A model generated the notes under the pieces. It was not told the origin of the DNA. It ran no database searches and worked only from the letters and a program-made list of their open reading frames with translations. From NCBI GenBank assembly GCA_016209155.1, contig JACQWU010000029.1, positions 8,165 through 15,644 on the forward strand: a stretch of 7,480 bases of DNA, in the 5' to 3' direction. A program made the translations under genes and the position numbers. Shown here piece by piece: positions 1 through 7,480 of this stretch (positions are counted from its first letter, which is position 1; every line of letters starts with the position of its first letter). The DNA comes from Candidatus Desantisiibacteriota bacterium. GTDB lineage: Bacteria > JACRDZ01.

Positions 1-224
1 TTCAAAAAAATTTCGGTGAATCGGAGGCAATAGGTGAGATTGACAGGAATATTCTAAATGTTAACGGCGGCGCAATAGCTCTCGGTCATCCTGTCGGAGC
101 AACAGGAGCAAGAATGATCTTTACGCTTCTTAAGGAAATGGAAAAAAGAAACCTGCAGCTCGGCCTTGCCAGCTTATGCATAGGAGGCGGACAGGGCGCC
201 GCTCTTTTATTTGAACGAACGTAA
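1..224 (+). CDS. Thiolase (acetyl-CoA acyltransferase), C-terminal end
   Basis: This is the last 73 codons of a thiolase; the 5' part lies outside the window, and the first complete codon starts at base 3. Thiolases cleave 3-ketoacyl-CoA with CoA to give acetyl-CoA and a shortened acyl-CoA, or run the reverse condensation. Two family signatures are visible: [19 protein letters not shown], with the catalytic His at bases 87-89, and CIGGGQG, with the catalytic Cys at bases 177-179. The protein ends six residues after the usual GAALL strand, a normal thiolase length at the C-terminus. The fadJ homologue follows on the same strand, so this is most likely the beta-oxidation thiolase (FadA/FadI role). 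The visible part alone cannot exclude a biosynthetic acetoacetyl-CoA thiolase. Confidence 0.95.
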
Positions 225-235
225 GTTAATTTTTG

Positions 236-352
236 TGTAGGGCATGGCTTTAGCCATGCGGTTCGGGGAATTAGCAAAATATAAGGTGATTAAATTAATG
301 TTCAATTGAATAATAAGATATAATAAAAGCAAGCCTAAAGACTTGCCCTACA
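236..352. repeat. REP/BIME-like element: two inverted GTAG-hairpins
   Basis: Two 24-base inverted ends (236-259 and 329-352) match at 20 of 24 positions. Each starts TGTAGGGCA and folds into its own hairpin with a 7-bp stem and TTTA loop. The left stem is GCATGGC/GCCATGC (242-248 with 253-259). The right one, read on the minus strand, is GCAAGTC/GGCTTGC. A GTAG tetranucleotide lies just 5' of each hairpin (237-240; complement of 348-351). This is the layout of REP sequences recognised by RAYT transposases, and a pair of inverted REPs is a BIME. All four differences between the arms fall in two stem pairs and keep pairing (T-A to A-T, G-C to T-G). No clear target duplication is visible and no transposase is present, so mobility is inferred. 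A MITE with structured ends is the alternative. Confidence 0.6.
295..324 (+). promoter_or_regulatory. Possible fadJ promoter inside the repeat element
   Basis: A perfect TATAAT at 319-324 sits 18 bases after a weak -35-like TTAATG (295-300). Transcription would begin near 331, within the right-hand hairpin, leaving a leader of about 60 bases before the fadJ start. The -35 match is poor and the region is AT-rich, so chance is a real alternative. Confidence 0.3.
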
Positions 353-389
353 TAAACCTTAAATGCAAATTTAAAGCGAGGATAAGACA

Positions 390-2510
390 ATGGCAGCATT
401 TAATCTGGATAAGAGTTCCGAAGGTGTTTATTATATAGTTTTTGATACTCCGGACAAAAAAGTTAATGTGCTGGATATGACAGTTATGGATGAACTATCT
501 CAGATTCTTAAACAAATCATGCAGGATGAAAATGCTAAAGGTGTTATTTTTATAAGCGGGAAGAAAAATATTTTTATTGCCGGTGCTGATATTTCAGTTA
601 TTAAAAATATTAAAAATAAGCAGGATGGAGTTAATCTTTCAAAAAAAGGGAGAGAAATATTAAGACATATAGAGAATTTAAACATACCGTCAATAGCCGC
701 AATTAACGGGGCATGTCTTGGCGGAGGAATGGAACTTGCATTATTCTGCAGTTACAGAATAGGAACAGATAATCCTTCAACTAAATTTGGTTTGCCGGAA
801 GTTTCACTTGGCGTTTTACCCGGTTTTGGCGGAACACAACTGCTGCCGAAACTTATTGGCATTAGATCCGCAATTGCCATGATTATTTCCGGAAAAAAAT
901 TTGATTCAAAACGCGCGCAAAAAATAGGGCTTATTGATAAAATGGTGCCGGAGACTTTACTAAAAGAAAATGCAGAGCAATTTTTAAATTATGTATTAAC
1001 ACCAAAAGGTAAAATGGAAATTGAGAAAAAAAGAAAAGCGAAAAAGAATTTTTTTCTTGAAGGTAATTTTATCGGACAAAGTCTTATTTTCAGAGAAGCG
1101 CATAAGCAAATTTTAAATAAAACCGGCGGCAATTATCCCGCGCCGGTTTCTGCTTTAAGTGCTATAAAAGGCGGATTTAGTCTTTCCCCTGAAGCAGCGC
1201 TTGATATGGAATCGGAAATGTTCGGCGCAATGGCAATAACACCGGTTTGTAAAAATTTAATAGATGTATACTACTGGAGTGAAAAAGCTAAAAAAGCGGG
1301 GAAAAAGGAAAATATAAAAGCAATTGCCAAAGCGGGAGTTTTGGGAGCTGGAGTTATGGGCGGCGGTATAGCACAGCTTATAAGCGCTAAAAAGCTTGAT
1401 GTCCGTATGAAAGATATTAAAAAGGAAGCTATTCTGGCAGGCTTTGCATCTGCATGGAAAGTTTATCAGGGAGCCATAGAGCGTAAAAAAATTACCAAAG
1501 ATGAAGCGGAAAAGAACATGCTTTATATTTCTCCCGCACTTGATTATACCGGGTTTGGAAAACTTGATATCGTCATCGAAGCAGTTGTTGAAGATATGGA
1601 GATAAAGAAAAAAGTATTTCAGGAATTAGAAGGAAATATATCTCCAGATACTATTATCGCAAGCAATACTTCTTCTATTTCAATCAGTAAAATGGCTTCT
1701 GTGCTTAAGCATCCCGAAAGATTTATTGGACTCCATTTTTTTAATCCTGTACATCTTATGCCTTTAATTGAAATTATTCCCGGAGATAAAACAGATGAAA
1801 AAACTCTAAACACGGTTATTGATTTTGCCATTAGTTTAGGGAAAATGCCTGTTGTTGTAAAAGACAGGGAAGGATTTCTGGTTAACCGCATATTGATGCC
1901 ATATCTAAATGAAGCAGGTAAACTACTCAATGAAGGTGTATCAATAGAAATGATTGACAGGTGCGCTAAAAAATTTGGTATGCCAATGGGTCCGCTTGAA
2001 CTTATGGATGAGATCGGGATAGATGTCGGGCATAAAGTGGCGCTAATTATGGAAAGTGCTTTTGGCAAACGAATGCAGGTATCAAATATTTTAAATAAGA
2101 TTTATGAGGATAAACGCTTTGGTAAAAAAGTAAAAAAAGGTTTTTATATTCACACCGGAAAAACTAAAATCCCTGACCAGAAATATATAGATAAGATAAG
2201 ACAAAATACAATCGTGCAGGCTATGGATGAAGAAGAAGTCCTAAGCAGGATACTAATGATAATGATAAATGAATCAGCGCTTTGTCTTGAAGAAAATATT
2301 GCCGCAAGCGCCGGAGAACTTGATTTTGCTTTAATAATGGGAATTGGTTTTCCTGCTTTTCGCGGCGGAGTTTTAAAATTCGCAGATACTATTGGCTCAG
2401 AAAAAATTTACAAGCAATTAAAAGATTTTGAACAAAAATACGGTGTATCTTTTGCCCCGTCAGAAAAATTAAAGCTTATGAGTTTGAAAAATGAAGCTTT
2501 TTATCTGTAA
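390..2510 (+). CDS. fadJ: FadJ-type enoyl-CoA hydratase / 3-hydroxyacyl-CoA dehydrogenase
   Basis: This 706-residue bifunctional enzyme hydrates trans-2-enoyl-CoA and oxidises the L-3-hydroxyacyl-CoA with NAD+ in fatty-acid beta-oxidation. It is expected in the cytoplasm, in complex with a thiolase. The N-terminal crotonase domain (about 1-190) shows FIAGADI (62-68), ACLGGGMELAL with catalytic Glu115, and GLPEVSLGVLPGFGGT with catalytic Glu137. A linker containing GNYPAP follows. The Rossmann domain begins at GVLGAGVMGGGIA (317-329), and GLHFFNPV places the catalytic His at 449 with partner Glu461. Two C-terminal dehydrogenase domains follow, with GFLVNR (495-500) and GIGFPAFRGG (651-660). 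Length, GNYPA and the C-terminal YGVSFAPSEKL pattern fit FadJ better than FadB. The start has a GAGG at 378-381, eight bases upstream. The thiolase gene ends 165 bases before it on the same strand, so cotranscription is possible despite the intervening element. No key residue is missing. Confidence 0.95.
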   Translation: MAAFNLDKSSEGVYYIVFDTPDKKVNVLDMTVMDELSQILKQIMQDENAKGVIFISGKKNIFIAGADISVIKNIKNKQDGVNLSKKGREILRHIENLNIPSIAAINGACLGGGMELALFCSYRIGTDNPSTKFGLPEVSLGVLPGFGGTQLLPKLIGIRSAIAMIISGKKFDSKRAQKIGLIDKMVPETLLKENAEQFLNYVLTPKGKMEIEKKRKAKKNFFLEGNFIGQSLIFREAHKQILNKTGGNYPAPVSALSAIKGGFSLSPEAALDMESEMFGAMAITPVCKNLIDVYYWSEKAKKAGKKENIKAIAKAGVLGAGVMGGGIAQLISAKKLDVRMKDIKKEAILAGFASAWKVYQGAIERKKITKDEAEKNMLYISPALDYTGFGKLDIVIEAVVEDMEIKKKVFQELEGNISPDTIIASNTSSISISKMASVLKHPERFIGLHFFNPVHLMPLIEIIPGDKTDEKTLNTVIDFAISLGKMPVVVKDREGFLVNRILMPYLNEAGKLLNEGVSIEMIDRCAKKFGMPMGPLELMDEIGIDVGHKVALIMESAFGKRMQVSNILNKIYEDKRFGKKVKKGFYIHTGKTKIPDQKYIDKIRQNTIVQAMDEEEVLSRILMIMINESALCLEENIAASAGELDFALIMGIGFPAFRGGVLKFADTIGSEKIYKQLKDFEQKYGVSFAPSEKLKLMSLKNEAFYL

Positions 2511-2580
2511 GTGCTATTAATATGTAAGCCTTTCAAAGCATGGATGAATTGACACTAAAATAAATAATAAAGAATTACTA

Positions 2581-3690
2581 TTATGGTTTTTTGTAGATTA
2601 CTTTATAAACATTACCGCTATAATCGTCTGTAATGAACATTTCGCCTTTAGAATTAAAGGCAATATCCAGCGGTTGTCCTTTTATTTCTACGTCGGGGGA
2701 TATCCAGCCTGTTATAAAATCCCGGATTTTTGTCGGGTTGTTATTTGAAAAAATAACCTGTATTATCTTGTACCCGTTTCTATTTCTGTTTTTACCGTGT
2801 AAAGCAATAAAAAGATCTCCTTTACAGTCTTCGGGAAACAAATTTCCAGAATAAAATTTTAATCCGTAAGGTGAAGAACGAGCTGGAAGTTTGAACTGCG
2901 GCTTTATAGCATACTTAATAAGATTTTGATTTTTATATGAAGGATTTGGAACATTATCTCCATAGAAGTATGGCCATCCATAAAATTTTTTAGGGATGAT
3001 AAGATTAAGTTCTTCAGATATTTCTTTTTCATTCATATTTTCTTTTACACTGTCTGCTGCCCATAAATTTAAATTTCCGGGACTGTAAGCCATTCCAAAA
3101 ACAGAAAGAAATCCTGAAGCAAAAATTTTTTCATTTTCTCCGTTTCCATTATATTCCAATATTGACCCAAGTTTTGTATTACTGGGTAAACAACTATCGC
3201 AGGGTGCAATAACAGATACAAGTATATTCCTACCTTGTGTGCATTTTAAAACTCTGTAAACAGGTTTGTCTCTATCACCCTGTAAATTGGAATTAATTAT
3301 ATTTATATTTGTCACTTTTAAGCTGTAAGGATCATAGGAGGCTTTAATAATTCCATTATTTGCCGCTATATAGATATTGTCATTGCTAATATCTATACCT
3401 GAAGGAAAATGTATCCCTAGTAAGAGGTTTACCACATTATCAGCTTTTCCATCTTTATCTAGATCAGGTAAGGCAACTACTGCTCCGCGCATAGGAACTG
3501 TAAGTATAAGATTATCTTTAGCATCGAAAGTCATCATACAGGGAGTACCAAGGCCAAAGCAAAATAAAGAAATCGAAAATCCAGGCGGCAGAGTTAATGA
3601 AGATATTATATCTTTTCCAGCTATACCATGAGCGAGACTTAAATAAGTTATAGATATTAATAAAATGAATTTAATATATTTTTTCTTCAT
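2581..3690 (-). CDS. Exported glucose/sorbosone dehydrogenase-like beta-propeller
   Basis: The 369-residue product matches the soluble PQQ sugar/sorbosone dehydrogenase-like propeller family (GSDH). Conserved family segments run in order: LPPGF (34-38), a calcium-loop-like DLDKDGKAD (76-84), FASGF (190-194), ELNLI (227-231), YGWPYFYGD (237-245), ALHG (296-299), GYK (306-308) and a terminal blade with ITDDYSGNVYKV. The start at 3690 puts a signal peptide at the N-terminus (Lys-rich, hydrophobic core about 8-20, likely cleavage near 22-25), so the protein should be periplasmic or secreted. An in-frame ATG at 3729 adds 13 residues before the signal peptide. Neither start has a Shine-Dalgarno. 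Family histidines are replaced: LPHG reads FPSG (Ser97), the H-x-x-R site reads PVYR (Pro143), and LPAH reads LPAR (Arg271). Consensus is from memory. Catalysis and PQQ use are therefore doubtful. A CDSC pair (164-167) may form a disulfide or bind metal. The gene converges on fadJ with a 70-base gap holding no clear terminator. Confidence 0.85.
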   Translation of the reverse strand: MKKKYIKFILLISITYLSLAHGIAGKDIISSLTLPPGFSISLFCFGLGTPCMMTFDAKDNLILTVPMRGAVVALPDLDKDGKADNVVNLLLGIHFPSGIDISNDNIYIAANNGIIKASYDPYSLKVTNINIINSNLQGDRDKPVYRVLKCTQGRNILVSVIAPCDSCLPSNTKLGSILEYNGNGENEKIFASGFLSVFGMAYSPGNLNLWAADSVKENMNEKEISEELNLIIPKKFYGWPYFYGDNVPNPSYKNQNLIKYAIKPQFKLPARSSPYGLKFYSGNLFPEDCKGDLFIALHGKNRNRNGYKIIQVIFSNNNPTKIRDFITGWISPDVEIKGQPLDIAFNSKGEMFITDDYSGNVYKVIYKKP

Positions 3691-3700
3691 AGATGCTACA

Positions 3701-3709
3701 TTTATACCA
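3701..3709 (-). promoter_or_regulatory. Extended -10 candidate for the propeller gene
   Basis: On the minus strand this reads TGGTATAAA, an extended -10 (TGn plus TATAAA). Initiation about seven bases downstream falls near 3694, only four or so bases before the ATG at 3690. That would make the transcript nearly leaderless, fit the lack of a Shine-Dalgarno, and exclude the upstream ATG at 3729. No convincing -35 is seen. Confidence 0.35.
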
Positions 3710-3750
3710 TAATATTTAAATTTATGCATGAAAAATTAAAACATTAATTT

Positions 3751-3897
3751 AAGCTGAAGACTGAAGCAATGAGCAATTAGTGATGAGCAATGAGAAGGAC
3801 GAGGGACGACCATTCGCTGCGCTCGTTAGGACGAAGGACGAAAAAGCAAAAAGCTGATAACCCTCAATACCCTTCAGTCTAAAAGCCTTCAGTCTAA
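3751..3897. repeat. Degenerate repeat cassette between the two minus-strand genes
   Basis: This spacer has no coding potential and is made of short units. An exact 12-base direct repeat, CCTTCAGTCTAA, lies at 3871-3882 and 3886-3897. Its inverse, AGACTGAAG, lies at 3758-3766, so the spacer is bounded by inverted ends about 100 bases apart. Inside are AGCAATGAG twice (3765-3773 and 3786-3794) and GGACGAGGGACGA / GGACGAAGGACGA (3797-3809 and 3829-3841, 12 of 13 identical), the latter pair flanking CATTCGCTGCGCTCG. It looks like a decayed intergenic repeat family. No target duplication or mobility gene is visible. Confidence 0.6.
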
Positions 3898-3899
3898 TT

Positions 3900-4829
3900 T
3901 TAAATTATCGGTTGAATCCATCCATTTGGCATATTTTCATCTTCAACTATTTTAATTATTTCTTCGTATTCCTTTTTAGTAACAGGATTACAAAGCTCAG
4001 GAAAATCATGAGAATGAAATGCAGGGAAGTATTGGCTCATTAAGCTTAAATATGTATTCCTTGAAATATTTTCAGCAATAAAATGCATTATTTCACCAGA
4101 ACCTGCAAGATTTGATGGAAGTACTAAATGACGTATTATTAAACCGCGTATAGCTATTCCATTTTCATCAGTTATAAGATCCCCGACTTGGTCGTGCATT
4201 TCTATTACTGCTTTCTTGACAGAATCACAGTAGTTTATACTTTTAGAATATTTAATAGCTATATTTTCATTAGCATATTTTATATCAGGCAGATAAACAT
4301 CTACTATATTTGATAGTAATTTTAGAATACTTACATTTTCATATCCGCTTGTATTATATACAATAGGGATTTTTAATCCTTTTTTACAAGCGAGTATAAG
4401 TGCTGATGCAAATTGCGGGATATAATGAGTTGGTGTAACAAGATTTATATTATGAGCACCTCTTTTTTGAAGCTCAAGCATTATATCTGCCAGCTCATTT
4501 TCCTCATATTCTATCCCATTATAAAGCTGACTTATGGGAAAGTTCTGGCAATATACACAGCGCATTGTGCATCCGGTAAAAAATATTGTTCCTGATCCCC
4601 TATCCCCGGAAATTGGAGGTTCTTCACCATTATGAATATTATAGCTGGAAATTTTAGGTTTTATTCCGGCATTGCAGAACCCTTTTTCACTGTTCACACG
4701 ATTAATTTTACACTCACGAGGACATAATGTACATGATTTTAATATTTTTTTTAATTCTAAAGCCCTTTTTTCAAGCTCTCCGTTTTTGGAAAGATTTATG
4801 TACCCCGGGATAGTAGAGAATTTATCCAT
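3900..4829 (-). CDS. PflX-like radical SAM protein (COG1313)
   Basis: This 309-residue radical SAM protein is of the PflX type, homologous to pyruvate formate-lyase activating enzymes but of unknown substrate. FFTGCTMRCVYCQN carries the CxxxCxxC that binds the SAM-ligating 4Fe-4S cluster (Cys87, 91, 94). Diagnostic family segments follow: NINLVTPTHYIPQ (127-139), IPIVYNTSGYE (154-164), VDVYLPDIKY (176-185), RHLVLPSNLAGSG (233-245) and LMSQYFPA (263-270). A second cysteine group lies before the radical SAM core (Cys33, 36, 40 and 52), followed by GEEPPISG (68-75). These cysteines are usual in the family and may bind metal or a second cluster. The protein should be cytoplasmic. The start is supported by AAGGGA at 4835-4840 (minus strand), five bases before the ATG. 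No glycyl-radical enzyme or other obvious partner lies in the window, and the next minus-strand gene is 209 bases on (to its chosen start) across a repeat cassette. Confidence 0.92.
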   Translation of the reverse strand: MDKFSTIPGYINLSKNGELEKRALELKKILKSCTLCPRECKINRVNSEKGFCNAGIKPKISSYNIHNGEEPPISGDRGSGTIFFTGCTMRCVYCQNFPISQLYNGIEYEENELADIMLELQKRGAHNINLVTPTHYIPQFASALILACKKGLKIPIVYNTSGYENVSILKLLSNIVDVYLPDIKYANENIAIKYSKSINYCDSVKKAVIEMHDQVGDLITDENGIAIRGLIIRHLVLPSNLAGSGEIMHFIAENISRNTYLSLMSQYFPAFHSHDFPELCNPVTKKEYEEIIKIVEDENMPNGWIQPII

Positions 4830-4841
4830 TTTTGTCCCTTA

Positions 4842-4885
4842 ATTTAATGTTTAAATAACATTTAAAGTTAATTATAACATTAAAT
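4842..4885 (-). promoter_or_regulatory. Promoter/operator-like region of the radical SAM gene
   Basis: Read on the minus strand, TATAAT at 4876-4871 is a perfect -10, with a start expected near 4864 and a leader of about 35 bases holding the Shine-Dalgarno. No good -35 is visible. The dyad AATGTT-TAAAT-AACATT (4846-4862) lies just downstream of that start. A 10-base inverted repeat, ATTTAATGTT / AACATTAAAT (4842-4851 and 4876-4885), spans the -10. This placement would suit a repressor site, but the AT-rich background makes chance matches easy. Confidence 0.35.
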
Positions 4886-4918
4886 GTTTTGTCACTAAAG
4901 TACAATTTATGATTTGAT

Positions 4919-4963
4919 TTATTAATAAATATATACTATTAATTGTATATAGAGTATTAATAA
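4919..4963. other. AT-rich nested dyad in the divergent intergenic region
   Basis: Outer arms TTATTAATA / TATTAATAA (4919-4927, 4955-4963) and inner arms TATATAC / GTATATA (4930-4936, 4945-4951) share nearly one centre, at about 4941. They give 16 pairs, a 2/3-base internal bulge and an 8-base loop. It lies between two divergently transcribed genes, so a terminator is unlikely. A protein-binding or cruciform-forming site is possible. Significance is limited by base composition. Confidence 0.4.
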
Positions 4964-4980
4964 TAATTAATCAGGTGTAT

Positions 4981-5056
4981 AGACTGAACGTGGAAGGTTT
5001 TTAGGTATAAATTATGCATGAAAACTAATATGCTTCAGCCTTCAGCCTAAATACCT
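4981..5056. repeat. Second CTTCAG-type repeat unit upstream of the subtilase
   Basis: AGACTGAA (4981-4988) and a tandem TTCAGCC TTCAGCC (5034-5047) frame this stretch, echoing the spacer at 3751-3897. AGGTTTTTAGG (4995-5005) pairs with CCTAAATACCT (5046-5056) at 10 of 11 positions, so the unit can fold as a hairpin with a long loop. The exact 13-mer TTATGCATGAAAA (5012-5024) recurs at 3722-3734, next to the other repeat. No coding potential is seen. Confidence 0.45.
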
Positions 5057-5087
5057 GCGGATAATGTGTAAATCATAGGATTTAGTT

Positions 5088-7480
5088 ATGAAATTAATTG
5101 AAAAATACGGATTCCTGTTGTTCCTTATTTATACTTTTAATATAACATCAATTTTTGGTTTAAATAAAAATCCAGCCAACGAATATGTCCCGGGAGAACT
5201 TATTGTTAAATTTAAAGGTAATAAAGTTGATATTATTGTATCTGAAATTAATGAAGAAAAAAAATCCGAAGGAAAAATTGCTTCAATAAGTTCTCTTAGT
5301 ACTCTTAATAAAAAGTATAAAGTAAAAAAAATAGTACCATTATTCAAATCATTAAAAACTAGCAGTAAGATAATAAATTCAGAAGAAAAAGCAAAAGAAA
5401 TAAAAAATAAATTTGCTAAAAGATCTCATCGTCAGCTAAAGCTGGATAAAGTTCCGAAATTAGAGCATATTTATACACTCTCTCTTGATAAAGAAATCGA
5501 TGTTAAAAATGCTGCCCTGGAATACTCTAAAGATCCCAATATTGAATATGCTGAACCAAATTATATTTATTATGCTGAATATATTCCGAACGATCCGAGC
5601 TATGCCAGTCAATGGGCTCATCCGAAGATTAAATCAGAATCAGGCTGGGATATAACACTTGGTGATCAATCTGTAATAATTGCAATGGTTGATACCGGAG
5701 CTGATTATAATCATCAGGATCTCAGCGGAAATATATGGATGAATTTCGATGAAATTTCAGGGAATAGCACAGATGATGATGGTAACGGTTATATTGATGA
5801 TATACGCGGCTGGGATTTTTATAATAATGATAATTCTCCGCTTGATGATAATGGCCACGGGACCCATACCTCAGGAATAGCCGCAGCTATAGGCAATAAT
5901 AGTGTCGGAGTAACAGGAATAGCTCCTGGGTGCAAAATAATGATACTAAAAGCAGGAAGTTCAAGCGGATCTTTTTCTATAATTAATTGCGTTAAAGCAA
6001 TTGAATATGCGGCAAATAATGGTGCGGATATTATAAGCAACAGTTGGGGAGGTTCGTCATTTTCATACTCGGTAAATTCAGCTTTTGAATATGCTAATTC
6101 TCTGGGAGCAATTTCTATAGCTTCAGCAGGGAATGAGAATAGCGATGGGCCTCATTATCCTTCAGGTTATGACAAAGTTTTGTGTGTTGCCGCTACATCT
6201 TCTAATGATTCAAGAGCATCCTTTTCCAATTATGGTGCAGATGTTGACGTCTCCGCCCCCGGAGTTAATATTTTATCAACTCTTACTTCCAATAGATATG
6301 GCAATATGAGCGGAACTTCAATGTCAACTCCATTTGTTTCCGGATTAGCAGGATTAATTTTATCTAAGTATCCAACATTAACAAATGAAAATATTAAATT
6401 TATTATTAAAAATAAGGTTGATGAATTTGGTGTTGATTTGCCGGTTCCCGATAAATTTATTGGAAAAGGAAGGATTAATGTTCTTAAAGCTTTGCAATAT
6501 GGGACAATTCCTTCTTACAATGCTTTAATATCAAACAAACCTGTAAGTGCGATTTCCGCAAATCAAGAAATATCGGGTACCGCAAATGGTGATTCTTACA
6601 CTGTACAAATAGGGGAAGGATATTATCCTATAGCATGGGAAACTATTGGTTCAGGAGCACAAGATCAGAATAATTATCTGGCAGCATTGAACACTACCTT
6701 ATACAAAGATGGAATATATACTGTCAGATTGATTGTAAATGGTTCCGTGGGTGAGGTGAGAGATCAGTTTTATGTTGAAATAAATAATGTGTATATTGAA
6801 GAACCGGATAGTTTAAATTTATATAAATTTGGGGATATTATCCAGATAAAAGCCATAGCCAAACATTCCAGTCAGAGTTACATTTTAGAATATGCTTTAA
6901 GTTCTTCTCCGAATTCATGGAGTTCAAATGGACTTTCTTATAGCAAAGATGGAGAAATAATAAGCGGAACATGGGATACTCAAGTCCTGCCTGATTACGG
7001 GATATATATACTCAGAGTAAGATCTACCTTTAACAATAAAGAATCTGTTGATACTATGAATGTAAGTATCGAAGTTTATCAACAGGGTTGGCCACAACAG
7101 GTGTCGGGAGAATACATTGATAAGTCATCGCCGATGATTGCGGATATTGATAATGACGGGCATAAAGAAGTAATAATTGGTACAACAATAGGTAATATTT
7201 ATGTATGGAATTATGATGGGACTATGCATTTTGGCTGGCCTCAGAATACAAATAGCTATGGTATCCGTTCTACTGTTGCTGTTAGTAATATAGATAATGA
7301 CAATGAATTGGAAATTATTGTAAATGCTACTAATAAAATTTATGTTTATGAGCATGACGGTAATATTAAGAATGGATGGCCTGTGAATATTAATCTGGGG
7401 AATACTTCATCTCCTGTAATTTATGATATGGGTAGTGAGAGAAAAATATTAATAGGAATGAATAATAGCGGGATGAAAAT
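5088..7480 (+). CDS. Secreted S8 subtilase with C-terminal FG-GAP/VCBS propeller (3' cut)
   Basis: The frame is open from the ATG at 5088 to the window edge (797 codons), so the C-terminus is missing. TAGGA at 5076-5080 is a suitable Shine-Dalgarno. Residues 1-24 form a signal peptide. A Lys-rich propeptide (about 30-160) opens with YVPGELIVKF and ends at IEYAEPNY (152-159), as in I9-type subtilase prodomains. The serine-protease domain (about 165-472) has the full catalytic set: Asp202 in MVDTGAD, His257 in GHGTH, oxyanion Asn349 in SAGNEN and Ser411 in GTSMSTP. A calcium-loop-like DDDGNGYIDD lies at 229-238. Two beta-sandwich-like segments follow (about 485-660), each with a 'DG/YGIYxxR' strand. 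From 667 a propeller begins: Gly-Trp-Pro at 667, 716 and 763, with calcium-type loops DIDNDGHKE (686-694) and NIDNDNELE (734-742). The protein should be exported, self-processing and proteolytic; the propeller probably binds a surface or partner. The substrate is unknown. Confidence 0.95.
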   Translation, partial: MKLIEKYGFLLFLIYTFNITSIFGLNKNPANEYVPGELIVKFKGNKVDIIVSEINEEKKSEGKIASISSLSTLNKKYKVKKIVPLFKSLKTSSKIINSEEKAKEIKNKFAKRSHRQLKLDKVPKLEHIYTLSLDKEIDVKNAALEYSKDPNIEYAEPNYIYYAEYIPNDPSYASQWAHPKIKSESGWDITLGDQSVIIAMVDTGADYNHQDLSGNIWMNFDEISGNSTDDDGNGYIDDIRGWDFYNNDNSPLDDNGHGTHTSGIAAAIGNNSVGVTGIAPGCKIMILKAGSSSGSFSIINCVKAIEYAANNGADIISNSWGGSSFSYSVNSAFEYANSLGAISIASAGNENSDGPHYPSGYDKVLCVAATSSNDSRASFSNYGADVDVSAPGVNILSTLTSNRYGNMSGTSMSTPFVSGLAGLILSKYPTLTNENIKFIIKNKVDEFGVDLPVPDKFIGKGRINVLKALQYGTIPSYNALISNKPVSAISANQEISGTANGDSYTVQIGEGYYPIAWETIGSGAQDQNNYLAALNTTLYKDGIYTVRLIVNGSVGEVRDQFYVEINNVYIEEPDSLNLYKFGDIIQIKAIAKHSSQSYILEYALSSSPNSWSSNGLSYSKDGEIISGTWDTQVLPDYGIYILRVRSTFNNKESVDTMNVSIEVYQQGWPQQVSGEYIDKSSPMIADIDNDGHKEVIIGTTIGNIYVWNYDGTMHFGWPQNTNSYGIRSTVAVSNIDNDNELEIIVNATNKIYVYEHDGNIKNGWPVNINLGNTSSPVIYDMGSERKILIGMNNSGMK

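Follow-up and report, generated by a model that had tools for sequence, protein, structure and literature searches.

The window, by which we mean the whole stretch of 7,480 nucleotides that was analysed (G000:C263:8165-15644), belongs to a fragmented host assembly of 3.08 Mb in 352 contigs which is 79% complete. Near its start a gap of 165 bp is flanked by two co-directional beta-oxidation genes. Upstream lies the 3′ end of a thiolase-like gene (3..224, plus strand, frame 3, stop codon at 222-224), named from its C-terminal motif and by the earlier note on this DNA, and downstream on the same strand lies a gene for a FadJ-type enoyl-CoA hydratase/3-hydroxyacyl-CoA dehydrogenase (390..2510) with ECH_1, 3HCDH_N and 3HCDH domains. 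The gap holds two hairpins in inverted orientation. The first, REP subtype 1 (236..259, plus strand), has its GTAG at 237-240, a spacer G at 241, a stem at 242-248/253-259 and a TTTA loop at 249-252. The second, an inverted REP of subtype 2 (329..352, minus strand), has the complement of GTAG at 348-351, the spacer at 347, a stem with one T-G wobble at 340-346/329-335 and a minus-strand TTTA loop at 336-339. The linker between them (260..328) is 69 nt long and falls inside the 20-100 bp that is usual in REP dimers (PMC3733652). The doublet starts 11 bp past the thiolase-like stop and ends 37 bp ahead of the FadJ-type start. Within the phylum, the closest relatives of fadJ show 42% identity over part of the protein only, and their neighbourhood is not comparable for an empty-site test. 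The GSDH-like, radical-SAM and subtilase genes of the window were considered and have no relation to the hairpins.

The left arm (236-259, plus strand; TGTAGGGCATGGCTTTAGCCATGC) and the right arm (352-329, minus strand; TGTAGGGCAAGTCTTTAGGCTTGC) are each 24 bases long and consist of TGTAG, one G and a 7-bp stem closed by the TTTA loop. They mismatch at positions 10, 12, 19 and 21, which make up stem pairs 10:21 (T-A versus A-T) and 12:19 (G-C versus T-G), and the arm comparison thus confirmed exactly the observation of the earlier note that the four differences form two stem pairs in which pairing is kept. The same note took this as covariation within one locus. The arm-to-arm compensation is real, but it is slightly overstated in that claim since the arms come from two standing hairpin subtypes and their differences partly reflect these. 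Compared with the genome-wide consensus GCAAGGC/GCCTTGC the left arm carries a private two-sided swap from A-T to T-A, and compared with the consensus GCAAGCC/GGCTTGC the right arm carries a private one-sided change from C-G to T-G. Judged from these consensus sequences, the G-C versus C-G contrast at pair 12:19 already separates the two subtypes and did not arise at this locus.

The pattern TGTAGGGCANNNNTTTANNNNTGC, with up to three mismatches allowed, matches twice in the 7,480-base window, while dinucleotide shuffles of the window (n=200) gave a mean of 0.10 matches and never two. Folded alone as DNA, the left arm adopts the structure described above at -7.5 kcal/mol, which was equalled by none of 200 shuffles. 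The right arm is less stable because of the T-G wobble in its stem, and its -4.0 kcal/mol, equalled by 6 of 200 shuffles, is of marginal stability. In the fold of the full 117-nt stretch as single-stranded DNA, arm-to-arm pairing is preferred, and a long stem therefore competes with the local hairpins.

The hairpin, which the earlier note supposed to be mobile in the genome, is not single-copy. The host genome carries it at about 60 sites, and three other genomes of the phylum are almost free of it. With up to two mismatches the hairpin pattern gave 40 genome matches against 1 for a reversed-pattern control, and a covariance model based on 26 distinct copies gave 64 host-genome matches at E≤1 but 0, 0 and 2 weak matches (E 0.2) in the three other genomes. 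Both of these searches had been proposed in that note, and both agree with the REP reading. Many copies form inverted, head-to-head pairs whose GTAG boxes lie outermost, as in the window, further examples being those on contigs C115, C125, C145, C171 and C199; others are single. The GTAG foot is invariant in the 26 distinct copies and is found in 41 of 43 once those of other organisms are added. The loop reads T-T-N-A in 60 of the 61 genome copies, T14 and A17 being invariant, T15 nearly so and position 16 free. C145 carries an almost unchanged duplication of a segment, 107 bp or more in length, that comprises a whole hairpin pair with its flanks; the two copies are offset by 225 bp (L030:1-107 and 226-332), and the start of the contig falls within the first of them.

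The copies lie preferentially between genes: 55 of the 61 full-length copies are outside open reading frames of at least 100 aa, though such frames cover 81% of the fetched DNA. This distribution bears on the possibility that the hairpins mainly constitute an RNA element of the thiolase-fadJ transcript, such as an mRNA stabiliser, a processing site or an attenuator, and that pairing has been kept for that function and not for transposition. The close position of the doublet between two genes on the same strand would be in keeping with such a role, as would the presence of G-U compatible changes and the numbers of intergenic copies between co-directional genes (18 of 55 between plus-strand and 13 of 55 between minus-strand genes), and secondary roles of this kind are known for REPs of other bacteria (PMC3733652). 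The remaining copies, however, include some between divergent and convergent gene pairs and in unrelated contexts, and the left hairpin is without a T-run after it on the coding strand. A role in RNA would also leave the invariant GTAG, the letters of the TTNA loop and the flanking RAYT genes described below unexplained, and we consider it unlikely to be the main function of the hairpins.

Stem pairing is conserved across the copies. In the 26 distinct copies 96.2% of stem cells are paired versus 81.2% in shuffles, and two-sided compensated changes are seen in five of the seven stem pairs. The covariation score of 0.392, against 0.120 in shuffles, was reached by 0 of 500 shuffles, a comparison in which relatedness alone can also beat shuffles. 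We do not put the covariation down to relatedness since the score is far lower, and the signal is lost, when the stem register is slid by 1-3 bases, which keeps the relatedness. With the addition of RAYT-flanking hairpins of other organisms and of a sister hairpin type, 97.2% were paired and the score was 0.504 versus 0.162 (0 of 500 shuffles). It is well established that template switching in replication corrects short palindromes (quasipalindrome correction), and a single such event yields changes on both sides of a stem. Since this repair could make the compensated changes without any selection for recognition of the hairpin, covariation alone is no proof of recognition. Wobble pairs and subtype differences nevertheless persist in the stems, and the GTAG foot and the loop, in which pairing is not needed, are as conserved as the stem. 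We therefore give template switching a rather low probability as the source of the compensation; it is moreover compatible with a REP and would weaken the covariation argument only.

The earlier note had also looked to a Y1-family transposase with the same hairpin at its flanks, and such genes were found. A PF01797 profile search of the genome returned six Y1 genes, and a RAYT query added more. The protein P0001 (C349:17963-18433, 156 aa) passes the REP-associated tyrosine transposase equivalog NF047646 with 98.5 bits against a cut-off of 80, and it matches E. coli TnpAREP (4ER8). It has an HVH motif and a YI..NP motif with the tyrosine Y126, and it keeps W, Q, E, H and R at positions that touch GTAG in the E. 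coli protein. Hairpins of the window type lie on both sides of this gene, at 17838-17898 and 18452-18505. A second RAYT on C265, truncated by the contig end and 50-53% identical, has a hairpin pair of the sister type (GTAGTGCGAGAC type; GTAGT-GCGAGAC-TT(T/C)A) starting about 25 bp past its stop. Each of these two related RAYTs thus adjoins a hairpin type of its own, and copies of either type are scattered over the genome. The Y1 genes on C314, C146 and C199 were rejected as partners, having no GTAG hairpins at their flanks. Short non-autonomous inverted elements are also known among MITE families, and the window feature might in principle be not a REP but a MITE belonging to an insertion sequence of the classical DDE or the IS200/IS605 type. 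The copies listed show no evident longer terminal repeats in common apart from the hairpins, however, and the hairpin-flanked protein P0001, which passes the RAYT cut-off, fails that of the IS200/IS605 model (28.6 bits, cut-off 55), so that a MITE is very improbable.

Relatives of P0001 were sought in one genome from each species, and three close ones were found, in metagenome-assembled genomes (MAGs) labelled Actinomycetes (L067, 63%), Syntrophaceae UBA1163 (L068, 60%) and Deltaproteobacteria RIFCSPHIGHO2_02_FULL_43_33 (L069, 68%). In each of them, hairpins matching the model lie on either side of the RAYT. The flanking hairpin of L067 and L068 is an identical 24-mer, and that of L069 is GCAGGGC/GCCCTGC, a compensated version with A-T changed to G-C. 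Identical 24-mers accompany RAYTs that are just 60-63% identical. Blocks of at least 40 identical bases recur in a permuted order at the two ends of the L067 RAYT locus. The final codons of the RAYT gene are part of the upstream block, and in this single case the arrangement would fit copying via a circle or a tandem. One may tentatively suggest that RAYT and hairpins travel as a unit between distant lineages, the hairpin being conserved more than the transposase and the permuted ends of L067 being as expected of a circular or tandem REPtron intermediate, but we hold this to be somewhat doubtful. The distribution of TnpAREP is known to be patchy and horizontally spread (PMC6006769). The RAYT gene of the MAG labelled Deltaproteobacteria contains, in its 5′ portion, several hairpins along with truncated hairpin repeats (L069:1384-1826).

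Systems of REPs and RAYTs have been well studied mainly in Proteobacteria. The E. coli REP/BIME and TnpAREP (4ER8) share with the present system the GTAG foot, the inverted pairs and a RAYT with HUH and one tyrosine, but the E. coli stems are long and bulged whereas the window-type stems are short perfect palindromes. A perfect short palindromic stem is also found in REPtron Mb of Marinomonas sp. MWYL1 (a group 3 TnpAREP with its REP; PMC8266576), and in both systems a short spacer lies between GTAG and the stem. They further have in common the TTTA loop with its T-T-N-A rule and a cognate RAYT, here a putative one. Stem and spacer are 5 bp and 2 nt in Marinomonas versus 7 bp and 1 nt here, and a further difference from Marinomonas is that P0001 has retained the E of E. 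coli TnpAREP at GTAG-contact position 100. With the Marinomonas REP in vitro the loop bases T12, T13 and A15 were required and position 14 was free (PMC8266576), and the genome-wide T-T-N-A rule observed here is the rule measured for that REPMb. Judged by its described architecture, the window feature also resembles the GTAG-tagged REP superfamily of 24 families (PMC3733652), with which it shares the GTAG foot, a 6-9 bp stem, a 2-4 nt loop, head-to-head dimers 20-100 bp apart, intergenic location, compensated stem subtypes and repeat-specific RAYTs. GTAG REPs of that architecture are known from many bacteria (PMC3733652).

Every testable defining feature of a REP doublet was found in the window feature, which is therefore assigned to a known kind, the REP doublet of a GTAG-type REPtron. 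The copy number, the covariation and the RAYT flanked by the same hairpins support the REP assignment made in the earlier note, and we are highly confident that the feature is a REP doublet, that is a head-to-head, REPIN-like dimer, of the GTAG-tagged superfamily and a small non-autonomous element. The single-strand transposase that probably spreads the hairpins is encoded elsewhere in the same genome, where hairpins of this type flank it. In the mechanism we propose from the sequence, each hairpin would fold with its GTAG foot when the DNA is single-stranded, e.g. in the lagging-strand template. A RAYT (TnpAREP, a Y1 HUH endonuclease) encoded elsewhere would bind foot, stem and TTNA loop, cut at a nearby dinucleotide and rejoin the strands, by which the doublet would be copied or moved. 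The spread of the hairpins and the past arrival of the window copy may both be due to such binding and cutting of single strands. The window doublet is probably old, to judge from its weakened right arm and from a linker longer than that of the consensus pairs. The system represents a clean case, with two sister RAYTs each beside its own hairpin type, from a sparsely sampled phylum (four species in the comparison set), and the cross-lineage co-variation predicts stem and loop letters that are read by the transposase, a prediction testable in the Marinomonas-protein assay.

By inspection, roughly half of the subtype-1 hairpins carry AATC(A/C/T) on their 3′ side, e.g. at C125:6904, C133:2224 and C153:7323. 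This places CA or CT about 4 nt past the stem, and these are the dinucleotides cut by the Marinomonas enzyme.

Six further RAYT-like genes were observed in the host genome, one on each of the stretches C186:19500-21900 (L064), C257:1-1700 (L065), C165:11500-13608 (L062), C106:5000-12000 (L036), C89:4088-7321 (L015) and C208:1-1900 (L063). Five of them adjoin or sit inside restriction-modification genes and the sixth adjoins RhuM. On C186 the order is HsdM-RAYT-HsdS, the gene on C257 adjoins HsdR, those on C165 and C106 adjoin N6/N4 methylases, and that on C89 lies within an N6 methylase reading frame. Such a restriction-modification neighbourhood was not found at the RAYT loci of the scanned relatives. 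On C89 the RAYT and its hairpins share one unbroken frame of 367 codons (L015:1045-2145, minus strand), with an N6 methylase segment N-terminal of the RAYT and methylase-like sequence C-terminal of it; the hairpin type of this locus, GTAGGTCAGACATTCCTGTCTGAC, has 16 genome matches. The C106 hairpin, GTAGGGAACGGTTTCAAACCGTTCC, has 10. In the RAYTs at L036:3440-3994 (minus strand), L062:918-1364 (plus strand), L063:258-872 (minus strand) and L064:775-1407 (minus strand), the HUH part is separated from the tyrosine part by in-frame insertions of hairpin sequence or repeats, and insertion at this position is known for TnpAREP subclass 2.4 (PMC6006769).
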